This document shows positions 1 through 63,723 of a DNA stretch of 63,723 nt, piece after piece. Below the pieces are notes generated by a model. That model was given only the letters and a program-made list of their open reading frames with translations. It did no database searches and was not told where the DNA came from. The position numbers were made by a program, and so were the translations under genes. Position 1 is the first letter of the stretch. The number at the start of each line of letters is the position of its first letter. This DNA is from a virus: positions 1 to 63,723 of IMG/VR virus record IMGVR_UViG_3300037481_000553. One strand, given 5' to 3'.

Positions 1-127
1 TCGTCATCGGTGAAGACCGTCGTGCCTTGCGTCTGGTTGACCGTAGCCCATTTCGTCGCGCCCGTGGCCTTCTCGTCTTCGGTCAACGTTTCGATATGTG
101 CCCAGCGCACCTGATACGGCTGCGCGG
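1..127. repeat. Terminal direct repeat (contig-end overlap), copy 1
   Basis: Bases 1-127 are identical to 63597-63723. An exact 127-base overlap at the two ends is what de Bruijn assemblers leave when a contig closes on itself at k=127, and the portal reading frame continues through the join without a break. I read it as an assembly overlap of a circular or circularly permuted genome, not as a biological terminal repeat. Confidence 0.93.
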
Positions 128-1274
128 TAGCGGGGAGATAGTTGTACGCGATGAGCCGATCGACGAGCGGGCGGATCATGTACTCTTCGGCGTACCCCGT
201 CTGCCGTCCGTTGACTTGATCCTTCCAGTTGTCGCGATCTTGCGAGGACGCGAGTTCCCCCATCTCAGAGCCAGTGAGGATCCGCTTCGGGATGCCCTTC
301 GAACCAGCAATCTGCGTGAGAATCGCATCGGCCGGGTTCGAGAAGTTCGCCGTGTCGGAGCCGAGCGGCTGCACGTCGACTTTCCTCGTCTGGAGGATGC
401 GACGCATCTGATGCTGATACTCCTCGGCTTGGTCTTTCAGCGCGGTCTTCTCGTCGGGGGTGAGCGCGGCGTCCTTGTCCACCATCAAGTGCAGGCCTTG
501 ATTCGCGCGCAACCAGAACGCTTCAGCACCACCGCCCGTCACCTTGTCCAAGTCATCCAGCAGGTTCCACACGTTCTCCAGTGTGGGGATGCCGTAGACC
601 TCGTTGTCCAAGCACCCCTCGGCGATGTGGATAATGCGCGACCAGTGGACCGGCTTCTGCATCTCGGGGGACGAGATGTCCAAACGTCGTAGCTGGTACG
701 ACGTGGGGAGACCGAAACGCGGCGACGCGGTGTCTTGCTCGAACGTCTGGATGGTCGCATCCACGTAGTTCGCTCCGCTCGTTCCTCCCTGGCTCAGACC
801 CGGCCCACCACCACCCGTGAAAGGGGTCAAGAAGAGGAGCGCGTCCGGCTTCCCCGTCCCCTTCGGCAGTTCCTGATCGTACGGGCCGGCTGCGCCGATG
901 AGGAGAACGCTGTAGTTCGACAACCCCGCAAGGATGTCCGCGCGCTTCAGCACTTCCCAGACCTTCATCCGCGTCACGAGCGCGAGGAACGCCGCTTCGA
1001 ACGCGGTCTCGGTCTTCGGATCCTCGTCTTCGATCACCTCGGGTCCCCCACGCCAAGTCGCTTTCGGGAGTGCTTCGACAATGCGCTTCGCGATGCCTCC
1101 CCGCAAATACCGATCGCGATACTCCTTGTTCGTGATGATGCGGTTGTACCCGAGCACCTCGTAGAGATCGCGCTTGCCTCCGAACGTGATGCCCGCTTGC
1201 CGCATGAACTGCATGCGCTCGATCAGCACCGAAGTCGCCGCGCGCAAGGCGTACGTGTCGGCAGATTCTACCAT
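1..1274 (-). CDS. Portal protein, DUF1073-type, N-terminal part (wraps through contig ends)
   Basis: Ring protein at the head vertex through which DNA is packed and ejected. Reading leftwards from ATG at 1274 the frame is open to base 1 and continues at the right end of the window, giving about 643 residues in total. The start is set by a GAGGAG ribosome-binding site 8 bases upstream, and the gene overlaps the terminase stop by a few bases. The N-terminus reads MVESADTYALRAATSVLI, followed by a core with YEVLGYNRIITNKEYRDRYL and RGGIAKRIVEALPKATWRGG, typical of DUF1073 portals. Position directly after the large terminase supports the call. The family core ends before about residue 480; the remainder carries a GPGSGNFGH linker and an extra domain (see 62939-63723). 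Confidence 0.9.
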   Translation of the reverse strand, partial: MVESADTYALRAATSVLIERMQFMRQAGITFGGKRDLYEVLGYNRIITNKEYRDRYLRGGIAKRIVEALPKATWRGGPEVIEDEDPKTETAFEAAFLALVTRMKVWEVLKRADILAGLSNYSVLLIGAAGPYDQELPKGTGKPDALLFLTPFTGGGGPGLSQGGTSGANYVDATIQTFEQDTASPRFGLPTSYQLRRLDISSPEMQKPVHWSRIIHIAEGCLDNEVYGIPTLENVWNLLDDLDKVTGGGAEAFWLRANQGLHLMVDKDAALTPDEKTALKDQAEEYQHQMRRILQTRKVDVQPLGSDTANFSNPADAILTQIAGSKGIPKRILTGSEMGELASSQDRDNWKDQVNGRQTGYAEEYMIRPLVDRLIAYNYLPATAQPYQVRWAHIETLTEDEKATGATKWATVNQTQGTTVFTDD

Positions 1275-2776
1275 GTGAAGTACTCCTCTTGCGGCTCCGG
1301 CTCCAGCAACACGGCGTTGAAGGCGCATGACGACGCATCGACCCGGTCATCATGCTTGCCAGTGGGGAAGTCGCACAGTTCGCGGATGTACGCGTCGTTC
1401 CAGGGACCACGCACCAAGAAGACGTTACCACCTTCCACTTGTGCGCGCAACGGCTTACTCCGCGTGACCTTATCTCCGCTGATCTCGACGCCTTTGTAAT
1501 CGTACCCTTTGAGCAGCTTCAAGCGCGCGGCCACGACCATCTTGCCCGACGCGCCTCCTTCTTTCTCTTCGCGCTGCCCGCACGCGACGCCATCGGCGTG
1601 CGCGGTGTGCTTCATCAACGCCTCCACGCCGGCCGGCGAGAGTTGATCGCACACCACATCTTCGACGAAGAATTGGTCCTTGTGTTCGCAGATGCGGACG
1701 CCCGCGGTGAAGTCGCCTCCACCTTCGGTCGCCGCGGTATCCCACCCTCGCGCGCGACGCGCGACCTTGGGAGCCGCATCCACAAACTGAAACCACTCGC
1801 GCTTGAACAACCCTCCGCCTTCGGGAGCTGGCGATTGCTGGAGTTGTCCCGCGCTCCCGTACGGACCCAAATCGAGTTCCAGCTGACGCACGATCGCTGG
1901 GGTGAAGAGCGCCGGCCAGAGCAACTCACCTGCGTTGGTGCGGTGATCGAGGGGATCAGGCGTCCAGGTGGGGTCGTTGGCGCGTACGGTTTCGTAGCGC
2001 ATCGGCCAGCACACGTGGTACCATCCGCCACGAGCGAGGAGATGGCCGGCGAGATCGTCTTCGTGCAGACGTTGCATGACGACGATAATCGCCGTATCGC
2101 GGGTCACGCCGCGCGTCGAGATCGTGCCGTCGAACCATTCGTTCGCCGTGCCACGCTCCTGCGCGCTCCGTGCTTGTTCCGCGGTGAGCGGATCGTCGAT
2201 GATGATGCGGTCCGGATGTTCGCCGGTGCCCGGCCCACCCACGGAGGACGCAATGCGCCATCCGCCCGCGTGGTTCTTGAAGAGCGTCTTCTGGTTCTGG
2301 TCGTCGACGAGCGTCACCCCGAAGTACTGCTGATACCACGCCGACTGGATGATCGCGCGCACTTTCAAATTGTCGCGCACGGTGAGATGTCCGGAGTACG
2401 AGGCGGTCAGGTACCGCAACTCCGGTGCCGTCGCCCACTCCCACGCCGGCCAGATCACCGAAATCAGCAACGACTTCATCGTGCCGGGTGGCACGTTCAC
2501 GAGCAGACGTTTGATCTCCCCGCGCGAGACCTGTTCCAGCAGCGTGCAGAGTTCATCGATATGCCAATTCGGGACGAAGGCCTTGATGGGTTCGACGATC
2601 GGCCAGACATGTTCGAGAAACACGCGGAGCGAGCGCTGGCATAAGGCGGCATGCTGAGCGTCGGCGTCGTTCGTATTCGTATTCGGAGGGAGAAACGGCT
2701 GCATCCGCTGCAACATGCGGTCGACGACGCGCGTGTACGCGTCGGCCGGCGGTGGAGCGGTCGCTACGTGCGGCAT
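1268..2776 (-). CDS. terL: Terminase large subunit (ATPase-nuclease)
   Basis: Packaging motor that pumps DNA into the prohead and cuts it. The protein is 502 residues, a normal length. The ATPase half has a phage-type Walker A, VNVPPGTMKS near residues 93-102, and Walker B RIIIDDPL near 190. The C-terminal RNase H-like nuclease shows RGWDTAATEGGGDFTAGV near 345 and a late acidic motif, DDRVDASS. It overlaps the small terminase end by 13 bases and the portal start by 7 bases, so the three are translationally coupled. The start at 2776 has only a weak ribosome-binding site, consistent with coupling. Confidence 0.93.
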   Translation of the reverse strand: MPHVATAPPPADAYTRVVDRMLQRMQPFLPPNTNTNDADAQHAALCQRSLRVFLEHVWPIVEPIKAFVPNWHIDELCTLLEQVSRGEIKRLLVNVPPGTMKSLLISVIWPAWEWATAPELRYLTASYSGHLTVRDNLKVRAIIQSAWYQQYFGVTLVDDQNQKTLFKNHAGGWRIASSVGGPGTGEHPDRIIIDDPLTAEQARSAQERGTANEWFDGTISTRGVTRDTAIIVVMQRLHEDDLAGHLLARGGWYHVCWPMRYETVRANDPTWTPDPLDHRTNAGELLWPALFTPAIVRQLELDLGPYGSAGQLQQSPAPEGGGLFKREWFQFVDAAPKVARRARGWDTAATEGGGDFTAGVRICEHKDQFFVEDVVCDQLSPAGVEALMKHTAHADGVACGQREEKEGGASGKMVVAARLKLLKGYDYKGVEISGDKVTRSKPLRAQVEGGNVFLVRGPWNDAYIRELCDFPTGKHDDRVDASSCAFNAVLLEPEPQEEYFTW

Positions 2777-3435
2777 TCGACGGGCGTCGTCGTCACGGGA
2801 TCCTCATCAACGGCCACACGCGTCGTCGGCGCATTCGCTCGCGCCGACAGCGTGACCTGAATGTCCTGGTAGATGGCCGCGAAGATCGCGCGATCGGTGA
2901 CGTGCTTGCGCACGGCATCCACCAGTTTGTCGACGATGATCAAGACGCGGTCGACCGACAGCATCGACTGCGCTTGTTCGCGTCGCTTCATTTCCGAATC
3001 CATCAACATGCGGAGTTGCCCAGCGAGCTGGTCCCACTTCGGCCACTTGCCGTGTTCCGCGGCGCGTTCCATCCGCGCGAGCACCAACGAAATTTCCGCC
3101 TTCATCGTGAGCCAATCCGAATCTTCGGTGCTCTTGCGGAAGCGATCGGCGATGCCTTCTGGAAGCAGCGCGTAGCGCGACTTCCCCCCGTGTTTGTAGT
3201 TGGGCGACGCGAGGCCGATGGGCTGAGTGCCACCATGCATCCGACAGCGCGTCCGTCCGACACACGGACGGTTCGTGCAGTAGTGCGTGGGGAGCGTGCG
3301 ATTGGGAGTGCCGTCCTCGTTCTTCGGCTGGTGCAAGCGCGACCCGCAGCGTCCTTCAATGGGCGCAGTGCTCCCCGCACGTGAGCGATTCGCGCGCAGT
3401 GTGGAAGAGCGAGCAGGATGCGTGAGGGTGCGCAT
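2764..3435 (-). CDS. terS: Probable terminase small subunit with zinc/HGG motif
   Basis: The 223-residue protein directly precedes the large terminase and overlaps it. Residues about 53-85 contain CTNRPCVGRTRCRMHGG followed by PIGLASPNYKHGGKSRY. This Cys-rich HGG segment is common in small terminase-like proteins of phages and could bind zinc or DNA. The rest is helical and charged, ending in an Ala/Thr-rich tail. The recognition subunit role is inferred from position. The ATG at 3435 has no visible ribosome-binding site, but a GATAAT box lies at 3446-3451 on the minus strand, so the message could be nearly leaderless. Alternatively translation starts further in, ahead of the RCGSRLHQPKNEDG segment, which looks like the start of the conserved part. 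Confidence 0.65.
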   Translation of the reverse strand: MRTLTHPARSSTLRANRSRAGSTAPIEGRCGSRLHQPKNEDGTPNRTLPTHYCTNRPCVGRTRCRMHGGTQPIGLASPNYKHGGKSRYALLPEGIADRFRKSTEDSDWLTMKAEISLVLARMERAAEHGKWPKWDQLAGQLRMLMDSEMKRREQAQSMLSVDRVLIIVDKLVDAVRKHVTDRAIFAAIYQDIQVTLSARANAPTTRVAVDEDPVTTTPVECRT

Positions 3436-4844
3436 GTCGTATGTGATTATCGCGAATTGACCCTGGTCTCCCCCCGACTCCTTTTCCGTTTTTCACGCGG
3501 CCGAAACGACGCGAACCCATGTGCGGACCTCACAGATTCGACGCCGACCCTCATCCCAGCTCAATCTCGCACCCCCCTGGGGTGGGTCAAGCACCCCCCC
3601 CTCTCCGTCTCTTTGTTTTTATTTTATTTTTATACTTATGATTTTTAATACCATCCTAGCTCACAGTAGGAGGGGGGTCTCACCCCCCTCAAAAGGGGTA
3701 CCTACCCCACGGGGGTGCCGGTTTGAGCTAGGAGACCCTCAAACACGAAACCTGTGAGGTCCGCCCATGAGTTTGCGTGGTTTCTCCCTAAGAGACAAAA
3801 CGATGTTTGCTAGCATTCCGCACGTAGCCAGCTATAATCCTCCTCCTCCATGGTTTCCCGAGCGCACGACACTGACCTCCGCGCGACCGCACCCCCCGTT
3901 TCGGTCGCACCCCCCTAATTGTCAGTGGCTCAAGAAAGGAGGGGGGTCTCACCCCCTCACACCCCCTATTTCTTCCCACCGCGCGACGGATGACCACCCC
4001 CCCTCAAAACAGGGGGGGGGTGCCGCGGGACGCGGTTGCGTTCCAAGGAAGAAACGGAGCCATGCGGTACAGGGACCGTTTCTCGCCATCTCAGACCCTC
4101 CCTGCGCCTGCACGATTTCATTCTCGCCACGCCAGGCCTCTCATTCTCCCGTGAAGGCGACCTCATGGCCTGTCTCGTTCAAAATCGACACGTACGGCTG
4201 AGGTGCGTTTGGTCAATTCCGCACATTATTTTACCCCCGTGTACGATTGTGTGTAACTCCCACGCCTCCTATGACTTACCACGACGTGTTTTCTCCCTGA
4301 CCGACCGTTTCTGCGGGGGGAAGAAGGAACGCGCGCACACGAGGCCTCACAATGGGGATACGTTCGACGCTCATTGACAAGCACATACGGCGCTTCGGGA
4401 AGGGGGAGGGACCCCAGCGCGAGTCGCGCAGCAGCCGGGCGGTGGCGAGCCGGTGGCGATAGGCGACAAGGCACCACGCAAGCGACTGGGCCGGACCGAA
4501 GAACGACGCGCCGTATGGAACATGCCAGGCGGACCATACAGACGATGACCGCCCGGCGCTGTGGCCACCAGCACGACCACTGGCCGAAGACCTCCACGAA
4601 GCGAATCGAGGACGCGGTCCGAAAGACCCGAAAGCCGTCACGCGGCGTCCCCTCGTGCACACCAGCCCACGCAGGCTGGCCAGTAGTGGAAGGCGACCAC
4701 GCAAGAACCACTCACTCAACGGGAGAGAGGGGTGCGATGCGGCTGGAATGCCGCGCGCACCTGAACCCCCCCGCGCACCTCGCGCGGCTGGTCTCAAGGC
4801 CAGACACCACACCACACCACACCACACACACAAGGAGACATGAC
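3436..4844. other. Non-coding divergent control region, candidate replication origin
   Basis: About 1.4 kb separates the leftward structural genes from the rightward early genes and holds no convincing gene. It contains a 40-base AT-rich tract at 3612-3652 in an otherwise GC-rich genome. Nested inverted repeats surround it: 13-base arms at 3523-3535 and 3752-3764, and 10-base arms at 3654-3663 and 3724-3733. There are also many G6/C6 hairpins: 3670-3690, a near copy at 3939-3958, and 3995-4021. A TATAAT box is at 3833-3838 but without a good -35. The layout fits a promoter region plus an unwinding element and iterons, but no promoter can be placed firmly. Open frames here have atypical residue composition and no ribosome-binding sites. 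Confidence 0.5.
3670..3690. repeat. G6/C6 hairpin, member of a local repeat family
   Basis: The sequence gaggggggt, loop ctc, acccccctc forms a perfect 9-bp stem. A nearly identical unit (ggaggggggtctcaccccc) is repeated at 3938-3956, and further G/C-run hairpins follow at 3995-4021. The copies sit within 350 bases in the divergent control region just after the AT-rich tract. They could be protein-binding iterons, transcription pause hairpins or parts of an origin. Confidence 0.6.
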
Positions 4845-5324
4845 ATGAGAAAACGACGCACCGGCGACGCCCGTATGGTTGATGTGTACGACACCAGCGG
4901 TTGCACACACCTCCTGATGTCCTGCCCGCTCTCCGTCGTCCGCTCGCTCTTCGACCTCGCGCCCGCGGCGATGGAGCGACTCGATGCGCTCTTCACCCCC
5001 GGAGCCGGCATCTTCGTCGTGGATTTCTGCTTCAACCACCGCACGACGCCGCTCGGCTTCAACTGGCTGTACTTCAAGCGCGGCGACATCAAGGTCACAC
5101 GGCTCGTGCAAATCACCTCGGTCGACATGAACGGATTCTGCGGCCGCGACCTGCATCCCGACGACCGGAAAGACATCGGCCGGGTGATGGTCGTGGACAA
5201 AGTGGAATTCTGCGACGACGAAGAAGGCAACGACGAATTCGACGCCGTCTGCTTCACGTGCCACGACATCGAACATCCCGACTACAAGCTGGAACTCATG
5301 GACCACGAAATCGACGCGGTGTAG
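4845..5324 (+). CDS. Unrecognised early protein, first gene of the rightward block
   Basis: The 159-residue acidic protein is not recognised. It starts with a basic MRKRRTGDAR stretch, then has a compact alpha/beta-like body with several Cys residues (SGCTHLL, FCFNH, GFCGRD, CFTCHD), and ends in DHEIDAV. The ATG at 4845 is chosen because AGGAG lies 12 bases upstream in the leader AGGAGACATGACATG that recurs before many genes of this block. The leader is preceded by a CA-rich tandem repeat (4804-4832). As the first gene after the control region it is probably early and well expressed. Confidence 0.75.
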   Translation: MRKRRTGDARMVDVYDTSGCTHLLMSCPLSVVRSLFDLAPAAMERLDALFTPGAGIFVVDFCFNHRTTPLGFNWLYFKRGDIKVTRLVQITSVDMNGFCGRDLHPDDRKDIGRVMVVDKVEFCDDEEGNDEFDAVCFTCHDIEHPDYKLELMDHEIDAV

Positions 5325-5416
5325 CGATTGCGGGGAGGCGGCGACGCGGGTCGCCGTCCTCCCGGAGTCAACACCGACACCACCCACCACTCATCATCAC
5401 CACAGGAGCACAGACC

Positions 5417-5977
5417 ATGCCGAAAGTCACCTTCGTCAAGAAAGCGCGCAAGGCCATCCCCGATGCCGGCATCCAAGCGGGCGACGCCTACTACTGGTGG
5501 AAATTCCGCTTCGGCGGCATCCACCGCTCGCTCACGCCACCGAAGCCGAGCCAACTCACGCAGTCGACCTTCCTCTCCACCGTGCTCGGACTGCAGGAGC
5601 AGGCCGAAGACATCACCTCCCGGCTGCGCAACGGCGACCTGACCTGCAGCGACGCGGAGAGCGACCTCTCCAACCTCGCCGACGAACTCCGGAGCGCGGG
5701 CGATGACGCGCAGTCGTCGCTCGACAACATGCCCGAAGGCTTGCAGCAAGGCGACACCGGACAGCTGCTCCAGGAGCGCGCGGACCAGGCCGAAACGACC
5801 GCCGACGAACTGGAGAACATCGACGTACCAGACGACGACACCATCGACGACGACGACTGCGACTTCCCCGCGGACGCCACCGACGAGCAGAAGGAAGACG
5901 CGCGCGAGGCGAAGCGGCAGGAACTGCGCGAGACCATGGCCGACGACATCGACGGCATCGACTGGAGTTTCTCGTAA
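5417..5977 (+). CDS. Unrecognised acidic coiled-coil protein
   Basis: The protein has 186 residues. The first 45 are basic and aromatic (KKARKAIPDAG, YYWWKFRFGGIHRSL). The rest is strongly acidic and helical, with heptad-like stretches and an Asp-rich run near residue 140 (DDDTIDDDDCDFP). Such a basic-head, acidic-tail layout is seen in DNA-mimic or nucleic-acid-binding phage proteins, but no family is recognised. The start at 5417 follows CAGGAG and a CA-rich leader. Confidence 0.75.
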   Translation: MPKVTFVKKARKAIPDAGIQAGDAYYWWKFRFGGIHRSLTPPKPSQLTQSTFLSTVLGLQEQAEDITSRLRNGDLTCSDAESDLSNLADELRSAGDDAQSSLDNMPEGLQQGDTGQLLQERADQAETTADELENIDVPDDDTIDDDDCDFPADATDEQKEDAREAKRQELRETMADDIDGIDWSFS

Positions 5978-6031
5978 CCCAACACCCGTTCACCCAACAC
6001 CCAACATCCAACACCAGCAGGAGACATGACC

Positions 6032-6679
6032 ATGACCACCAAGACCCCGAAGCTCACCCCCGCAGAGAAGAAGGCACTCCTCGAAGCCGAAAGCGCCCGC
6101 AAGCGCCAGGCCGAGAAAGCCAAGCAGACCCGCGAGCGGCTCGTGCGGCTGCAGACCTTCCGCAACCTCGACACGCTGCCCTACTCGACGCTCGACGACC
6201 TCGGCTTCATGCTCCGCGACCTGCTGCGCAAGATGCTCGACGCCCAGCGCTACTGCGTCCAGTACGCCGAGCAGCTGCGCAAGCGCTGCGAAGAAGTCGC
6301 CACGAACGTCGCGGCCGGCGGGACGGGATTCTACACGAACCCGATGGACAACGGCGATGCGGCTAGCAGCTACGCCAAGTACCTCACGCTCCGCGAACTC
6401 GGACCGGACACCTTCTACGCGGCCGGCTACTACACGATGAAAATCGTCACCATGCTCGGCGTCGCCGCGGAAGCCGAGACCTCGCGGCTCTTCTCGGTGC
6501 GCGATGCGGGCAGCGAAGGCTACGCCATCGCCAATGGCGACGTCTGGGGCGTCGAGCGCTACGCCTCTGAGGATGCCGCCTGGGTCGCGCTCGACGAGCA
6601 GTGGACCGCGGCCAGGAACACCCGTCGCGAAGCGCTCGTGACGCTGTGGAACGCCGCGGTCGGCACGGAGGTGGCGTGA
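6032..6679 (+). CDS. Unrecognised early protein with basic coiled-coil N-terminus
   Basis: The 215-residue protein has a Lys/Ala/Glu-rich first 45 residues (LTPAEKKALLEAESARKRQ) that should form a charged helix, then a mostly helical domain with RYCVQYAEQLRKRCEE. The C-terminal third has more mixed structure (SVRDAGSEGYAIANGDVWG). An ATG at 6026 is also in frame, but only 6032 keeps the 13-base distance from AGGAG seen in sister genes. A direct CA-rich repeat (cccaacacccaac-type) lies upstream at 5978-6012. Function unknown. Confidence 0.75.
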   Translation: MTTKTPKLTPAEKKALLEAESARKRQAEKAKQTRERLVRLQTFRNLDTLPYSTLDDLGFMLRDLLRKMLDAQRYCVQYAEQLRKRCEEVATNVAAGGTGFYTNPMDNGDAASSYAKYLTLRELGPDTFYAAGYYTMKIVTMLGVAAEAETSRLFSVRDAGSEGYAIANGDVWGVERYASEDAAWVALDEQWTAARNTRREALVTLWNAAVGTEVA

Positions 6680-6759
6680 AGACGCGCATCGCCGGCCCGT
6701 TCTTCTTGGGGATGCTGCTCGGCGGCATCCTCGCCTTTCTTCTGACCTTCGGATTCTAG
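6676..6759 (+). CDS. 27-residue single-span membrane peptide
   Basis: GTG at 6676 overlaps the stop of the previous gene and follows GGAGG by 4-5 bases. The frame encodes VKTRIAGPFFLGMLLGGILA then FLLTFGF and stop: one positively charged residue pair followed by about 20 hydrophobic residues with small Gly residues. Its TAG stop is part of the AGGAG site of the next gene, so the three genes are tightly packed. Such tiny membrane peptides are common in phages, but the role is unknown. Confidence 0.6.
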   Translation: MKTRIAGPFFLGMLLGGILAFLLTFGF

Positions 6760-6769
6760 GAGACAGAAC

Positions 6770-7471
6770 ATGACCAGCAAGACGACGCTCCGCCCGGTGC
6801 TCTCAGACGCCACCTTCGCCAACCTCGCGACCGGGGACCGCTTCCAGTGGCCGGGCATCGAAGGCATCGAGGCCAACACCTACAAGAAGCTCTCGCCGCG
6901 TCGCGCCATCCTCGTGTTCTCGGAGAAGATGCGCGACCTGACCGGCGTCGTCCCCTTCGCCATGAAGCCGACGCAAGGCGTTAAGAGCTTCGTGCACTGC
7001 GACGAGTGCGGGAGCAACCTGGAAGTCAACGCCCACGGCTCCATCGGCTGCGTGCATTGCCATTCCATCGGCTGCTCGGGTTGCGCGCACCCGGAGGAAA
7101 AGGACCTCGACCCCACGCTCAACGACGCCATCGCCGAGGTCGTGCGCACCACGTGGCACGGTGACGACGCCACCCTCGACACCCTGCACCGCTACTTCCA
7201 CGGCCCGCGGACATGCGAGGAATTCGACGCGCTCGACGCGACCACCAGGCAGCAGGTCAAAGACGTGCGCACGATTATTCGCACGCTGAAAGACCGCACG
7301 CAGACCGACCACTGCGAACGGCTCCGCACGTTCCTCCAGAGCGTGGCGACGCAAGCGGTCGACGCACAGAACGCCATCGGGAACACCGACGCGGTCGAGG
7401 ACATCCTCGCCTACATCGAAAAAGACCTCAAGCGCGCGGCTGCGCACAACGCCGCGCTTCGCACCTTCTGA
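6770..7471 (+). CDS. Unrecognised zinc-ribbon early protein
   Basis: The protein has 233 residues. Residues about 75-106 hold CDECGSNLEV and GCVHCHSIGCSGC, a Cys/His cluster that can bind one or two zinc ions. The N-terminal part resembles a small beta domain (GDRFQWPGIEGIEANTYKKL). The C-terminal 120 residues are helical (TLNDAIAEVVRTTW, VKDVRTIIRTLKD). No family recognised; nucleic-acid binding is possible from the ribbon. The start at 6770 has the standard AGGAGACAGAAC leader. Confidence 0.75.
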   Translation: MTSKTTLRPVLSDATFANLATGDRFQWPGIEGIEANTYKKLSPRRAILVFSEKMRDLTGVVPFAMKPTQGVKSFVHCDECGSNLEVNAHGSIGCVHCHSIGCSGCAHPEEKDLDPTLNDAIAEVVRTTWHGDDATLDTLHRYFHGPRTCEEFDALDATTRQQVKDVRTIIRTLKDRTQTDHCERLRTFLQSVATQAVDAQNAIGNTDAVEDILAYIEKDLKRAAAHNAALRTF

Positions 7472-7485
7472 CCAGGAGACCTGAC

Positions 7486-7606
7486 ATGAAGAACCGCGGG
7501 CGGAGGCAACATCGTCCGCGTGTCACTCGCCACGCAAGCGGACTACGGGAGTGGCGACCCGGCGTATGCCACCGACTTCCCGCGCGCCATCGACCCGAGG
7601 GATTGA
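7486..7606 (+). pseudogene. Small gene, apparently frameshifted after codon 5
   Basis: A perfect block leader (AGGAGACCTGACATG) precedes ATG at 7486. The initiation frame reads MKNRGRRQHRPRV with Arg-rich, non-coding-like composition and runs into the next gene. The frame one base over gives GGGNIVRVSLATQADYGSGD and PAYATDFPRAIDPRD then a stop at 7604-7606, exactly where the next gene begins. Removing one base near 7501 joins MKNRG to this sequence. It is either a recent inactivation, an assembly error in the GCGGGCGG run, or a genuine frameshift. Product unknown. Confidence 0.45.
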
Positions 7607-7608
7607 CT

Positions 7609-7833
7609 ATGGACGGACCGACCTCACTCCAGGAGCTGCTCGAACGCATCCGCCTCCTCAGCGGCAAGGCGGAGACCATCGAAATCGAGTTCTTCGGTCA
7701 CGCAGAGCGCGACGATTTGTCGAGGCTGCTCGTGACCTATCCCGACGGCCAGCAGGCGGAGATTCTCGTCATCAGCAAGGACATCGCCGACGAGATTCGC
7801 GCGCTGGACCAGACCACCACCACCATTCACTGA
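7609..7833 (+). CDS. Small acidic protein, unrecognised
   Basis: The 74-residue protein begins MDGPTSLQELLERIRLL, has a beta-rich centre (ETIEIEFFGHAERDDL, QAEILVISKDIADEI) and ends TTTTIH. The ATG at 7609 follows GAGGGATTGACT. It looks like a compact alpha/beta fold. The frame is also open upstream as far as 7486, but the upstream part has unlike composition, so the short form is preferred. No function can be assigned. Confidence 0.65.
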   Translation: MDGPTSLQELLERIRLLSGKAETIEIEFFGHAERDDLSRLLVTYPDGQQAEILVISKDIADEIRALDQTTTTIH

Positions 7834-7845
7834 AGGAGACATGAC

Positions 7846-8487
7846 ATGAAGCGCGCACGCAAACCCCGACCCCTCACGTTGCTCCAGAAGCGCACGTTCC
7901 TCGCGGCCATCCCCGTGCCTCCGGGCATGCTCGCGTCGTTCCACGACGAGCAGCAGGACCGCTGGAACACGAAAGCGCAGAAGACCCTGCCCGAGCCGGT
8001 GCCCACGGCCATCTTCGCCGGCGACGGGGTGACCATCCGCATCGAGATGAACGGCAACGGCGATTACATGCACGGCTGCGGGCACACGAACTTCACCACT
8101 TGCCACGGCGAGCGCACTTACGACCGCACCGGCGTCGACGACAGCTTCTACGTGCACGCGGCATGGCTCAAGACGCCCGCGGAGACGCCGGAGCAGGTGG
8201 GCGCGACGCTCCTGGAGCAGTTGGCGCGCGTCGCCAAGTCGCGCGAACACGCCAAGCAATCGGTCATCGTGCCTGGTCTCGGCTACTCCGTCACGCCGGA
8301 GCAGCGCGCCAAGTACACGGCCGACCTCATCGCCGGTCACGCCGTCCGGTTCACCCCGTCCGGCTTCGGCACGGGCTACAGCCTCACCATCCTTCGGCGG
8401 TCGCGCTGGGACAAAGCCGCGAAGCCGGAGACGGCCGCGTTCTTCGGGGTCCGTGCGCTCTTCATCGAAACCTTGGACTGCGACTGA
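7846..8487 (+). CDS. Unrecognised early protein with Cys/His cluster
   Basis: The protein has 213 residues. A basic start (MKRARKPRPLTLLQKR) is followed by a segment with MHGCGHTNFTTCHGERTY near residues 70-87, a possible metal site. A predicted helix-rich middle (VGATLLEQLARVAKSREHAK) and a C-terminal part with GYSLTILRR follow. Start with the exact leader AGGAGACATGACATG. It partly resembles unclassified phage proteins only, so no role is claimed. Confidence 0.75.
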   Translation: MKRARKPRPLTLLQKRTFLAAIPVPPGMLASFHDEQQDRWNTKAQKTLPEPVPTAIFAGDGVTIRIEMNGNGDYMHGCGHTNFTTCHGERTYDRTGVDDSFYVHAAWLKTPAETPEQVGATLLEQLARVAKSREHAKQSVIVPGLGYSVTPEQRAKYTADLIAGHAVRFTPSGFGTGYSLTILRRSRWDKAAKPETAAFFGVRALFIETLDCD

Positions 8488-8498
8488 TGAGATATGAC

Positions 8499-8777
8499 AT
8501 GGCAACGAAACGATGGAACGCGCACCTGGAGCGATTGCCCGGAGGCAATCAGGTCGTATTGCAGTTCTACCTGATGACGGTGCGCATTCCTCAGGTCGAA
8601 TGGCAACGCATCACGGACGAATTGTTCCCCCAGAGCGAGGCTCCGGTATCGCGATGGGACGTCGGCCAATACGCCGACGTGCAATCACTCAACTGGCCGC
8701 GTCCTTGCGGACGCTGCGGCCAGTGGCACACGACCGACATTGCACGTGCGGCATGCAGCCGCAAGGAGGACCTGTGA
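8499..8777 (+). CDS. Small protein with zinc knuckle
   Basis: The 92-residue protein has a C-terminal CGRCGQWHTTDIARAAC segment (four ligands) typical of a small zinc ribbon. The N-terminal half is a mixed alpha/beta stretch (VVLQFYLMTVRIPQVEW). ATG at 8499 keeps the usual distance from a degenerate leader (GAGATATGACATG). An in-frame ATG at 8487 overlaps the previous stop and would add four residues. Function unknown. Confidence 0.65.
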   Translation: MATKRWNAHLERLPGGNQVVLQFYLMTVRIPQVEWQRITDELFPQSEAPVSRWDVGQYADVQSLNWPRPCGRCGQWHTTDIARAACSRKEDL

Positions 8778-9043
8778 AACTCTACCCGGATTGCAGTTGC
8801 GGCCACCTGGAGACGATGCATCGCCGGATGCGCAACTACTCGCGCGCCTGCAAGTCGCATGGCTGTGGCTGCGACGACTACGACCCCCGTGTGACGTGCG
8901 CGGGGTGCGGGTCCACGACGAACACCGCCGAGTGGATCAAGGCGCGCGGTGAAGCCGCACCGCAGGAGTTCTGCGAGACGTGCCGCACCGTGCCCGGACA
9001 CGCGTTCCTCGCCCGGCCACGCACGCTGGAGACACGACGATGA
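8774..9043 (+). CDS. Double zinc-ribbon small protein
   Basis: The 89-residue protein starts at GTG 8774 behind a strong AAGGAGGACCT site and overlaps the preceding stop. It contains two Cys clusters: CSCG with CKSHGCGC in the first half and CAGCGS with CETC in the second, so it could bind two zincs. Protein or nucleic-acid interaction is likely, but the family is not recognised. Confidence 0.7.
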   Translation: MKLYPDCSCGHLETMHRRMRNYSRACKSHGCGCDDYDPRVTCAGCGSTTNTAEWIKARGEAAPQEFCETCRTVPGHAFLARPRTLETRR

Positions 9044-9231
9044 CGCTCCGCTTCGTCCTCGAAATCGAAACCGGCCGGCACGAGGGTCACGCTTGGGAAG
9101 TGAACCGCGTCGCCGGTCCGCCCATCAACCCAGCGGACGTGACGATTGGCGAACTCGACTCGCTCGCGGCCACGTCGATGCTCCTCACGCGGCTCCTCGG
9201 CCGCAACGTCCGCATCGTCCAGGAAGGGTGA
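9040..9231 (+). CDS. 63-residue unrecognised protein
   Basis: It starts at ATG 9040 overlapping the previous stop (ATGA), with TGGAGACACGACG as leader. The sequence is balanced and looks folded (LRFVLEIETGRHEGHAWEV, then IGELDSLAATSMLLTRLLG). A TGA stop lies two bases before the next ATG. Nothing more can be said about its function. Confidence 0.6.
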   Translation: MTLRFVLEIETGRHEGHAWEVNRVAGPPINPADVTIGELDSLAATSMLLTRLLGRNVRIVQEG

Positions 9232-9232
9232 C

Positions 9233-9703
9233 ATGACAGAACCCAACAACATGCCCGACTCGTTCGACCGCACACTCGGTTCTCTCGAAGGCTTGCCCGA
9301 CGTGGTGCAGGTGAAAGCGACGACGGTCCGCGTGACCACCCCGCTACTGGGCAAGGCGCAGACATTCATCGTGCAGACGATTCGTCAGCGCGACGTCGGC
9401 GACTTCGTGTTCCTCGAATACGTCGACGCGGAGGGGTCGACGCGGATGGTGATTCCGCCGAAGGTGACCGAGGTCATCGCCAGGCACCGCGACGCCATCG
9501 GCGCGCGGATTCGATCGCGCGCAGCCAAGGCGAAAGCCGCGGACCGCAAGGCGCGCGGACTCAAGCCTGGATACATGATGTCGCCGGCCGCAGAACGCCG
9601 GGCGACGGTGCTCGTGACCGATGGGTCGCTCCGGGTCACGAAGGGTCGGAAGAAGAAGCGCGCCAGCCGGCGAGACGACTCCCCCTTCCACCCCGGAGGG
9701 TAG
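9233..9703 (+). CDS. Unrecognised protein with basic C-terminus
   Basis: The 156-residue protein has a beta-rich N-terminal half (VVQVKATTVRVTTPLLGK, DFVFLEYVDAEGSTRMV) and then a long Arg/Lys/Ala-rich helix (IGARIRSRAAKAKAADRKA) and basic tail ending KGRKKKRASRR. This looks like a nucleic-acid-binding protein. Its TAG stop is the first codon of a 19-base repeat that starts a large hairpin (9701-9767). Confidence 0.7.
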   Translation: MTEPNNMPDSFDRTLGSLEGLPDVVQVKATTVRVTTPLLGKAQTFIVQTIRQRDVGDFVFLEYVDAEGSTRMVIPPKVTEVIARHRDAIGARIRSRAAKAKAADRKARGLKPGYMMSPAAERRATVLVTDGSLRVTKGRKKKRASRRDDSPFHPGG

Positions 9704-9767
9704 GCGACCACCAGGGCGAGCCGGGTGTGGACCCCTTCCGCTGGGGTCCCCTCGGCTCCCGGCTCGC
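9701..9767 (+). repeat. Stop-codon-linked repeat plus nested hairpin, copy 1
   Basis: The 19-base sequence taggcgaccaccagggcga (9701-9719) is repeated exactly at 12679-12697, and in both places its first three bases are the stop codon of the gene before. Here it leads into an inverted repeat with 10-base arms (9716-9725 and 9758-9767) enclosing a second 7-base stem (9729-9735 and 9743-9749). It may be a terminator or an RNA stability element. There is no U-tract. The following 200 bases up to 9980 appear non-coding. Confidence 0.65.
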
Positions 9768-9980
9768 TCCACGGGTCGCTGGCGTGGGCTGGGAAGGCGT
9801 CCAGGACCGAGCGGTCCCTTGCCGGCTGGAACGCTCCGGTGCGGTCTCTTCCGCTCAGTATCGGTCACAAGCCGCAACCCTAGGATTATCATTCGGTTGC
9901 AAAGAAAGAGAGGTTGAGCTTACGATTTTGCGTGCTTCAGGGTCCGACTTCGGGCATAATGATGGTCCCCCGAGGGACCG
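9768..9980 (+). other. Non-coding gap with possible promoter
   Basis: About 210 bases after the hairpin lack a credible gene. The second half is more AT-rich and holds an inverted pair gcaacc/ggttgc (around 9874-9900). A CATAAT box at 9955-9960 lies just before the small gene at 9981. No -35 hexamer at proper spacing is visible, so a promoter is only a suggestion. Confidence 0.3.
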
Positions 9981-10088
9981 ATGGCAAGAAAGACGAGACA
10001 GGACATGGACAGAATGAGAGAACGGTTGCGAGAAATGATGCTAGACATGACCAGACTGGACCCGGCCTGCACCGCTTCCACCGCGTAA
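9981..10088 (+). CDS. 35-residue charged helical peptide
   Basis: ATG at 9981 follows GAGGGACCG. The peptide MARKTRQDMDRMRERLREMM and its continuation are Met/Arg/Glu-rich and should form one amphipathic helix, ending PACTASTA. The position, just upstream of the gene at 10095 in the same direction, makes it plausible, but composition is the only support. Confidence 0.45.
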   Translation: MARKTRQDMDRMRERLREMMLDMTRLDPACTASTA

Positions 10089-10094
10089 CGTCCC

Positions 10095-10322
10095 ATGACG
10101 TTCCGCCACCGGACCCGCGCGGCGTTGCGCAGCCGTCCCGTACAGCTCGCGCTGTCGTTTCCGACCTCTGTGCCCGACCCGGCGTACAAAGCCGCGTTGG
10201 TCGCGCAGATTGCCCGCGACATGGCCACACTGCGCATGCCGCGGGACTTCCATCAGCCCAGCACCGCGTTCTACGAAGAACGCATGACCATGTATCGCGA
10301 AGCGTGCCGGAGGTGCGCATGA
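10095..10322 (+). CDS. 75-residue basic protein, unrecognised
   Basis: It begins with an Arg-rich segment (MTFRHRTRAALRSRP) followed by helices (DPAYKAALVAQIARDMATL) and ends REACRRCA. The stop overlaps the next start (ATGA at 10319). No ribosome-binding site is evident at 10095. The last 20 codons include the GGAGG site for the next gene. Function unknown. Confidence 0.55.
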   Translation: MTFRHRTRAALRSRPVQLALSFPTSVPDPAYKAALVAQIARDMATLRMPRDFHQPSTAFYEERMTMYREACRRCA

Positions 10323-10579
10323 CCTGTCGCGAATTCACCGATGCCGTGCGTCGCATGACCGCACCGTGGCCGACGCCGGTGCCCGACTACATCTACCAGA
10401 CCATCGCATGCAACTACGCCAGCCGCAAGACCGCGTTCTTCACAGCCGGCGAAATCCGCGGGAAGATGATCCTCGCGGGCGACGAGATCCTCACCCCTCC
10501 CACGCGGGAGAACACGTCTATGCAACTTCGGCAGCAGGAGACACAACATGACCGCCACCATCAACGCACAGACGATTGA
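10319..10579 (+). CDS. 86-residue unrecognised protein
   Basis: ATG at 10319 sits 6-7 bases after CGGAGG. The first 65 residues look like a folded domain (CREFTDAVRRMTAPWPTPV, then YIYQTIACNYASRKT and FFTAGEIRGKMILAG). The last 20 residues (QLRQQETQHDRHHQRTDD) are read out of frame over the leader and start of the next gene, so the tail is probably dispensable. Confidence 0.6.
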   Translation: MTCREFTDAVRRMTAPWPTPVPDYIYQTIACNYASRKTAFFTAGEIRGKMILAGDEILTPPTRENTSMQLRQQETQHDRHHQRTDD

Positions 10580-11699
10580 CCTCGCGTCCAACCCCGGAGC
10601 CGTGACCCGCAGCGTCCAGTCGCAGTGGTACGCGCGCCCGGCGGACCAGAAGTTCCCCTCGCTCGACGCACTCCACGCGTACGTCAGCGACCGACGCAAG
10701 CGCGCGATGGCTTACGACACCGACGTCATGCACCTGTCCTTCGCGGTCAACGCCGACAAGCGGTTGATCGACACGAAGGCGGTCGTCACGATCGACAAGA
10801 AGAAGACGACGCTCGCGGTGGACCCGACGCACTGGGCCTTCGGCCAGGTCTGCACCGCAGTGAGCGCACCGGCCGGCTACTTCCGCGAACAGCTCGCCGA
10901 TCGGCCGGACATCGTCGTCACCGCGTTGAACTACGGAGCCGCGAAGCACGCCAGCGAAGGCGTCAAGCTGCTCGTCGTCGACCGGAAGAACGGCGACGGC
11001 ATCCCGCGATTGTCATCGGTGACGTCGCCCACCTACGGTCGCATCTGGGACGCCGACTGCACGGCTGCAGCCAAGCGCATCATCGACGCGAGCAACGGGA
11101 AGTTCTTCTCGCCCAAGGACTGGTCACGCGAGAAGCTGGCGCTCTTCGGCAGCGACCGTGACGTGTTCATGTTTTTCATTGACGGAGGAAGCATCGTCGA
11201 TGGTGGCGGGGAGCGCGACCAACTCCACCGCGGCTTCTTCCTCTGGAACAGCGAAGTCGGATCGAAGACCTTCGGCATCGCGACGTTCCTCTTCCGCGGA
11301 GTTTGCGGCAATTTCGGAATCTGGGGTGCGGAGGATGTCCGGGTGCTCAAGATTCGCCACACCAGTGGCGGACCCGCGCGCTTCGTGACGGACGCCATCC
11401 CCGCGCTCGAAGCGTACACCACCGCCAGCGCGAAGCCGCTCGAAGACGCCATCCGGAAGGCGAAGCAGATCGCGCTCCCGTCGGACACCAAGAAGTTCAC
11501 CGACTTCTTCCAGAGCAAGGGATTCAACGGTGCCGAGATCAGACGGGCCGTGGTCTTCGCGGACACCGAAGAAGGTCAGCACGGGACGCTCTGGGACATG
11601 TACAACGGGTTCACCGCGGTGGCGCGACACATGGCCTACGTGGAAGCCGCGGTGGATCTCCAGAAGCGCGCGGGCGCGCTGCTCGAAGCGGTGATGTAG
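10548..11699 (+). CDS. DUF932-family protein
   Basis: The 383-residue protein matches the DUF932 (phage/plasmid-like TIGR03299) pattern. A central FFLWNSEVGSKTFGIATFLF is followed by RGVCGNFGIWG, and basic and helical segments follow. DUF932 proteins are common in phages and plasmids near replication genes and their function is unknown. The start at 10548 carries the exact AGGAGACACAACATG leader. It is the largest gene of the early cluster and is likely abundant. Confidence 0.8.
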   Translation: MTATINAQTIDLASNPGAVTRSVQSQWYARPADQKFPSLDALHAYVSDRRKRAMAYDTDVMHLSFAVNADKRLIDTKAVVTIDKKKTTLAVDPTHWAFGQVCTAVSAPAGYFREQLADRPDIVVTALNYGAAKHASEGVKLLVVDRKNGDGIPRLSSVTSPTYGRIWDADCTAAAKRIIDASNGKFFSPKDWSREKLALFGSDRDVFMFFIDGGSIVDGGGERDQLHRGFFLWNSEVGSKTFGIATFLFRGVCGNFGIWGAEDVRVLKIRHTSGGPARFVTDAIPALEAYTTASAKPLEDAIRKAKQIALPSDTKKFTDFFQSKGFNGAEIRRAVVFADTEEGQHGTLWDMYNGFTAVARHMAYVEAAVDLQKRAGALLEAVM

Positions 11700-11701
11700 T
11701 C

Positions 11702-11977
11702 GTGAAGCAACGTCACGCGGAGTCCAAGGACAACACCCTCAACGACGTCTACCGCGAAGTGCGGTTCTGGGCGACGCTCATCGAACGCCGGGTGGAGACG
11801 TTGGACTCCGCGTACGAGCAGATTATCATGACGCCTCGGCAAGCGAAGCTGCTCGGCGTGCCGTACACCATTGGTGCGACGCGTGAAATGCTCTTCCGCG
11901 AGCAAGTGGCCGCGGGATTGCAACAGTGGTCAGTCACCGGCATCAAGCCGACCGTGGAAAAGGAGGCGGTCAAGTGA
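11702..11977 (+). CDS. 91-residue unrecognised protein
   Basis: It starts at GTG 11702, two bases after the DUF932 stop, with no strong ribosome-binding site, so it is probably coupled to that gene. The sequence is helical and charged (LNDVYREVRFWATLIERRV, TPRQAKLLGVPYTIGATRE). The gap after it (11978-12069) is a leader for the next gene. Function unknown. Confidence 0.6.
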   Translation: MKQRHAESKDNTLNDVYREVRFWATLIERRVETLDSAYEQIIMTPRQAKLLGVPYTIGATREMLFREQVAAGLQQWSVTGIKPTVEKEAVK

Positions 11978-12069
11978 CCGTCCGGGTACCCCTCGAATCG
12001 TTGTTTGGCATGTCTGCTGCATATCGCAGCGTCCGTTCGTCAACCACGTTCAGTTCAGGAGACACGACC

Positions 12070-12678
<609 letters not shown>

Positions 12679-12681
<3 letters not shown>

Positions 12682-12741
12682 GCGACCACCAGGGCGACGG
12701 ACGCGGGGGGGGGGGTCCCCCAGCCTCCCCCCGTCCGTCGC
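12679..12741 (+). repeat. Stop-codon-linked repeat plus hairpin, copy 2
   Basis: The same 19-base taggcgaccaccagggcga as at 9701 (here 12679-12697) overlaps the stop of the Lys-rich gene. It runs into perfect 10-base arms (12694-12703 and 12732-12741) around an 11-G run and C-runs that extend the stem. The arm sequence differs from copy 1, but pairing is conserved, which supports an RNA-level structure. The next gene starts 25 bases later. Confidence 0.65.
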
Positions 12742-12765
12742 GCCTCGTTCCAGGAGCCGCTGAAC

Positions 12766-12975
12766 ATGCGTATCGTGACCGTGACATTTCGCGTGACACC
12801 CGGCCAGGTCGACACCCTGGCACGCGCGCTGAGTCTCGACCACTACGAAGTCGGCACGGTCGTTCTGGATAAGTTTATCCGGGACGCCGTGCTGACCGCG
12901 TACGGACAGCTCGAACGCACCGCACCCGGCCGGGCGCAGGTCATGACGATCACACGAAAACGACGTCGCGCGTAG
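12766..12975 (+). CDS. 69-residue unrecognised small protein
   Basis: The start at 12766 follows CCAGGAGCCGCTGAAC. The protein begins with a beta strand (MRIVTVTFRVTPGQVDTLA), continues helical and ends in a basic ITRKRRRA tail. It could be a ribbon-helix-helix-like DNA-binding protein, but this is a guess from length and shape. It lies between the Lys-rich protein and a cold-shock-like gene. Confidence 0.55.
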   Translation: MRIVTVTFRVTPGQVDTLARALSLDHYEVGTVVLDKFIRDAVLTAYGQLERTAPGRAQVMTITRKRRRA

Positions 12976-12988
12976 CGGAGGACACGAC

Positions 12989-13210
12989 ATGATTGGTACC
13001 GTTCGCATTGACGATAACAGCCGCTCCCGCGGCTTCTGCTTCATCAGAGGCGCAGACGGCTTGGACTATTTCACTCACTGGAGCGAACTGAGAGGAGGAC
13101 TCAATATCGACACCGTGCTGCGCGACCAGCGTGTGGTCTTCGTGTCGACGACCGGCGTGAAAGGCCTGAAGGCGAACGAAGTCTTCCCGATCACGGGGAA
13201 CGAGGCCTAG
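12989..13210 (+). CDS. Cold-shock domain protein (CspA-like)
   Basis: The 73-residue protein has the five-strand nucleic-acid-binding pattern of cold-shock proteins: GTVRIDDNSRSRGFCFIRG and LDYFTHWSELRGG match the usual GxVKWF...GFGFI and DVFVHxS segments. A diverged RNP1 (RGFCFI) and RNP2 (YFTHW) are visible. It probably binds RNA or single-stranded DNA as a chaperone. The ATG at 12989 has GGAGGACACGAC in front, and the stop abuts the helicase start. Confidence 0.75.
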   Translation: MIGTVRIDDNSRSRGFCFIRGADGLDYFTHWSELRGGLNIDTVLRDQRVVFVSTTGVKGLKANEVFPITGNEA

Positions 13211-15373
13211 ATGGCGCGCGTCGTGATGGACCGCTCGTTGTATCCGCACCAACGCGAAATGCTCGCGTGGGCGCAGCAACGGGACACCATCGCGCTCTTC
13301 GTCCAGATGCGCCTCGGCAAAACCCCGGTCACCATCCGCTGGGCACACGACGACCGGGCCGTCCTGGTGGTCGCACCGCTCTCCACACTCAGTCGCTACG
13401 GATGGTCACGCGAACTCGAACTCGAACACGTCCGGCCGGTGCATCGGCTCTACGAGATTCCCAACAAGCGACGCCGCGCGTTCATGCAGCAGACGTCACT
13501 CCGCGGCTGGTTCCTCATCAACTACGAAGGCCTCCGCGTCGCGCCGTGGCTGCTCTCGCTGCCCTGGAGCACGCTGGTGCTCGACGAGTGTGTCGTTGAA
13601 GATACACTAGTCTCAACACCCCAAGGACCGAGACCCATCGCATCGATTCGACCAGGAGATCCGATATTCACGAGGACCGGAGTGGGGACGGTGCGCAACG
13701 TTTGGACCCGCGCAGTCGTGTCGCTCGTGACGGTGAAAACGACGATTGGCACCGTGCTGTGTTCCGAGCACCACCCATTCCGATGCGGTGCAACGTGGGT
13801 AAATGCTGCGGATTTGAAGAAAGGAGATCGGCTTGTCTGCAATCTACGATCGTTCAGCAGCGATGCGAAAAGCGATCAAGGCCTGGTATCTGACCATGGC
13901 ACCCGAGGAACGATCTCGACGCGGGCGTACCAACAACCGTATGTACGATCCAGCGGTCCGGGCCAAGATATCCACGACATTGAAACAAATGGGGCATCGG
14001 CCACCGATACAAGGAGGCAACGGCAAGCCGATCCCGGAACCGCAGCGAATGCTGCACGAGGCGCTTGGACGCGGTTGGCATCTGGAGCATCCCGTTTCGC
14101 TCGGTCCACGGCAACCACCATTTCCGACTTGCTACAAAATCGACATTGCGAATCCGAAGCACAAAATCGGAATCGAGGTCAACGGAACCGGCCACCCTAC
14201 GAGTTTACGGGGAATGGATCTCAAGAAACAACGCAAACTGGAGTCGCTTGGGTGGAAGATGTTTCGGTTCAAGAACCGGGAGATCCTCACGGCGACCGAT
14301 ACCGTCGTCCAGACGGTTCGTACACGCTGTGGGATCTAGAAATTGACGGAGACCCTTCGTTCTACGCTAACGGAATCCTCGTTCACAATTCAACCAAGAT
14401 CCGGACCCCGCGGGCGCAGATTACCAAACTCCTTACCAAGTGCACCGCGCACATCCGACGCCGGGCCATCCTCACCGGATTGCCCAACCCCGAATCTCCC
14501 CTTGACTACTTCACGCAATTCCAGTTCTTGCATGGTGACTTCCTCGGGTCAACGAACTACTACCAGTTCCGCCACCGGCATTATCAACAGGTGACGTATG
14601 ACTGGGTTCCGAGACGCGGAGCCATCGGCCGGATCAAGGGAGAGGTGCATCTACTCGCCTTCGTCCTCACCCGTGCCGAGGTCGGCCTGGGCAATCACAA
14701 GGACCGCCAGGTTCGCGTGGTGCCATGCGCGCCGGTCGTCGCACGGCTGCAACGTCAAGTACTCCAGGACTTCGCGTGTGGCGACCTGGAGACCAAGTGG
14801 TCCCCCGTGCAGCAGACGTGGCTTGCGAAGCTAGCCGGTGGCTACTCGCCAGACAACGAGCTGGTGTCCGACCTCAAACTCCGGGAACTGGAAGATCTCG
14901 TCACCGGAGAACTGCGCGGCGAGTCGCTCGTCGTATGGTTCCGGTTCAACCACGAACTGCACGAAGCCGCGCGTCGACTGGCGCAACACGAGCCGGTCGC
15001 CGTCATCTATGGCGACACACCCAAGCCGGAGCGGTCCACCATCCAGGAGCGGTTCCTCGCGGGGAAGGTGCGCATCCTCTGCGCGCAAGTGAAATGCGGG
15101 CAGTACGGGATGAACCTCTCGCGCGCCAGCACCGCGATTTACTACAGCAACGCATGGGACTACGAAGTGCGCGCGCAATCGGAAGACCGCATCGAACACA
15201 TGGACAAGCACGAACCCTTGCTGCTTATCGATCTGGTGACGAAAGGGTCGACCGACGAAGGTGTGCTCGCCGCGCTCGGGCACAAGGCCATCAGCGCGCG
15301 GACCTTCTCCATGCGCATGTTGGAGGAGATGAAGAAGCTCTGGGCGAAAGGCATGACAAGGAGGGTGGCATGA
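13211..15373 (+). CDS. SNF2-type DNA helicase precursor interrupted by an intein
   Basis: The continuous 720-codon frame encodes an ATP-dependent helicase precursor. The N-extein (1-126) has a Q-like YPHQREM, Walker A-like QMRLGKTP (32-39) and VVAPLSTLSRYGW, and stops in Walker B at LVLDE. The intein is residues 127-393. The C-extein resumes with STKIRTP, giving the intact motif LVLDESTKIRTP, and continues with SNF2 motifs (VVWFRFNHELHE, VKCGQYGMNLSRA, QSEDRIEHMD). The spliced protein would be 453 residues. It probably remodels or unwinds DNA in replication or recombination, next to RuvC-like and Cas4-like genes. The start abuts the preceding stop. Insertion at a catalytic motif means activity requires splicing. 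Confidence 0.92.
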   Translation: MARVVMDRSLYPHQREMLAWAQQRDTIALFVQMRLGKTPVTIRWAHDDRAVLVVAPLSTLSRYGWSRELELEHVRPVHRLYEIPNKRRRAFMQQTSLRGWFLINYEGLRVAPWLLSLPWSTLVLDECVVEDTLVSTPQGPRPIASIRPGDPIFTRTGVGTVRNVWTRAVVSLVTVKTTIGTVLCSEHHPFRCGATWVNAADLKKGDRLVCNLRSFSSDAKSDQGLVSDHGTRGTISTRAYQQPYVRSSGPGQDIHDIETNGASATDTRRQRQADPGTAANAARGAWTRLASGASRFARSTATTISDLLQNRHCESEAQNRNRGQRNRPPYEFTGNGSQETTQTGVAWVEDVSVQEPGDPHGDRYRRPDGSYTLWDLEIDGDPSFYANGILVHNSTKIRTPRAQITKLLTKCTAHIRRRAILTGLPNPESPLDYFTQFQFLHGDFLGSTNYYQFRHRHYQQVTYDWVPRRGAIGRIKGEVHLLAFVLTRAEVGLGNHKDRQVRVVPCAPVVARLQRQVLQDFACGDLETKWSPVQQTWLAKLAGGYSPDNELVSDLKLRELEDLVTGELRGESLVVWFRFNHELHEAARRLAQHEPVAVIYGDTPKPERSTIQERFLAGKVRILCAQVKCGQYGMNLSRASTAIYYSNAWDYEVRAQSEDRIEHMDKHEPLLLIDLVTKGSTDEGVLAALGHKAISARTFSMRMLEEMKKLWAKGMTRRVA
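13589..14389 (+). mobile_element. Intein in the helicase Walker B motif
   Basis: The 267-residue protein-splicing element runs from Cys127 to Asn393 of the precursor. The N-block is CVVEDTLVSTPQGPRPI with IASIRPGD. Block B is TIGTVLCSEHHPF, followed by WVNAADLKKGDRLV. The C-terminal blocks are LWDLEIDGDPSFYANG and ILVHN, then Ser394 as the +1 nucleophile. All standard splicing residues are present (Cys1, block B His, penultimate His, terminal Asn, Ser+1). No in-frame endonuclease domain is visible. The 160-residue linker is Ser/Arg/Gln/Thr-rich and disorder-like because its DNA also encodes an endonuclease in another frame. Confidence 0.92.
13833..14339 (+). CDS. Vsr/DUF559-like homing endonuclease overprinted inside the intein
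   Basis: The 168-residue protein is read in the +1 frame relative to the intein. It starts at TTG 13833, six bases after AAAGGAG. An N-terminal helical segment (PAVRAKISTTLKQMGHRPP, GGNGKPIPEPQRMLHEAL) precedes a PD-(D/E)XK core: CYKIDIANPKHKIGIEVNG, TGHPTSLRGMDLKKQRKLE and LGWKMFRFKNREIL, characteristic of Vsr-like (EDxHD) homing endonucleases. It would cut inteinless helicase alleles and drive intein spread. The gene ends (TAG 14337-14339) just inside the codons of the C-terminal splicing block, so it is nested entirely in the intein. An ATG at 13863 is an alternative start. Confidence 0.88.
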   Translation: MSAIYDRSAAMRKAIKAWYLTMAPEERSRRGRTNNRMYDPAVRAKISTTLKQMGHRPPIQGGNGKPIPEPQRMLHEALGRGWHLEHPVSLGPRQPPFPTCYKIDIANPKHKIGIEVNGTGHPTSLRGMDLKKQRKLESLGWKMFRFKNREILTATDTVVQTVRTRCGI

Positions 15374-15906
15374 GTGGTGGTTACACCGACGCGAATACAC
15401 CATTCTCGGAACACGGCCCGAGCGAGCGACATGCGAAGAGAATGGACGAGACCGGCCGCGCGAAGACCCACGCGACGCGTGTGCTCGAATATCTGTATAC
15501 CGTCGCTCTGAAGCGCGGAAAGAGCGATGCCGAAATGCAGACCGAGATGGAAGAATTCAGCCAACTACGAGATCCGGGTTCGTCGCAACGACCAGCACGA
15601 GACACGTTGTACCGCGTTGGCTTGTTAGAACGGTTGATGCCACACGCGGGCGCAGCTAACGGTGAAGACGTATACCGTTGGCGTCCGAGCGTGTTCGCGA
15701 AGATTCAACTCGGATGGGGAACATGGGAACGCATTGTCCAGGCCATCCGCGAAGGTGGTCGGTGGTGCGAAGCGAGCGAAGACGACAAGCACCACTTCGT
15801 GTGCCGATGTTGCGGGCGGACGCGCGATGAGATTCTTGACAAGCCGGGGTCACCGCACCCCGCAAGTTACCGGCCAGACCCGGAAGAAGAGGATGACGAC
15901 GAGTGA
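15370..15906 (+). CDS. Unrecognised protein, winged-helix-like with zinc finger
   Basis: The 178-residue protein starts at 15370 with AAGGAGGGTGGC in front, overlapping the helicase stop. Residues 25-110 suggest helix-turn-helix architecture (HATRVLEYLYTVALKRGKSD, RDTLYRVGLLERL). A CRCCGRTRDEI cluster follows near residue 152, and the tail is acidic (PDPEEEDDDE). DNA binding is plausible; no family recognised. Confidence 0.65.
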   Translation: MSGGYTDANTPFSEHGPSERHAKRMDETGRAKTHATRVLEYLYTVALKRGKSDAEMQTEMEEFSQLRDPGSSQRPARDTLYRVGLLERLMPHAGAANGEDVYRWRPSVFAKIQLGWGTWERIVQAIREGGRWCEASEDDKHHFVCRCCGRTRDEILDKPGSPHPASYRPDPEEEDDDE

Positions 15907-16400
15907 AGAGGAAAGCAATGTTCACCATCGACCCTGGCGTCAGCGGCACGGGCTGGGTCGCTTGGATCGATGCGCAGCCGGTTGCTGCGGGGATCGTCGA
16001 AACGCTGCCCGGTGCACCATGGGAAGCGCGCACCGAGAAAGTCGTCAAGCATTTGAGCAAGGCCTACGAACTCCTTATCGTGCACACCGGCTATCCACAC
16101 CCGATGGTCATCTGCGAGATGATGGAGTTCTACCAGACCGCGAGCGGAAGCGCGCCATGGGTCACGGGCGACCTGCAGCGCATCCTCGTGCTCGCGGGAT
16201 GGTTCTGCGGGCAGGTGGGTGTGCCCGCGAGTCGGGTCGTCTTCGTCCGGCCGTCGGAATGGAAAGGACAGCTCCCGAAGAAAGTCGTGACCGCCCGCGT
16301 CACGAAGCTGCTGGGAAAGGAGACATGCGATCGACTGAGACTAACGTCGCACGCGTGGGACGCCGCGGGCATCGGCCTGTGGTATCTGGAGAAACTGTGA
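15903..16400 (+). CDS. RuvC-like Holliday junction resolvase
   Basis: The 165-residue protein has an RNase H-fold resolvase pattern: FTIDPGVSGTGWVAW at the start (first catalytic Asp), VICEMMEFYQ (Glu) near residue 75, and SHAWDAAGIGLWYLE (final Asp) near 153. It should resolve recombination or replication junctions before packaging. GTG at 15903 overlaps the previous stop. ATG at 15918 with GAGGAAAGCA in front would give MFTIDPG, also a typical start for the family. It lies in the recombination cluster with the Cas4-like exonuclease. Confidence 0.82.
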   Translation: MKRKAMFTIDPGVSGTGWVAWIDAQPVAAGIVETLPGAPWEARTEKVVKHLSKAYELLIVHTGYPHPMVICEMMEFYQTASGSAPWVTGDLQRILVLAGWFCGQVGVPASRVVFVRPSEWKGQLPKKVVTARVTKLLGKETCDRLRLTSHAWDAAGIGLWYLEKL

Positions 16401-16413
16401 GAGGAGACACGAC

Positions 16414-17454
16414 ATGAAGAAGGTGAAGATGGTGGTCGGTCGGGTGCAATTCTACGACCCGCGCGCTCATGGCGTCAACGCGACGCTGCTCTCGCGGTGG
16501 AAGGCCTGCCGGCATCGCGCGTTGCTCGATCTCAATGGGTGGACCCCGCGGCTCGTGTCCGTTGGCGGGATCTACGGACAGGTCGTCCACTCCGCGTTGC
16601 AGCACGTCTACGACCACGTGCGCATCGGCAAGCTGAAGTCCTACCAGGGGATCAAGGACAAGGATTACGCGACCGTGCTCGATCACGCGTTCGTGTCCTG
16701 GAAGAACGAGAATCCGCGGGCGTCCGCCGAGGTCATCCAGAAACTGGAGATGGTGCGGTTGCTCGCGGAGACCGTGCTCCCACTCTACTTCCGGTATCAC
16801 GCCAAGGACTTCACGGACATGCAGTGGGGACCGCCCGAGCAGCCGTTCAAGCTGCCCTACCGCGTCGACGTGCCCGGCTTCGGGATCGTGGAGACGTTCC
16901 TCAAGGGACGCATCGACGGGTCGTTCACCCGGCCGGACGTGAAGAAGGCCAGTCTCACGTTGCTCGAGACGAAGACCAAGTCGCGTGTGGACCCCGGCTC
17001 GTTGGTCGACATGCTCCCGCACGACATGCAAGTGTCCATCTACTTGAAGGCGATGGTGCTCGCCGGCCAGCAGCCGAATGCGCTGCTGTACAACGTCGTG
17101 CGTCGACCCGGCTTTCAGCAGGGTGCGAAGGAGACGCTCCCCGATCTTGCCACGCGCATCATCAAGGACATTGAGAAGCGCCCGGAGTTCTACTTCCTCC
17201 GCTTCAGGATGGACCTGTCGAAGAACGACCTGGCGCGTCAGTCCGCGGAGGTCGACGCGATTGTCATTGACTTCATCCGGTGGTGGGCCGGCGAAGTCGC
17301 GCACTACAAGAACTCCGACTGGTGCGAGAATAAGTACGGCCGGTGCGAGTTCCTCGGCACGCTCTGCGGGGGTCCGGACGAAGGCAAGCCAAATCCCGCG
17401 CGCTTCTACAAGCGGAAGACCCCGTTCCGGCAAGGCGAAGACGACCTCGTGTAG
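16414..17454 (+). CDS. Cas4/RecB-like PD-(D/E)XK exonuclease with four-cysteine cluster
   Basis: The 346-residue protein is a nuclease of the Cas4/AddB-type superfamily. The catalytic core is visible as GRIDGSF (Asp), LTLLETKTKSRVD (Glu-x-Lys) and HDMQVSIYLKAM (QxxxY-like). Cys32 (WKACRHRA) and Cys304, Cys311 and Cys318 (WCENKYGRCEFLGTLC) match the 1+3 cysteine spacing that holds a 4Fe-4S cluster in this family. It probably resects DNA ends for recombination with the downstream ATPase and SSB-like protein. Start with the standard AGGAGACACGACATG leader. Confidence 0.85.
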   Translation: MKKVKMVVGRVQFYDPRAHGVNATLLSRWKACRHRALLDLNGWTPRLVSVGGIYGQVVHSALQHVYDHVRIGKLKSYQGIKDKDYATVLDHAFVSWKNENPRASAEVIQKLEMVRLLAETVLPLYFRYHAKDFTDMQWGPPEQPFKLPYRVDVPGFGIVETFLKGRIDGSFTRPDVKKASLTLLETKTKSRVDPGSLVDMLPHDMQVSIYLKAMVLAGQQPNALLYNVVRRPGFQQGAKETLPDLATRIIKDIEKRPEFYFLRFRMDLSKNDLARQSAEVDAIVIDFIRWWAGEVAHYKNSDWCENKYGRCEFLGTLCGGPDEGKPNPARFYKRKTPFRQGEDDLV

Positions 17455-17468
17455 AAAGGAGACCACCG

Positions 17469-18395
17469 ATGCAGCGGTTTGAAACGACTGACACCGTGAT
17501 CCTCGGGGGAGGTCTCATCGGCCATCTGGCCGCGAGCCTCTTCCCCGAGGCGCGCGTCTTCGACCGACGCGTAGAACCGGCCGGGTTCGACGTGACTCAC
17601 CAACCCGGTGCGCATTACCTGTGGGCACCATTGGAGGGATTGGAGAACGACGAGATCCGCGTCCTCACGCGGATTGATAATCGGGTGGCGACGCCGGAGT
17701 CCATCGCCGCGTACAAAGCGAAGGTCGCCGAGCCGTTGCCATCATCCACGCGCGCCAATGGCGAGGCCAGTTACCGATTGCACCAGTTCGATCCGGAGAT
17801 GAGCGGTTGGCGTGCGAAGCTTCCGCCCGTCACGGTCGAGTGGAACCGTGCGGTCAAGTTGATTGATCCGGCCGACCGGACTATCGTGTTGGAAGACCGT
17901 AGCGTCCACTACGGACGGTTGATCAACACAATTCCACTGAAGGCGTTGTGCTCGATGCTGATCGGGCATCCCTTTCCGCAGATGGAGGAGTTGGTCAATC
18001 GGCCCATCTACGTTGAGACGTTGAAATTCTCGGCTCCGCCATTCGACTTCGGACCGATGGAGACGCTCTACGTTGACTACATCACCGACCCCACCGCACC
18101 GTACTACCGCGAGACGCATCAAGCCGATGGCACCGTGCAACGCGAGGCGTTACGTGCCTACACGCAACCAATGTTCTACGTGCAACCCGGCAAGTTGGTA
18201 GCGCACGACGCCGTCCCCGACACACTCGCCACGCTCGCCGGTTACCACACGTACAGCTTCGGACATTACGGGACGTGGGACCCCGACGAACTCACGCATC
18301 ACACATGGGAGAAGCTGCGGCAGTTCGCTGCGGCAATCGATAACGAACCATCGATGGGCGATTTGCAGCGCATCGCTGACGCGGGGGACGAATGA
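17469..18395 (+). CDS. FAD/NAD-dependent oxidoreductase
   Basis: The 308-residue protein begins with a dinucleotide-binding fold, TDTVILGGGLIGHLAA (GxGxxG, residues 7-22), followed by an acidic/basic strand end (VFDRRVEP). The second half has LYVDYITDP and HTYSFGHYGTWDPDEL, reminiscent of amine-oxidase/UDP-galactopyranose mutase-like flavoproteins. The substrate cannot be told. It precedes nucleotide enzymes with a 4-base overlap, so a role in base or sugar-nucleotide modification is possible. The start at 17469 has AAAGGAGACCACCG. Confidence 0.72.
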   Translation: MQRFETTDTVILGGGLIGHLAASLFPEARVFDRRVEPAGFDVTHQPGAHYLWAPLEGLENDEIRVLTRIDNRVATPESIAAYKAKVAEPLPSSTRANGEASYRLHQFDPEMSGWRAKLPPVTVEWNRAVKLIDPADRTIVLEDRSVHYGRLINTIPLKALCSMLIGHPFPQMEELVNRPIYVETLKFSAPPFDFGPMETLYVDYITDPTAPYYRETHQADGTVQREALRAYTQPMFYVQPGKLVAHDAVPDTLATLAGYHTYSFGHYGTWDPDELTHHTWEKLRQFAAAIDNEPSMGDLQRIADAGDE

Positions 18396-19360
18396 ACGAT
18401 CTCAAGGAACTCTGGGACGATCAAGCCGCGTTCAATCGGTTGCTCCGGGCGTTGCCGGCGAACGAAGACGAGCGGATGCAACAGACACGTGAGATCGTGC
18501 TGCATCTCGAGAGCGAACTCCACGAGTTGCTCGCGACCTACTCGTGGAAGTTTCACCGCAACCGGCCGCACGTCCTCAACACGGCCCAGCGTGAGGAGGA
18601 ACTCGTCGACATCTTCAAGTTCTTCTTGACGCTCGCGCAGATCCAAGGCACGTCGGTCGACTCACTGGTGGAAGCCTACTGGCGGAAGACGGCCGTCGTG
18701 CGGCAACGCTACGCCCAGGAGTGGGTGCATCGGGTGGACCGACCATACGTCGTGGTCGATATCGATGGCGTGCTCTGCGACTACGCAGCCGGGTTTAGCC
18801 AGTGGATTATCAATCGGACGCCCGGCTTGGTCGACGAAGTCGCGCGTCAGCGCACACTGGACGATCACCGCTGGTTGGATGCGGAGTCCATCGGCATCAC
18901 GCGTCACGAATGGGCCACACACCAACACGAGTTCCGAGTGACGGGTGGCAACCGCGCGTTGCCGGCGTTCATGGATGCGGTGCCATTCCTTCGCAACTGT
19001 CGCGCGGCCGGATACCTGATTGTCCTCTTGACCAGCCGACCGATCGATCAGTATCCGAACATCTACACCGACACCGTCCAGTGGCTCACGCGCCAGGGGA
19101 TGGAGTTCGACGTTGTGTGGTGGGCGCAGCACAAAGGCGACTTCCTCGCGCTGCAGTCCATGCCGCACGATTGGTTCCGCTTCTACGTCGACGACGACCT
19201 CACGTTCGTGCAGCAGGTCGCCAAGACCGGCTACGCTCCGGTCTACTGGCTCCGTCGCGGCATGGACACACCTCCGGGACTCGACGTCGGTGCCGGCGTC
19301 ATCCCGGTCTCTTCACTTACCCAGGTTGTGCGACATGTGACTAACAAGGAGGTTCTGTGA
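18392..19360 (+). CDS. MazG-like pyrophosphohydrolase fused to HAD-type 5'-nucleotidase
   Basis: The protein has 322 residues. Residues 1-110 are helical with acidic pairs (HLESELHELL, EEELVDIFKFFL) resembling all-alpha NTP pyrophosphatases such as dimeric dUTPase/MazG. Residues 115-322 form a HAD phosphatase: VVDIDGVLCDY (D123, D125), IVLLTSRP and FRFYVDDDLTF. Together they could hydrolyse dNTP to dNMP and dNMP to nucleoside, cleaning the pool before ThyX, whose gene overlaps by 4 bases. Substrates are inferred from family and neighbours. Confidence 0.78.
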   Translation: MNDLKELWDDQAAFNRLLRALPANEDERMQQTREIVLHLESELHELLATYSWKFHRNRPHVLNTAQREEELVDIFKFFLTLAQIQGTSVDSLVEAYWRKTAVVRQRYAQEWVHRVDRPYVVVDIDGVLCDYAAGFSQWIINRTPGLVDEVARQRTLDDHRWLDAESIGITRHEWATHQHEFRVTGGNRALPAFMDAVPFLRNCRAAGYLIVLLTSRPIDQYPNIYTDTVQWLTRQGMEFDVVWWAQHKGDFLALQSMPHDWFRFYVDDDLTFVQQVAKTGYAPVYWLRRGMDTPPGLDVGAGVIPVSSLTQVVRHVTNKEVL

Positions 19361-20583
19361 CAGTAGCGCTCCACCGACCATGCGCGCGGTTCACCGGCGA
19401 AGAGCCGCGCGCCATCACCCATCGCGGACCCGCAGGATTGGAGGTCAAGCTGGTTGCCTGGAACGGACCGACGTTCCCGGTGCTCTACGACGTACTGATG
19501 TCCGGAGCTGGCGATGAACCCTCGCGGCTGTCGGAAGAGTTCAGACCGGAGATGCGCGAGCCGTTCGCACCGCAGGCGATTCAAGCGGAACACCGCATGG
19601 GGTGGACCGACTTGAGCGATTATCAAAAGCAGGTCCTCACCGCGATGTTCGCGATGAAGCTGCTGCCGACCCCGATGGAGGCGATCTCGTTCACGTTCCT
19701 GATCAACAACGTCGCGCGGGCGACGACGCATCAACTGGTGCGCACGCGCGTGGGCGCGTCGTTCGCGCAGAACTCCGGCCGGGTCAACGACTGGCGACAC
19801 AAGGCGTGGTCCTGTCCGGAGACCATCGCGCGCGTCATCGCCGAATACGACCGCGGCCGGGAACTCCCACTGAACGAATACGGGGTGCAGACCGAAGCGT
19901 GCCTATTCGACGAAGCGCCGATTGACGCGTATCTGAAGAAGCTGGACGAAGACCGCACCGAAGATGACCTCGCCGTCGGTGGGCCGACCTCACTCCACGA
20001 CGCCGTGTTCCGCCACCTCCAAGAAGGGCGACGGCTCTACGCCGCGTTCGTGGACGCGGGCGTCCCGCACCAAGACGCGCGCCGGGTGCTCACGATGGGC
20101 ACGGAGACGTTCATCTACGACAAATACAACTACCTCGCGCTCGCGGGCTTTCTGGCGAACCGACTCGAACACACGATGGAGTGGGAGATCAACTGCATCG
20201 CCCAGTTGATGCTGCGCGAAGTCAAGATGCGGTGCCCGCGGGTCTACTCCCAGTTCCTGATGTCGCGCTCCGACAAGACGAAAGTCTGCGCGGTAGGCGA
20301 CGATTCCGCGGAGTGGTCGTGGGATGGCAAGCATCCGCACGCACCGAGCTACGTGCAGCCGTTTCCACCAGCCTACAGTCCACTGCAGAACCCGTACTGG
20401 GTCTTGCATCCGGACGCGATGGCCGGTGGGCCTATCGTGTGGATCCCGACCAACGGGACCTACCCGTGGGAGATTGTCAATCCGCAGAGGCTGGACCCCG
20501 TCTGCGACGCGTGCGGTGCGGAAGTCCACGTCAACCCCGATACGAAGCTGTGTTCAGATTGCGCGCGGGCGCAGGGAAGGTAG
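19357..20583 (+). CDS. thyX: Flavin-dependent thymidylate synthase with added zinc ribbon
   Basis: ThyX makes dTMP from dUMP using FAD, NADPH and methylene-tetrahydrofolate. This 408-residue protein is longer than usual (about 220-300). The signature is ATTHQLVRTRVGASFAQNSG then R142; the usual RHR triad reads RTR (R129-T130-R131), so the conserved His is replaced. Further family segments include FIYDKYNYLALAGFL and LEHTMEWEI. The C-terminus has a zinc ribbon, CDACGAEVHV...CSDC. The His change and the extension could mean altered substrate. GTG at 19357 overlaps the preceding gene, with AAGGAGGTTCT in front. Confidence 0.85.
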   Translation: MTVALHRPCARFTGEEPRAITHRGPAGLEVKLVAWNGPTFPVLYDVLMSGAGDEPSRLSEEFRPEMREPFAPQAIQAEHRMGWTDLSDYQKQVLTAMFAMKLLPTPMEAISFTFLINNVARATTHQLVRTRVGASFAQNSGRVNDWRHKAWSCPETIARVIAEYDRGRELPLNEYGVQTEACLFDEAPIDAYLKKLDEDRTEDDLAVGGPTSLHDAVFRHLQEGRRLYAAFVDAGVPHQDARRVLTMGTETFIYDKYNYLALAGFLANRLEHTMEWEINCIAQLMLREVKMRCPRVYSQFLMSRSDKTKVCAVGDDSAEWSWDGKHPHAPSYVQPFPPAYSPLQNPYWVLHPDAMAGGPIVWIPTNGTYPWEIVNPQRLDPVCDACGAEVHVNPDTKLCSDCARAQGR

Positions 20584-20585
20584 CC

Positions 20586-21446
20586 ATGGCCGTTGTGCGA
20601 CAAGTCGGGCACCGAGTGAAAATGTCGGACCTCAAAGACGATGAGACGCCGCGGAAGCGTCGGTCGATCGAAGCGGCGTCCGACTACAAGCTGCCCGACA
20701 CCATCTCGGAACCGAGCGAACACCTCGGTGCGTATACCATGATGATCTTCGGCGAGAAGAAGATCGGGAAGACCACGCTCGCGGCCGAATTCCCGAAGGC
20801 GTGCTTCCTCTTCTTCGAGCCGGGCGGTCGCGGCTTGCGCGTGTTCTCGTCGTTGATCAACGACTGGACCGACGCGAAGGCTGCACTCAAGGCGTTGAAG
20901 AAGGACGAGAAGTTCCAGACCATCGTGGTCGACACCGCGGACCTCGCCTACAAGCTGGCGGAATCGGCCGCGTGTAAGCGACTAGGTATCGATGACCCCG
21001 GCGATGCGGCCTACGGGAAGGGGTGGCGCGCGGTGCGCAAGGAGTTCGAGGCGTGGCTCACCGGCTTGGGTCTGTGCGGGAAGGGTCTGATTATCATCTC
21101 GCATTCGTCCGAGCAAGAGGTCCAGGCCAAGGACGGCAGCTCCTACGATCGCATCATGCCAACGATGGCGAAGCAGGCGCGCGAAATCGTCGACGGCATG
21201 GTCGACATCTGGGCGTACTACGGCTACGAAGGGCGACGCCGCGTGCTCCAGATCGAAGGGGATGAAACTGTCTCCTGCGGGCACCGGCTCACCGAGCGGT
21301 TCCGCACGGCCGATGGCGAGCGACTCCGGTCGATCGACATGGGCAAGTCCCCCAAGGATGGCTACCGCAACTTGGTGGCCGCGTTCCAGAACGAATACGT
21401 CGCGCCATCGGTGCCGATGGCCGTCAAGAAGGCGAAGAAGCGGTAA
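20586..21446 (+). CDS. RecA-fold AAA ATPase, Sak4-like annealing/recombination protein
   Basis: The 286-residue protein has Walker A GEKKIGKTT (56-64), a Walker B-like TIVVDTADLAYK near 115, and the IIISHSSEQEV segment near 170 typical of phage AAA_24/Sak4 ATPases. These act as recombination mediators on single-stranded DNA with an SSB partner encoded beside them, as here (21498). The C-terminus is Lys-rich (VKKAKKR). Start 20586 follows GGGAAGGTAGCC. The first 45 residues look disordered, and Met13 could be an alternative start. Confidence 0.8.
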   Translation: MAVVRQVGHRVKMSDLKDDETPRKRRSIEAASDYKLPDTISEPSEHLGAYTMMIFGEKKIGKTTLAAEFPKACFLFFEPGGRGLRVFSSLINDWTDAKAALKALKKDEKFQTIVVDTADLAYKLAESAACKRLGIDDPGDAAYGKGWRAVRKEFEAWLTGLGLCGKGLIIISHSSEQEVQAKDGSSYDRIMPTMAKQAREIVDGMVDIWAYYGYEGRRRVLQIEGDETVSCGHRLTERFRTADGERLRSIDMGKSPKDGYRNLVAAFQNEYVAPSVPMAVKKAKKR

Positions 21447-21451
21447 CCCGG

Positions 21452-21474
21452 AGCGCGCCTATGGTGGGCGCGCT
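21452..21474 (+). terminator. Intergenic hairpin after the AAA ATPase
   Basis: Perfect 8-bp arms agcgcgcc (21452-21459) and ggcgcgct (21467-21474) enclose a 7-base loop. The motif gcgcgcctatggtgggcgc resembles gcgcgctacggtgggaggc after the next gene. It lacks a U-tract, so it may be a pause or stability element and not a full terminator. Confidence 0.5.
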
Positions 21475-21497
21475 TCATCATCACAGAGGACAGAACA

Positions 21498-22454
21498 ATG
21501 GCAAAGCAGAAGGCTGGCAAGGTTGACATCAAGGCGACGATGGCGCACATCGACAAGTTCTTCAACAAGGCGAAGAAGCGCGCGATCGAAGCCGGCGACA
21601 CCGCACTGCCCGAGTACGACGACGGCCGCTACATCGCGCGCCTCATGAGCGCGACGCTGTGCAAGTCGGCGTCGTCCAGCCGGGACCAGGTCGACTTCGC
21701 GTGGAAGTTCGTCGACGGCGAATACGCCGGCAAGACGAAGCACGCCTACAACGGCATCGAGACCGACCAGAACTTCGAATACTTCCTCCGCGACCTCAAG
21801 CGGCTCGGATTCGAGATCGACGAACTCGACTCCAAGGACATCCCCGATCTCCTCGACGGCATCGGCAAGACGAAGCCGCACCTCCTCTGCCAGATCGTGC
21901 TGAAGACGAAGAACGACTTCCAGAACGTCTACATCAACTCGCTCCTGGAAGATGACGACGAGGAGACCGAAGAGGCCGAGGCGTCGAAGGACGACGAGGA
22001 CGACGACGACGACACGAAGGCGCGTGCCAAGAAGGCGAAGAAGGTCAAGAGGCCGGTGGAAGAGGAAGAGGAAGAGGAAGAGGAAGAGGAAGAGGAAGAG
22101 GAGAAGCCGGCGAAGAAGGTGAAGAAGGAGAAGCCGGCTGCGGAGGTCTCCGAAGAGGAAGAAGACCCGGCTCCGAAGAAGAAGAAGGCGAAGCCGGTCA
22201 AGGAAGAGGAAGAGGAAGAGGAAGACGACGACGACGACGACGACGAGGAAGAGGAAGAGCAGCTGCACATCTCGGTTGGCTCCGAGGTGATCGTCGAGAC
22301 CAAGGACGGCCAGGTCAAGGCCACCATCCTGGAGATGTTCCCCGACGAGCAGAAGATCCGCGTCGAGACCGAGGACGGGAAGAAGCTGCGGCTTCCGGCC
22401 GAACGCGTCGTGTCGTTGGTGGAGAAGACCACGAAGAAGGCGAAGAAGAAGTAG
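21498..22454 (+). CDS. SSB-like (DUF669-type) protein with long poly-acidic tract
   Basis: The protein has 318 residues. Residues 1-150 have a DUF669-like core (VDFAWKFVDGEYAGKTKHA, NFEYFLRDLKRLGF), a phage single-strand-binding family. Residues 150-255 are low complexity: alternating Glu/Asp runs and Lys/Ala/Pro (KPAKKVKKEKPAAE). Residues 255-318 form a small beta domain (SVGSEVIVETKDGQVKATIL) like an SH3/Tudor barrel, with a Lys tail. An acidic tail is typical of SSBs that recruit partners, but this one is unusually long and internal. It sits next to the Sak4-like ATPase. GAGGACAGAACA precedes 21498. Confidence 0.72.
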   Translation: MAKQKAGKVDIKATMAHIDKFFNKAKKRAIEAGDTALPEYDDGRYIARLMSATLCKSASSSRDQVDFAWKFVDGEYAGKTKHAYNGIETDQNFEYFLRDLKRLGFEIDELDSKDIPDLLDGIGKTKPHLLCQIVLKTKNDFQNVYINSLLEDDDEETEEAEASKDDEDDDDDTKARAKKAKKVKRPVEEEEEEEEEEEEEEEKPAKKVKKEKPAAEVSEEEEDPAPKKKKAKPVKEEEEEEEDDDDDDDEEEEEQLHISVGSEVIVETKDGQVKATILEMFPDEQKIRVETEDGKKLRLPAERVVSLVEKTTKKAKKK

Positions 22455-22471
22455 CGTCGGCGCGCTACGGT

Positions 22472-22506
22472 GGGAGGCGGTCCGGTCTGCAGCCGGGCCG
22501 TCTCCC
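22472..22506 (+). terminator. Long hairpin after the SSB-like gene
   Basis: Arms 22472-22485 and 22493-22506 pair over 14 bases with two G-U wobbles around the loop tctgcag. Wobble pairs are allowed in RNA only, so the structure probably acts in the transcript. It begins a few bases after the stop codon and ends about 30 bases before the next gene. Confidence 0.55.
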
Positions 22507-22537
22507 GGTTTACCATTCACCTTCTCCGGAGGTCTCC

Positions 22538-22972
22538 ATGAATGCGCCGACGTTGACTCTGGCCGCGCAGAATGCGGCCGTCGAATTGTTCTACGATGAC
22601 GCTCACGATGTGCTCGTGGGCAAGTCCCGCGACTACGCACCCGAAGGCATCCCGCTTCTCAACGTGCTCGACTCCTGTCGCAAGTGGGGTCTGCAGCCGT
22701 TGCAGGTGCTGGGCATCGCCTACCAGAAGCAGGAGACCGCGCTCTCGCGCTTCGTGCGCGGGGAAGCGCTCGACACGGACTCCCCGCGGAGTCGCCTGAT
22801 CGACGCGGTGAACTACCTCGCGTTGATGGCATTCTACATCCAGTTCCAGCACCGTATTCACGAGCAGTGGGAAGTATGGCTGCGCGCTCAGCCATGCGTC
22901 TGCACACATTCGGCTCGATGCGAACGGTGCGCGCGACTCGAATGGGTGGAAGCATGCCGTCCTACCCGATGA
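22538..22972 (+). CDS. DUF1599 nucleotide-modification-associated protein with Cys cluster
   Basis: The 144-residue protein matches DUF1599 (nucleotide modification associated domain 1): HDVLVGKSRDYAPEGIPLLN, WGLQPLQVLGIAYQKQ and SRLIDAVNYLALMAFY. This family is found with base-modification and nucleotide pool genes in phages. The C-terminal 30 residues add CVCTHSARCERC, a possible zinc site. The start at 22538 has CCGGAGGTCTCC. It overlaps the polymerase start. Confidence 0.8.
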   Translation: MNAPTLTLAAQNAAVELFYDDAHDVLVGKSRDYAPEGIPLLNVLDSCRKWGLQPLQVLGIAYQKQETALSRFVRGEALDTDSPRSRLIDAVNYLALMAFYIQFQHRIHEQWEVWLRAQPCVCTHSARCERCARLEWVEACRPTR

Positions 22973-24945
22973 ACGTGCGGACGAAGTTGGTCGCCTTCGA
23001 CACGGAGACCACCGGGGTCTATCCGTGGGGAGGCAATCGCATCGTCCACTACGAATTTGGCACCAAGATTCGTCGACACATCGCGCGTCGCATCGCGCCC
23101 GCGCGTCCGTTCATCTTCTCGTTCTGCGACTCGGATGGTAATACGGACGTGGTGCGGTGGGACGTGGACCCCATCACGCGTCGCGTCAAGATGGGCGCGC
23201 GGGCAGACGAAGTCCGGGCCGTACTCGCCGACCCCACCATCACGAAACTGGGGCACAATCTTCGGTTCGATTTGGTGATGGCGGAGATGTGCGGCTTCGC
23301 GGTCAACGGACCGTGCTACGACACGATGATCCTCGCGCACCTCGCCACCGCGGGGTCTGCCTTCACCTACGCCTTGAAGCCGTTCTGCAAGAAGTATCTC
23401 GACTACGATGACGCGGATGAAAAAGCGCTGGAGCACGCCATCGTCCGTGGCCGAGCGCGAGCGCGCAAGTTCGAGTGGTCGTATGCGACGCAAGCGTTCG
23501 CCGGGAAGAAGCCAGCGAAGGCTGACTACTGGATGGATCGAGACGGTCTGGTCGAAGCCTACGCAACGGGCGACGTCATCCGCACCATACTGCTGTGGAA
23601 GGCGTATCACCAGGACGTCCTGCGCGACGATGGACTCCGGTATCTCTTCAACCGCGAGCATCGGCTCTTTTGGGTCCTCAAACGAATGGAAGCGCGCGGC
23701 GTCCGGGTCTTCCCGAAAGACATCGAGCGTCTGGAGCGCTTCTACAACGACTACATCGTGAAGCAAGTCAAGGTCGCCTACGCCAATGGTGGCCGCGGTC
23801 TCAACATTCGGTCCGTGCCGCAGATGTGCCAGAAGTTCTACGGCGAACGTGGTCACGACGCGGTCTACACGGAACACGGCAACTGGTCGCTCAACGGCGA
23901 ACAACTCCAGCGACTCGCGGAGAAGGACCCGCTTGCCAAGGCCACGCTGGAGATCAAAGCAGCCGAGCAGGTGAAGTCGGTGTTCCTCGCATCGTATCGC
24001 CGGTTGATGGTGAGAGAAGCGCCGGGTGTGTGGGTCTTGCACCCGAATTTCAAACAGACCGGAGCGGCCACCGGCCGGCTGTCGTGCGGTGACCCGAATC
24101 TGCAGCAAGTCGCGTCGGAGACCACCGGCCGACGCAAAGCCGAGATCGCCGCGCGCCCGCGCGAAGCGTTCGGACCGCGACCGGGGTATCTCTGGTACAT
24201 GCCCGACTACTCGCAGATCGAAGTGTGGCTGTTCGCCTACATGTCAGGCGAGCGCGGCATGCAAGACCTGCTGATGACCGGGTACGATTTCCATTCGGCC
24301 GTCGGCGAGCGCGTCTTCGGAGAGTATCCCGATTACGCGGAGAAGAAGTCCTACTACCGGAAGTGCGCCAAGTTGATCATGTTCTTGATTCTCTATGGCG
24401 GTGGCGCAGCCGTGTTGATGGACCTGCTGAAGACCGACAGCCAGTCAGAGGCGCGCGAGTTCTTGCGCGTCTACAAGTCGAAGTTCCCAGGCATTCAGCG
24501 CTACATGGACGAGATCATCGAGAAGGCGAACAGCGAAGGCGAGTTGAGAAACGTCTTCGGCCGGCGATACGAATTCGACCCTGGCTTCGGCTACCGCGGC
24601 GTGAACTACATGATCCAGGGGACGGCGTCCGAAGTCATGAAGAACGCGATGATCTACGTGGACTCGTATCTCGATACCACGTGGGACGGGCGCGCATACA
24701 TCATCAACACGATCCACGACGAACTGTGTATCGAAGTGCCGGTCGCACTCCATCGGAATCTCAAGAAGCGTAAGGCGTTGATCGCGGGCATCGTGAAAGA
24801 GATGCAGCACGACTCGGCGCGCGTCGGCTTGCCAGTGCCATTTCCGGTCGACATTAAGTTCGTCTACAAGCGGTGGAGCAAGGCTGACGAATTCAAACTT
24901 CCCCCCGAGGTGCGCGGTGGCGCGCCGATGCGAGAGGCTTCATAG
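22954..24945 (+). CDS. polA: DNA polymerase I family (PolA) with 3'-5' exonuclease
   Basis: Replicative polymerase of 663 residues. The N-terminal DEDD exonuclease has LVAFDTETTGVYPW, NLRFDLVMAEM and a late YATGDVIRTIL. The polymerase has motif A MPDYSQIEVWLFAYMSGE, motif B RKCAKLIMFLILYGGGA and motif C TIHDELCIEV. The Phe at the sugar-selectivity position of motif B is kept, while the usual NFG reads MFL. No 5'-nuclease domain is present, as in T7-like polymerases. Start candidates are 22954 (after GGTGGAAGC) and 22969 (overlapping the previous stop). It works with the primase-helicase, whose GTG overlaps its stop. Confidence 0.93.
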   Translation: MPSYPMNVRTKLVAFDTETTGVYPWGGNRIVHYEFGTKIRRHIARRIAPARPFIFSFCDSDGNTDVVRWDVDPITRRVKMGARADEVRAVLADPTITKLGHNLRFDLVMAEMCGFAVNGPCYDTMILAHLATAGSAFTYALKPFCKKYLDYDDADEKALEHAIVRGRARARKFEWSYATQAFAGKKPAKADYWMDRDGLVEAYATGDVIRTILLWKAYHQDVLRDDGLRYLFNREHRLFWVLKRMEARGVRVFPKDIERLERFYNDYIVKQVKVAYANGGRGLNIRSVPQMCQKFYGERGHDAVYTEHGNWSLNGEQLQRLAEKDPLAKATLEIKAAEQVKSVFLASYRRLMVREAPGVWVLHPNFKQTGAATGRLSCGDPNLQQVASETTGRRKAEIAARPREAFGPRPGYLWYMPDYSQIEVWLFAYMSGERGMQDLLMTGYDFHSAVGERVFGEYPDYAEKKSYYRKCAKLIMFLILYGGGAAVLMDLLKTDSQSEAREFLRVYKSKFPGIQRYMDEIIEKANSEGELRNVFGRRYEFDPGFGYRGVNYMIQGTASEVMKNAMIYVDSYLDTTWDGRAYIINTIHDELCIEVPVALHRNLKKRKALIAGIVKEMQHDSARVGLPVPFPVDIKFVYKRWSKADEFKLPPEVRGGAPMREAS

Positions 24946-27275
24946 TGGCGAAGAATGGCGATCCGAACACGACATACAATCACCATCCACAGGTCTCGCT
25001 CAAGCCATTCGAAGACCACGGAGTCGTCTTCACAGGCGAGACTGGGAATCAAAGATACGGCCGGTGTCCGTTCACCGATAAGGAGGACAAGTTCTACGTC
25101 AACGTCGAGAACGGTCTGTGGGATTCGAAGACCGCGGGTCTCTCTGGGAACGTGAGTGACTTCTTGGAGGCCATGGCCCACGAGTATGAAGCCGCGCTGA
25201 CCGAGAAGCACTTAAGCGCGCTCGCGGAGAACCGGAAGCTGCCCGTCGCGGCGTTCAAAGGGCATGGCCTGGGGTGGAGTGTGGACAAGACAGCCTACAC
25301 GCTTCCGATCCGCGACCTGAATGGTAAAGTCGTCGACATTCGCTACGCGCGCTTGGGGAAGGCGTTCTTGTCGACGGCCGGCTGCAAGGTGGGATTGCTC
25401 GGTGCGCCCGCGCTGAAGAAGACGCCGGGTGCCGCGGTCGTCATCTGCGAAGGCGAGTGGGACTTCTTCGCGACGCACTGGACCGTGGTGAAGAAGTTGC
25501 ACTTGCCGCTCGTGGTCGTCGCCGTGCCCGGAGCTGGTACGCTGAAGCCGGACTGGGTCGCGTGGATGACCGGTCGCGTCGTACATACGCTCTACGACCA
25601 CGATGACGCGGGCAAGGAAGGCGAACTCGTCGCCCAGAAGAAGCTGGGCACCGCAACGACGAAGTTGACCTTCGTGCACTGGCCGAAGGAACTCCCCGAC
25701 GGGTTCGACGCGCGGGATTGGTTCGTCTACGGAGCCGTCAAGCGCGAAGACCCCGAAGGCTCGTGGAAGAAGCTGCAAGGGTTGTTCCGTCCAGAGACAC
25801 GACTGGCTACGGAGGCGATGAAACCGCAGACCATGGTCGTACGCAAGCGGAAGAACGACAACGGCACCGAGTCGAAGACAACCGACGCGGTGACGTTGCC
25901 GGAGTTGCATGCGTCATTCAACAAGTGGTTGCTCCTGAAGAACAACGACGCGGTCGACGTGACCTTGGCTGTCGTATTGTCCCAGCGATTGCCGGGCGAC
26001 CCCGTGTGGATGTTCATGGTGGGACCTCCGGGAAGCGGCAAGACGGCGACGCTGCAGCCGCTGTCGGATGCTACCGACTACGTGCATGTCGTCAGTTCGA
26101 TCACACCGCACACGCTGATCTCGGGTGCCTCCGGGCCGGGCGGAGCGGACCCGAGTCTCATTCCGCGATTGAACAACAAGACGCTCGTCGTGAAAGACTT
26201 CACGGTCCTCCTCGGGATGCACGAGCAGACGAAGGAGGAGATCTTCGATATCTTCAGAGACGCGTACGACGGCAAGTGTGCGAAGGAATTCGGGAACGGC
26301 ATCATCCGCCGATACGAGAGCCGCTTCACCGTGTTGGCCGCGGTCACGACCGTCATCTACGACGCGGCCGCATCGCACGCCGCGTTGGGCGAACGGTTCT
26401 TGAAGTTCTCGGTGGGTGATAATATCCACCACTACCGCGAAGAAGAAGTCATCCGGCGTGCGATGGACAACTCCATGAAGCCGGGTCCGGACATGGCATC
26501 GGACCTGACGCCGATGGTCGCGGCATTCCTCGACGACCGATGGAAGCACGCGGTCGACCCGACGGTTTCAGACGAATTCTTGACACGCATGGTACACCTG
26601 GGAAAGTTCACCGCGCGACTGCGCGGCACCATCTCGCGCGAGCAGTACAACCCGGAGATGATCAAGTCTCGCGCGGCGTCCGAAGTGGGGACGCGTCTCG
26701 GCATCCAGCTCACGAAGCTCGCGCGGGCGCTCGCCATGGTCTACGGACACACGGAGGTAGGCGAAGCGGAGTATCGGATTGTCAAAAAGGTGGCGCTCGA
26801 TACGGTCACGCAGCGTGTGGAAGATTTCGTGCGTGCGCTGTGGCGCGCCAGTGCCAAGACCGGCGTGAACGCCACGACGCAGGAGATTGCGAAGGCGTCA
26901 CGCTACCCGATGGCCACGACCAAGCGCGTGTTGGAGGATCTCGCCGCGTTGGACGTGATCACCTGTCACAAAGATGGACCCTACAAATTCAAATGGTCGT
27001 TGTCCGCGTATATCCTGAACGCGATCCTGGGCGCACGGCTCTACGAAGAGAAGACGGAACTGGAGCGCGTCTCTGTCAGCGAACAGCTCACCGTCAAGCG
27101 CCAGGAGGCGAAGAAAGTGCAGATCGTGTTCAAGCCGCAGACCATCCAAATCACGAAGAAAGCGGTCAACGGCGTCGCGCGCCTCGGCCCGGCTCCGCCC
27201 ACGACACCCGGCCGGAAGCCGGTAAGGATGGGCTTGCTACGGCCCATCTCATTTGTCGCTAAGTCCAAGAGGTAG
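24945..27275 (+). CDS. Primase-helicase (TOPRIM plus AAA+ ATPase)
   Basis: The 776-residue protein starts at GTG 24945 overlapping the polymerase stop. An N-terminal segment GRCPFTDKEDKFYVN is shaped like a primase zinc domain but has lost the Cys/His set. A TOPRIM domain has VVICEGEWDFFA (Glu169) and LYDHDDAGKEG (D218, D220). The helicase-like ATPase has Walker A GPPGSGKT (360-367) and LVVKDFTVLL. A winged-helix segment (TTQEIAKASRYPMATTKRV) lies near 650. It should prime and unwind at the phage fork. Loss of the zinc ligands suggests template recognition differs from DnaG. Confidence 0.82.
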   Translation: MAKNGDPNTTYNHHPQVSLKPFEDHGVVFTGETGNQRYGRCPFTDKEDKFYVNVENGLWDSKTAGLSGNVSDFLEAMAHEYEAALTEKHLSALAENRKLPVAAFKGHGLGWSVDKTAYTLPIRDLNGKVVDIRYARLGKAFLSTAGCKVGLLGAPALKKTPGAAVVICEGEWDFFATHWTVVKKLHLPLVVVAVPGAGTLKPDWVAWMTGRVVHTLYDHDDAGKEGELVAQKKLGTATTKLTFVHWPKELPDGFDARDWFVYGAVKREDPEGSWKKLQGLFRPETRLATEAMKPQTMVVRKRKNDNGTESKTTDAVTLPELHASFNKWLLLKNNDAVDVTLAVVLSQRLPGDPVWMFMVGPPGSGKTATLQPLSDATDYVHVVSSITPHTLISGASGPGGADPSLIPRLNNKTLVVKDFTVLLGMHEQTKEEIFDIFRDAYDGKCAKEFGNGIIRRYESRFTVLAAVTTVIYDAAASHAALGERFLKFSVGDNIHHYREEEVIRRAMDNSMKPGPDMASDLTPMVAAFLDDRWKHAVDPTVSDEFLTRMVHLGKFTARLRGTISREQYNPEMIKSRAASEVGTRLGIQLTKLARALAMVYGHTEVGEAEYRIVKKVALDTVTQRVEDFVRALWRASAKTGVNATTQEIAKASRYPMATTKRVLEDLAALDVITCHKDGPYKFKWSLSAYILNAILGARLYEEKTELERVSVSEQLTVKRQEAKKVQIVFKPQTIQITKKAVNGVARLGPAPPTTPGRKPVRMGLLRPISFVAKSKR

Positions 27276-27480
27276 TATGAGTTACAGCCGAAACCACGCA
27301 GGAGCCATTTCTAGGGCCGGGGAACGCCCACCTTCCCCTGGCCTCAGCCGACCCCCGTTCGAGCCGCCAGCGACCGCCAGGCCAGGATTTCGGCCGTTCT
27401 GGACCCCCTTCCCCGACCACCCCGAAACGACCCGGCACGCCTCCAAGGAAGGTCGTCGCCGGGCACCGCAGGAGGACCCC
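27276..27480 (+). other. Non-coding structured gap with repeat
   Basis: About 205 bases follow the primase-helicase. A hairpin forms from ggccggggaa (27315-27324) and ttcccctggcc (27333-27343). A 40-base element (27364-27403) recurs in the sugar cassette at 45788-45827. Pro/Arg-rich open frames cross the gap but look like read-through of GC-rich structure. Confidence 0.5.
27364..27403 (+). repeat. 40-base dispersed element, copy 1
   Basis: Identical over 40 bases to the reverse complement of 45788-45827. The second copy lies in the minus-strand operon, so both copies have the same orientation relative to transcription. Each sits in a GC-rich gap, here between the primase-helicase and a small membrane protein gene. 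A partial match (about 11 bases) to the sequence near 9773 is also present. Confidence 0.8.
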
Positions 27481-27600
27481 GTGAGACGCTCCACGTTCAA
27501 CCACCGGCCACGCGCGGCGTGGACCTTTGCGCTGGCCGCAGCCGGCGTGCTCGTCGTTTGGTGCTGGCGCAGAGCGCGCCGAGGGAGGTTCCATGTCTGA
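27481..27600 (+). CDS. 39-residue single-span membrane protein
   Basis: GTG at 27481 follows AGGAGGACCCC at ideal distance. The peptide has a basic N-terminus (VRRSTFNHRPR), one hydrophobic span (AAWTFALAAAGVLVVWCW) and a basic tail (RRARRGRFHV). The GAGGGAGG site for the next gene lies in its end, and the two overlap by 8 bases. Role unknown. Confidence 0.6.
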   Translation: MRRSTFNHRPRAAWTFALAAAGVLVVWCWRRARRGRFHV

Positions 27601-27853
27601 AGGCAGGATGGTGCTGTCGTCGAAGCACCGGAAGATCACCGAAGCGTTGAACGCCGCGGGGTTCACGAAGCCGACACCTCCGCCTGTGCACATGTCCATG
27701 GCCGACACGATCCGTCGATTGATCGGACACGTGCCACGTGCCGCGAAGACCTACGACCGTATCGAACGGCCCGAGAGCCGAGCCGCGCAGCGTCGACTGC
27801 GCCAGATTCAACGCGGGCAACTGAGTCCATCGCCCGAGAAAAGGATCCCATGA
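27593..27853 (+). CDS. 86-residue basic protein, unrecognised
   Basis: Start at 27593 after GAGGGAGGTTCC. The sequence is basic with two likely helices (KHRKITEALNAAGF, SMADTIRRLIGHVPRAA) and ends RLRQIQRGQLSPSPEKRIP. It overlaps the following gene (ATGA at 27850). Possibly DNA-binding; no family recognised. Confidence 0.6.
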   Translation: MSEGRMVLSSKHRKITEALNAAGFTKPTPPPVHMSMADTIRRLIGHVPRAAKTYDRIERPESRAAQRRLRQIQRGQLSPSPEKRIP

Positions 27854-28098
27854 CGCCACGTATTCCCATCATCGGTCAACCCGAGATCACCGACTACTTC
27901 TTGTGCCTGCAGGTGCAGTGCTCGTGTGGGCACCAGTTGCTCATCGTCGGGTTGATCGGCGCTGTGCGACAATGCGCGGAGTGCAAGCGCTTGTACCGGC
28001 TCAATGGCATGCCGTCGCTCGACGCGCACGGCAACATCCAAGCACCGCTCGGCGTGGCGACCGTGGCGTCGAACCCGAAGGAGACCCCGGCACCATGA
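27850..28098 (+). CDS. 82-residue zinc-ribbon protein
   Basis: The ribbon is CSCGHQLLIVG...CAECKRLYRLNG (residues about 24-52), four Cys at the spacing of a rubredoxin-like knuckle. A short tail with GNIQAPLGVATVASN follows. Coupled by 4-base overlaps to both neighbours. Small phage zinc ribbons often bind host transcription or repair proteins, but no target can be named. Confidence 0.65.
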   Translation: MTPRIPIIGQPEITDYFLCLQVQCSCGHQLLIVGLIGAVRQCAECKRLYRLNGMPSLDAHGNIQAPLGVATVASNPKETPAP

Positions 28099-28346
28099 CG
28101 CTTCGTGCAGAGATCTTGACCTATATCGCGGAACACCCCGGCACCATGGCCGCGCGTGTCGCTCGCGCGCTCAACGCGTCGTGCAACACGTGCGCCATCC
28201 TCTTGCGCCGGATGACCACCGCGGGTCTCGTGGTCCGGGTCGTCGACCCCGCATTCCGCGGCCGGTATCGCTACACCGTCGCACGTCACACGCGATGGGT
28301 CCGCGCGCCAGCCGCACAGGAGAGTCCATGCATCCAGAAGTCCTGA
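28095..28346 (+). CDS. 83-residue winged-helix-like protein
   Basis: MTLRAEILTYIAEHPGTMAA, then RVARALNASCNTCAILLRRM and TTAGLVVRVVDPAFRGRYRY, is a clear winged helix-turn-helix layout: three helices and a basic wing. It is likely a small DNA-binding regulator. It overlaps the next gene by 19 bases. Confidence 0.65.
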   Translation: MTLRAEILTYIAEHPGTMAARVARALNASCNTCAILLRRMTTAGLVVRVVDPAFRGRYRYTVARHTRWVRAPAAQESPCIQKS

Positions 28347-28594
28347 ACGTTCCCCGCTTCGAATCGCACATCGCCATGGAGAAGGTGTTCCATCCGGCGA
28401 ACCAGCGTCTCGCGATGCGCGCGTTGCTCGAGAAGTCCGGTCTCTGTCCCGAGTGTCATCGTGGATGGCTGGAAAATGTGTGGTGCCCGGCGTGCGGCTA
28501 CCAGGCCGTAGAGTCGTCACGTTGCTGGTGGAGCGACATGCTCCGATGGTTCCGAGCGCGGGCGCGCGAAAGGGCCATGCAGCCGGTGTCCTGA
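28328..28594 (+). CDS. 88-residue zinc-finger protein
   Basis: ATG at 28328 follows CACAGGAGAGTCC. Residues 38-60 contain CPECHRGWLENVWCPACGY, a classical two-knuckle zinc ribbon, and the tail is basic and aromatic (WWSDMLRWFRARARERA). It is the last well-supported plus-strand gene before the convergent terminator. Confidence 0.65.
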   Translation: MHPEVLNVPRFESHIAMEKVFHPANQRLAMRALLEKSGLCPECHRGWLENVWCPACGYQAVESSRCWWSDMLRWFRARARERAMQPVS

Positions 28595-28595
28595 G

Positions 28596-28736
28596 ATGCC
28601 GCGTCCAGATCTCGGCCCGTGCGATACATGCGGTCGACCCGCCACCAGCGTCGCGCGTGACATGTTCCGGCATGTACCGCCCGGAGCCACGTGGGTCACA
28701 TATTCACCGACAACGACGCTGCCGTCGCCTCCGTAA
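28596..28736 (+). CDS. 46-residue possible small protein at the end of the early block
   Basis: ATG at 28596 overlaps the previous stop region. The product MPRPDLGPCDTCGRPATSVA and following residues has one CxxC pair and ends TTTLPSPP. The stop lies on the U-tract side of the opposing terminator. There is no clear ribbosome-binding site, so coupling is required. Confidence 0.4.
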   Translation: MPRPDLGPCDTCGRPATSVARDMFRHVPPGATWVTYSPTTTLPSPP

Positions 28737-28773
28737 ACAAAAAACGCCGGTCGCCCGCGGTGGACGACCGGCG
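28736..28773 (-). terminator. Rho-independent terminator of the structural/lysis operon
   Basis: On the minus strand a perfect 9-bp stem (arms 28765-28773 and 28745-28753) with an 11-base loop is followed by TTTTTTGTTT (28744-28735). It lies 20 bases after the last leftward gene, exactly where the two operons converge. It has no U-tract in the plus direction. Confidence 0.9.
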
Positions 28774-28794
28774 AACCCCTCCGACCGACCAATC

Positions 28795-29163
28795 CTATGG
28801 ACGCTTAATGATAATCCGGAGGTTCGTGGCCTTCGCCGGCTGCACGAAGACGGTCACCAAGAAGGGATCAGACGCGGCTTCTCCCGCGGCATTGAAAGCG
28901 ATCACCAGGATGGTGTGATTGCCAGGCGTCAACGCTGGGAAGGGAATCTCACAGGTGCGCGGCGTGCCCGCGACACACGTGGGGGTGATGACGGTGACCG
29001 TCCCATCGATGGACAGCTTGTACCCATCGGTGTTGATGCCGTCATGGTCCCAACCGAGTTTTATCGTTGGCGGTGTCGGCGATGGCACCGGGGTCTGCGC
29101 CCAGCCGATTGCCGGGAGCAAAAGGCACAGCGTACACCACAGGACGACCATTCGTTTTCTCAC
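28795..29163 (-). CDS. Secreted protein with Ig/Fn3-like domain
   Basis: GTG at 29163 with AAGGAG six bases upstream gives MRKRMVVLWCTLCLLLPAIG, a signal peptide with an AIGWAQ-type cleavage site. The mature part (about 98 residues) has TIKLGWDHDGINTDGYKLSI and PGNHTILVIAFNAAGEAASD, a fibronectin III-like beta sandwich. It would go to the periplasm or outside. In the lysis module it may help disrupt the envelope or mark the host surface. It is the last gene before the terminator. Confidence 0.7.
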   Translation of the reverse strand: MRKRMVVLWCTLCLLLPAIGWAQTPVPSPTPPTIKLGWDHDGINTDGYKLSIDGTVTVITPTCVAGTPRTCEIPFPALTPGNHTILVIAFNAAGEAASDPFLVTVFVQPAKATNLRIIIKRP

Positions 29164-29374
29164 GGCGCACTCCTTTTCTTTCCAGGTAGCGGTTGTTGAT
29201 CTCGACTTCAATGCGATCCCCTTCCCAGTCCAGCCGCTCCTGCAACCGGCGGAGATGTTCGAGCGACGACGTGCCACACCGCACGTGTTCACTGATGACC
29301 ACGAGCTGACCAACTAGGTCGGCTATCAGATACCAGTGTTCTCTCGCTCGCTGGCGAATGGATAGTAGTCTCAC
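29042..29374 (-). CDS. Possible overlapping lysis-region gene
   Basis: GTG at 29374 is preceded by GGAGGAGCCG. The first 70 codons (VRLLSIRQRAREHWYLIAD, LEHLRRLQERLDWEGDRIE) look like a real helical, coiled-coil protein. The last 40 codons run in another frame over the signal-peptide gene. Overlapping genes are normal in lysis modules (Rz/Rz1), but no transmembrane segment or lipobox is obvious here. Confidence 0.45.
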   Translation of the reverse strand: MRLLSIRQRAREHWYLIADLVGQLVVISEHVRCGTSSLEHLRRLQERLDWEGDRIEVEINNRYLERKGVRREKTNGRPVVYAVPFAPGNRLGADPGAIADTANDKTRLGP

Positions 29375-29441
29375 TCCGGCTCCTCCAACGCGTATTTCGA
29401 TTTCACCAGCCGCTTCGCCTTGATGTTCTTCTCCTACCTGA

Positions 29442-29663
29442 CTAGCCCCCAATGCCGTTGCCGGGGTCACTGCTGACAGCGGGGTGCGAGGCGAGGAACT
29501 CCTCACCGACTTTGATCACCTCGTCCGCGATGGCAAGCAATTTGTCGTTCACTTGTTGTTCGGTCGGCATCGCCCCCGTGCGGGCGAAGTGATCCTTGAT
29601 GATGCCGAGCACGATGGACACGACGCCCCCCGGCTGGAGCAGGGCGAGGATGATCGGGTTCAT
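29442..29663 (-). CDS. 73-residue lysis-region protein
   Basis: ATG at 29663 overlaps the previous stop (ATGA) and follows GGGAGTGACGCC. The N-terminus MNPIILALLQPGGVVSIVLG is hydrophobic. The rest is an amphipathic helix (VNDKLLAIADEVIKVGEEFL) ending GNGIGG. It could be a small membrane-associated holin-class or antiholin-type protein. Assignment is by position only. Confidence 0.55.
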   Translation of the reverse strand: MNPIILALLQPGGVVSIVLGIIKDHFARTGAMPTEQQVNDKLLAIADEVIKVGEEFLASHPAVSSDPGNGIGG

Positions 29664-30271
29664 GGCGTCACTCCCACGAAACTCTGGAGCAACGCTGACA
29701 CGACCGCAAGGGCCGTCTGCAACGAGGGATTCTGAAGCGCGGTCTGCGGCAGTTTCGCCACCATCTCCAGATACCCGGTGTAGACCGTCTTCGCCCAGTC
29801 GTCTGGCACGGAGCGCAGGATTCGCGCCGACGACACACACCATCCGACGACGAACCGCGCCTGTTCCGTCGTCAAGACCTTCACGGCTTCTAGCTGGATC
29901 GCCACTGTCTCGACTTCCTGAATCCGGGTCAGCACCTGAGTCGCGTACCACCGCTGTTGCCCCGGCTCCGTCTGGATACTCGCCGGAGGCTTGCACGCAC
30001 CCAGTGCCAGCGCGGACAGCACGACGAAAGGGAGCACAACCTTGTTAGCGAGGTTCTGCACGTTGACCGTCTGGCCCGGATCGGTCTTGCCGACCCACGA
30101 CGCGCCGATCTTCCCCGTCACCGCCATTGCCGCGCCGAGCACGAGCATCAGCCACTTGTACGCGACGGGTCCGAGTCCGTAGTCGGCTGGGACCATCACA
30201 GAGCACACGGCAAACAGCGTCGAGAAGATGTAGAACAGTACGGACCATCCGGCCCAGTCATAGCCTTTCAT
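29660..30271 (-). CDS. Membrane protein with internal lipobox, holin/spanin candidate
   Basis: The 203-residue protein has two N-terminal spans (WSVLFYIFSTLFAVCSVMV and AYKWLMLVLGAAMAVTG), holin-like. Then PFVVLSALALGACKPP (81-96) reads like a lipoprotein signal with LGAC at 90-93. The remaining 110 residues are helical (LTRIQEVETVAIQLEAVKV). A holin-like part and an outer-membrane lipoprotein-like part may be fused or separately initiated; no internal ribosome-binding site is evident. AAGGAGAAGAC precedes the start, and it overlaps the REC gene by 4 bases. Confidence 0.6.
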   Translation of the reverse strand: MKGYDWAGWSVLFYIFSTLFAVCSVMVPADYGLGPVAYKWLMLVLGAAMAVTGKIGASWVGKTDPGQTVNVQNLANKVVLPFVVLSALALGACKPPASIQTEPGQQRWYATQVLTRIQEVETVAIQLEAVKVLTTEQARFVVGWCVSSARILRSVPDDWAKTVYTGYLEMVAKLPQTALQNPSLQTALAVVSALLQSFVGVTP

Positions 30272-30822
30272 GTCTTCTCCTTGAGCGCGAGCATCCGTGC
30301 GCTCTCGCTCATATCCAGAATTACGGTGAGGAGCCGAGCGTTTTCGCTGGCTAGTGAATCCAGTTCGGCACGGCGTTCGGAAATCTCGCCCAATAGAGCC
30401 TGATTCTGGGCGACTGCATCGTGGGCCACCCTGATCCTCCCCCGCACGGCCGCGAACCTGACCGCTTTCGCCAGCGCACACTGTAACGCCACCCCTTTCG
30501 TGATGAAGTCCTGTGCACCCTTCCGCACGGCGGAGTCGCCGAGCGCCGCCTCGTCAGACCCCGTCACGACCACCACCGGGAGGAACGGCGCTTTCGCCAT
30601 GATGGCGTGCAGCGTGGAGAGGCCCGTGCTGTCTGGCAGACCCAGATCCAGCACCACCACGTCGGGCGCGACGACGCCAACCAGGTTGAGTGCCAGCGCC
30701 AGGGTCGGCGCGATATGCACGGCGCGAACCCCGTCCGCGACGAGTGCGGCCACAGCCAGTTCGCAATCGCCGGTATTGTCTTCCACCACCAATACGCGCA
30801 GCGTGCTGTGAGTGCCGGTCAT
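30268..30822 (-). CDS. Response-regulator receiver-domain protein
   Basis: The protein has 184 residues. Residues 8-125 are a REC domain: LRVLVVEDNTGD (E14, D15), VVVLDLGLPD (phospho-acceptor D59), VVVVTGSDEA (T87) and AQDFITKG (K109). All residues needed for phosphorylation are present. Residues 130-184 form a coiled coil (NQALLGEISERRAELDSLAS) with no DNA-binding domain. It is embedded with 4-base overlaps between the holin-like and the membrane/lipobox genes. It could sense host phosphorelay state and time lysis, or titrate a host kinase. Both are inference. Confidence 0.82.
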   Translation of the reverse strand: MTGTHSTLRVLVVEDNTGDCELAVAALVADGVRAVHIAPTLALALNLVGVVAPDVVVLDLGLPDSTGLSTLHAIMAKAPFLPVVVVTGSDEAALGDSAVRKGAQDFITKGVALQCALAKAVRFAAVRGRIRVAHDAVAQNQALLGEISERRAELDSLASENARLLTVILDMSESARMLALKEKT

Positions 30823-31202
30823 TTCTTTACCACCAGTGCGAACAAGGCCGCGAGGATTCCGGTCAAAAGCGTGGCGACCGTGCCGTAGACGATGCGCTTG
30901 ATCTGGTCGTGTTCGGTCCTGAGCACCTCCCACTCAGGCCGCTTCACGTAGTCTTCCTTGATGGTCGCGTGCATGTGCTCGAGCGTCATCTCTATTGCGA
31001 CCAGACGAACGAGCAGATCGTCTGGGATGACCGTGTCGAGCCGGGTCAGTTTCGTGGAGATGTCGCCCAACTGCCCCTGCATGGCAAGGAGCGAGTTAGC
31101 GAGCGCGTGGCTGCGAGTCCGCAGACCCAGCAGTTCATTGTCCACCCGTGTCTCGGCGGAATTCACGTGCCCCTCGAACGGTTCCCGTGGGTTTTCGGCC
31201 AT
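30819..31202 (-). CDS. Holin-like protein with C-terminal membrane span
   Basis: The 127-residue protein starts MAENPREP at 31202, 4 bases after a strong AAGGGAGG; an upstream in-frame ATG at 31220 is less likely. Residues 15-100 form a coiled coil (SALANSLLAMQGQLGDIS-like region). The last 25 (IVYGTVATLLTGILAALFAL) are one membrane span followed by VVKK. Such tail-anchored coiled-coil proteins are encoded next to endolysins and serve as holins or accessory lysis proteins. Confidence 0.6.
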   Translation of the reverse strand: MAENPREPFEGHVNSAETRVDNELLGLRTRSHALANSLLAMQGQLGDISTKLTRLDTVIPDDLLVRLVAIEMTLEHMHATIKEDYVKRPEWEVLRTEHDQIKRIVYGTVATLLTGILAALFALVVKK

Positions 31203-31224
31203 GCCACCTCCCTTGTTCATATTC

Positions 31225-31740
31225 TCACCGCAAGAATTGCAGCACGCGGTTCACCCACCCGTGCCGCCATTTCAGGTTCGTTGTCTCGCACATCGCGTGT
31301 GGCACATCCGACACCATCGCATCGAGGAGGAGATGGAGTCGTGCTTTCACCATCTGGAGTCGAAACGCGGGTGTGGTGCATCTGAGAGCGGCGAGGGTAA
31401 TCGGACCGATGACCCCATCCACCGGAACGCCCAGCACTGACTGCAGCATCCTTGCAGACGTTTCCTGGCCCTGCAGCACGCCCGTGTCCACCACGAACCA
31501 CTGCACCCATGGGTCGTCCAGCATGTCGAATCGCCAGTCTGTGACGTACATCTTCTGGTAGAGCGCTCGTGCTTCCGGCTCCTCCAATGCCTCGACATCC
31601 GCAGCCGTGCACGGGTGTCCTCGATAGGCAGACAACCTCGCAAGCGTGATACCTCCTTTCGTCGGCCCACCGTGGTCGGCTGGGTCGTTGGTGTAACGCG
31701 GCCAGCCTTCACTCAAGAGCACAGCGTCGATGACCGTCAT
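31225..31740 (-). CDS. Endolysin, glycoside hydrolase family 108 muramidase
   Basis: The 171-residue protein is a peptidoglycan-cleaving lysozyme-like enzyme. The N-terminus LLSEGWPRYTNDPADHGGP and TKGGITLARL carries the GH108 signature, with Glu11 as the catalytic acid. A C-terminal peptidoglycan-binding-like part has LGVPVDGVIGPITLAAL. No signal peptide, so it needs the holin. The ATG at 31740 follows GGAGAGG; a longer frame from 31764 is less likely. Confidence 0.88.
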   Translation of the reverse strand: MTVIDAVLLSEGWPRYTNDPADHGGPTKGGITLARLSAYRGHPCTAADVEALEEPEARALYQKMYVTDWRFDMLDDPWVQWFVVDTGVLQGQETSARMLQSVLGVPVDGVIGPITLAALRCTTPAFRLQMVKARLHLLLDAMVSDVPHAMCETTNLKWRHGWVNRVLQFLR

Positions 31741-31837
31741 ATCGGGAACCTCTCCAAGAACCACGAAAGCGGATGAACAGCCAGTGGCTACCGGTCCTCG
31801 AGAAGCTTAAGGACATCCGCAACAGCCACGGCATTCC

Positions 31838-33277
31838 TTACGTGATCGTTTCCTGGGTTAGCACACCGCTTGAGAGCTTCAGCGCACCGGTGATCGCGCC
31901 GTCGAATTCCCTGAAGTAGACATCAGCCGACACCCGGCCGCTATCGCGGAAATCCGGGTTGCCCGAAGACGTCGTAAACGTGCCGATCAACGTGAACGTG
32001 GTGCAATTGTCATTCGTGTAGTAGAAGAGCACATCGCTGCCCGACCGGATTTGCCACAAGAGTTCTTGCCCACGCGCCCAGATAATCTGCTTCGAGACTT
32101 GGTCAGTGTCGATGACGCGGATGCCCGTCGACAAGTTGAACGCACGAAACTCGATATACGAATGGACGTACGGTGGTGTGAAATCCCTCCACGTATGTGT
32201 CCACACGAAGAAGACGTCGGTGCTCGTGGCGTACATGCTGGTGATGCCGTAGTAGTCATACATATTGGTCCGTGTATTGACCCACGACAGACCCCACGGT
32301 TGAATGCCACTTGATTCTTCTAAGAGTAAGTGTCGTGTCCAATTCGTCCCACTGGCTGACGCATGCAGCAGTTCGTCGTACCAAACATCCCAGGTCGCTT
32401 CCTGGTGGTACGTCTTCATGTGGTGCACGTAGACGAACACGCCTTGCTCGCTGACCGTCATCCCGTAAATCGGCTTAGACGACATTGGTGTTGCGTCGAT
32501 GTAGCCTGCTTCAAGGGTGTAGTTCCACGGGTTAGCTAAACGCGCATCGTACATCGGTTCGCAGAACTGTATGGGCGTGTTCGTCCCATTCGACACCTTG
32601 TAGACGCGATACACCAGGGTCGTATTACCGGCCGGCCATGTGGATATTTGCTCCAATCCGTACGTCATCCAGTAGGTGTTGTTTGCGTCTGCGCCGGCCG
32701 CTTGCAGACCCCAGTATACCGGATTCAGAGACAGTGCGTAACTCGGAAGAGTGAAGGCGTATTCGTCTACCGTACCGTCGTAAGACGTGCGCCACACGTC
32801 ACCCGTCGAGCTGTAGCCATCGACACCATACACCCGATAGTAGATATATCCACCGGACGCAGTGTGCTGGAATGACGGACTTCGTGAGATGGGTTTCCAC
32901 GTCAGCGCACCTGCATCAACCGTGAGCCAAGATCGTGTCCAGTCTGGGCTGAAGGCGCTGTATGCCGCGAGGAGATACCCAAGGGTGGCGTCAGGAACGT
33001 AGTTGATGCCAGCTTGTTTTCCGTCCTGGTTCTTCGCGGTGATAGTGCTTTCACCCGTCTTTCCCGCAGGAGGCTTCGCATGCACTCTCTGCACGGTAGC
33101 CTTCTCGTCCGACGGTGTCTTCGCTTCCGGCTTCGGGTCGGGTTGCGGCTCGCTGGGTTTCGCGCGCAGCGTCTGTGGCAACCGCAAGCGACGCCCATCA
33201 CGCGCCACGACGGTGATGTCGCTGGTCGCACTCTTCCCGCTGGGGAACTTGGCTCTGACTTTCTGCGTACGTGCCAT
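31838..33277 (-). CDS. Tail tip or fibre protein
   Basis: The protein has 479 residues. Residues 1-95 are a basic, Pro/Lys/Thr-rich repeat-like segment (VRAKFPSGKSATSDITVVA and VHAKPPAGKTGESTITAKN are two related units). Residues 95-479 are beta-rich with many Trp/Tyr and internal WTRSWLTVDAGALTW-type turns, like a propeller or receptor-binding domain. It shares one base with the hub gene stop. Position after the hub suggests a distal tail protein contacting the host. Confidence 0.6.
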   Translation of the reverse strand: MARTQKVRAKFPSGKSATSDITVVARDGRRLRLPQTLRAKPSEPQPDPKPEAKTPSDEKATVQRVHAKPPAGKTGESTITAKNQDGKQAGINYVPDATLGYLLAAYSAFSPDWTRSWLTVDAGALTWKPISRSPSFQHTASGGYIYYRVYGVDGYSSTGDVWRTSYDGTVDEYAFTLPSYALSLNPVYWGLQAAGADANNTYWMTYGLEQISTWPAGNTTLVYRVYKVSNGTNTPIQFCEPMYDARLANPWNYTLEAGYIDATPMSSKPIYGMTVSEQGVFVYVHHMKTYHQEATWDVWYDELLHASASGTNWTRHLLLEESSGIQPWGLSWVNTRTNMYDYYGITSMYATSTDVFFVWTHTWRDFTPPYVHSYIEFRAFNLSTGIRVIDTDQVSKQIIWARGQELLWQIRSGSDVLFYYTNDNCTTFTLIGTFTTSSGNPDFRDSGRVSADVYFREFDGAITGALKLSSGVLTQETIT

Positions 33278-36200
33278 TAGTCCACCACCACGTCGTCCGC
33301 TTCGGCACCGTCAAAGAACACCTTGATGCCCTTTGAGAATCCCGTGCCGGTCAATTCCAGATAGTTCGGGTACAAGATGCTTGGCTTGACCGAGTAGATC
33401 TGTGGGAGAACAGGCACATGAGTCACGACTTTCGGTTCTGGTTTCGTCAGTGCCATCAACAGATCAACCAGATCCATGCGCATCGACGACGCGGTCACCG
33501 TATACCGAGGTGTGAGCTGGTCGGACTCGTCGTGGATCTGATCGATCGTCACGTCCTGGATGATAAAGTCGCCAACGCACGGAGGCGAGGTCATGTTGAC
33601 GTGCACCGTTTTGCCGGCCACCGTCTTCTTGTCGCGCGTCGCGTATCGGATGGTGATGATGGGCCACGCGTACATCTCCGCTTCGGCGAGCGCCCGCGCT
33701 TGCATTTGCTCGTTCGTCACCAGGGAGTTGTCGACGATGGTGTATTCGTAGATCCCGTCGGTGTCCGGTTCCACCGTCATCATGTACGCTTGTGACTCCG
33801 CGTCATCGTACTGGAAGAAGCGACTGAGCGCCGATCCCGCGGCCACGGTGAACTCCGGGCAGTCGAGGATGACGTCTCGGCCCACAACCAAATCGGGCAC
33901 AACAGAACGACCTGATGGGAGCGCGGGGTAGACCCCTTTGCAATTCCACGTGGTTACCTTCAGCGACTTCGCATCGGTCATCCGCACGACACCGCCCGTT
34001 GACGGGAGGAATGACCCATCGGCCAACTGCAAGTAATGTGCGTCAAAGTCGGTGCCCGTCTGCGGCTGGCTCCAGCGCGCCTTCGGGTCTGGGAGACTGC
34101 CCGGAGGCGGACCCGTGCGCGGCGTCGTGAGGGTCTTGCCTTTGGTCGGATTACCATCCGGACAGTCGACCGCAACTGTGGTCGATGCGCCGACGATGAA
34201 GATGCGATTGCGCAGCTGCGACACGTCGCGCGTCACCGTGAACGGCTGACTACCTGAATCCGCGTGCAACAGGTCGGGATTCGTGTCGACGAGATCACCC
34301 ACCGCGTCCAGATTCTCCAGGTCCACGACGACGGGTGGGGTGATTTGAAGATAGGGATAGTTCCCGATGCCGATGGTCGGGACCGGCCACGTCGTCTCGA
34401 GCGTCTGTGTCGTGTTACCAGGCACCACGAGCAATCCAGCCATGATGCTGGCTGGCGTCCAATTCGGCTCCGCGTAGAGCGTGGCTTCGGTGCCGACGAC
34501 CGCACCGATACTCATGAACACCAACCGCGCGAGCACGTCCAGCGAACCAACCGTTGGACCTGGTGTGATGCCCGTGAACGAGAACCCCGAGATCGACAGG
34601 TCTGAATTCGACGCGGTGCCGACGCTCGTGGTCGCCGGCGAAGACCACGAGTACGTACCATCTCGGTAGAGATACGCGGTCCGGAAATTCACCCACGCGC
34701 GGCCGATCCCGTTGCTGGAGAGCACAGCCGCAACGGTCGGAGCCACGAGAGGAGCGGGGTACGGCCCGGCGAATGCGACATACGGGAGCGGATTCGCGGT
34801 AGCGATCGGCACGGCCAGCGCATCGCCGGATCCCGCTTGACCGAAGAGCGTCGTGAACTCCGTGGTCGTATTGTCATTGACCTGGCAGAACTTGTTCGCG
34901 TGTGCAAGCGATGCGCCCGTGTCACCCAACCACGAGTAGTAGATGCGACGCGCGGTGCAGGCGATCACACCAGCGTCAGAGCCAAGAATCAAGTGCCCCC
35001 ACGGAATCGTCCCTTCGCCAAACCAGCTACAGTCGGGATCTGCGGTATTCGCTGAAACGACAATCGCATCACCAGCGACACCCGGAACCAGCGCTTTGCA
35101 TAGCCGCGTCTCGAGATCCCACGACCAGAGGAACGCATCTGGATTCGCTGTCGTCGAATCAGCGTAGTCCACACCAGGCACACCGACCACGGTGTCGCGC
35201 TGCGTGGCGAACATCAACTTGTCAAGTGTCTCGTTGCCATTCGCGCCGATCTTCACATGGCCCGGGACGTCGGTTAAGATGTCCTGGAACACGTAGGTGA
35301 TGCTGCCGATGGTAACGGTATCGCCGTCCTTGAAATTCGTCCCGGAGTCCGGTGTGCCACCACCCTTCTGTAGAAAACTGTACGACGCGGTCGCCGCGAA
35401 CGGACGGTCTGTCCCGAGCGGTACGTTCGTGAAGTAGAACTGACCGTTGCCATCACCCTGAACTACATCTGCGCACGACTGGAGTGCAGACTCCGCGCCA
35501 TCGGCCCAGACGAACGTGTGGCGGAACAGGTAGTAGCCGGCTGGATACGTGAAGCCGGGATAGGTCTGCACAGCCGCGACCGTCATGTACGCGGTCAGCG
35601 GTTGCGGTACCGAGGGAGTGGGCGACGGGGTCGTCAGCGGCGTCGCCGGCTTCTTCACCGCCGACGTTGACGTGAACACGTGCACATCTTTGACGTAGTC
35701 TACCTTCCACTTCGCGCGAGCGTGCGCGCAGACCTCGCTCAAGCACGTCGTGAAATCCTGGGTCCCGTCGAACGACACCGTGACCGGATCCAGTCCCAGC
35801 TGCACATGCGACGTGGTGAACCCAGGCGCGAACCGCGCGACCAGATCGATCACGACTTCGCTGGCGCTCACGTTGTTGTATGTGGCGACCGGCCGCTTGC
35901 GGTTCAACTTCGGAGTGTAATCGACCGCGTCTATCTGGTACGCGAGTTGATCGGTCTGCCCTTCGTAGGCTTCGCTGACGGTCTGGGCGAAGCCGGCGAA
36001 CAGGAGCCGGTTACTGTCCTGACCGTCCACGATCTGCACGACCTCGCCTTCAGTCGGGAGGTTGCTCTGCCCATCAATGACAAACGTTGCCGTGTTGGGC
36101 GAATTGCCCAGCGTCTCGCGGATGCTGACGCCCGGCGAACGTCTGATGTCTCCGCCTCGCCCGAGTGTCGTCCACTTGAAACCGTTGCGGACCGTCGTGA

Positions 36201-36750
36201 TCCGACCCGCAGGATCGGTGATGATAATATCGCCGACCCCCATGGCGTGCGCGGGCGTCACGAACGAGTAGTGCTCCGCGTCCACGAACACCACATTCTG
36301 CGCGAACCCACCACCCACCAGGATGACGGAACCGTCCACGAAGTTCCGACCCGCAAGGAGCACACGGGTGGATCCCATGGTGGTGCCGAAGCTTGGAGAG
36401 ACGCTCAGCACCACCGTCTCGTAGTACGTGAATGCGTTGCTCAACGTGTCGATCTGCGATCCGCACCGCACGCTGACGGCCACTACACCCGTCGTTCCAT
36501 ACGCCGGCGTATTGCAGGTGATCGTCTGCCGATCCACGACCACGACGCTCGTGGCTTGGACCGTGCCGAAACGAACGATCGGCGGAGTCCCGCTCCCGTC
36601 GCCGCGGAAGTTCAACCCAGTGATGGTGACCGCGTCCCCACCGCTCGTGAATCCCGTCGTGACGTCCAAAGCGAGCACGACGGGTGTCGTGTCGTCAGCA
36701 GCACCGGCCGCTCGACGCAGTCGCCACGGACCGAACATTCGTTTCAGCAT
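33277..36750 (-). CDS. Central tail tip/hub protein with IPT domains
   Basis: The 1157-residue protein is the largest structural product. Residues 25-195 contain two IPT/TIG Ig-like domains (GDAVTITGLNFRGDGSGTPP, GSTRVLLAGRNFVDGSVILV). Residues 200-370 look like a tail hub (VSIRETLGNSPNTATFVIDG, LLFAGFAQTVSEAYEGQTDQ). Residues 370-1100 are a long beta-rich central region, and a third IPT-like element is at the end (PNYLELTGTGFSKGIKVFF). Position after the tape measure supports a baseplate hub connecting tube and receptor-binding proteins. Confidence 0.75.
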   Translation of the reverse strand: MLKRMFGPWRLRRAAGAADDTTPVVLALDVTTGFTSGGDAVTITGLNFRGDGSGTPPIVRFGTVQATSVVVVDRQTITCNTPAYGTTGVVAVSVRCGSQIDTLSNAFTYYETVVLSVSPSFGTTMGSTRVLLAGRNFVDGSVILVGGGFAQNVVFVDAEHYSFVTPAHAMGVGDIIITDPAGRITTVRNGFKWTTLGRGGDIRRSPGVSIRETLGNSPNTATFVIDGQSNLPTEGEVVQIVDGQDSNRLLFAGFAQTVSEAYEGQTDQLAYQIDAVDYTPKLNRKRPVATYNNVSASEVVIDLVARFAPGFTTSHVQLGLDPVTVSFDGTQDFTTCLSEVCAHARAKWKVDYVKDVHVFTSTSAVKKPATPLTTPSPTPSVPQPLTAYMTVAAVQTYPGFTYPAGYYLFRHTFVWADGAESALQSCADVVQGDGNGQFYFTNVPLGTDRPFAATASYSFLQKGGGTPDSGTNFKDGDTVTIGSITYVFQDILTDVPGHVKIGANGNETLDKLMFATQRDTVVGVPGVDYADSTTANPDAFLWSWDLETRLCKALVPGVAGDAIVVSANTADPDCSWFGEGTIPWGHLILGSDAGVIACTARRIYYSWLGDTGASLAHANKFCQVNDNTTTEFTTLFGQAGSGDALAVPIATANPLPYVAFAGPYPAPLVAPTVAAVLSSNGIGRAWVNFRTAYLYRDGTYSWSSPATTSVGTASNSDLSISGFSFTGITPGPTVGSLDVLARLVFMSIGAVVGTEATLYAEPNWTPASIMAGLLVVPGNTTQTLETTWPVPTIGIGNYPYLQITPPVVVDLENLDAVGDLVDTNPDLLHADSGSQPFTVTRDVSQLRNRIFIVGASTTVAVDCPDGNPTKGKTLTTPRTGPPPGSLPDPKARWSQPQTGTDFDAHYLQLADGSFLPSTGGVVRMTDAKSLKVTTWNCKGVYPALPSGRSVVPDLVVGRDVILDCPEFTVAAGSALSRFFQYDDAESQAYMMTVEPDTDGIYEYTIVDNSLVTNEQMQARALAEAEMYAWPIITIRYATRDKKTVAGKTVHVNMTSPPCVGDFIIQDVTIDQIHDESDQLTPRYTVTASSMRMDLVDLLMALTKPEPKVVTHVPVLPQIYSVKPSILYPNYLELTGTGFSKGIKVFFDGAEADDVVVD

Positions 36751-36757
36751 GGTGAAC

Positions 36758-37315
36758 CTAGTTGAGCAACGACAGCGAGTACTGCTGACAGGTCAGTGAA
36801 CCGGTCGCCGCAGTCTGGGTGAAGTAGACATCGACGACGTTGGACACGGTGGAGTCGAACGTCGCACCGACCGCAGGCGCATCGTTCCACGGCAGCATGG
36901 CCACAAGCGTCCCCTTGGGTGCGGTAGCCGGCACGCCGAGGATGTCTTCGCAGATGAAAATCCCGTGCCCCATCAGTGCTGCGGTCGTCCCGATGGTCCG
37001 GCACGACAGCATAATCTCGAGCCACCAGCCGACATCCGTGTGCGCGGCCACGGAGTCGAGCAGGATGGCGAGGCTGTCGAAGACCACGTCCGTGCCGAAG
37101 CGCACGTCGAAGCGCGCCGTGCCCGGCGTGGTGATGAGCGAGGAGATTTTCCCGGACGCGCGGACCATCATCTGCCGACCGAGCGCCCACCAATTCGGTG
37201 GCAGGGTGAACTTCGACGCCGCGGGAATCATGGACGCTGCGGCTGCGGCCGTCAACGCTGCGCCATCCACCTGCGAGGTGATGACGACTTCTTCGAACGT
37301 CTGTCCATTGAGCAT
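36758..37315 (-). CDS. Tail protein following the tape measure
   Basis: The 185-residue protein is beta-rich with Ala-rich stretches (MLNGQTFEEVVITSQVDGAA, AAAAASMIPAASKFTLPPNW, VYFTQTAATGSLTCQQYSLS). It lies between tape measure and hub, where distal tail (Dit-like) or tail-tip proteins are found, but the sequence is not recognised. Start 37315 is preceded by GGAGAGGCACCC. Confidence 0.65.
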   Translation of the reverse strand: MLNGQTFEEVVITSQVDGAALTAAAAASMIPAASKFTLPPNWWALGRQMMVRASGKISSLITTPGTARFDVRFGTDVVFDSLAILLDSVAAHTDVGWWLEIMLSCRTIGTTAALMGHGIFICEDILGVPATAPKGTLVAMLPWNDAPAVGATFDSTVSNVVDVYFTQTAATGSLTCQQYSLSLLN

Positions 37316-37326
37316 GGGTGCCTCTC

Positions 37327-39939
37327 CTATGAGCCGAAGCTGAATTGACGAACTGACGCGAGTTTGCGCATGATCTCGGCGCTGATCTGGCGCGCGACAT
37401 CAGCTGCGGTCCCGTTGACATAGTTGTGAACGACGATGCTGCTCCCGCCACCGATGCCCGGTGCCCCATCAGGACCACCCAACGGCACGATGGCTTCCTT
37501 GCCGTGCAGCATGACCAGCGTGCCCGCTCCGAAGTCGCCGATCCCACCTTCCTGGAAGCCAGGGATGCGCGGTCCTTGCGGGGGTGGGAGCATGCCCGTG
37601 TTGATCAACTTCTCCAGACCCTTCGCGATGTTCCTCGAACCGACGAGGAACCGCATCTCATCACGATCTTCGACCGCGCGATATCCGATGATCTCGCCGT
37701 ACGAGTACCCCATCATCGCCATCGCCTCGGCGAATTCCATGGAAACGCCCGCGTGCGCCGCTTGCATGGATGCTTGAAACGTGTCTTTCGTGACGGCCCA
37801 CGACCCCCCGAATGTGCTCGCGTTCGCGGCTTGTGAATTCGCCACGGTCGATTCGTAGAGCGACGACATCTGCCCGGCCAGACCCTGCACCGCGGCCGTC
37901 ATCGTGTTGACATGTCCCGTGTCAGCCTGGATCTGGTCGCCTACTTTCCCCCACTGCGAACGCTGATCCTCCAGCGCCATCCAGATTTCATACTGCTGAT
38001 CCTGGGTCGCGTCGGTGTAATCGCGCCCATGCCGTAGCATGAACTGGTACATGTCACGCGCTTCGGCGATCCGCTGCTCCAATGCGGCCAGCGTCCGGTC
38101 GTCCGCGAGCAACCTGGCCTGCTCGTCCAGTTTGATATTTTCATCGCGCAGCTGCGCGAGTTGGTCGTAGTAGTCCTGGTCGACGATATGCTTCTTGCGC
38201 GCGGCTTCGACCGCGTGCTGGTAGTCGGCGTCCGCGGCGATGCGCGACTTCTCGGTATCGGTCGCGTAGAGCATGGCTTTCTGCGCGCCGTACTGAATCC
38301 ACATCTGCGCGAGCACGTTGGCCGCTTCCTCTTCGATCTTCATCGCCTTGATCTCTTCCTGGCGCTCCTTGTTCACCGCGGACATCTGCGAGGCGGTCAC
38401 CCCGTAGGCCGTGGCCAGCGTGCTCTGCGAGACGCCCGCGTCCAGATACCGTTTGATCGTAGCGACCATCTCCGGGTCCATCTTCGCGACCGTCTCTCGG
38501 TAGTCCTCCGTGACCGACGCCAGCTCCTTCTGTGCAGCCGCGAGCGCTTTGGCTTCTTCCTTGGTCTTCTCCATCGTATACGAAGCCTTCTTCTGCGCCT
38601 CGGCCTGTCCGTCGGCCGCACGCGCGCCCGCTTCGGTCGCCGCGGTCGCTTCCTTCTGCGCCTCCGTGTGCGCGCCCGCGGACTTCTGCGCGTCCACCAT
38701 CTTCGAGCGCACGCCTTCGAGCGCCTCCTTGAATTTCCCAGTGGCCACGGCCCACTCGTCCGCCTTCTTCATGTTGACGTCCGCGGCATCGGCCCACCTC
38801 ACGACCTCGCCTTCGACCAACTTGATGTGCGCAGCCATCTCCTGGACGCCAAACGCCGCTCCAGGGAGCATCAGCGCTTCGCCGACTTCGTACGCCGCTT
38901 TCGCAATCTTCGCCAGACCCAGCTCGGTGTCGTAGATCCCGAGCATCAAGGTATCGAACCCTTCCTTCCCCTTGTAGAACACGAACCCCAGCACGCCAGC
39001 GACATCCGCCGCCACTTCGCCGACGCTCATCAGACCGATGGCCACGTCTTCCACGAGCTTGACCATCGTCTCAACCGCATCCGTCTGACTCCCGCCAAAC
39101 GCCGCACGGAACGACTCACCGAAGTGGTCGACCATCGCCGCGAGCACTGGCGATCGTTCCAGACCCACCGAGACTTTCTCCCAGAACTCGTCCCAGATGA
39201 TCTTGGCCTGCTGCACCTTGTCACCGAAACGAACCGTCGTCTCACCGATGCGTTCTGTGGACGCGGCGACCTTCTCCAAAATCGCCGATCGGGTCGACTC
39301 CAGCTTCCCTTCGGTGGTCAGAAGATCCGTGGTCACCCCGAGTTTCTTCGCGAAGTCTTCCTCGGCACGTGCGAGGTCGATCTTCCCGGTCAACATGGCA
39401 ATCCCGCGCGTCCGGCCCGTGACCATCGCGTCGCTGAGACGATCCAACGCTGACGTCGTGTCGATGCCCATGGCCTTGCCGAGCGCCCACGCACCTTTCG
39501 CCAGCGTCTCCATTTGATCGACGCTCAACGCCAACCCCGCGGCCATGTTCTCGTTCGCACGCTTCATGACATCCGTGTCATCGATGGTCCCTTTCATCGC
39601 CGCTTGGACCTTCGTGACGAGCGTGTCGCCCACGATGCCGGCCGCGTCCGACATCCGCTTGAACGAATCTTCGATGTCGAGCACCTTCCCGCCTTCGACC
39701 ATCATGTCGAAGACATCTTTCAACCCGTCCATCGCCATGCGCCCGGCTTGCTTCAGCGCATCGAGCGCGAGTTCACCCTTGAAGACGCCCGCGGCCAGAC
39801 TCTCGGCACCCTCACCCGTTTTCTTCTGCTGCTCGTCGAACTTCTCCAACGCCTTCTCGGTCAGCGTCAGGATGTTCGACATCCGGTCTTCGAGTTCGAT
39901 GCGACCGGAAAGTGTTCCGATGTCGAGAGTCTCGGCCAT
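37327..39939 (-). CDS. Tape measure protein
   Basis: The 870-residue protein sets tail length and is ejected with the DNA. It is helical and coiled-coil throughout (LTEKALEKFDEQQKKTGEGA; several AxxEAxK runs at 420-560). A hydrophobic part lies near residues 300-360 (VEDVAIGLMSVGEVAADVAG, VLGFVFYKG). The C-terminal globular end has the GIGGGSSIVVHNYVNG segment. At about 0.15 nm per residue the tail would be near 130 nm (estimate). It directly follows the frameshifted chaperone pair. Confidence 0.9.
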   Translation of the reverse strand: MAETLDIGTLSGRIELEDRMSNILTLTEKALEKFDEQQKKTGEGAESLAAGVFKGELALDALKQAGRMAMDGLKDVFDMMVEGGKVLDIEDSFKRMSDAAGIVGDTLVTKVQAAMKGTIDDTDVMKRANENMAAGLALSVDQMETLAKGAWALGKAMGIDTTSALDRLSDAMVTGRTRGIAMLTGKIDLARAEEDFAKKLGVTTDLLTTEGKLESTRSAILEKVAASTERIGETTVRFGDKVQQAKIIWDEFWEKVSVGLERSPVLAAMVDHFGESFRAAFGGSQTDAVETMVKLVEDVAIGLMSVGEVAADVAGVLGFVFYKGKEGFDTLMLGIYDTELGLAKIAKAAYEVGEALMLPGAAFGVQEMAAHIKLVEGEVVRWADAADVNMKKADEWAVATGKFKEALEGVRSKMVDAQKSAGAHTEAQKEATAATEAGARAADGQAEAQKKASYTMEKTKEEAKALAAAQKELASVTEDYRETVAKMDPEMVATIKRYLDAGVSQSTLATAYGVTASQMSAVNKERQEEIKAMKIEEEAANVLAQMWIQYGAQKAMLYATDTEKSRIAADADYQHAVEAARKKHIVDQDYYDQLAQLRDENIKLDEQARLLADDRTLAALEQRIAEARDMYQFMLRHGRDYTDATQDQQYEIWMALEDQRSQWGKVGDQIQADTGHVNTMTAAVQGLAGQMSSLYESTVANSQAANASTFGGSWAVTKDTFQASMQAAHAGVSMEFAEAMAMMGYSYGEIIGYRAVEDRDEMRFLVGSRNIAKGLEKLINTGMLPPPQGPRIPGFQEGGIGDFGAGTLVMLHGKEAIVPLGGPDGAPGIGGGSSIVVHNYVNGTAADVARQISAEIMRKLASVRQFSFGS

Positions 39940-39942
39940 GAG

Positions 39943-40233
39943 TTACCGCCTTTTCTTCGACTGCGACTGCAGTGCCATCATCTGGGCAATCATGCGCATC
40001 TCCTGCCATGTCTTGCCGGTCGACTCGGGTTCCGCAACCGCTCGTGGTTCGAAGTCCAACATGAAGTCTTTCACCTGAAACCGTTTCTCGCTCCTCATCT
40101 GAATCGCGGTCATGTTGGCAATCGTCGCGCAGATGGATGCCGCTTGCCAATCGCGCCGAAGATCTCCAAACGGCTCCATCTTCTCGTACGCCATCCACTC
40201 CATCAACTGCGCCCACGAGATGGAGCGCAGCAT
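39943..40233 (-). CDS. Tail assembly chaperone, frameshift extension (T part, DUF4035-like)
   Basis: The 96-residue frame has the DUF4035-like motif SWAQLMEWMAYEKMEPFGD with DWQAASICATIANMTA, then a basic tail (QSQSKKRR). It is normally not started on its own but reached from the upstream chaperone by a -1 shift at 40308-40314. The frames fit: 431 bases from the G start to this ATG leaves remainder 2. No stop interrupts the -1 frame between slip site and domain. Together with G it wraps the tape measure during tail assembly. Confidence 0.8.
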   Translation of the reverse strand: MLRSISWAQLMEWMAYEKMEPFGDLRRDWQAASICATIANMTAIQMRSEKRFQVKDFMLDFEPRAVAEPESTGKTWQEMRMIAQMMALQSQSKKRR

Positions 40234-40244
40234 CGCATCGACGT

Positions 40245-40664
40245 TTACTCGGCCGGTGGCGCAGGCGAGGCGATAGGCGAAGCGCCAGACGGCACTTCGC
40301 TCTGGTCGTTTTTTACCAGCGCTCCTTTGCCCACCTTCGCGCGCAATCCATTCAGCACCAAGCAGGCTGCGGACAGCCGGCCGTTCTCGAACGAATCGTG
40401 CTTCGCGATCGCCTGCACTGCCGCTTCACGCTCCTCCTCTGGGATGCGCGAGCCGTCCGGATTGACGATGCTCTTGACGACGAGGCGTAACCCGGCGAAT
40501 CGCTTCTTCACCGGATCGTCGTTCTCGTCGAACCATTCCAAGATGTCAGCCGACGACACCGACCCGAGCTTCAGGATTCCACGACTGGTCTCCACCTCGT
40601 CGAACCGAGTGTCCGGCGTCTCGAGGTACTCCGCGAACGACAACTGTTTCTTCTCGTTACTCAT
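40245..40664 (-). CDS. Tail assembly chaperone (G part)
   Basis: The 139-residue acidic-helical protein (KKQLSFAEYLETPDTRFDEV, SADILEWFDENDDPVKKRFA) is the standard G-like chaperone upstream of the tape measure. Its end (SEVPSGASPIASPAPPAE) is a disordered tail made only when no frameshift occurs. The slippery site A AAA AAC lies 24 codons before its stop. ATG at 40664 has a weak AAGGGCG site. Confidence 0.82.
   Translation of the reverse strand: MSNEKKQLSFAEYLETPDTRFDEVETSRGILKLGSVSSADILEWFDENDDPVKKRFAGLRLVVKSIVNPDGSRIPEEEREAAVQAIAKHDSFENGRLSAACLVLNGLRAKVGKGALVKNDQSEVPSGASPIASPAPPAE
40308..40314 (-). promoter_or_regulatory. -1 programmed frameshift site, A AAA AAC
   Basis: On the minus strand the G frame reads GTA AAA AAC, and the heptamer A AAA AAC fits the X XXY YYZ rule exactly in phase (40316-40308). 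Shifting back one base leads through an open frame into the T part. The sequence right after the site is GC-rich and could form a stimulatory hairpin. Confidence 0.85.
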
Positions 40665-40683
40665 GATCGCCCTTCCTTGTTGG

Positions 40684-41097
40684 TTACCACAGCCGCGTGC
40701 CAACGCGGCCGAGCACGTTGAACTGGCACTGGACTTGACCACGCGCGTCCAGGCCACCGTCGAACGGTTCCTGCAGCGGATTGATCTCCAGATACCACCC
40801 CGAGTTGACCCACCGATTGTGCACGACCACGAACGCGTCGTACGCCAGCCGCGCGAGTGCGTTCGCGCGCTGGTACGTGAGTGCTCGCGCGGTGATCTGC
40901 GCGCCGGGCCGGACGATGGCAGGACGAATCGTCGCGTTGTGCGTCCGGTCCGCACCCGATCCGCCTGTCTCGATGACCATCAACGATCCCGACGGGAGCA
41001 TCGGCGGTGCGGCTTTCGTCGACGTGAAGAGGTCCACGCCGTACGTCGCCACCCCGTCTTCTTCGAGCAACGTCACAAGATCGTCCAGCCAACTCAT
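40684..41097 (-). CDS. Tail terminator-like protein
   Basis: The 137-residue protein begins MSWLDDLVTLLEEDGVATYG and has a central PSGSLMVIETGGSG and the C-terminal WYLEINPLQEPFDGGLDARG; QVQCQFNVLG ends as a strand. This is the pattern of phage tail terminators (lambda gpU/DUF4128 class) that cap the tube. Position between the gp10-like gene and the chaperone supports it. Confidence 0.65.
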   Translation of the reverse strand: MSWLDDLVTLLEEDGVATYGVDLFTSTKAAPPMLPSGSLMVIETGGSGADRTHNATIRPAIVRPGAQITARALTYQRANALARLAYDAFVVVHNRWVNSGWYLEINPLQEPFDGGLDARGQVQCQFNVLGRVGTRLW

Positions 41098-41104
41098 GAC
41101 CGCC

Positions 41105-41527
41105 TCACAGTTTCTTCCACCGGGTGAACTCGATTCGTCGAGCGACCCGCTGGCCCATGTACTTCCGGCTTTCCAGGATTACCGACTCGATGAACTTCGG
41201 ACCCGTGCCCGGCACGTTCCACTGTACCTCGGTCGGTGGTTGCCAAGACGGAGGCGAATGCACCGACAGATGCTCGTGGACAGCAATCGCATACGGAGCC
41301 GACGGTCCTCCGCACGCGATAAGCGAGAAGACACGGTTCTCCTCCCACTGAGGCTTGACGGCATGGATCGATGCCCGGAGATGTCCGCCCACCGGCGGAG
41401 GACCTACAGGACAACGCTTCTTGCATTCGGTAGCCTCAATCTGTGTCTCGGTGTAGAGCGCGGCTTCCACTTCAATCGGCAGTGACTTCTTCAGCCGATC
41501 CAGCTTGACCCGCATCTCCTTCACCAT
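41105..41527 (-). CDS. HK97 gp10-like tail completion protein
   Basis: The 140-residue protein has MRVKLDRLKKSLPIEVEAAL, CPVGPPPVGGHLRASIHAVK and YAIAVHEHLSVHSPPSWQPP, the typical profile of HK97 gp10/phage neck-tail proteins (helix, then PVxxGxLRxS, then YAxxVExG-like). It overlaps the GT4 gene end. Starts at 41557 or 41516 are also possible; 41527 has GGGGAG upstream. Confidence 0.75.
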   Translation of the reverse strand: MVKEMRVKLDRLKKSLPIEVEAALYTETQIEATECKKRCPVGPPPVGGHLRASIHAVKPQWEENRVFSLIACGGPSAPYAIAVHEHLSVHSPPSWQPPTEVQWNVPGTGPKFIESVILESRKYMGQRVARRIEFTRWKKL

Positions 41528-42695
41528 CCGCCACTGCACTCCCCGGTAGCTCGCCATAGCACTTGTCCAGTTCCTCGGCGAACGCCAAGCCGATGTTCTC
41601 CCACCGGAACTCGGGCCGACGCACCAACTCCAGTCCACGCTGCCGATACCGCGACCACAACTGGCCGTGATGCGACGCGTAGAGTGCGTCCAACGCCGCG
41701 ATGACCGCGGTCTTGTCTGCCACGCCTCCGATCGAGTTGATGCGGCCGGGCGTCGCGATGGTCGTCGGACACGGGACCTTGAGGACCGCGTCGCCCGGCC
41801 ATTCGCCCAGCGCACTCCAATCGGGCACGATCTGCGGGATGCCACACGCCATCCCTTCCATCGTGCACAGACCCCATCCTTCGCCTTGCGACGTCGTGAG
41901 CTGCACGTCGAAGGTCTGATACGTGAGCGCGAGGTCCGGTTCCGTCAACCCTTTCCAGACTTCCGGTTCTGAGAGGATCAACCGGCCGCGCATGTCGTAG
42001 TAGTGGATCAACTGCTCTACGTCGTAGCCGTGGTCGCCCGTCGGTGCGACATGCAAGTACAGGAACACGTCGCGCAAAGCGCGCTCGCGGACCCATTCGG
42101 CCACGTACTGCACGGTGAGATCCAGCCGCTTGCGAGGCTGATTCCGATTGACGTTGCCAATGATAAACGCGTTGTCGGGCACACCCGGCAACCCGATCGT
42201 TTGACGCGCGGCGATGCGGCTGGCCGGCTTGTAGATGTCCAAGTCGACACCCAGGCCAACGACTCCGCTGGGAATGCGCATCCCGCCACGGAGCGCTTCC
42301 TGCTGCGCGAACTTCGTCCAGAAGATGGCGCGCGTCATTCGGTTGAGCGCACCCCCGCGGCAATTCTTCCCGTCCACCGCGATCGCACCGACGACCTTCC
42401 CGGCGTAGCCTTTGAGCTGCTCGGTGTACGCGGGGATGTTCCACGGGTCGTTCTGAATGACAATCATCTCCGGCTGCAGTTTGGCGACGATCTCCGCGAG
42501 TCGCTTGACTCCGAAGAAATCGCCGCCCAGGTACGCCGGATAGATCGGATAGGGGTACGCATGCGGATCCCCGCGGTAGTTCAACCCAAGGACCGCTACA
42601 TCCCACGTCTGTCGGAGCACCTCCAATGTCTGGTGTGTGCACCGCGCGAAACCGGAATCACATCCGGCGTCGCCCACCCACAAAAGCTTCCTCAT
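41472..42695 (-). CDS. Glycosyltransferase family 4 (GT-B)
   Basis: The 407-residue protein has an N-terminal Rossmann half (RKLLWVGDAGCDSGFARCTH) and a C-terminal GT-B donor domain with NVNRNQPRKRLDLTVQYVAE, YLHVAPTGDHGYDVEQLI and GEGWGLCTMEGMACGIPQIV, whose acidic residues bind the nucleotide sugar. It transfers a sugar from an NDP donor. With the neighbouring GTs, methyltransferase and aminosugar genes it forms a cassette inserted between the tube and tail assembly genes. Target (virion or host envelope) unknown. Confidence 0.85.
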   Translation of the reverse strand: MRKLLWVGDAGCDSGFARCTHQTLEVLRQTWDVAVLGLNYRGDPHAYPYPIYPAYLGGDFFGVKRLAEIVAKLQPEMIVIQNDPWNIPAYTEQLKGYAGKVVGAIAVDGKNCRGGALNRMTRAIFWTKFAQQEALRGGMRIPSGVVGLGVDLDIYKPASRIAARQTIGLPGVPDNAFIIGNVNRNQPRKRLDLTVQYVAEWVRERALRDVFLYLHVAPTGDHGYDVEQLIHYYDMRGRLILSEPEVWKGLTEPDLALTYQTFDVQLTTSQGEGWGLCTMEGMACGIPQIVPDWSALGEWPGDAVLKVPCPTTIATPGRINSIGGVADKTAVIAALDALYASHHGQLWSRYRQRGLELVRRPEFRWENIGLAFAEELDKCYGELPGSAVADGEGDAGQAGSAEEVTAD

Positions 42696-42713
42696 GACAT
42701 GCCCTTTCTGCTT

Positions 42714-43301
42714 CTACAAGGTGACTTCCGCAATTCGGTGCTGACCTGCACCGAATCCGGCTACGACTTCGATCCACGTGACCACACCGACCGTGGAGCA
42801 AAGCTCGCGCAACGATTGCTCGTTGTACCCGCGCACCATATACGGGTGTCCGCCTTCCACACGCTTGGTGCCCCAGACACCATCCTCGTGATTCGCTTCG
42901 ATGAGGATGGCACGCCGGGCCACACGTGCGAGTTCTTTCATCACCTGCACCGGGTCGAACACGTATTCGATTACGCCAAGGATTGTGACGACATCCGCGT
43001 ACCGATCGGGGAACGGGAGCGCTTCGGCTGGTGCGACGATGGCGCTCGTGTACCGGGTCTGTGCGATGGCCACCAACGCGGGCGACAAATCGACGCCGTG
43101 GATCTCACACGCGGGCGGAAGGAACTCGTGGAGGTATCCGCTGTTGCAGCCCACGTCCACGACGACTTCGCCTTGGCGGATACGACGGCCGCACGCGCGC
43201 ATCTTCCGCAGCTGCAGGTCGTTCCACCACGTCTCGCGGATGTTGTAGGGATACTCGACGAACCGCTCGTTGTTCTCTTTCACGCCGATGTTGTCAGCCA
43301 T
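42714..43301 (-). CDS. SAM-dependent methyltransferase
   Basis: The 195-residue class I methyltransferase has motif I VVVDVGCNSGYLHEF (46-60), motif II-like HGVDLSPALVAIAQ and YADVVTILGVIEYVFDP. It probably methylates a sugar made by the adjoining genes. Start at ATG 43301 (MADNIGV); the frame extends upstream over the GT gene, but that is overlap. A downstream SGVG-like helix lies near the C-terminus. Confidence 0.8.
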   Translation of the reverse strand: MADNIGVKENNERFVEYPYNIRETWWNDLQLRKMRACGRRIRQGEVVVDVGCNSGYLHEFLPPACEIHGVDLSPALVAIAQTRYTSAIVAPAEALPFPDRYADVVTILGVIEYVFDPVQVMKELARVARRAILIEANHEDGVWGTKRVEGGHPYMVRGYNEQSLRELCSTVGVVTWIEVVAGFGAGQHRIAEVTL

Positions 43302-43941
43302 TGTGCCCTTTGTAGGTAAAATCGTATCCACCGAATCCCCGAAATCGGCCGACCACATTCTTCATGGACCGGCCGTCGATCAGCGTGGAATCGTCACCGA
43401 GATGCTCCACGAAACACGGCACCGGCGTCAACAGATGCGGCGATGGTGACACTGACTGATGCCACTTCACCAACTCCAGGTCGAAGCCTTGCCGACACGC
43501 CACGACGCTCTTGAAGTGCCAGACCAATGCCGGGACCAGCGTCGCGCGCACCGCGAACGCCACCGAGCAGTAGTAGTCTTTCAGCCGGTAGCGCCACACC
43601 GGAGATTTCCAATCGTGCGCTTCGGCGTACTGCGCGCCGAGTGGGTAGATGTGCACGTTGGGATCGTGATGGTCAAGCAACCACCGTTCCACGCTACCGA
43701 CGAAATCGTGGATCAACCCGGCATCGTCTTCAAGGAAGATAATCCAGTCGGTCTCATCCGCCACGGCCGCTTCCAACGCCCGCGTCCCATTCGCATTGGG
43801 CGACGCGAAGGGATCAGCGCTCACATGCACGCCGCGCACGCTCGGGTGTGCCGTCTGTGCAAGAACTTCACGCATCAACCGCATGAAGTGCGTACGGCGA
43901 GCGGGCACCGTGCGGATCGCGAATGAAAATGTCATGCCCAC
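43294..43941 (-). CDS. GT-A fold glycosyltransferase-like protein
   Basis: The 215-residue protein has TFSFAIRTVPARRTHFMRLM, then DWIIFLEDDAGLIHDFVGSV with a DxD-like EDDAG that binds metal and NDP-sugar, and YYCSVAFAVRATLVPALVWH. It resembles small family-2/25-like transferases that read a target residue. Overlaps both neighbours, so it is part of the sugar cassette. Confidence 0.7.
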   Translation of the reverse strand: MGMTFSFAIRTVPARRTHFMRLMREVLAQTAHPSVRGVHVSADPFASPNANGTRALEAAVADETDWIIFLEDDAGLIHDFVGSVERWLLDHHDPNVHIYPLGAQYAEAHDWKSPVWRYRLKDYYCSVAFAVRATLVPALVWHFKSVVACRQGFDLELVKWHQSVSPSPHLLTPVPCFVEHLGDDSTLIDGRSMKNVVGRFRGFGGYDFTYKGHNG

Positions 43942-44672
43942 CTCGCGAAGTACGCCGCGTGCTCACGCGCCCAGTCGTCGTACGTGCGTGGCGTCGTCAG
44001 CCGGCGGAGCACCGCGGCCAGCGAATCCCAGTTGTGTCGTTCGTAAGGGATCACCGGATGTTCGACGCCGACGGTATGTGAGATGACCGGAACGCCCATC
44101 GCAATCGCTTCAAGCGCGGGCACGCAGCCACCTTCATCCGATGACGTGTCCACGTAGTAGTCGAGCGAACGGTAGAACGCGGGAAGGTTCGTGAGCTGAT
44201 CGGACACCGTCGGACACGGCCACCCCGATCCCCACGCGCGCACGTCGTACCCCGCGGCCATCATCCGCAGCACCAAGAATTCGCCTTTGCGTCCGTCCGC
44301 GTACGTGCGCCCAGCGACTCCGAAAACCGGCGGTCGCTGAGGAATGAACTCCGGGCCGACGGGCAGCGCAATCTGACATGGATGCGGTGCGTCAGCTTCC
44401 TTGAGGTACGCGATCATGGCCGGATTGAATGCGATGACGCCATCATACGACCGACCGAATGTCCGCGGCCGCAGCCACCCGTGCGTGAACACGCCAATGG
44501 CAGGACGAGACGTCGGGAACCCGTAGACGAACTGCTGGTACTCCAGGTCCGCCTTCGGTCCGTTGATGGTCGCGTCGATGCCGTACTGCGGCAACCGCGC
44601 GACGAGTTCGCGCGCGAGGCGTCCGCCGATCCACGGCAGGTCCGGCGGAGTGACGACCACGTTCACGCGCAC
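43932..44672 (-). CDS. Short GT-B-type glycosyltransferase
   Basis: The 246-residue protein is shorter than a full GT-B enzyme (about 350-400) but has MRVNVVVTPPDLPWIGGRLA at the start and the donor-site region SSDEGGCVPALEAIAMGVPV ISH (two acidic residues in the EGGC...EA pattern). It may be a compact or truncated member. It overlaps its two neighbours in the cassette. Confidence 0.7.
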   Translation of the reverse strand: MRVNVVVTPPDLPWIGGRLARELVARLPQYGIDATINGPKADLEYQQFVYGFPTSRPAIGVFTHGWLRPRTFGRSYDGVIAFNPAMIAYLKEADAPHPCQIALPVGPEFIPQRPPVFGVAGRTYADGRKGEFLVLRMMAAGYDVRAWGSGWPCPTVSDQLTNLPAFYRSLDYYVDTSSDEGGCVPALEAIAMGVPVISHTVGVEHPVIPYERHNWDSLAAVLRRLTTPRTYDDWAREHAAYFARWA

Positions 44673-45751
44673 CGTAGCACCTCGCAGACCAGATCCACGT
44701 CCGCTTCGGTCAGGTCACATCCCGACGGAAGGTACATCCCTTGCTGCCACAGCCGCTCCGCTTCTGGACAATCACCACGCACGGCGTGGCGAGCCAACAA
44801 TGCCGGTTGCGTCGACATCGGACAGAAAAACGTGCGCGACTCAATGCCAAATTCTTCCAGGCGCGCCATCAACGCGTCGCGCGTACCATCGATGACGACG
44901 ACGCCGTACATCCAGTAGACGTTCATCGCCCACGGTCGTTCCACCGGCAACCGCAATCTCGGAACGTCGCACAGTCGACGCTCGTACCACCGCGCGATCT
45001 GGCGCTTGCGGAGCAGGATGCCGTCGATCCGCATCATCTGCGCGCAGCCGAGCGCGGCTTGCAGATTCGTCATGCGGTAGTTGTACCCGAGATCGTCATG
45101 CCGGAACCGCGGCCGAGTGAACGCGAGGTTGCGCAGCGAGCGTGCTTGATCTGCGAGATCCTTCCGATCGGTGACGATCATCCCACCTTCGCCGGTCGTA
45201 ATAACTTTGTTCGCGTAGAACGAGAAGCAGCCGATATCTCCCAATGACCCCACGCGGCGTTCGTAGCACAGCGCGCCGTGCGCTTCGGCGCAATCTTCCG
45301 CCACGAAGAGTCGGTGACGACGCGCCACCGCGGTGATCGTTCGCATGTCCGCGGGATGGCCGTAGAGATGCACCGGGAAGATGGCCTTCGTCCGCGGCGT
45401 GATGGCCGCTTCAAGCAACGCGGGGTCCATGTTCCAGGTATCCGACTGCACGTCCACCGAGATGACAATCCCGCCTTCTTGCACGACACCCGTCGCCGTC
45501 GCAATGTTGGTCAACGCGGGCACGAGCACCTCGTCGCCCGGCTGCACGCCACCCAACCGCGCGGCGAGATGCATCGCGGCCGTACCGGATGACAAAGCGA
45601 CCCCATACCGACAGCCACAGTACCGCGCGAACGCGTCCTCGAACTCCTGGATGAAGCGACCGCCCGAGCCGCTGACGTCGCCGGCCCGGAGCGCTTCAAC
45701 GACGTAGGCTTCTTCCAGGGAGCCGATCTGCGGCCGGTGGACGGGGATCAT
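44663..45751 (-). CDS. PLP-dependent sugar aminotransferase (DegT/DnrJ/EryC1)
   Basis: The 362-residue protein makes amino sugars by transaminating NDP-keto-sugars. It has SSGTAAMHLAARLGGVQPGD, FVAEDCAEAHGA (Asp153 contacting PLP) and FSFYANKVITTGEGG (Lys182 binding PLP). Full family length. ATG at 45751 follows GGGAGG by 8 bases. It follows a cupin isomerase after a 187-base structured gap, like FdtA/FdtB pairs that make dTDP-3-amino-deoxyhexoses. The phage lacks earlier steps, so it would use host NDP-sugar. Confidence 0.88.
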   Translation of the reverse strand: MIPVHRPQIGSLEEAYVVEALRAGDVSGSGGRFIQEFEDAFARYCGCRYGVALSSGTAAMHLAARLGGVQPGDEVLVPALTNIATATGVVQEGGIVISVDVQSDTWNMDPALLEAAITPRTKAIFPVHLYGHPADMRTITAVARRHRLFVAEDCAEAHGALCYERRVGSLGDIGCFSFYANKVITTGEGGMIVTDRKDLADQARSLRNLAFTRPRFRHDDLGYNYRMTNLQAALGCAQMMRIDGILLRKRQIARWYERRLCDVPRLRLPVERPWAMNVYWMYGVVVIDGTRDALMARLEEFGIESRTFFCPMSTQPALLARHAVRGDCPEAERLWQQGMYLPSGCDLTEADVDLVCEVLRCA

Positions 45752-45938
45752 GCGCCCGACCTCCCGGACAGGGGGGTCCACCCCGGCTCCAGAACGGCCG
45801 AAATCCTGGCCTGGCGGTCGCTGGCGGGACGATCGCCGGCCGGGTGAGGCGACGGGGAGGGGGGACCCCCCGGAGCCGGGAAATAGGCTCCTGCGCGTTT
45901 TACGTTGCAAATGACTGAGTCGACTAGGTTTAGACGGT
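45752..45938 (-). other. Structured gap with dispersed 40-base element, copy 2
   Basis: The 187-base gap between aminotransferase and cupin holds the reverse complement of the 40-base element of 27364-27403 (here 45788-45827), a G6/C6 hairpin (around 45876-45896) and no credible gene, although a Pro-rich frame crosses it (MNRLNLVDSVICNVKRAG start). In the sense of the leftward operon the element has the same orientation as copy 1. Confidence 0.6.
45788..45827 (-). repeat. 40-base dispersed element, copy 2
   Basis: Exact reverse complement of 27364-27403. In the leftward transcript it reads in the same sense as copy 1 in its rightward transcript. Beyond 40 bases the similarity resumes after an 11-base insertion (gccggggtgga) followed by a C-run. 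Confidence 0.8.
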
Positions 45939-46304
45939 TCATACCGCCTCCCTGACCGTATCCGTCAGGTACTGGCGTCCGCCGTCCGGCCCGGCCGTCA
46001 TCATGAGAAAGGTGGAGTCGTCCAGCGCGGTCAACTCGTGCACTTCGAGCGGGTCGATCCGCACGAGCGCGCCAGCTTCCGCGATGACATGCTGCACGGG
46101 TGTGTTCGCGGTCCGATAGCGGATACGGAATGCGCCCGCAAGCACGTAGATGAACGACGTGGCGGTCTTGTGGTAATGATTCCCGCGCGCTGCTCCCATC
46201 ACACACGTGAACAGCGCGACATGCTGAACGGCCCGACCCTCGATCAAATCGGTGATCGAGCCGCGGTGGTCACTGAACGCGATCGGCACTTGGGTGACGT
46301 GCAC
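45939..46304 (-). CDS. Cupin sugar isomerase/epimerase-like (FdtA/WxcM type)
   Basis: The 121-residue cupin starts at GTG 46304 after GGAGGGTAGC. FSDHRGSITDLIEG and AARGNHYHKTATSFIYVLAG are the two cupin motifs with HYH metal/substrate residues, and VRIDPLEVHELTAL is the second. The WxcM/FdtA family converts dTDP-4-keto-sugar to the 3-keto form for transamination. The adjoining aminotransferase supports this, but the exact reaction is inferred. The upstream overlap with a structural gene explains a longer open frame. Confidence 0.75.
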   Translation of the reverse strand: MHVTQVPIAFSDHRGSITDLIEGRAVQHVALFTCVMGAARGNHYHKTATSFIYVLAGAFRIRYRTANTPVQHVIAEAGALVRIDPLEVHELTALDDSTFLMMTAGPDGGRQYLTDTVREAV

Positions 46305-46305
46305 G

Positions 46306-46704
46306 CTACCCTCCGAGTTGCACGGTGTTGACGAACGGGATGCCCTTGCCCGCGTCATCAAAGCCACCACCAACGATCGTCGGCCCGGTCTGCCCATCCT
46401 GGAGAATGAACTCGTCGCGCGGGTCAACCGGGTTGACGCGTTGCTGACCGGCGTTCGCCGTGGTTGCGGCGATGGGGTCGATGAACGTCAGTGTGGCGAA
46501 GACGGACACGAGAACGCCTGACGCGCCTTCGTGCGTGCGATGCGTCCGGTCGACAAGTGCGCGTCGTGTGACCGACGCCGCGAAGAGGTCGGTGCCCGCA
46601 CCATCCTGGCCGATCCAGGCGTTGTGCGTCACCACTTCTTGCAGCGACGCCACGACTCCGCTGACCGTCGCCACCGCACCCCGGATCACATCTACGAGCG
46701 CCAT
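46306..46704 (-). CDS. Virion structural protein, neck/tail region, unrecognised
   Basis: The 132-residue protein starts MALVDVIRGAVATVSGVVAS at 46704 after GAGG. It is beta/Ala/Val-rich with GTDLFAASVTRRALVDRT and ends GGFDDAGKGIPFVNTVQLG, like small connector or decoration proteins. It follows the tail tube gene in the operon. Role inferred from place only. Confidence 0.5.
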   Translation of the reverse strand: MALVDVIRGAVATVSGVVASLQEVVTHNAWIGQDGAGTDLFAASVTRRALVDRTHRTHEGASGVLVSVFATLTFIDPIAATTANAGQQRVNPVDPRDEFILQDGQTGPTIVGGGFDDAGKGIPFVNTVQLGG

Positions 46705-46729
46705 GCGAACCTCCTCTGCTCGAACACGG

Positions 46730-46816
46730 GTGGGACCCGGCGACGCGGTCAGCGCCATGGTCGCGTCGTGGTCAGGTGAAGGGCGTCACCCGTCGCCGCG
46801 ACCTGCCGGGTCCCAC
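46730..46816 (-). terminator. Large inverted repeat after the tail tube gene
   Basis: The 11-base arms gtgggacccgg (46730-46740) and ccgggtcccac (46806-46816) are exact complements, with a second pair cgacgcg/cgcgtcg inside. It lies 12 bases after the tail tube stop. Terminator or RNA stability function is likely, matching similar hairpins after the capsid and decoration genes. Confidence 0.55.
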
Positions 46817-46828
46817 ATCTGGAGACGA

Positions 46829-47257
46829 CTACGGCGTGAAGACCTGCCCACCCGACGGCCGGATGCTCACGCTCGCGCTCTGCTCACCGTCGACCGGAGC
46901 CTTCGGCGCGATGTTGGTGACGAATCCCGAGAACAGCCAGACTGCGCCATCCGGGAAATCGATCTCGTAGAGATCCTTCGTGCCATCGGCCCAGGCCTTC
47001 AGGAGACCTGTGCTGGCGTCGTGCGTCGCGTCGCCCGACGGCAGGAAGTTCATGGCGAACTGCAGCTCGCCCTTCCGCCGAATGCCCACGACATAGCTGT
47101 CGTCGTCGGAGTTGTGCGTGGTGGTCTCGATCGGCTTCCGCGTCAGCGGCGGAGGCGTGATGTCGCGGAGTTCGGCGATGGCCACCGTGTTCCGCTTGAT
47201 GATGGTGCCGTGTGCGGAAATCGCATTGCTCTCCGCACCAGTGTTCGTGACAGGCAT
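46829..47257 (-). CDS. Major tail tube protein (paralogue 1)
   Basis: The 142-residue beta-rich protein has AISAHGTIIKRNTVAIAELR, HNSDDDSYVVGIRRKGELQF and FPDGAVWLFSGFVTNIAP. The same order is seen in the neighbouring gene (47287-47751). The fold pattern is that of siphophage tube proteins that stack into hexameric rings. One of the pair is likely the main tube and the other a minor variant. It starts at 47257, preceded by AGGAGAGGAGTCACAC. Confidence 0.75.
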   Translation of the reverse strand: MPVTNTGAESNAISAHGTIIKRNTVAIAELRDITPPPLTRKPIETTTHNSDDDSYVVGIRRKGELQFAMNFLPSGDATHDASTGLLKAWADGTKDLYEIDFPDGAVWLFSGFVTNIAPKAPVDGEQSASVSIRPSGGQVFTP

Positions 47258-47286
47258 GTGTGACTCCTCTCCTGACAGTTGCCGAG

Positions 47287-47751
47287 TTAATTCTCTAGCA
47301 GAATCGTGTCGCCGATTTCCAGGAGCACATAGTCCCCTGTCTCGAGCAGTAGGCTGCTCTGATGCACACCGACGCTGAGCACGATTCCCCCGCTCACCTG
47401 GACGGTGACTTGCGCCAGCAACGCGTCGTCAGTTGGCGCGTGTGGACTGACGTCCGACACGTATCCCAGGAACGACCACACCGCGCCGTCTGCGAACGTC
47501 AGCACGTACGCATCCAACGAGTGTGCTAACCACGTGGACAGGAACCGCTCGATGCTCGCTGACGTGACAGCGATGCTGAACTGCAGGTTCCCATAGCGCG
47601 GCAACCCAAGTACGTATTCGTCGTCCTGCGCATTGTGCCGCGTATCTTCTACCGTCTTGCGCAACAGCGCTGGAGGCGTCACGTCGCCTAATTCCGGCAC
47701 CGGTGTACCGTTGTGTGTAAGCGAGCAGCCGTGCGCGCTGATGGCCATCAT
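47287..47751 (-). CDS. Tail tube-like protein (paralogue 2) with extended C-terminus
   Basis: The 154-residue protein aligns with the preceding tube protein (AISAHGCSLTHNGTPVPEL, HNAQDDEYVLGLPRYGNLQF, FADGAVWSFLGYVSDVSPHA). It then adds a tail VHQSSLLLETGDYVLLEIGD TILLEN, a short beta-repeat motif seen at ends of phage structural proteins. The paralogue pair suggests duplication, with one for the shaft and one for the tip or terminator. Confidence 0.7.
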   Translation of the reverse strand: MMAISAHGCSLTHNGTPVPELGDVTPPALLRKTVEDTRHNAQDDEYVLGLPRYGNLQFSIAVTSASIERFLSTWLAHSLDAYVLTFADGAVWSFLGYVSDVSPHAPTDDALLAQVTVQVSGGIVLSVGVHQSSLLLETGDYVLLEIGDTILLEN

Positions 47752-47873
47752 GCACCTGCCGACGGGAGGAAGACTTCGTTCACGCGCCAGGTCCCGGTCG
47801 GCTTCAACACCATGTGGGTCTTCCCATCCACGATGAATCGGATTTCGTCCTGTAATCCCGTGCCGACGATCAC
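47748..47873 (-). CDS. 41-residue fibre-like small protein
   Basis: GTG at 47873 follows AAGGAGGACATC. The sequence (VIVGTGLQDEIRFIVDGKTH, MVLKPTGTWRVNEVFLPSAG) shares TWRVNEVFLP with the end of the protein at 49718-50269, so it may be a small paralogue of that C-terminus. It overlaps the next gene by 4 bases (ATGA). Confidence 0.6.
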   Translation of the reverse strand: MIVGTGLQDEIRFIVDGKTHMVLKPTGTWRVNEVFLPSAGA

Positions 47874-47898
47874 GATGTCCTCCTTGCTCGCTGAGAGC

Positions 47899-48078
47899 TT
47901 ACTCTAGTTCCGGCGTACCCTTCGGCGGTTCTACCGGCTGACACGCCTTCGCCATCTCTGCGATGAGTTCCTCGCACATCTGGATCGCGCCCGCGACCGC
48001 ATTGATGTTGGCGAGTAGCTGTTCACGCTGTTTCTTCAGCCCGTCGAGGCGCAGTTCTAACATCGGTACCGTGATCAT
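47899..48078 (-). CDS. 59-residue coiled-coil small protein
   Basis: ATG at 48078 overlaps the upstream stop. The product (MITVPMLELRLDGLKKQREQ, LLANINAVAGAIQMCEELIA) is one long amphipathic helix with heptads and a short Pro-rich end. It could be a trimeric coiled coil of a fibre or a small chaperone. Spacing to the next gene is 25 bases. Confidence 0.6.
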   Translation of the reverse strand: MITVPMLELRLDGLKKQREQLLANINAVAGAIQMCEELIAEMAKACQPVEPPKGTPELE

Positions 48079-48443
48079 GCGCTGACCCTCCGCACCTTGT
48101 TGAGCGTCGTGCGATAGCCTGCCGGGTAGGTTGCTACCCCTGTCATCAGGTTATTGACCTGTTCCAACAGCGTGATGCAAGACGACAGCGTGGCAGCGTC
48201 AATGCCGAGCGGTTCGAGGTCCGCATCCGTGATGGTGCCCGCGTCGAAGTATTCCGCCGAGAGATCTGCGGCGTTGTCCGCAGCGGGAGCGAGCGACTGA
48301 ATCGCCCGGATGACGGCTTTCGCCATGTCGAGTTTCTGGGACATCTGTTCTGCCTCGCCTTGGGTGGCAAATGAGATAGCCCCACCGGGATAACTCACGC
48401 GCCAGAGGTTGTCTGCGCCGGATTGCCAGACCGTTTGTGGCAT
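48075..48443 (-). CDS. 122-residue structural protein, unrecognised
   Basis: It starts MPQTVWQSGADNLWRVSYPG at 48443. The N-terminal third has beta character; the rest is helical (QLDMAKAVIRAIQSLAP-like, ATLSSCITLLEQVNNLMTG). It lies in the fibre module and is coupled to both neighbours by single-codon overlaps. Possibly a fibre chaperone or adaptor. Confidence 0.6.
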   Translation of the reverse strand: MPQTVWQSGADNLWRVSYPGGAISFATQGEAEQMSQKLDMAKAVIRAIQSLAPAADNAADLSAEYFDAGTITDADLEPLGIDAATLSSCITLLEQVNNLMTGVATYPAGYRTTLNKVRRVSA

Positions 48444-49711
48444 CAGTACACCACGCACACTTTCTTCGGATTGGTTCCCGTCTCGGTGTAGAACGCGCCC
48501 GCCGAGAGTCCCGCTGCTGCTGCTGCCGCGTTGTTCGCGTAGTCTACAAGGCCGACCACTTGGAGTTTCGCAGTCGGTGTCACCGTTCCGAGGCCGACGA
48601 GTCCCGTGTTGTCGATGACGAGATCCGCCGTGCCGGACGTGACCGCTCCAGCCGTCCCAAGTGTGGGGTCGGTTGTTGAATTCGTCGAACGAATGATGGC
48701 GAACTTGTTTGTGCCCAACGCATTCGTGATCACGATGCGGCGAGCCGTGGACGTGTACGTGGAATCCGCGTTGAAGAGACACCCGCCGTACATTCCATAC
48801 CCGTGCGTACCATCTGAGACACCGTACCCCTGGAGCTTCAGCGAGAACAGGTAGAGGTCATTCGTCTGTGCTGAAGTCCCAACGATCAATGGATGCGTAG
48901 GCGCAGTATTTCCGATGCCGACATTCCCTGCAAACGATACTGCCCCAGCGCGAGTGATTGAGACGGGGTTCCCGAGATAACTACCTGCGTCGTCGTACGC
49001 GTACAAGACGTAATCTGACCCTGCGTTTCCACCCGACTCCGCTCCCCCATTCGCACCGACAGCCCACCGAGCCGCAGCCGACGAGTAGATATAGATCAAC
49101 CGAGATGACCCGGCTGCGGTGACTAGCTTGATGGTCCCGTTGTTCGTTGTGATGGTTCCCGCGAACGTGACGGTTCCCGCGAGGATGCCGTCCGTGCCAA
49201 TGTCAATCGCCCCGAATCCCGACGTGATGCTGCCCGCGTTGAGTGCGCCCACACTCGTTAACGAGGACGTGACTACCGTCGCGTTCAGCGTCGTGCCCGT
49301 GAGGCTTCCGGCTGCAGCGGCGGCTGGCGCCGCCCATGCCGGGAGGCTGGCTCCCATCGTCAGTACATAGCCTGACGTGCCCTTTGCCAACTTCGACAGC
49401 ACAGCCGCCGCAGAAGCGTAGAGGATGTCCCCCACCGCATAGCCGCCCAGCTGCCCCGTGCCGCCGTACCCAGCCGCCACCGCTGTGCCCTGCCACACGC
49501 CTGTGCCGATGGTCCCCAATGCCGTCAACGAGGACGTGACTACCGTCGCGTTCAGCGTCGTGCCCGTGAGCGAACCCGCTGGGGCCGCGAGAATGGTCGC
49601 CAGATTCGCCACGCTCAACTGCTGGGTGACTCCGGCGTTGACCACGGGCAGCACGTCGTCCGTCGTGGGCGTCGTCAGAACCGGCAACGCGCTGATCTTC
49701 TTCGTCGCCAT
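48443..49711 (-). CDS. Tail fibre with shared attachment module and internal repeats
   Basis: The 422-residue protein has an N-terminal 40 residues (MATKKISALPVLTTPTTDDV LPVVNAGVTQ) homologous to the start of the 961-residue fibre (52014-54899), probably the virion-attachment module. Then LTGTTLNATVVTSSLT occurs twice, encoded by 44-base exact direct repeats at 49260-49303 and 49527-49570. The rest is Gly/Ala/Thr beta-rich and ends with a Tyr-rich tip. It should contact the host receptor. Confidence 0.75.
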   Translation of the reverse strand: MATKKISALPVLTTPTTDDVLPVVNAGVTQQLSVANLATILAAPAGSLTGTTLNATVVTSSLTALGTIGTGVWQGTAVAAGYGGTGQLGGYAVGDILYASAAAVLSKLAKGTSGYVLTMGASLPAWAAPAAAAAGSLTGTTLNATVVTSSLTSVGALNAGSITSGFGAIDIGTDGILAGTVTFAGTITTNNGTIKLVTAAGSSRLIYIYSSAAARWAVGANGGAESGGNAGSDYVLYAYDDAGSYLGNPVSITRAGAVSFAGNVGIGNTAPTHPLIVGTSAQTNDLYLFSLKLQGYGVSDGTHGYGMYGGCLFNADSTYTSTARRIVITNALGTNKFAIIRSTNSTTDPTLGTAGAVTSGTADLVIDNTGLVGLGTVTPTAKLQVVGLVDYANNAAAAAAGLSAGAFYTETGTNPKKVCVVY

Positions 49712-49717
49712 GATGAC

Positions 49718-50269
49718 CTACTGCGGCAGAAAGACTTCGTTGACCCGCCACGTCCCTTCCACCGGGACGGGATCGGCCGTATGCGGAAGCGTGTTGAGGC
49801 GAAGCTGTGGGCGATACACCCCGCCCGCCGCAATCTCCCCAAACGAGATCACGTCGCCGTTCTCGCACAGCAACGACTCGCTCGCCTCGGTCAGCCCCTC
49901 GATGTCGCTGATCCCGGACTGCACATCCCAGTTGTCGTCGCCCGTCTTCACACCGGGAATCCCGTGGTACATCAGCAGATACTCGGGCGCAGTCGGGCTG
50001 AGTGTCGTGACACGAAACTGCGGCTTCAGGTCTTCCGGAAACTCGTCGTCAATCGTCGTCGTGCCCGGTATCCCGTGAATCATCACCACGAGGCTCGTCG
50101 GGAGCTTCGCGCCCATCAGCCAGGGCCAGAACACCGGAGCGGGTGACACGCGCGACTCCTGCGGGATGCCCATCAGGGACGGCCAGTACGCCACCGCTGG
50201 AGACACCACGAGCGTGTGCGTCGGGTACACCGCAACGGTCGCCGGATCTGGAGAAATCTCGTACGCCAT
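49718..50269 (-). CDS. Virion-associated protein, unrecognised
   Basis: The 183-residue protein is beta-rich with repeated IHGIPG/YHGIPG units (MIHGIPGTTTIDDEFPEDLK, LMYHGIPGVKTGDDNWDVQS). It ends VEGTWRVNEVFLPQ, shared with the 41-residue protein at 47748. Placement between fibre genes suggests a tail fibre accessory or receptor-binding tip. Confidence 0.6.
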   Translation of the reverse strand: MAYEISPDPATVAVYPTHTLVVSPAVAYWPSLMGIPQESRVSPAPVFWPWLMGAKLPTSLVVMIHGIPGTTTIDDEFPEDLKPQFRVTTLSPTAPEYLLMYHGIPGVKTGDDNWDVQSGISDIEGLTEASESLLCENGDVISFGEIAAGGVYRPQLRLNTLPHTADPVPVEGTWRVNEVFLPQ

Positions 50270-51133
50270 TCAGTCCGTTCGCATCAACATCGCAAGGGTA
50301 AGCGCTGCTGAATAGCAGTAGATGGCGAATCCCGCAGTCGGGAGCGGGATGTACGTCCGAGCCGAGCCGAGTATCGTGATCGTCAGTGGCACGCCGACCG
50401 TGATGTTACCGACAAACATCCCCACGCAGTTGATCATCGGATTCAAGAACGGACCCGCGGCCGGGAAGATCGGGAACACCATCGTCTGAGTGCCCGTGGA
50501 CCCATGCCCAACACTGGGCGCAAGGCACGCGGCGTAACTGGCGCGGTAGTCCAATTCTCCCCCCGCGTAGGTCAACAAGCTATACGTATTGCCAATGTTC
50601 CCACGTTTTGAGAAAAAGAATACACCTTGTGCCGTGTCGCCACCCGCTGCGTTGTGCGTTCGCTCAATGGAAAACAGATCACAACTTGTCAATACATCCG
50701 TGTGGACATTGCTTGCGAAGCACAAACGATTCGTCGACCCGCTGATGCGCACCAAACTACTCGCAGTGAGCGCGGCGGTCGTCGTGAAAGTACCCGCGAA
50801 CGACGTGTACCCCGTCAACGTCCCTGCGCCATCCGTTGCGAATCCCACTTGCACAATGTAACGAAGCGAGGTGATGGCCCCGCATCCCCATATGATCTTG
50901 ATGAGCACCGGAGCCGTCGCTTGCAGCGCGTCTGCAAACCGAAAGACCTCATACCCGGCCGAAGTGTTTGCGATTGGACGCGCCACCGTCGCCCAGTCGA
51001 TCTGTCCCGAATCCTCTCCTGCCGTCCGCCGCACGAGACCCATCGACACGATGGCATCCGACTGCAACTTTCCGGCAGCGCGGAACGTCGCATCGTCGCT
51101 GATGACGCCGGTTGAGAACAGAGTCCCAGCCAT
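50270..51133 (-). CDS. Fibre-tip protein, paralogue A
   Basis: The 287-residue protein is related to the next gene (51137-52012): both have SGQIDWA, SAGYEVFRFADALQA / GYEMWAFSDALHT, RISGSTNRLCF / RVTASTNRVAV and FSIERTHNAAGGDT / FSLERTHDAAGADT. Beta-rich with few charged residues. It could be a receptor-binding or decoration protein made from duplicated genes. Confidence 0.65.
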   Translation of the reverse strand: MAGTLFSTGVISDDATFRAAGKLQSDAIVSMGLVRRTAGEDSGQIDWATVARPIANTSAGYEVFRFADALQATAPVLIKIIWGCGAITSLRYIVQVGFATDGAGTLTGYTSFAGTFTTTAALTASSLVRISGSTNRLCFASNVHTDVLTSCDLFSIERTHNAAGGDTAQGVFFFSKRGNIGNTYSLLTYAGGELDYRASYAACLAPSVGHGSTGTQTMVFPIFPAAGPFLNPMINCVGMFVGNITVGVPLTITILGSARTYIPLPTAGFAIYCYSAALTLAMLMRTD

Positions 51134-51136
51134 ACG

Positions 51137-52012
51137 CTACTCGTCTCGCACGAGGTAACAGGTCGCCGCCACAGACCCGCGCACGCCCGACGGTGTCGAG
51201 GTGTTGTTCAGCGGCATGAAGGCTTTCGTCGCGCCGTAGTACGTGAACGAGATCTGCGTACCCGGCGTCACGTTCGCCTGGAACGCGATGAGGACATTCG
51301 CCAACGGATTCAAGTACACGCCCTTCGTCGGGAAGATGGGATACAGCGCGACGGCCGCACCAGACGCGCCCGTGCCCACCGACGGTAGCAACGCGGGCAG
51401 CAGCGTCTCGGTGGACACCACACCCGTGCCATAGAGATACACGATGAGTGAGAGGCTCCCTGAGGCGTACCCCGTGAGCAGCGTGAACCCCTCGTTGGTG
51501 TCCGCGCCAGCCGCATCATGCGTCCGCTCAAGCGAGAAGTACATCGAGTACGTGGTTGCGGCCGCATCCGTCCACATCCACACCGCCACGCGATTCGTGC
51601 TGGCCGTCACTCGGCACACCCATGTAGCCGTCGCACTGGAGCCACCACACGTCAGCATCCGGCGTGTCGTGGTGACGCCCGTCAGCGCGCCCGCACCATC
51701 GTGCGCCGTACCCACCGTGACCCAAATCGCCGGAGAAGCGAACGCGGTGCCCCCACCGTATTCCAGCTTCAGGAACATGCTGGTCGCGCCCGTGTGCAAC
51801 GCATCGGAGAACGCCCACATCTCGTAGCCCGAGGCCGTCGCGTTGACGGATGGCATCACCACGGCGGCCCAGTCGATCTGTCCTGATGACGCACCGGCCG
51901 AGAGCTTCGTCATGCCCGCTGCCGTCAGTGCGTCCGAGAGCGCCTTGCCCCACAGTCGGAACAGCGCGTCACTCGACTGTTTCGGTGCCTGTGCGAATGT
52001 CACCAGAGCCAT
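51137..52012 (-). CDS. Fibre-tip protein, paralogue B
   Basis: The 291-residue protein is homologous to the previous one (shared blocks listed there). The divergence is clearest in the C-terminal third, where the receptor-binding end is expected (TFYGATKAFMPLNNTS-like segments versus ARTYIPLPTAGFA). Duplication followed by divergence would widen host range. Confidence 0.65.
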   Translation of the reverse strand: MALVTFAQAPKQSSDALFRLWGKALSDALTAAGMTKLSAGASSGQIDWAAVVMPSVNATASGYEMWAFSDALHTGATSMFLKLEYGGGTAFASPAIWVTVGTAHDGAGALTGVTTTRRMLTCGGSSATATWVCRVTASTNRVAVWMWTDAAATTYSMYFSLERTHDAAGADTNEGFTLLTGYASGSLSLIVYLYGTGVVSTETLLPALLPSVGTGASGAAVALYPIFPTKGVYLNPLANVLIAFQANVTPGTQISFTYYGATKAFMPLNNTSTPSGVRGSVAATCYLVRDE

Positions 52013-52013
52013 G

Positions 52014-54899
52014 TCATGCCACCTGTGCTACGTGAAGATAGGTCCGATACGCGCCGCCGTAGACCGCAATGGTGAAGCCGACTTTCTTGTACCCTCTGAG
52101 TTCGAGGTAGTCTCCGACAGCCAGCGTGAGAATCGTTGTCAAGTTCGACGGAGCCACCGTTTGACCGCCAGCGATGTAGGTCCACGCATCAGCGCACTCG
52201 GCCACGAGCGAGCCGTTCTTGTACACCCGCGTGTAGTACTCGCCACCGATAGCCTGCTGACCTCCCCACCCGATACCCGCTGACACCACGTACACACCTG
52301 CGTACCCAGCGGGAATCGTGACGCGCTTCGGATTCACTCCGTTATCGTGCATCCCATACGCATCCCACTCCTCCGCGTCGAACTCCACCTGCAACTCGGT
52401 GCTGTCGTTCGCCACCGTGTCAGACGAGAGATAGACCGCGCACGTCGCCCGTGTCAGTGGCGACGAGGACCACTCCATCTTGCGCGAGATGCCCGTGTTC
52501 GCCGTCAGGACTTGACCCGAGGCGGTCGGAGCCGGAACCACGCTCATGCCAAGCGACACGTCGCCCGCGAACAGTTCACCGTCGGCAATCGCGCTACGCC
52601 CCGTCCCGCCGTGCAGGACGGCGAGCGGGACTTCCGGCATGCCCTGTGATGCTGCGGCTGCATTCGCACCAGCCGCGATGTAGACTGTCCCATCGTAATA
52701 GAACGCAATAAGAGACAACGCATCGATGGCCGTGTCGATGACACCAGCGATCCCGCCGCTCCACACGACTGATGCTGGCCATGCGACCGTACGACCTCCC
52801 GATGCGTCTTGCTTGAACCGCAGTACGTATCGCGCACCGGCCTTCGGGTTGACGAATGTCAATTCGACGTCGTCTGTGAGGCGAAGAATCTGCTCGTTCC
52901 CATCCTGCCAGTCGATCTCTTTCGCAGCACCCGAATCGCCCGCGTCGTACTGGACGATGTACGCGTGCCCGGCGATCTTGAGTGCGCTGCCGGCTTCGAC
53001 CGCCACACCTGCACCGAGCGCATCCCACTGCCCGCCGTCTCGAAGCGCCGTCAGGTGGTAATACTCGTCGGGTGCTCCACCTTGCAGGCCAGCGAGGTGA
53101 TTGTGGTCCGCGAGGATCGACGCCACCGCCGTCGTGACGATCGACACGTCAAGATGCTTGGGCGTTGCGGCGAGTCGGCACTTACCCTTGGTGTTATAGG
53201 CGTTGCTCGTTGCCCATGTGAACTGCCACGCCAGTACGAACTCAGCGATGCCCAATCCAGCCCACGAGAAATCGGATGCCACTTCCGCTTGCGCAGTCGC
53301 CAGCGAGGAGAATTCTGCGCGTCCGTGGACGATCAGGAACCCCGCTTCTCCCGAGAGGTTCGTGTAGAGCAAGTACGTATTGTAGTACTTGTTCGCTTGT
53401 CCCTGCGTCATCGTCCCACTGGCGTCGTACTGGATGTACCCTGCATTCGTCCAGCGGTAGGGCATCGCCAGCTTTTCCCACAGCCATGTGGACGCGGCCG
53501 AGCGGTAGAAGATCCAGTAGTTCGCCGTCGCACCGTCGCCATCGGCCAGCAGAGCGACCGTGTGCGAGAGGTCTTCGTCCAGCAGCAGACACACGTCGAG
53601 GCTGAAGGTGTTCTCGTCGTCAACCGGACTCACGGGTGCGACGGAGTACTCGTCTGGTGTGCCACCGTAGATGTGCTTCGTGCCTTCGGAAGTATGCTCG
53701 TAGTAGTGCATCTTCCGGTCGATGAGACAGGTGTGCCGCTCGTCGGCCATCCAGAACGTCGGCGTGTACGCGCCGTGGAAGATAATCCCAGCGACCGGAA
53801 CCTTGGTGTCGAGCAACGTCCACGCGGGTCCATCCACCAGCGTCCCGACTTCGCTGTCGATGTAGATGTAGTGCACTCCCTCGTCTGGTGGATTCGTGCC
53901 GGCGAGCAACACCGTCTTCGCGCCCGTGATGGTGCAGAGGACACCGTTGCGGAAGTAGCGCCAGGTCGCGCCCACCGAGCCGAGCGTGAAGCGGTAGGTG
54001 CCATCGCCCACGGCCGCACACGCGATGCTCGTCTCCGCATTGTCTACGAAGCCGTAGTGCTTGGTCAGCGCGAAGAACGGGTCGGTCTCAGCACCGCCCG
54101 CAGGGTCAGCCCACTCCGGGTCCGTCGCACCTTGCTTCAGGACCTGGTTTTCCACACCCGACGGGAGCAACTTCCAGAACAGCGTTGATTCTCCGCGGTA
54201 TAGCAGACCACCCTGCTCGCCCACACCAGGCACTTCAGTGTCGGTATGAGTCGCGGAGAGGAGTTCGTGCGGACCACTGGATTCGCCAGACGGCAGGTCG
54301 TCCCACGTGGGTTCTTCTGCGCCCATCGTAAGCACCTGACCTGTGCTGCCTTTCGCGAGGCGGTCCCACGTGGGTGTGATGCCCTTGCCGACGATCAAGT
54401 CGCCGCGCTGCACCGCGGCCGGCGTCGTGTCGGTATGCTCCGCTGAGAGGACGTCGTGCGGACCCGCTCCCCCTGAACCCGTCGCGCCCACCGACGCGAG
54501 CAGTTCCCAAAACGCCGGGTTCGCGGTGGACTGACCCGTTCCTGACGCGAGGCACACGAAGCTAGAGCCGTCGTCTTCGACCACGTCGTAGGGCACGTAA
54601 GCCACGCCTACGTCGTAGGGACCGAGCCACGTGAATCCCTGCCCGGTGGGTCCGGCAGCTCCTGCTGCCCCGGGCGCGCCTGGTGTACCTGGTGTGCCTG
54701 GTGTCCCTGGATCACCTTGGGCACCTTGGACACCTTGTGCGCCAGTCAATCCTCTCGGCCCGGCCGGACCCGCAGGTCCTTGCACGGCGAGGTTCTGCAC
54801 CGTGATCTTCTTGTTCACTCCCGAGGCAACGATCGGCAGCACGTCGGTGCCGGCCGGCGTCACACATTCAGGGAGTGCGGAGATCTTGGTATCAGCCAT
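52014..54899 (-). CDS. Large tail fibre with collagen-like stalk
   Basis: The 961-residue protein has an N-terminal attachment module (MADTKISALPECVTPAGTDV) shared with the 422-residue fibre. Residues 41-84 are Gly-X-Y collagen-like (GPAGPAGPRGLTGAQGVQG ...), and then come beta-rich domains with GPHDVLSAEHTDTTPAAVQR and GPHELLSATHTDTEVPG repeats. The rest forms the shaft and tip; no peptidase chaperone domain is evident. Likely the main side fibre. Confidence 0.82.
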   Translation of the reverse strand: MADTKISALPECVTPAGTDVLPIVASGVNKKITVQNLAVQGPAGPAGPRGLTGAQGVQGAQGDPGTPGTPGTPGAPGAAGAAGPTGQGFTWLGPYDVGVAYVPYDVVEDDGSSFVCLASGTGQSTANPAFWELLASVGATGSGGAGPHDVLSAEHTDTTPAAVQRGDLIVGKGITPTWDRLAKGSTGQVLTMGAEEPTWDDLPSGESSGPHELLSATHTDTEVPGVGEQGGLLYRGESTLFWKLLPSGVENQVLKQGATDPEWADPAGGAETDPFFALTKHYGFVDNAETSIACAAVGDGTYRFTLGSVGATWRYFRNGVLCTITGAKTVLLAGTNPPDEGVHYIYIDSEVGTLVDGPAWTLLDTKVPVAGIIFHGAYTPTFWMADERHTCLIDRKMHYYEHTSEGTKHIYGGTPDEYSVAPVSPVDDENTFSLDVCLLLDEDLSHTVALLADGDGATANYWIFYRSAASTWLWEKLAMPYRWTNAGYIQYDASGTMTQGQANKYYNTYLLYTNLSGEAGFLIVHGRAEFSSLATAQAEVASDFSWAGLGIAEFVLAWQFTWATSNAYNTKGKCRLAATPKHLDVSIVTTAVASILADHNHLAGLQGGAPDEYYHLTALRDGGQWDALGAGVAVEAGSALKIAGHAYIVQYDAGDSGAAKEIDWQDGNEQILRLTDDVELTFVNPKAGARYVLRFKQDASGGRTVAWPASVVWSGGIAGVIDTAIDALSLIAFYYDGTVYIAAGANAAAASQGMPEVPLAVLHGGTGRSAIADGELFAGDVSLGMSVVPAPTASGQVLTANTGISRKMEWSSSPLTRATCAVYLSSDTVANDSTELQVEFDAEEWDAYGMHDNGVNPKRVTIPAGYAGVYVVSAGIGWGGQQAIGGEYYTRVYKNGSLVAECADAWTYIAGGQTVAPSNLTTILTLAVGDYLELRGYKKVGFTIAVYGGAYRTYLHVAQVA

Positions 54900-54905
54900 G
54901 GCGCG

Positions 54906-55487
54906 CTACACGATATCGAATTCTGCGTGATACGCCGGTTCGAGGTATTCGTCCACGAACCACGAGGGTGGCATCAGATCGTACACGGCATCGGGCACGA
55001 CCTGGGCGAAGATGCCCGTTTCCTTGAACGTCAGCGCCACCGGGCCGGCTTTCACCGACGTGATTCCCTGCACGACGATGTCGTTGTTCAGCGTGGTGTC
55101 TTGCTTGAGAAGCTGACCAGCGAACTCAGCCTGCGCGTCTTTCAGCGCGGAGGGGATGACGTTGCTGGCGATGGCATTCCCATTCTGGTCGACCATGCCC
55201 GTGCGCGGCCAGGCCAACTTCTGCGTCGTCGTCGCGGGCGCGCCACTCCAGGCCTTGCGCACGCGGTAGTACGCGTCTGCTCCCCCGCTCGCGGGCATGA
55301 ACACCCGTGCGGGACGCAACGCCGCGTCGAGTACCCGACACGCCATCACGAGCGCGACGGCTTCCCCGCTGGCGACCCATGGCGGGACGATGGGCAGACG
55401 CGATTCGAAGTACGTGTCTGCTTCGTCGTGCGTGCAGTAGGAATTCGCGTTGGGATCCGCCGGAGTCGCGTTGATCGTGACAGCCAT
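54906..55487 (-). CDS. Head-tail adaptor (DnaT-like head completion family)
   Basis: The 193-residue protein begins MAVTINATPADPNANSYCTH DEADTYFESRLP, the pattern of DnaT-like phage adaptor proteins, followed by an Ala-rich helix and a WPRTGMVDQNGNAIASNVIP loop typical of the class. It would sit under the portal. Position after the capsid gene fits a neck protein. ATG at 55487 is preceded by GGAGGCATC. Confidence 0.75.
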   Translation of the reverse strand: MAVTINATPADPNANSYCTHDEADTYFESRLPIVPPWVASGEAVALVMACRVLDAALRPARVFMPASGGADAYYRVRKAWSGAPATTTQKLAWPRTGMVDQNGNAIASNVIPSALKDAQAEFAGQLLKQDTTLNNDIVVQGITSVKAGPVALTFKETGIFAQVVPDAVYDLMPPSWFVDEYLEPAYHAEFDIV

Positions 55488-55554
55488 GATGCCTCCATAA
55501 TGCGACGCCGGTCTCTCCCGGCCGTCACGCCTGACCTCCGGCGTTCAAGGAAGG

Positions 55555-55983
55555 CTACGCGAAAGCCGGCGTTCCGACAGGGTAGACGCCATGACGGATG
55601 GTGCCATCCGCGAGCGTCAGTTCCACCAGACCGCAGACCGCACCGCGCGGGAGCTGACCCCGAATCTGCCGATCGTCCCATCGCGTGGTCTTGATGAGGA
55701 GATCACCGATCGTCAACGACCCCGGCTTCGTTCCGAAGCCGTCCCCGCGGATGTTGAATGCGCCACCAGGGAACCCCTGTATGGTGACGGAATCGCCCGA
55801 CACTCCGTCCGCAGCCTCCAACCCCGACGCCGGCAACGGCACGACGCGTTCGACCCCATGCAACGTCACCGGCCCATCCGCCATCTGCACTCGCTTGAAC
55901 TTCTCGGCCGTCGAATCCGTCAACGGCTTGACCTTCGGTACTTTCGCGAAAAACGCCGGCTTGCCCTTTCCAGCTGGCTTCAT
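55555..55983 (-). CDS. IPT/Ig-like capsid-associated protein
   Basis: The 142-residue protein starts MKPAGKGKPAFFAKVPKVKP at 55983. Its C-terminal part (GAFNIRGDGFGTKPGSLTIG, LVELTLADGTIRHGVYPV) is an IPT/TIG-like Ig fold, as in decoration proteins and the hub. It directly follows the capsid gene and its terminator, so it is probably a minor decoration protein. Confidence 0.6.
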   Translation of the reverse strand: MKPAGKGKPAFFAKVPKVKPLTDSTAEKFKRVQMADGPVTLHGVERVVPLPASGLEAADGVSGDSVTIQGFPGGAFNIRGDGFGTKPGSLTIGDLLIKTTRWDDRQIRGQLPRGAVCGLVELTLADGTIRHGVYPVGTPAFA

Positions 55984-56010
55984 AATGTTCCCATCTTCTC
56001 TGAAGAAGAA

Positions 56011-56035
56011 GACGACCGTCGCTCCTCCGGTCGTC
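56011..56035 (-). terminator. Terminator/attenuator after the major capsid gene
   Basis: On the minus strand GACGACCG (56035-56028) and CGGTCGTC (56018-56011) form an 8-bp stem with a 9-base loop, followed by TTCTTCTTC. It lies between the major capsid gene and the IPT-like gene. A weak U-tract suggests partial termination that lowers expression of the distal genes. Confidence 0.75.
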
Positions 56036-56066
56036 TCCTCGTTCACGCAACCCGAGCAGAGGAGCG

Positions 56067-57113
56067 CTACGACTTCTGCCCGAGGTAGACGCCCGACTTG
56101 CCATCGTAGTCCGAGCGGAAGCGCGGGACCATGATGGCCATGACCAGCCAGTACAGCGTGAAGCCGTCCAGCGAGGTCCAGGGGATGACCGTCGGCGGCT
56201 GACCGTTGACGATCTCGACGACGTCGCTGGTCATCTGGACGATGACCATCTGCGTGCCGGTCGCCGCATGCGGCATCCGGTCCACGACCTGCACCTTCAG
56301 CGGTCGGCCACCGGCCTGGATCCGCTCGAGACGCTGGCGGATCGTGTCGCTGGTGTTGACCTTGAAGTCGCCTTCGATGACGTTCCCAGCTTCGGTGCTG
56401 AGATACAGGTTGTACGGGCCGTACTTGTTGTCGGCCTGGAGCGCGGTGATGCCCGCGAGGACATCGGTGACCATCGCCGGACCCGTGGTCCCGACGACGT
56501 TCGCCGCGGTCCAGTCGACCGTCAGCGAGCCGGTGTTCGCGTTCGGCGCGTTGAGCAGGCCGGGCGCGTCGTACCCACCGACGACGAGCGCCTGCCCGTC
56601 GAGCGTGGTCGCGCCGTTGATGCACGCGTCCTCGATGGACTCGTTCACCCGACGGGTGGCCTGCTTGATCAGGCTCGTGTCGAGCGGCGTGCCGACCCGC
56701 TGCGACATCTTCAGCGTGCGGATGCCGATGCTGAAGTCGTCGGTCGTGAGGTAGATCGGCAGCCGATGGATCTTGCGATCCGGGAGCTGGTTCTCCCCAC
56801 GCGCGCTGGGCGACATGGTGCGCTGCGCGGTGCCGACCTTGTTGATCTCTTCCCATTCCAGCTGCGTCACCGACAGCGGATCGGGCAGCGAGTAGGAGAG
56901 ACCCGCGGCCATGATGTCGGCTGCGAACTGGAGACGCTCCAGACCGACTTCCACGACCGCCTTGTCCACCATGACCTGCGCCTTGTCACTCAGCGGAGAC
57001 AGCGCGCGAAGGCCAGGGATCGAAAGCTCGCCCGACTGCTCCAGCGACCGGAGCAGTGCTCCGGCGATGGGCGACTTCGGGTTCGCTGCGGAGAAGCGCA
57101 TTCCGTCGAACAT
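56067..57113 (-). CDS. Major capsid protein (HK97 fold, encapsulin-like)
   Basis: The 348-residue protein has FSAANPKSPIAGALLRSLE, then LSPLSDKAQVMVDKAVVEV and the IHRLPIYLTTDDFSIGIRTL segment typical of encapsulin-related capsid proteins, with the C-terminal domain holding VDRMPHAATGTQMVIVQMTS. Its place after protease/scaffold and decoration genes is diagnostic. Start 57113 has AGGACACACACA with a moderate site. Confidence 0.85.
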   Translation of the reverse strand: MFDGMRFSAANPKSPIAGALLRSLEQSGELSIPGLRALSPLSDKAQVMVDKAVVEVGLERLQFAADIMAAGLSYSLPDPLSVTQLEWEEINKVGTAQRTMSPSARGENQLPDRKIHRLPIYLTTDDFSIGIRTLKMSQRVGTPLDTSLIKQATRRVNESIEDACINGATTLDGQALVVGGYDAPGLLNAPNANTGSLTVDWTAANVVGTTGPAMVTDVLAGITALQADNKYGPYNLYLSTEAGNVIEGDFKVNTSDTIRQRLERIQAGGRPLKVQVVDRMPHAATGTQMVIVQMTSDVVEIVNGQPPTVIPWTSLDGFTLYWLVMAIMVPRFRSDYDGKSGVYLGQKS

Positions 57114-57151
57114 TGTGTGTGTCCTTTCTGTCCAAAGTTTCTGGAGAAGAA

Positions 57152-57170
57152 GACCCGCACGCCGCGGGTC
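57152..57170 (-). terminator. Terminator-like hairpin after the decoration gene
   Basis: On the minus strand GACCCGC (57170-57164), loop GGCGT, GCGGGTC (57158-57152) forms a 7-bp stem followed by TTCTTCT. It lies between the decoration and capsid genes. It could act as a processing or attenuation hairpin. Confidence 0.6.
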
Positions 57171-57186
57171 CGCTTCCGTCAGATCC

Positions 57187-57624
57187 CTAGACGACCTCGA
57201 CGCGGATGCGCGTCAGAGCGGTTGCCGTCTTGTTCTCCAACGCCTGGAAGAGCGCGATCCCGGCGTTGAACACCTTCAGGGTGCCGTCCCCTGCGGATTC
57301 CAGCTTGTTGCCGGCGACGATGGTCTGGCCGCTCGCGATGAACATCCAGAACTTCGCGCCGGGTGCGCCGATCTTGACCTCGACGAGGTCGTTCGCGGCG
57401 TAGTCGTCGTCGACGTCCTTGTTGAGCATCGACTGCTCGCACGCGACCGCGCGCACAGCCGCGAGGCTGGCGGCGTCGTGCGCCTTGACGCGGATGACCC
57501 CACCGTTGTTGAACAGCAGGACCAGGTGTCCAGGCGTGATGACCCCGGACGCCGCGTACGTGTTCTCTTCGGTCGCCGGGCCACCGAGGTGGATGGTACC
57601 CGGATCGAGCTGCGTGACTGCCAT
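57187..57624 (-). CDS. Head decoration protein
   Basis: The 145-residue beta-rich protein has MAVTQLDPGTIHLGGPATEE and then the VITPGHLVLLFNNGGVIRVK AHDAASLAAVRA segment, which is typical of phage head decoration/stabilisation proteins placed before the capsid gene. It probably binds at capsid threefold axes. Start after AAGGAGAACGAATC. Confidence 0.75.
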   Translation of the reverse strand: MAVTQLDPGTIHLGGPATEENTYAASGVITPGHLVLLFNNGGVIRVKAHDAASLAAVRAVACEQSMLNKDVDDDYAANDLVEVKIGAPGAKFWMFIASGQTIVAGNKLESAGDGTLKVFNAGIALFQALENKTATALTRIRVEVV

Positions 57625-57691
57625 GATTCGTTCTCCTTCTGATGGTCATCCAAGGCACGCCCGCGCGTCGCCTCAGGCCATCGCGTTCTGC

Positions 57692-58282
57692 CTAGTTGAC
57701 GGTTCCCTCGGCCTTCCGACGCGCCTCGAGAGCAGCCGCGTACGGATCCGGAGGGGTGGAGTAGACGTCCGCGGCTCCGGCGTCGCGCACGACACCGCGA
57801 CCGGAGAAGTCCGGCTTCGCGACCTTGACCACGTTCGCGAGACGCCCGAGCGCCTTGAGGTCCATGGCCTGGAGTTCGACTTCGGTGAACTCCTGCTGCG
57901 CGTCCTTGAGGGACGTGACGAGCGCGGTCTTCTCGGCCGCGTCGCTGGCCTTCTTGTCGGCCACGAGCTGACGGATGCTGTCGGGTGCGGTCTTGAGGTA
58001 CTCCTCTTCGGAGACCTCCGCAGCCGCGACCTTCGGCTCCGGTTCCTTCTTGGCGTCCGGCTCCGGCTTCTCTTCCGGCTTGACCTCGGCCACCTTGGGT
58101 GCCGGTGCCGTCACGAGGTCGACGATCGCCTGCTTCGGGTTGGCGGTCATCGCGACCCGCACCTTGTTGAACGCTTCGAGCGCGTCCAGTTCCTGGTCCG
58201 ACAAGGACTCCAGAATCGCCTTGTCCTTGACCACGTTGTGCTCGCACGCGATCAACGCGGCGATACGAGTGGACTTCTCCAT
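57692..58282 (-). CDS. Nested scaffold protein (internal start)
   Basis: AAGGAGGAG lies 6 bases before an in-frame ATG at 58282, a stronger site than most on this strand. The product of 196 residues (MEKSTRIAALIACEHNVVKD, ELDALEAFNKVRVAM) is the helical scaffold part. This is the lambda C/Nu3 arrangement: separate scaffold from the same frame. Confidence 0.65.
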   Translation of the reverse strand: MEKSTRIAALIACEHNVVKDKAILESLSDQELDALEAFNKVRVAMTANPKQAIVDLVTAPAPKVAEVKPEEKPEPDAKKEPEPKVAAAEVSEEEYLKTAPDSIRQLVADKKASDAAEKTALVTSLKDAQQEFTEVELQAMDLKALGRLANVVKVAKPDFSGRGVVRDAGAADVYSTPPDPYAAALEARRKAEGTVN

Positions 58283-59434
58283 GCCTGCTCCTCCTTCGGA
58301 GTGCGCGGCTGCGGCAGCATCGCCACATCCGCAGGGAGGTGCCGCTTCGGCACCTTTCAGTTTCTCGGCACACGCCGCACCGAGTTTGACCATGTGATCA
58401 TGAACCGTCTGGATCATCTCCTGATCTCTCGACGAGTTCCGCTTGCCGGCCAGGTCCTTCAACGTCTGGGCCATGGCCATGTAGGTCGGCGCGTCCTCGC
58501 GATTGCACTTGTACGCGAGCGACATGACCGCCGAGAGAGACCCGATCATCTCCATGCAGTACGACTGGAGCGATTCGAGCCGGGCCGATTCGAGTTCGTC
58601 GGCCGCGTCTTCGTCGTCGGGCATGGTCGGTTCGATCGCATCATCAGCGATCAAGTCGGCCAGCAGCGACTTCGCGGCGTCGTACGCGGGCGTCACCGCG
58701 TCGAGCAGTAACTGCATGGTGCTGTACTGCACGGTCTCCGCGGTGTCGCCATCGGCTGCAGCCTTCGGAGTGCCTCGCGCTCCGCGGAGCAGCGTTCTGA
58801 CGCGTTCACGCATCGTCATGGGTTTCGGGTCCTCCTTCTGCTGCGCTGCGGTACGGGGTGCACCGCATCCCATCTCGTTGGAGCACGCACCGAGCGTGCC
58901 TTCGGGAAGCATGGCCAGATGATCCGGCACGATGGTATGCCAGACCGCCTTGTACGCCTTGCCTCCATGCGTCCCTTCCTTCGCCTCGGCGCTGACGAAC
59001 GCGCCAACCGACACTTCGATCGGCTTGCCTTCCTCGAGACGCGCGATGACGCGTTGCGCATCACCCCCGAGTTCCGTGGCGCGAGCCTTGTCGAGCCAGG
59101 CGTCCATCTTCAGCATGCGACCTTCGGTGCGCGCGTTCGCGATGAAGCCGAATTGATGCGCCTCCAGCACGGTCGGGGAGTTCGCACTGATCTGGCGTGA
59201 GAGCGCATCGACCGGGTGCAAGGGGAGCACGGGCCGTCCGTTCCAGCCTTGCGGCGTCGCGTCAAGTTCGCTCGCCGGCACGAACTCCGGCGATGCCGCG
59301 TTGATCGCGTGAATGACGCCTTCTCGCAACGCGACCACGGGCACGACCATGTGCACGCGACCCATGAAATTGGCCGTCCGGAGTAGTGTGCCTTCCGCGG
59401 CGACCACCAGCCGTCGAATGGTTGGTTCAGACAT
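57692..59434 (-). CDS. Prohead protease (DUF2213) fused to scaffold
   Basis: The 580-residue protein has an N-terminal DUF2213-like domain (FMGRVHMVVPVVALREGVIH, GWNGRPVLPLHP, MLPEGTLGACSNEMGCGAPR), followed by a long, acidic and Ala/Lys-rich coiled-coil C-terminus (KPEEKPEPDAKKEPEPKVA). The protease matures the prohead; the tail half acts as scaffold. An internal start at 58282 would make the scaffold alone (see separate entry). Upstream it is separated from the MuF gene by 3 bases. Confidence 0.82.
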   Translation of the reverse strand: MSEPTIRRLVVAAEGTLLRTANFMGRVHMVVPVVALREGVIHAINAASPEFVPASELDATPQGWNGRPVLPLHPVDALSRQISANSPTVLEAHQFGFIANARTEGRMLKMDAWLDKARATELGGDAQRVIARLEEGKPIEVSVGAFVSAEAKEGTHGGKAYKAVWHTIVPDHLAMLPEGTLGACSNEMGCGAPRTAAQQKEDPKPMTMRERVRTLLRGARGTPKAAADGDTAETVQYSTMQLLLDAVTPAYDAAKSLLADLIADDAIEPTMPDDEDAADELESARLESLQSYCMEMIGSLSAVMSLAYKCNREDAPTYMAMAQTLKDLAGKRNSSRDQEMIQTVHDHMVKLGAACAEKLKGAEAAPPCGCGDAAAAAHSEGGAGMEKSTRIAALIACEHNVVKDKAILESLSDQELDALEAFNKVRVAMTANPKQAIVDLVTAPAPKVAEVKPEEKPEPDAKKEPEPKVAAAEVSEEEYLKTAPDSIRQLVADKKASDAAEKTALVTSLKDAQQEFTEVELQAMDLKALGRLANVVKVAKPDFSGRGVVRDAGAADVYSTPPDPYAAALEARRKAEGTVN

Positions 59435-59437
59435 CGA

Positions 59438-61195
59438 TTACTCCACGCTCTCGACAGCCAGACCCAGCGTGCATCGGCAGTAGGGATGCAGTGGTGGATC
59501 GCCGTCGTCGAATTCCGTGTTCAGCGGGACGGTCGTGCCGTCCAGATCTTCGCAGTCGCTGCAGGCGTTGCCATCGGGGGTGTAGATCCACTCCTTCGAC
59601 TCGTCGCCCGTCAGCAGGCCTTGCTCGACCGCTTGGTTCCAGAGTTCTTTCTGCCCTTCGTTCGCGGCTTCCATCGTCTCGGTCTGCGCGATCATCTCCG
59701 CGCGGGATTCGGTCATCTCCGCAGCGCGCACACTGATCTCGTCATCGATGTCGGCTTGATCCAGACCCTGTTCTTCCAGCTTGTCTTGCAACGCCAGGAG
59801 TGCTTCGCCTTGACGCGCGTTCAGCCCCACCGTGTCGCGGAGCAGCTTCGCCGTCTGTGCGACGGTCCGCTCCTTCTCGATGCCATCCGCAATGATCGAC
59901 TGAATCATCGCCCGGCGTTCATCGAGCATCCCCGTGATCCACTCGCCCGCGTGCGCCCTGGCCCATCCGACCGCTTCGCTGTTGGTGACATCGAACTCCG
60001 GCTTCGCAATATCCATCACGACGCGCGGCTTCTTCAACCAGCGGAGCACGCCACCCAGGAAGGCCAGCGCGGTCTTGGGACGCGCGGGAGTTGGGTGCAT
60101 CCACAACCGTGCATGGACCCGTGCCGAGGCGTTGATCACGCGCTGTAACAGCGACGTCAGTTCCTTCTCGAGCCGCGTGGCATCTTTCTCCGCTGCGGCC
60201 AATGCCGACGTCTTGTCGGTAATCCCCTCGGTCGTCCAGATCTTCTGGAATGACTCCACGAAGAGCGGGCGCGCGGCATCGGCCACGCCATGCGCGGACG
60301 TCAGTGGTGCCGGGGAGCGCTTCTTCGCGGCTGCACGGAGTGTCGTCACGGACTTCTCCGCCGCTTTCTTGAACCCGACGGCCGCGCGGTTGTTGGTCTT
60401 CCACATGGACCCAGCCTTGTGCTGTGCCCAGATCTTGGTAAGGAACCGCACGCGCGATTCCTGCTGCGACGACGGAACCTTCTCCTTCGAGAGAATGTCG
60501 TGCTGCAGTTCATGATAAATGATCGTCGCCATGAAGCCGGGACCGTCGTCTTTCAGGGACTTCGCATCGACATAGAGATGTCCCTTCATGGTTCCGTAGC
60601 GTCCGCCCAGGTCCTTCACTTCGACGGTCTTCCCCCGCAAGGCATCCGCCGCTTTCTTATCGTCCAGGACGTGCGCGAGCGCTTCGTTCATGTCGGCTTG
60701 CTGCGCATCGGTGGCGATGACCTTGACTTTCGCATCTTTCACCATCTGCGCATTCACCGCGGGGTTCGTCCCTTTCGTCTCGCGGTACGTCGCTGGTTTC
60801 GACTCCTGAGATGACCCACCTTCTCCAGATGGTGCACTGCCTCCGACCTCGCCGGGCACTCCCGCATGTCCGAAGTTCCCGGAGCCGGGTCCTCCCAGCA
60901 TGCGCGCTTCAAGCGTCGTTGGGATCTCGCTGTCGCCCACGCCATCTGAGAGAATGAACACGTCCTCCGCGCGACGTGCCGCGGCGAGCAGTGCGATGCG
61001 AGAAGATTCCACCGGGCCGTCCGCAACGAGTGCCTCCAGCGCAGCGATGACCGCTTCGATGTCGGTCGTGTGCCCAGCCGCGAAGAACGCCGCGAGCACT
61101 GGAGACGCCACAGCCGCAGCCGTCAGCGACGCCAATCCACCGATGGACGGCCCGTCTGCCAAGTAGCCGGTGGAGTCGTACAGCGCGTAGCTCAT
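59438..61195 (-). CDS. MuF head-morphogenesis protein with HExxH insert and GPGSGNFGH linker
   Basis: The protein has 585 residues. Residues 100-120 are GGPGSGNFGHAGVPGEVGGS. Residues 140-310 have a zincin-like motif, IIYHELQHDIL (His228-Glu229-His232), in a domain with MKGHLYVDAKSLKDDGPGF. Residues 370-585 are a Mu gpF-like domain with ACSDCEDLDG (C545, C548) and PPLHPYCRCTLG (C573, C575). MuF proteins enter the capsid at the portal and can carry toxins. The HExxH domain may be a host-directed or maturation metalloprotease. Start overlaps the preceding stop by 4 bases (ATGA). Confidence 0.85.
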   Translation of the reverse strand: MSYALYDSTGYLADGPSIGGLASLTAAAVASPVLAAFFAAGHTTDIEAVIAALEALVADGPVESSRIALLAAARRAEDVFILSDGVGDSEIPTTLEARMLGGPGSGNFGHAGVPGEVGGSAPSGEGGSSQESKPATYRETKGTNPAVNAQMVKDAKVKVIATDAQQADMNEALAHVLDDKKAADALRGKTVEVKDLGGRYGTMKGHLYVDAKSLKDDGPGFMATIIYHELQHDILSKEKVPSSQQESRVRFLTKIWAQHKAGSMWKTNNRAAVGFKKAAEKSVTTLRAAAKKRSPAPLTSAHGVADAARPLFVESFQKIWTTEGITDKTSALAAAEKDATRLEKELTSLLQRVINASARVHARLWMHPTPARPKTALAFLGGVLRWLKKPRVVMDIAKPEFDVTNSEAVGWARAHAGEWITGMLDERRAMIQSIIADGIEKERTVAQTAKLLRDTVGLNARQGEALLALQDKLEEQGLDQADIDDEISVRAAEMTESRAEMIAQTETMEAANEGQKELWNQAVEQGLLTGDESKEWIYTPDGNACSDCEDLDGTTVPLNTEFDDGDPPLHPYCRCTLGLAVESVE

Positions 61196-62937
61196 TTGCG
61201 AATCAACCCAGAAAGTTCACTGCGCGAGACCGCTTTCATCGCGGAGACCCGGAACGACCCCACGCCGCGTCGATAGTAGTACTGCGTCTGACTCGTGCGC
61301 ATGTCCACGACGACCGTATGCATGGCCGCATGATTGCGGCGTCCCCAAGCAATCTTGCGTTCGCGCGCATCCGGGTGCATGGTGATCTTGTCGTTGGTGT
61401 TATCGATCAACGTCTTGACCTCGACCCCATGCATGTGGCCGGGTGTCTTGACGACCGTATCGAACGGGTCGTTATCATCCGTGCGCGTCCCGCCGATGAC
61501 TTCGGCAATCTCGTGTTCCGATTTGTCCGCGAGTGCCTGCTTCTCCTTGGTAGAAGGCTTATGGGTCGCGAGCGCGCGGGCGGTCCGCGTCGCGGGCGTG
61601 CCGATCTTCTCGCTCGTTCCTCCGGCTCCGCCCGATCCCCCGACCTCACCGGGTCGCCCGGCGTGATCGAAATTCCCCGAGCCTTTGCCTCCAAGCGTCG
61701 TCGGCTTGTCTTCGTCAAGGACCCAAGGCACGTAGTACACGAGACTTTCCTCGCTGCCTCGGAACGTCTTCGGATCCACGGGACGCCATATCATCGGCCC
61801 GTTGTCTTTCTCGACCACACCCACATGCACCGCGACGATCCACTCCGGCTTGATGTTGCCTTTGAACTGACGCGCGGAACTCGTCGTATCCGAATGCGTA
61901 TCCATCGTCAAGCGTCCCTTCTCACTCGCGGGAATCTTGACTTCGATGACCGCGGGATGCATCGCACCCGCTTTCAGGCCTTCATCGAGCGCTTTGCCTG
62001 CCTCATCACGAGGCCAGGCTGCAGCTTCCGCATACCGTTGTGCCTCGGCTTTGTTGGCAGTCGTGTAGACATGGCCTTTTGCCGATACCGCACCTCCGGT
62101 CATCGCGGCTTTATCGGCCGTGAAAATAGCATTCGCACGATCAGCCGTGATCCCATCTCTCAAGATCGATTCGACATTCGCGCGAGTGGTGCCGTGGAGT
62201 TGCGTCCCCTTCCCTTGTGATACGATCTTCTCCGTGCCTGGACCGCTGCCTCCGATCTCGCCAGGCCGACCACCATGTCCGAAGTTCCCGGAGCCGGGTC
62301 CTCCGAGCGTCTTCGGTCCACCAACCAGACGTGCTTTCACCTTGTAACCGTAGCGCTCACCAATCTGCACTTCTTCGGTATGCACAATCTTGACGCGCGT
62401 GCCCACTCGACCGATGGCTTCCTTCTCGCCGTATCGATTCAGGCTCGAGATGTCCTTGAAGGTCGGTGACGATTCATCAACGACCATCTCCATCAGGACG
62501 AACGTGTCATCGCCGTGCGATTGCTTCTCCGCAAAAGTCCGCGCTTCCTTTGCGGATGCACTGAACGAGGTGCTCGCGTCGAACTCGATCTCTTTCCCAT
62601 CCACGATGGCGGTCAACTGCTCTTCTGAAAGACCCCCGTACCCACGGTGCCAGGTCCCGGCTTTCGCATCGGGACTCGCGTCGAGTGCCTCGTTCCACGC
62701 ACGCACCATCGGGGTATCGGCTCCGCTGCGTTCGGCTTCCTTAATGGCCTTCTGTCCACCCGGCGTCACCCACCGATCGGCCGCGTCCTTCGCAGACACC
62801 GAATCGCCGCTCCCTCCGACTTCTCCCGGCCTGCCTCCATGACCGAAGTTGCCACTGCCCGGTCCTCCGGCCGTACGCAGGAAGGCACGCCAAAGAAGGC
62901 GAGCGGCGACCGGAGGCGAGAGGGTCTGGAGCGCCAT
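61192..62937 (-). CDS. Triple-effector head protein: two ADP-ribosyltransferase-like domains plus PD-(D/E)XK nuclease
   Basis: The 581-residue protein is built of three modules, each preceded by a GGPGSGNFGH-type linker (23-44, 212-232, 416-436). Module 1 has WHRGYGG (R98), STSFSAS (122-128) and GEKEAIGRVGT (E171/E173), the R-S-E pattern of ADP-ribosyltransferases. Module 2 has LHGTTRANVESILRDGI (H248) and GHVYTTANKAEAQRYA (Y291), the H-Y pattern of PARP/KptA-like enzymes. Module 3 has NDPFDTVVKT (D493) and HGVEVKTLID (E506, K508), a PD-(D/E)XK nuclease. It lies between portal and MuF, so it is probably a capsid-internal, ejected protein. Whether all sites are active is not known. Confidence 0.8.
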   Translation of the reverse strand: MALQTLSPPVAARLLWRAFLRTAGGPGSGNFGHGGRPGEVGGSGDSVSAKDAADRWVTPGGQKAIKEAERSGADTPMVRAWNEALDASPDAKAGTWHRGYGGLSEEQLTAIVDGKEIEFDASTSFSASAKEARTFAEKQSHGDDTFVLMEMVVDESSPTFKDISSLNRYGEKEAIGRVGTRVKIVHTEEVQIGERYGYKVKARLVGGPKTLGGPGSGNFGHGGRPGEIGGSGPGTEKIVSQGKGTQLHGTTRANVESILRDGITADRANAIFTADKAAMTGGAVSAKGHVYTTANKAEAQRYAEAAAWPRDEAGKALDEGLKAGAMHPAVIEVKIPASEKGRLTMDTHSDTTSSARQFKGNIKPEWIVAVHVGVVEKDNGPMIWRPVDPKTFRGSEESLVYYVPWVLDEDKPTTLGGKGSGNFDHAGRPGEVGGSGGAGGTSEKIGTPATRTARALATHKPSTKEKQALADKSEHEIAEVIGGTRTDDNDPFDTVVKTPGHMHGVEVKTLIDNTNDKITMHPDARERKIAWGRRNHAAMHTVVVDMRTSQTQYYYRRGVGSFRVSAMKAVSRSELSGLIRK

Positions 62938-62938
62938 G

Positions 62939-63723
62939 CTACTTGCCGATGTCCTGCTTGTCGCGCGGTCGCACGTGCACTTCGTGGACCCACTTCTTGT
63001 AGAAATTGTTCGAGCGTTGCGGACCGCTGACCGTATCGCTCACGATCTCGTACTCAGGCAGCTTCGCACTCCAGGTCGAATTGCCGTACTCCTTCGAGAA
63101 CTTGTCGGATGCAGCCATGGCCTGGTCTTCGGTATCGTACTCGGCCGCGTATGCCTGTGAATCAGGCCACTGTGGAGCACCATGTCCTTGCGGATCGTGC
63201 GGTGGGGTTCGTGTGGTCAGCTTCTCGTAGCCCTTCGGCATCTTCGGTGCACTCTTCGGCTGCGCTCGACCGCCACCACTCCCCTCACCAGAACCCCCCA
63301 CTTCTCCCGGCCGACCCCCATGTCCGAAATTCCCCGAGCCGGGTCCGCCTGCATGTCGGATGCCGATGATGTCGTCGATCGTATCGGTATCGTTCTCGAC
63401 GATGGCGCGCTCCAACACCTGGAAGAGATCCCGCGGCGTCGCGCCAGCCAGGATGATCGGCTTCTCGTCTCCGCCCGCACCCGGAGGGAGCGCGCCAAAG
63501 GGAGCGGGCGGTGGTTCCGGCTTCGGCTTGGCGGCTTCTGCGGCCGCTTTCTGCTCGGGCGTCAGCGGCTCCATACCGTACCACTTGTCGCGGATCTCGT
63601 CATCGGTGAAGACCGTCGTGCCTTGCGTCTGGTTGACCGTAGCCCATTTCGTCGCGCCCGTGGCCTTCTCGTCTTCGGTCAACGTTTCGATATGTGCCCA
63701 GCGCACCTGATACGGCTGCGCGG
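62939..63723 (-). CDS. Portal protein, C-terminal part with linker and extra domain
   Basis: This continues the portal read from 1274 through the contig ends (the last 127 bases here repeat 1-127). After the core (end near residue 480), Pro/Ala-rich residues lead to AGGPGSGNFGHGGRPGEVGG (508-527), a Gly-rich spacer and about 100 residues beginning PKMPKGYEKLTTRTPPHD with YAAEYDTEDQAMAASDKFSK, ending KDIGK-like before the stop at 62939. The tail domain is unrecognised. It shares the linker with the effector proteins just downstream, so it may be an internal capsid domain or an anchoring site for them. Confidence 0.85.
   Translation of the reverse strand, partial: AQPYQVRWAHIETLTEDEKATGATKWATVNQTQGTTVFTDDEIRDKWYGMEPLTPEQKAAAEAAKPKPEPPPAPFGALPPGAGGDEKPIILAGATPRDLFQVLERAIVENDTDTIDDIIGIRHAGGPGSGNFGHGGRPGEVGGSGEGSGGGRAQPKSAPKMPKGYEKLTTRTPPHDPQGHGAPQWPDSQAYAAEYDTEDQAMAASDKFSKEYGNSTWSAKLPEYEIVSDTVSGPQRSNNFYKKWVHEVHVRPRDKQDIGK
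63597..63723. repeat. Terminal direct repeat (contig-end overlap), copy 2
   Basis: Identical to 1-127. See copy 1. It should be removed once when the genome is closed. Confidence 0.93.

Follow-up and report, generated by a model that had tools for sequence, protein, structure and literature searches.

The antiholins RI and RIII of phage T4 and S107 of phage lambda tune the timing of holin action, with superinfection or an alternative start as their inputs. How host physiology sets the time of lysis is an open question outside a few models. Receiver-domain (REC) proteins have been described in Alteromonas phages, where V22 gp30 and A5 gp11 were published as CheY-like (class II) auxiliary metabolic genes and assigned to a host-recognition module in which gp29, gp31 and gp32 were listed with unknown function (PMC7289586, PMC10579305). 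The V22 and A5 receiver gene was not found tied to lysis in openly licensed papers, and no description of a receiver or kinase linked with a holin or with lysis was found in the openly licensed literature, though earlier mention elsewhere is possible. Here, a phage locus is described in which a receiver gene lies beside a membrane coiled-coil gene and close to an endolysin gene, and its recurrence among uncultured and cultured phages is documented.

The locus is part of a 63,723-nucleotide viral stretch that was analysed as a whole (hereafter the window; IMG/VR record IMGVR_UViG_3300037481_000553) and that represents a genuine tailed phage, encoding terminase, helicase, primase and head proteins. 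Its features are as follows:

31225 to 31740, minus strand: GH108 endolysin with PG_binding_3 (Pfam 62.3 and 29.5 bits; PHROG 315 endolysin, E = 1.6e-24)
30819 to 31220, minus strand: 133-aa membrane partner with a coiled coil and one C-terminal transmembrane (TM) helix (sequence and hydropathy; the partner type that recurs with phage receivers)
30268 to 30822, minus strand: receiver-domain protein of 184 aa (Pfam Response_reg, active-site residues and AlphaFold2)
30646 to 30648, minus strand: codon of the phospho-acceptor D59 (translation)
30274 to 30486, minus strand: C-terminal 71-residue helix, residues 113-183 (AlphaFold2 secondary structure)
29660 to 30271, minus strand: 203-aa membrane gene with two TM helices followed by a lipobox-like LGAC (sequence; no family match)

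Along the minus strand, the GH108 endolysin comes first, followed by the 133-aa coil-plus-TM protein, the receiver and the 203-aa membrane protein, which leaves the endolysin one gene away from the receiver. The initial annotation of this DNA had given the same receiver coordinates with no strand; the gene lies on the minus strand, the plus strand at 30268-30822 being interrupted by stops. The 4-base overlaps that had been reported to both neighbours are real, with ATGA shared by the REC start and the stop of the 133-aa gene (30819-30822) and again by the REC stop and the start of the 203-aa gene (30268-30271). The REC start has no notable RNA structure (z = -0.11). The description of the 133-aa gene as holin-like holds for its architecture of coil and C-terminal TM helix but not for its profiles, as no holin or XhlA profile matches above threshold (best holin profile PHROG 689, E = 0.65). 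Its position makes the 203-aa gene a candidate for a holin, an outer-membrane lysis lipoprotein or both. A minus-strand ORF (28795-29313) downstream of the cassette has a signal-peptide-like start and fibronectin-III-like sequence, and a similar gene precedes the receiver of another phage locus (L116).

The receiver matches Response_reg (PF00072) at 59.7 bits against a cut-off of 30.2, and its translation contains all five active-site residues exactly as first listed (E14, D15, D59, T87 and K109). AlphaFold2 predicts five alternating strands and helices with a mean pLDDT of 95.6, and PDB receivers match this model from E = 2.8e-9 in a structure search. The C-terminal coiled coil of the initial annotation corresponds in the model to one unbroken helix (residues 113-183), which runs on after alpha-5 to residue 183 and is presumed to form a rod for partner binding or dimerisation. 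Neither Pfam nor AlphaFold2 indicates a C-terminal DNA-binding domain in this protein, which consists of REC and one helix only. Several plasmid REC proteins resembling it have extra signalling domains after the same helix, and we infer that the phage protein looks like a receiver and signalling helix without the output domain. PHROG 731 (227 positions) was rejected as a specific family; it matched over the REC part only and looks like a general regulator family. In cellular genomes (L154-L157 and other loci), receiver relatives of the GAQDYLVKG type run into kinase or other signalling domains past the helix that ends the phage protein.

Searches of IMG/VR with REC alignments returned 74 and 70 loci, from which duplicates and 22 DNA-binding regulators were removed to leave 68 distinct phage receivers; the 22 regulators were kept aside as controls. 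Single-protein scans of viral contigs with the window REC and endolysin recovered no relatives, and a tblastn search of cultured phages with the window REC brought no useful matches. With TM helices and coils called by simple heuristics, a single-TM coiled-coil gene directly adjoins the receiver at 35 of the 68 loci, all of which lack a DNA-binding domain, and a C-terminal TM helix is fused to the receiver in 8 more. The background is 9 of 371 ORFs on the same contigs, and none of the 22 DNA-binding regulators lies beside such a gene. Receiver and coil genes often overlap by ATGA. When receivers are grouped at 45% identity, 35 of 54 clusters are positive, so close relatedness does not explain the pattern. 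The thresholds are conservative in places, with the coil-TM genes of L110, L136 and L146 falling just below the cut, and one call was false: at L011 an SLT gene was counted as the partner and the true coil-TM gene lies on the receiver's other side. A genome scan for the fused family was discarded, having returned ordinary bacterial regulators whose neighbours were not coil-TM genes (L168 possibly excepted). The AlphaFold2 model of a fused protein is reliable in the REC part only.

The membrane partners are more alike in architecture than in sequence. Across split and fused forms, and for N-terminal and C-terminal TM helices alike, K/R residues favour the coil side over the far side by 44 cases to 3, a charge bias that predicts a coil facing the cytoplasm, on the same side as the receiver. 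Fused and split partners resemble one another weakly at the profile level (14 bits at best, compared with 7.9 for shuffles), and no partner is recognised as a holin or antiholin; partners in other phages recurrently match PHROG 937 'hemolysin', at sub-threshold values (E 0.02-0.4). Membrane coils from Alteromonas phages of different families (L240:3699-3995 and L241:3630-3995) end in a common C-terminal tail, LMLHLMNQR or LTMHLLNQR, a candidate receiver-binding site.

Lysis genes lie close to many of these modules. Whole-record Pfam searches and direct scans located a peptidoglycan hydrolase at most about 1.2 kb from the receiver in seven uncultured phages, representing six families: GH108 in the window and in L148, SLT in L011, Amidase_3 in L110, Hydrolase_2 in L114, GH19 in L143 and GH24 in L149. 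Pfam detection replaced a regex that had missed true endolysins. Hydrolases are further off or within apparent virion proteins in L045, L111, L079, L039 and L098, many receiver records have no Pfam match to the hydrolase families searched, and for several of the large phages that encode a kinase the surroundings of the receiver yielded no endolysin. The L146 cassette includes an M15-like gene that made a convincing endolysin by eye. This gene has no Pfam support and was left uncounted.

Cultured cases were reached only through a BFVD fold search, which pointed to Alteromonas phage V22, the starting point for finding the other cultured phages. The PB15 cassette comprises a coil-TM gene, REC, an M15 endolysin and a 3-TM holin (PHROG holin, 138.7 bits), and that of XX1924 matches it except that DUF5675 takes the place of the endolysin. 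V22 and A5 have an N-TM coil, REC, an Rz-like spanin (PHROG 4297, E = 7e-6 and 3e-8, respectively) and a 2-TM holin-like gene, with an annotated endolysin in A5. An annotated class II holin, a 1-TM gene, REC and a membrane gene are present in H4/4 and R8W, while R9Y2 has an N-TM coil, REC and a GH108 lysozyme, each with a 4-base overlap, which are the window's own gene types. ATGA coupling runs straight to the endolysin genes in PB15 and R9Y2. The cultured receiver phages span Myoalterovirus, Schitoviridae, Autographiviridae and unclassified Caudoviricetes; Pseudomonas phages Y11 and Komp_PAO1_1 gave no sign of a lysis context. In XX1924, DUF5675 (L237:2438-2836 and L234:27828-28235) takes the slot that belongs to M15 in the sister phage PB15, and it is also present close to the V22 cassette; it may be an enzyme that acts on peptidoglycan. 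The search for homologues in other lysis modules that the initial annotation had proposed thus finds receivers adjoining endolysins of unrelated families and, in cultured phages, recognised holins and spanins; its view of the receiver as not a standard lysis component needs revising to that of a recurrent optional component.

The active site is largely conserved. Of the 70 metagenomic phage receivers compared (L149 and L153 in addition to the 68), 66 retain the acid pair, 65 the lysine and all 70 the T/S. Homologues lacking the phospho-acceptor Asp, named at the outset as what would refute the initial interpretation, did not appear: the residue is kept in 70 of 70, a figure biased by the search pattern behind most loci, which itself included the Asp, and also in the seven cultured phages and L149, all found without such a pattern. 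In one subclade (L030, L034 and L070), the second acid (D15 to G) and the lysine (K to P) are lost and the membrane coil partner is kept; these degenerate receivers are possibly phosphorylation-independent. The active-site lysine is also lost in L148, inside a lysis cassette. Between H4/4 and R8W, dN/dS is 0.16 for REC and 0.28 for the partner; the REC comparison of PB15 with XX1924 was saturated or misframed and was set aside.

A Pfam search of the window record found no histidine kinase (HATPase_c), and none scores above cut-off in the seven cultured phages. HATPase_c exceeds the cut-off in 13 of 38 records searched, including L012, L020, L026, L039, L048, L086, L088, L096, L107 and L113, and in L012, L020, L026 and L048 the kinase is encoded right beside the receiver module. 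All four are large phages, and the set in each comprises the adjacent histidine kinase, which in most has PAS or GAF, together with a membrane coil and one or two receivers, making up a complete two-component system that is encoded by the phage and has no DNA-binding output. Small phages, having no kinase of their own, would depend on host phosphodonors, and the coupling to a host phosphorelay first suggested for the window fits the lack of a kinase there and in the cultured phages.

We lean slightly towards a membrane-tethered phospho-switch that regulates phage lysis, inferring an effect on lysis and its direction from the association of receiver, coil and lysis genes that the loci display. 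The receiver would dock on the cytoplasmic coil of a small single-TM protein. In small phages its phosphoryl group would come from a host kinase or from acetyl phosphate, and in some large ones from the adjacent phage kinase. By analogy with REC-coiled-coil output proteins, phosphorylation may alter receiver dimerisation or the register of the coil, and the changed receiver would alter the action of the membrane protein on the holin. The membrane protein would most likely be an antiholin-like brake or timer because several cassettes already hold a separate recognised or annotated holin (PB15, XX1924, H4/4 and R8W), which makes the coil more likely a regulator than a hole-former, although the direction, brake or trigger, could go either way.

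Accessory genes often collect at the ends of late operons, and receiver and membrane coil might instead form a late signalling or membrane-defence module (e.g. for superinfection exclusion or envelope protection) that sits among lysis genes by chance. The receiver-coil-kinase sets of large phages, in which no adjacent endolysin was detected, and the failure of the coil protein to resemble any known holin agree with such a module, but repeated placement in cassettes with differing endolysins, spanins and holins in unrelated phages, together with the direct ATGA coupling to endolysin genes in PB15 and R9Y2, makes it unlikely. Somewhat less probable still is an auxiliary signalling gene or decoy that siphons phosphoryl groups off host kinases or feeds into pathways of the host, as proposed for V22 and A5 (PMC7289586, PMC10579305); this published annotation would suit small phages without a kinase and the conserved acceptor site, but a pure decoy is disfavoured because the partner is a dedicated TM coil, sometimes fused, that puts the output at the membrane, and because some large phages supply their own kinase, and the late, lysis-linked position also speaks against it. 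Least probable is that the single-TM coil is itself an XhlA-like holin triggered or blocked directly by the phosphorylated receiver, since its XhlA-like layout, the recurrent 'hemolysin' matches and the existence of fused REC-coil-TM proteins are outweighed by the separate 3-TM holins of PB15 and XX1924, the annotated class II holins of H4/4 and R8W and the lack of any XhlA or holin match at threshold.

Regulation of lysis by a membrane-tethered receiver would, if correct, let lysis timing receive sensory input directly, through a receiver that can be phosphorylated and is coupled to a membrane protein of the lysis cassette, and genes now filed as auxiliary metabolic or hypothetical would be reassigned. 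We put at about even the chances that this is a widespread and so far undescribed form of lysis control, in which a receiver tethered by a membrane coil gates the holin and timing reads the signalling of the host or of the phage's own kinase. As cultured phages that infect Alteromonas macleodii and its relatives carry the module, the proposal is testable now.

Several described systems share parts of this arrangement. V22 gp30 and A5 gp11 represent the same locus type, a receiver beside an N-TM coil gene, but the neighbours published as of unknown function here match an Rz-like spanin and a 2-TM holin-like gene, data that support reading the stretch as a lysis cassette. In its fold, its active site and the long helix that follows alpha-5, the window protein agrees with stand-alone CheY-like receivers and REC-coiled-coil proteins, and the solved structures of best coverage are receivers with a coiled-coil extension, namely a dual-sensor kinase (6oaq/6oap; TM-score 0.71), RssB (3f7a; 0.65), WspR (3bre; up to 0.63) and DgcR (6zxb; 0.60). 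Unlike these proteins, it has no enzymatic or DNA-binding output domain, and its partner is a phage membrane coil in a lysis cassette. XhlA-type accessory lysis proteins are likewise small single-TM coiled-coil proteins encoded next to an endolysin, whereas the phage coil partner has no Pfam or PHROG match at threshold and is paired with or fused to a receiver. With T4 RI and RIII and lambda S107, the module would share control of holin timing as its proposed role, but its input would be a phosphoryl group.
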